Shown: positions 1-5,443 of the stretch, piece by piece
Layout of the letters: the number at the start of each line of letters is the position of its first letter
Position numbering within the stretch: position 1 is the first letter of the stretch
Source: an uncultured Bacteroidales bacterium
GTDB taxonomy: Bacteria; Bacteroidota; Bacteroidia; Bacteroidales; Bacteroidaceae
Direction of reading: 5' to 3'
DNA length: 5,443 nucleotides
Assembly (NCBI GenBank): GCA_937896105.1
Contig: CALBKR010000152.1
Coordinates: forward strand, 1 to 5,443
Translations under genes and position numbers: made by a program
The notes under the pieces: model-generated
Seen by the model: only the letters and a program-made list of their open reading frames with translations
What the model was told of the DNA's origin: nothing
Databases searched by the model: none

Positions 1-49
1 CGACCCCAACCTTGGCAAGGTTGTGCTCTACCAACTGAGCTATTTCCGC
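1..49 (-). tRNA. tRNA-Gly(GCC), 3' end cut off by the window edge
   Basis: Read on the minus strand from 49 to 1, this gives the 5' two-thirds of a canonical elongator tRNA. The acceptor 5' strand is GCGGAAA, followed by UA, then a D-arm with stem GCUC/GAGC and loop AGUUGGUA. After one A comes an anticodon arm with stem CAACC/GGUUG and loop UUGCCAA, so the anticodon is GCC and the tRNA decodes glycine GGC/GGU. The variable loop GGGUC and the first T-stem base follow, and then the window ends. The T-arm and acceptor 3' strand cannot be checked, so full integrity is an assumption. It is the downstream member of an array that includes two defective copies of its own 5' half (141-225 and 234-321), and it probably shares the promoter at 444-474. 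Confidence 0.9.
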
Positions 50-140
50 GTTTTTAACAAGCGAGATTTCCGGCTGTGCTCGTTGCGTGAAAGTAAACTT
101 TCCCACTCGCTTGCACGGAAATTCCGCGTTTCGCGAATTT
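50..140 (-). other. Spacer between tRNA-like unit B and tRNA-Gly, rich in inverted repeats
   Basis: This spacer carries several inverted repeats. CAAGCGAG at 58-65 pairs exactly with CTCGCTTG at 106-113. Inside that pair lies a small hairpin, GAAAG (89-93) with CTTTC (98-102). ATTTCCG (66-72) is the exact reverse complement of CGGAAAT (116-122), so the two long pairings interleave and could exclude each other or form a pseudoknot. No coding region is supported here. It probably acts as a processing spacer in the tRNA precursor; that role is inferred. Confidence 0.5.
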
Positions 141-225
141 GCTCTTTAGTATCACCTTCCCTTGCCAAGGTTGGAACCCTTATCTTTTACGGCAAGGTGT
201 GCTCTACCAACTGAGCTATTTCCGC
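141..225 (-). pseudogene. tRNA-Gly-like unit B: tRNA 5' half fused to an unrelated hairpin
   Basis: Read on the minus strand from 225, it starts with the acceptor 5' strand and D-arm of the neighbouring tRNA-Gly, identical except for one deleted A (CACACC instead of CACAACC), and runs through the anticodon GCC. It then departs completely: there is no anticodon 3' stem in place, no T-arm with TTCRA, and no acceptor 3' strand, so it cannot form a chargeable tRNA. The following segment can fold as CCTTGCC pairing with GGCAAGG, with a 9-nt bulge on one side and an inner AAGG/CCTT stem closing a 7-nt loop. It differs from unit A by three substitutions and one deletion over about 85 nt. It could be a decayed tRNA duplicate or a tRNA-derived small RNA. 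Confidence 0.65.
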
Positions 226-233
226 ATTATTTT

Positions 234-321
234 GTGCTCTTTAGTATCACCTTTCCTTGCCAAGGTTGAAACCCTTATCTTTTGCGGCAAGGTTGTGCTC
301 TACCAACTGAGCTATTTCCGC
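234..321 (-). pseudogene. tRNA-Gly-like unit A: tRNA 5' half fused to an unrelated hairpin
   Basis: The first 36 nt (321 down to 286) match the neighbouring tRNA-Gly exactly, from acceptor base 1 through anticodon base 36. The next 31 nt form a predicted hairpin: CCTTGCC with GGCAAGG, a bulge GCAAAAGAT, and an inner AAGG/CCTT stem around loop GTTTCAA. A tail of about 21 nt follows, ending in GAGCAC. No T-arm and no complement to the acceptor 5' strand are present, so ordinary charging is excluded. Unit B repeats the whole arrangement 96 bp further on. A second, imperfect anticodon-arm-like stretch with central GGC lies within the hairpin. A tandemly duplicated pseudo-tRNA is the conservative reading; an expressed structured RNA is possible because a strong promoter lies just upstream. 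Confidence 0.65.
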
Positions 322-437
322 ATTTTCAAAATGCGAGAATTTTCTGTTGCATTTGTTGCAAATAAGCAAATTCTCATCTGCCTATTCGAAAATTCCGCAA
401 ATTATTAAGCGATATTATCATTGTGCGTTTCGCTTAA
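322..437 (-). other. Leader of the tRNA-like array with three hairpins
   Basis: This is the stretch between the predicted transcription start and the first tRNA-like unit, about 116 nt long. In transcription order it holds an inverted repeat TTAAGCGA/TCGCTTAA (430-437 with 405-412) right at the predicted 5' end. Next is a longer interrupted stem, GAGAATTT/AAATTCTC (368-375 with 335-342), enclosing a short ATTTG/CAAAT stem (351-363). Last is a compact palindrome at 320-334 (GCATTT/AAATGC) that overlaps the first two bases of unit A. No convincing coding region lies here. The palindrome next to the mature 5' end may affect 5' processing; that is speculation. Confidence 0.5.
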
Positions 438-443
438 CGGGTG

Positions 444-474
444 CAAAGGTAGCACTATTTTTTTAAACCACAAA
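444..474 (-). promoter_or_regulatory. Bacteroidetes-type promoter for the tRNA array
   Basis: On the minus strand a TTTG element (471-474) is followed by exactly 19 bp and then TACCTTTG (444-451). This is a full match to the Bacteroidetes primary sigma factor consensus, TTTG with a 19-20 bp gap to TAnnTTTG. A/T tracts lie upstream of TTTG (about 475-500) and inside the spacer. Transcription should start near 437 and run through both tRNA-like units into tRNA-Gly. Confidence 0.8.
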
Positions 475-536
475 AAAAACAGATATTTTTTTTACAAGAA
501 AGATTGACTAACGCCCAAAAAGCATAAAACGCACCC
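475..536. other. A/T-rich intergenic stretch after the HD gene
   Basis: This lies between the stop of the HD-domain gene and the tRNA-array promoter. It is dominated by A/T homopolymer runs on both strands. I see no hairpin followed by a T-run that would make a convincing intrinsic terminator for the upstream operon, so read-through into the tRNA array is possible. Confidence 0.4.
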
Positions 537-1148
537 CTACTGCTGAAGCCCCAATTTCTTCAACCGCGATGAAATCGCGCCGGGCTTACGTTGGAAATGC
601 TGCGACAACTCTTCCAATGATGCACCACCGTTCCACAGTGCCGTCAACTCCGCATCGTCAGCATCGTTCCACGGCGTGTAGGCATTGGGGAACTCCTGCC
701 GGCACGCATAAACAGAATATCGGGGTTCACCTATCAGCTGCTTGTATGCCTTGAGATACTTCTTCAAGCGCTTAACATCCTTGTCCGATATATATGGCAG
801 GCGACGGATATCCATATTATCCGTCAAGTCATTCAGTTTTACAGCCACTGCAAGAGGATTCTTTTTCACACGCGCAATGAATCTGTCATACGGTTCACTG
901 TCGGATAGTTTAGTGACACAGCGCAACGCCTCGATTATATCACTCGTGAACCCCTCGGCCTCGAGCCTTTCGAATGTCCAGTCACTATCTTCCACAACAT
1001 CGTGCAACACGCCGACTATCTTCTCCTCAAGGGACTTTCCGGCAGCCATAACACGCAAGGGATGCGTGATATAATCGCAACCGTTCTTGTCGAACTGTCC
1101 ACGATGCGCCTCGGTCGCAATCTCTATAGCCCTCTCAAGCGTACTCAT
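537..1148 (-). CDS. Small HD-domain (p)ppGpp-hydrolase-like protein with C-terminal HTH-like tail
   Basis: A 203-residue protein. Residues 1 to about 140 resemble the hydrolase domain of RelA/SpoT proteins and the stand-alone small alarmone hydrolases (MESH1-like, HD_4 group). The metal ligands expected from SpoT/Rel structures are visible: H29 (ITHP), H49-D50 (LHDVVED, with E53-D54), and D107 in KLNDLTDNM, which replaces KLADRLHNM. No synthetase domain is present, so removal of the 3'-pyrophosphate from (p)ppGpp, or a related phosphohydrolase reaction, is the likely role; the substrate is inferred. Residues 157-203 (W160, then LEELSQHFQRKPGAISSRLKKLGL) look like a Myb/SANT-like helix-turn-helix, unusual for a MESH1-type enzyme. 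The ATG lies 9 bp after the nspC stop, so the gene is probably the last of the helicase-nspC operon. No strong Shine-Dalgarno sequence is seen. Confidence 0.85.
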   Translation of the reverse strand: MSTLERAIEIATEAHRGQFDKNGCDYITHPLRVMAAGKSLEEKIVGVLHDVVEDSDWTFERLEAEGFTSDIIEALRCVTKLSDSEPYDRFIARVKKNPLAVAVKLNDLTDNMDIRRLPYISDKDVKRLKKYLKAYKQLIGEPRYSVYACRQEFPNAYTPWNDADDAELTALWNGGASLEELSQHFQRKPGAISSRLKKLGLQQ

Positions 1149-1157
1149 ACCCGAATC

Positions 1158-2333
1158 TCAACACATTCTGTCGCGGTAATCCTCGTACCCGAACACCTTG
1201 TACATCTCAAACTCGCCATCCTCGCGCAAGAGAGCAATGCTCGGGTGCGATATTCCATTGAACATATTTGTCTTTACAGTAGTATAGTGTATCATATCCT
1301 CGAACACCACCCTGTCACCTATTTTCAGCGGCTGCGGGAATTTCCAGCTGCCCATATAGTCACCGCTAAGACAGCTGTTTCCGCCAAGACGGTATATATT
1401 CTCTTCGAAAGGAGCACCCTTCACGGCATCGGCATCAAGAGATTCGGCACCTGTCACTGTGGGCTGGTAAGGCATCTCAAGACAATCGGGCATATGACAG
1501 GTAAAGCTGACATTGAGAATGGCAGTGCGTATACCACGGCTCTCGACAATATCGACCACCTCGGATACCAACGAGCCTGTCTGCCAAGCAAAAGCAGAGC
1601 CAGGTTCAAGTATCACCTTGAGATTCGGATAACGGCTGCGCAATCCTTTGAGCAGGCCGATAAGATGCTCCACATCGTAATCCTTGCGTGTCATCAGGTG
1701 ACCGCCGCCAAGGTTCAGCCATTTGATTTTAGGCAACCAACGGCCGAATTTCTCCTCGATATGCACTAAAGTGTTCTCCAAAGCATAGGAGCTTGACTCG
1801 CAATGGCAATGGCAATGAAAGCCCTCGATGCCGGCCGGCAGTTCACTTGGCAACAGGTCGGCAGTGACACCGAATCGGCTACCGGGAGCACACGGATTAT
1901 AGAGTTCGGTCTCAATCTCGGAATATTCGGGGTTGATGCGTATACCGCACGAAATAGCGTGACCGGCCTCTTTTGTAAGCGGATAGAAACGCTCATACTG
2001 CGAGAGCGAATTGAATGATATGTGGCTGCTGCAACGCATCATCTCACCGAACTCATCCATCGTATATGCCGGAGAGAAGGCGTGAGCCCTGCTGCCGAAC
2101 TCCTCGAAAGCGAGACGTGCCTCGTGGATGGAGCTTGCCGTAACCGAACTGATGTACTCGCGAAAGATTGGGAAACTCTTCCACAGGGCAAATGCCTTGA
2201 AGGCGAGTATTATCTCCACGCCGGCCTCGCTTGCCACACGGCTTATCAGCGAAAGGTTACGGCGCAACAATTTCTCCTCCATCACATAACAGGGCGATGG
2301 CACCTTATCTATCATATCGTTTACCTTATACAT
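1158..2333 (-). CDS. nspC: Carboxynorspermidine/carboxyspermidine decarboxylase
   Basis: A 391-residue PLP-dependent decarboxylase of the alanine racemase/ornithine-DAP decarboxylase fold (fold type III). It decarboxylates carboxynorspermidine or carboxyspermidine to norspermidine or spermidine in the cytoplasm, the last step of the aspartate-semialdehyde-dependent polyamine route used by Bacteroidetes, Vibrio and Campylobacter. Visible motifs: the PLP lysine K46 in LAFKAFALW; HCHCES at 173-180; the phosphate-binding glycines NLGGGH (207-212); EPG (243-245); and a C-terminal GGNSCLSGD (318-325) with C321 and D325, the expected active-site residues contributed across the dimer. Length is normal for the family. 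The partner dehydrogenase (CASDH) is not in the window. The start codon overlaps the helicase stop by one base (TAATG), indicating translational coupling. M7 is an alternative start. Confidence 0.93.
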   Translation of the reverse strand: MYKVNDMIDKVPSPCYVMEEKLLRRNLSLISRVASEAGVEIILAFKAFALWKSFPIFREYISSVTASSIHEARLAFEEFGSRAHAFSPAYTMDEFGEMMRCSSHISFNSLSQYERFYPLTKEAGHAISCGIRINPEYSEIETELYNPCAPGSRFGVTADLLPSELPAGIEGFHCHCHCESSSYALENTLVHIEEKFGRWLPKIKWLNLGGGHLMTRKDYDVEHLIGLLKGLRSRYPNLKVILEPGSAFAWQTGSLVSEVVDIVESRGIRTAILNVSFTCHMPDCLEMPYQPTVTGAESLDADAVKGAPFEENIYRLGGNSCLSGDYMGSWKFPQPLKIGDRVVFEDMIHYTTVKTNMFNGISHPSIALLREDGEFEMYKVFGYEDYRDRMC

Positions 2334-4774
2334 TATCCTATGATTTTTAATTTTGCAAATTTAAGCAGCAGGGTCTTCACGCCTGCATTCTGGAACTTAA
2401 TTGTAGCCTTTGCGTTCTCGCCGGCGCCCTCGGTCGACTGTACCTCGCCCACGCCGAAACGGTCGTGCTGCACTATCATCCCAATGCCCAGCCTCGGCTG
2501 CGCACTACCCGAAGCACCGCTGCTGTATCGCTGTACATCCGACACGCGGTAAAGATTGGACGGCCTTGGAGCCGGTGACGGGGCAGGCTCCACGCGTCTG
2601 CCCGGTGCGTCACTGCTTTGCTGCTGCGCAGCACGGCCTGCGGCCGGCATACTGTCAAACCCGCTACGGCGCCACTGTTGCTGTTCACCGGCCTGCCGTT
2701 GCCCATAGCTGCTACCCTGGGCCGCACGCCTTGTGCCATAGTTGCTGTTCGTGCTGCCGAATAGACCTCCCGAGCGGAACGGCTGCTGCTGACGGGGCTG
2801 CAATGCAGCCCCACGCATAACCATATAAGCAGGATTTATCTCTTTGAGGAAACAGCTTGGCTCGCAGAATCCGAACTGGCCATATTTATAACGGCTCTTG
2901 GCAAACGACAGGATACAATGGTCCTTTGCGCGCGTTATCGCAACATAGAGCAGACGGCGCTCCTCCTCCATCTCACGCAGCGACTCACGGGCACACTGAT
3001 TGGGAAACAAATCCTCCTCGAGCCCCACGATGAACACCGTGCGGAACTCAAGACCCTTTGCCGAGTGCACAGTCATCAATGTTATGCGCTCTCCGTCGCC
3101 ATCATCATTGCTGTCGAGGTCGGACATCAGCGACACCTCGGAGAGGAAATCTGTAAGAGCGACGTGCTCGTTACCCTCCTCAAGATGCATATCGACAAAA
3201 TCCTGTATGGCAGCCATCAAGGCATCAAGGTTCTCCTGCCTTGCCTTGCCCTCGACACTCATATCGCGATAGAGGTCATCGCGCACACCGCTCTCATTCA
3301 CCACGGCACGCGCCACCTCCACAGCATCCTTCTCGGCAGCAAGCTGCGAGAAACGCTCTATCATACCGGCAAAAGCCTGCAGCTTTGCCATTGTTCCCCG
3401 GTTCACATCAAGACCACCAGCCAACGGGTCGGCAAGAACCTGCCACAAGCTCATCGAACGCTCCACAGCCAAATCCTTCACCTTCTGCACCGTCTTGTCG
3501 CCAATGCCGCGCGCCGGGTAGTTTATTATTCGTTTGAAAGCCTCCTCGTCGTCCTTGTTACAAATAAGACGGAAATAGGCTATCACATCCTTCACCTCCT
3601 TGCGTTGGTAGAATGACAGACCGCCATATATGCGGTACGGGAACGCCCTGCGCCTGAAAGCCTCCTCAAAGACACGCGACTGGGCGTTAGTGCGGTAAAG
3701 TACCGCAAAGTCGCTGAACCCAAGCCCTTCGCTGCGACGCAGCCCGGCAATCTTGTTCGCCACAATCTCCACCTCCTCGAGGTCGGAGTATGCAGGGTAA
3801 AGCTCGAGCGGCTCGCCATCGCCACGCTCCGAAAAAACATTCTTCTTTATCTGCTCGCTGTTCCTTGCTATAAGGCTGTTGGCAGCATTTACAATCATCC
3901 TTGTAGAGCGGTAGTTCTGCTCCAGCTTGAATATCCGCGCACCACCATAACGCTCGGCAAAACCAAGTATATTGCCAATGTTCGCACCACGGAAAGAGTA
4001 GATACTCTGCGCATCGTCGCCCACAACGCATATCGCCTTGCGCTCCTGCGTCAGCTGCCACACGATGCAGCCCTGCACATAGTTCGTGTCCTGGAACTCA
4101 TCGACGAGAACATACCTGAAGCGGTCGACATACTGCCGCAGCACATCGGGGAAATCACTGAACAGGCGGTACGTATTCACCAGCAGGTCATCGAAATCCA
4201 TTGCGTTCGCCAGACGGCAACGCTCGGCATACCTTTTATATATCTCGTATACAGCCGGGATACGCGCCTTGTTGTCGTCACTGCGCAGGCCACGGTCATT
4301 TTCGTAATCGGACGGAGAGATAAGGTTGCCCTTTGCAGCCGATATGCGCTCGGCAACAGCATTGGGCTTGTAGACCTTGTCATCGAGCTGCATATCCTTT
4401 ATGATACTCTTCACAAGGCTGCGCGAATCGCTCTGGTCATATATAGTGAACTGCGGGCCATAACCGATGTGGTGAGCCTCACGGCGCAATATCTTCGAGA
4501 ACACAGAGTGGAAGGTTCCCATCCACAGCATAGAAGCAGCCCTTGCGCCGACACGCGCCGCAATACGCTCCTTCATCTCATTTGCAGCCTTGTTGGTAAA
4601 GGTGAGCGCAAGTATCGACCAAGGCTCGAAACCATTCTCAAGCAGATAGGCTATCTTGTATGTAAGCACACGCGTCTTGCCCGACCCTGCACCGGCAATA
4701 ACCAGCGAAGGCCCGTCAAGATACCGCACAGCATCGAGCTGTGCCCCGTTCAGTTCATCCTCGTAATTTATCAT
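2333..4774 (-). CDS. uvrD: ATP-dependent DNA helicase, UvrD/PcrA type (SF1A)
   Basis: A 3'-5' superfamily 1A helicase acting in nucleotide excision repair, mismatch repair and conflict clearance. From the ATG at 4774 it has 813 residues; an in-frame ATG at 4858 would add 28 (numbering below uses that longer form). Motifs: Q motif LNGAQ (36-40), Walker A AGAGSGKT (55-62), Ia LTFTNKAANEM (85-95), Walker B DEFQD (253-257), III GDDAQSIYSFRGA (280-292), IV QNYRS (314-318), V TVHSAKGLEF (596-605), VI ERRLLYVAITRAK (633-645). A low-complexity Q/S/G/R-rich linker spans about 683-767, then a Tudor-like C-terminal domain (about 790-841, IGMIVQHDRFGVGEV) that binds RNA polymerase in PcrA/UvrD. The later start is preferred: similarity to family members begins there, the 28-residue extension shows no motif, and a candidate promoter lies inside that extension. 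First gene of an apparent operon with nspC. Confidence 0.93.
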   Translation of the reverse strand: MINYEDELNGAQLDAVRYLDGPSLVIAGAGSGKTRVLTYKIAYLLENGFEPWSILALTFTNKAANEMKERIAARVGARAASMLWMGTFHSVFSKILRREAHHIGYGPQFTIYDQSDSRSLVKSIIKDMQLDDKVYKPNAVAERISAAKGNLISPSDYENDRGLRSDDNKARIPAVYEIYKRYAERCRLANAMDFDDLLVNTYRLFSDFPDVLRQYVDRFRYVLVDEFQDTNYVQGCIVWQLTQERKAICVVGDDAQSIYSFRGANIGNILGFAERYGGARIFKLEQNYRSTRMIVNAANSLIARNSEQIKKNVFSERGDGEPLELYPAYSDLEEVEIVANKIAGLRRSEGLGFSDFAVLYRTNAQSRVFEEAFRRRAFPYRIYGGLSFYQRKEVKDVIAYFRLICNKDDEEAFKRIINYPARGIGDKTVQKVKDLAVERSMSLWQVLADPLAGGLDVNRGTMAKLQAFAGMIERFSQLAAEKDAVEVARAVVNESGVRDDLYRDMSVEGKARQENLDALMAAIQDFVDMHLEEGNEHVALTDFLSEVSLMSDLDSNDDGDGERITLMTVHSAKGLEFRTVFIVGLEEDLFPNQCARESLREMEEERRLLYVAITRAKDHCILSFAKSRYKYGQFGFCEPSCFLKEINPAYMVMRGAALQPRQQQPFRSGGLFGSTNSNYGTRRAAQGSSYGQRQAGEQQQWRRSGFDSMPAAGRAAQQQSSDAPGRRVEPAPSPAPRPSNLYRVSDVQRYSSGASGSAQPRLGIGMIVQHDRFGVGEVQSTEGAGENAKATIKFQNAGVKTLLLKFAKLKIIG

Positions 4775-4808
4775 ATATACATATTGCCTTGCAACGGCAA
4801 ACCATTTG

Positions 4809-4840
4809 CGAAGATATGCAAAATCCGTCACATATCCGAA
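4809..4840 (-). promoter_or_regulatory. Candidate promoter for uvrD-nspC-HD operon
   Basis: On the minus strand TTCG (4837-4840), a 20-bp gap and TATCTTCG (4809-4816) each miss the Bacteroidetes promoter consensus (TTTG, TAnnTTTG) by one base, with correct spacing. Transcription would begin near 4802, leaving a leader of about 28 nt before the ATG at 4774. The match is imperfect, so this is tentative. The TTCG box is half of an 11-bp palindrome (4836-4846, CCGAA-C-TTCGG) that could be an operator. Confidence 0.4.
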
Positions 4841-4890
4841 CTTCGGCAAGGCAAACATTGTTTAGCTTATGAACTAATAACCGAACAGCA

Positions 4891-5443
4891 ATGAGTACAT
4901 ACATTAAAACAACCCACACAGGTTTCCAAATGCCTGTGCTTCTCTACCCCGCCGGTGCACTTGCCCCTGTGATAAGCCAGGCGACAATCGAGTGCCACTA
5001 CGGCAAGCACCTGCAGACCTATATCGACAACCTCAACAAACTTGTTGCCGACACCGAATACGACGGATACACCCTTCGCGAGATTGTAGAGCAAGCCCCT
5101 CCCGGACCTCTTTTCAACAACGCCGGACAAGTTCTGAACCACTCGCTCTACTTCGAGCAGTTCACCCCCACCCCACCCGGCAACAACCGCCCTAGCGGCA
5201 ACCTCAAGGAGTTCATCCATTTCGATTTCGGCAATTTCGACAACCTGAAGAAGCGAATGGAAGAGGCTGCCGCATCGCTTTTCGGCAGCGGATGGGTGTG
5301 GCTGGTACAGGAGGAGAGCGGCAAGCTCTCGGTCATAAACTGCTACAATGGCGACAACCCCATACACCGGCGTATGACACCCCTCTATGGCATCGATGTT
5401 TGGGAGCACGCCTACTACCTCGACTACCAGAACCGCCGTGCCG
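4891..5443 (+). CDS. sodB: Fe/Mn superoxide dismutase, 3' end beyond the window
   Basis: The reading frame is open from ATG 4891 to the window edge (184 codons seen); family members are about 190-200 residues, so only the C-terminal tip is missing. It dismutates superoxide to oxygen and hydrogen peroxide in the cytoplasm, an oxygen defence in anaerobes. The four metal ligands are H36 (CHYGKH), H84 (GQVLNHSLYF), D169 and H173 (DVWEHAYYLDYQNRR). The N-terminal and C-terminal Sod domains are both recognisable, with FGSGWVWLV at 131-139. Q80 beside the second ligand is the Fe-SOD-type position; L82 and G167 match residues reported to allow use of either metal in the Porphyromonas gingivalis enzyme. 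No signal peptide is seen. It is transcribed divergently from uvrD. The leader has no clear Shine-Dalgarno sequence, and I could not identify its promoter with confidence. Confidence 0.95.
   Translation, partial: MSTYIKTTHTGFQMPVLLYPAGALAPVISQATIECHYGKHLQTYIDNLNKLVADTEYDGYTLREIVEQAPPGPLFNNAGQVLNHSLYFEQFTPTPPGNNRPSGNLKEFIHFDFGNFDNLKKRMEEAAASLFGSGWVWLVQEESGKLSVINCYNGDNPIHRRMTPLYGIDVWEHAYYLDYQNRRA

Follow-up and report, generated by a model that had tools for sequence, protein, structure and literature searches.

Hairpin units with an arm antisense to the anticodon arm precede tRNA-Gly(GCC) genes in some Bacteroidales

The window, a 5,443-nucleotide stretch of DNA from an uncultured Bacteroidales bacterium, carries on its minus strand two tandem units (U1 and U2) between a Bacteroidetes-type promoter and a tRNA-Gly(GCC) gene. 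Each unit runs from a sense copy of the tRNA 5' half (nt 1-36) through an A-rich loop with an inner AAGG strand to an antisense arm, R, complementary to the anticodon arm of the same tRNA. Units of this design recur in related genomes ahead of tRNA-Gly(GCC), and R changes in step with the local tRNA. We tentatively favor, at somewhat less than even probability, a reading in which the unit is a cis-acting antisense leader hairpin able to mask the anticodon arm of its own tRNA-Gly(GCC). We regard this kind of module as new and infer its function; a search of one open-access library found no description of it. If this reading is true, a single tRNA gene would be regulated by its own antisense, a new way of setting tRNA dosage. 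Under a neutral reading, too, a repeat family would be growing and shrinking before one tRNA gene, with an antisense arm that tracks that gene.

Anatomy and occurrence of the units

The 5' half of U1 (286..321, minus strand) copies tRNA-Gly nt 1-36, of which nt 30-36 form the left arm of the hairpin, L. An A-rich bulge and loop follow (268..285, minus), delimited from sequence and fold and holding the inner AAGG strand, and then the right arm R (255..267, minus), the reverse complement of tRNA-Gly nt 30-42; base 268 fits nt 43 too. In U2 the corresponding parts are a 5' half that lacks one A at nt 28/29, in the anticodon stem (191..225, minus), a bulge and loop likewise placed by sequence and fold (173..190, minus), and R (160..172, minus), again the reverse complement of nt 30-42. 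The unit end, AACCTTGGCAAGG, is thus complementary to nt 30-42, and nt 43 also fits. A spacer with more inverted repeats (50..159, minus) separates U2 from tRNA-Gly(GCC) itself (1..49, minus), of which nt 1-49 precede the window edge; the Rfam tRNA model scores it at 34.5 bits with its 3' end cut off.

U1 and U2 depart from tRNA-Gly at the identical base and differ from each other by three substitutions and one deletion, as a sequence-only reading of the window had described. The observation of two units is confirmed, and since many genomes show this design, chance is excluded. The CCTTGCC/GGCAAGG stem named in that reading is present, and both units fold better than most shuffled versions (z = -2.2 and -2.1; 2 and 6 of 200 shuffles, respectively, were equally good), with a predicted energy of -12.8 kcal/mol for each hairpin alone. 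In the predicted local fold, L pairs with the 3' half of R, the anticodon is paired, and CCTT of R pairs in most units with AAGG or one of its variants. The segment shared by the two units had been taken to be unrelated to tRNA but is partly tRNA: nt 30-43 recur, as the reverse complement, in its 3' arm. Having neither a T arm nor an acceptor 3' strand, the units do not form the complete cloverleaf of a functional tRNA. They score 18.3 (U1) and 15.2 bits (U2) against the Rfam tRNA model, below its cut-off of 29, and ARAGORN reported no tRNA anywhere in the window, the intact tRNA-Gly being truncated at its edge.

Upstream of U1 lie a -7 box, TACCTTTG (444..451, minus), of the TAnnTTTG type, and, 19 nt from it, a -33 box, TTTG (471..474, minus). 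The arrangement TTTG-N19-TACCTTTG matches TTTG / TAnnTTTG, the Bacteroidetes promoter consensus. In 77 of 88 loci, TAnnTTTG lies no more than 150 nt ahead of the first unit, versus 18 of 88 for the opposite strand. Of the earlier proposal that the units are expressed, the promoter box stands, and transcription itself we infer to be probable. Beyond the promoter, the window encodes a RelA/SpoT-like HD-domain protein (537-1148, minus; scores below family cut-offs), the carboxynorspermidine decarboxylase NspC (1158-2333, minus; 500 bits, over the cut-off), a PcrA/UvrD-type helicase (2333-4858, minus; score under the PcrA cut-off), and an Fe/Mn superoxide dismutase cut by the window end (4891-5442, plus).

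According to our searches, the module precedes tRNA-Gly(GCC) in three families: in 32 of 399 genomes of the first, 43 of 101 of the second, and a single genome of the third. The first count is the union of hairpin and 5'-half searches without the chance hit, and includes the centre genome (G003) and G151. The hairpin search of the 399 genomes gave 25 matches, one of them a chance coding match (G032), and the search for the 5' half alone gave 28 genomes. R is present in 27 of these 28, though it was not required; the G151 locus is broken by a contig end. In the second family (that of G629), 20 of 61 genomes carry the 5' half, and the hairpin search matched 44 of 101, with G1021 matching by chance. 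No 5' half was found by pattern in the other two genomes of the third family (that of G496). Across 295 genomes of the order, G629 and G496 are real besides the centre, and G436 is a chance match; across 296 genomes of the phylum, the centre alone is real and two others are chance matches. The 5'-half searches required an exact D-arm/anticodon string, so their counts are minimum values. Because the hairpin searches matched only exact cores of L and R, decay of R was judged solely from searches not requiring R. By these searches, most genomes of both main families are without the module.

Presence is patchy on a finer scale as well. Of 80 loci reached via nspC, 56 have an intact tRNA-Gly(GCC), and 3 of these have a unit (L003, L005, and L015); the close relatives L001, L007, and L008 show no unit at the window's locus. 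Tandem copy number ranges from 1 to at least 8, with at least 7 copies ahead of one tRNA-Gly in G629. Variants of the GGCAAGG strand include two that keep a G-U pair (GGCGAGG and GGCAGGG) and three at terminal pairs; the stem is kept, and the unit recurs in relatives, which bears out the earlier view of a conserved unit and not a private pseudogene. The module is seen both in metagenome-assembled genomes (L003, L005, and L015) and in large assemblies of a single contig (3.9 Mb in G1038), so it should be testable in culture.

The position of the units is specific. Of 110 hairpins with a recognizable 5' half, 85 run into tRNA-Gly(GCC) within 1.2 kb, and the remaining 25 are interrupted by the end of a contig or of the stretch read, or by N, before a whole tRNA is visible. 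The gene downstream of the units is a tRNA that is itself intact. Among 47 distinct tRNA genes read in G1038, units occur only at the two tRNA-Gly(GCC) genes (8 and 1 units; ~0.87 Mb apart), and none of its other tRNAs has an antisense run of at least 10 to the anticodon arm within 450 nt upstream. One tRNA-Asn of the same genome has an intact tandem copy.

Coevolution of the antisense arm with the local tRNA

The anticodon stem of tRNA-Gly(GCC) (nt 27-29/41-43) occurs in three versions among these loci. The bases of R opposite nt 41-43 match the local tRNA in 67 of 71 loci, with G-U allowed and kinship uncorrected, versus a shuffle mean of 38.3; none of 5000 shuffles, which ignore phylogeny, reached this value. 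The 71 loci are distinct and contribute one unit each, that nearest to the tRNA, after the chance loci L237, L286, and L091 and loci without a tRNA in reach were dropped; an earlier locus set gave the same match in 41 of 44. The four exceptions at nt 41-43 are AAA versus TAA (two), TTA versus TAA (one), and TAA versus CGA (one). R thus stays complementary as the tRNA changes, the behavior expected if the leader is antisense to its own tRNA.

The match is not explained by pairing within the hairpin. The minimum free energy (MFE) structure of the local hairpin leaves all three R bases unpaired in 24 of the 71 loci, and 22 of these 24 match (shuffle mean, 12.3; 0 of 5000 shuffles; kinship uncorrected). 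Of 215 unit pairs with loop identity of at least 0.75 and different tRNA classes, both R sequences are exactly of their own class in 167, and the other 48 include wobble changes (CGG and TGA) as well as true exceptions. In G1083, two tRNA-Gly(GCC) genes have different anticodon stems, and R fits its own gene at each, which is consistent with action in cis. Nucleotide 44 shows no covariation signal (R could pair there in 48 of 71 loci) and is uninformative, since the tRNA is invariant at this position. The anticodon stem is nearly palindromic, so that R also resembles tRNA nt 27-31, and antisense cannot be told fully from copying by nt 41-43 alone. Recent local birth of units would mimic part of the coevolution.

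R is also conserved. When 20 paralogue pairs were compared within arrays, each against the first unit of its locus, 3 of 300 sites differed in R, 9 of 722 in the 5' half, 22 of 384 in the loop, and 30 of 501 in the spacer (R versus loop and spacer together, 52/885: Fisher p ~2e-4). Exchange with the tRNA could keep the 5' half uniform; for R, which is inverted, the tRNA offers no simple means of correction. In the G1038 array of eight units, the D-loop differs from that of the real tRNA while its GG pair is kept. The unit D-loops at L235 and L236 of this genome read AGGATCGG or AGGATAGG, against AGTTGG in the real tRNA-Gly, which indicates that units are not simply overwritten by the tRNA.

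Among 129 L-loop-R matches in the loci, 19 have no recognized half. Sorted by eye, these are three chance matches, two interrupted by N, ten whose halves are mutated or truncated, and four of particular note. By the same inspection, the D arm is gone in L245, L253, and L258, the last two also being without a recognizable acceptor strand, and L and R are kept in all three; in L285 the half has decayed and L and R are kept. Loss of the D arm from three loci that keep the hairpin indicates that the 5' half is not the essential part. This tells against the earlier suggestion that the tRNA half is the active part, as a tRNA mimic, a decoy for RNase P or glycyl-tRNA synthetase, or a source of 5' halves, as do the paired anticodon of the local fold and the fact that the covarying part is the antisense arm. 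Overall, the sequence-only interpretation was partly supported.

Predicted folding and competing explanations

Folding of the leader together with its tRNA is predicted to bring R onto the real anticodon arm. In 37 of 38 contiguous leader-plus-tRNA stretches, the MFE structure pairs R with that arm and not with L; the sole exception is the decayed unit of L164. Relative to separate folding, joint folding gains a predicted -11.2 kcal/mol on average, and -4.4 kcal/mol once R is shuffled. With 30 shuffles per locus, the gain is never reached in 27 of 36 loci, and in the other 9 at least one shuffled arm reaches it. The R duplex alone is predicted at -28 to -30 kcal/mol and the free anticodon arm at -5 to -9 kcal/mol; because the model omits pseudoknots, tRNA tertiary contacts, and modified bases, all of which favor the free tRNA, these values describe a possibility and not occupancy. 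For loci with a lost or decayed half, the model predicts a gain of only -2.5 (L245), -5.1 (L285), or -7.6 kcal/mol (L253). In the window, the MFE structure of U2, spacer, and tRNA nt 1-49 pairs R of U2 with the real anticodon arm, and with U1 included, GGCAAGG of the U1 R arm pairs with L of U2. In 12 stretches examined, the unit 5' half and the tRNA 3' half together make up a composite cloverleaf (MFE). We rejected this cloverleaf as a conserved function, as three loci without a D arm keep R, and for the same reason it enters the mechanism below only as a possible dead-end state.

In the mechanism that we propose, R would be complementary to nt 30-43, the anticodon arm, of the tRNA that shares its transcript, and L, the copy of tRNA nt 30-36, would serve as a lid over R. 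With the lid on, the downstream tRNA would fold and mature; should R swap L for the real tRNA, a duplex of ~14-15 bp would form across the anticodon arm. Bases of R that are unpaired in the local hairpin could begin this exchange in a toehold-like manner. With R on the tRNA, the tRNA 3' half could then pair with the unit 5' half to give the dead-end composite cloverleaf, and the net effect would be a tRNA-Gly output limited or timed, and tuned by unit number. A more specific form of the proposal, which we consider unlikely, is a natural strand-exchange switch: the emerging tRNA would displace the lid, each transcript would end as either free tRNA-Gly or composite cloverleaf, and arrays would act as an evolvable dosage dial.

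The main rival is turnover of a neutral or selfish tandem repeat, to our judgment somewhat unlikely. Here, fold-back template switching at the palindromic anticodon arm would create a tRNA half with an inverted copy, recombination with the tRNA would add or remove copies, and R would be kept only to silence a harmful half-tRNA in the leader. The palindromic arm would indeed invite fold-back copying, arrays are of labile size (1 to at least 8 copies), occurrence is patchy, close relatives are without units, and decayed units exist (L164, L151, and L236). Against this model, similar loops bear different R sequences in step with the tRNA, and R is retained where most of the 5' half is lost (L245, L253, and L258). 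Moreover, a single recombination with the tRNA could remove a unit cleanly, yet 43 of 101 second-family genomes keep it.

A trans-acting RNA, a broadened form of the earlier decoy idea, is distinctly improbable. Released units would act as a decoy or sponge for tRNA-Gly, for fragments of it, or for an enzyme that binds tRNA, and the high ratio of units to tRNA in arrays (8 to 1 at one G1038 locus) would suit such a role, as would the complementarity of R to the anticodon arm of any tRNA-Gly(GCC) of the same class. Yet 85 of 110 hairpins lead into tRNA-Gly(GCC), with the other 25 interrupted, and tRNA-Gly(GCC) alone has units among the 47 tRNA genes read in G1038. In G1083, with its two classes, each R also fits the gene that it precedes; the units can do without the D arm, and local folding pairs the anticodon.

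We consider it very improbable that the unit is a transcription attenuator, with its hairpin controlling a spacer terminator ahead of the tRNA. A G+C hairpin with at least 5 T was found in 6 of 120 spacers, from three second-family genomes (L243, L244, and L182), whereas the same scan found no terminator in the other 114, both window spacers included. In addition, L168/L243 would hold three terminators in series before Gly and Leu tRNA genes. That the unit marks where an integrative element entered tRNA-Gly, as a scar or attachment site, is hardly credible: the break falls at the anticodon loop, a frequent integrase crossover region, but R changes along with the tRNA, and no larger element was seen between unit and tRNA in the loci read. 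Viral carriage was likewise rejected, two patterns giving no exact match in viral contigs; a BLAST search with window positions 1-420 against phage records returned 12 records with short, tRNA-Gly-sized pieces.

Comparison with known systems and further observations

In a search of the window against 4227 Rfam families, only RF00005 reached gathering level, on the cut tRNA. In five other loci, the matches over cut-off were complete tRNAs, and three weak matches to other families fell below their cut-offs. T-box leaders bind tRNA in trans, by short codon-anticodon pairing and contact with the CCA end, and control protein genes. The unit resembles them as a leader RNA that would recognize one specific tRNA via its anticodon. 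It differs in preceding the tRNA gene itself, in an antisense of ~14 nt, and in having no general terminator; no T-box match appeared in the cmscan of the window and five other loci, and the downstream gene is a tRNA.

Group I introns occur in bacterial tRNA anticodon loops, where an internal guide sequence forms P1 and P10. R could similarly pair across both sides of the nt 36/37 junction. Unlike in an intron, however, the unit half and the tRNA 3' half are ~100-180 nt apart in the folded loci, and the downstream tRNA is intact; with no Rfam intron match, we rejected this candidate. tRNA pseudogenes and the partial tRNAs that integration leaves behind usually derive from the 3' part and decay. 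The units share with them a partial tRNA beside an intact one, but they carry a 5' copy and a coevolving antisense arm, and no element was seen in the loci read.

Leader pairing that slows RNase P has a precedent: 5' leaders of pre-tRNAs that pair with the 3' RCCA reportedly extend the acceptor stem and slow the enzyme (PMC9433436). The antisense leader proposed here would likewise alter maturation through leader-tRNA pairing; the unit differs from those RCCA-pairing leaders in being antisense to the anticodon arm and in carrying its own lid.

Several features of the loops and spacers deserve mention. Loops of the second family are purine-rich and, in many genomes, close to CCAAAAGGAAATGGAAAC, with GGA motifs. 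A small ORF in the loop was entertained because a frame exists in G629 and L090, and was rejected by eye, as frames differ among units and many are without a start codon. We also considered CsrA-like GGA loops and an rrn-type boxA, the latter on the wrong strand. In L168/L243 (~1550-1600), L244, and L182, a G+C hairpin followed by 6-7 T lies between unit and tRNA, and in G1005 a terminator-like hairpin occurs three times before tRNA-Gly and tRNA-Leu. In the window's clade, the spacer start (GGTGATACTAAAGAGC; 141-156 and 237-252, minus) shows imperfect MFE pairing with the D-arm of whichever tRNA or unit follows, which extends the antisense beyond nt 30. The spacer at 50-140 holds palindromic repeats; a similar text, AAGTTTACTTTCACnCAAyGAGC, follows the unit in L104, and parts of it occur near units in L100 and L106.
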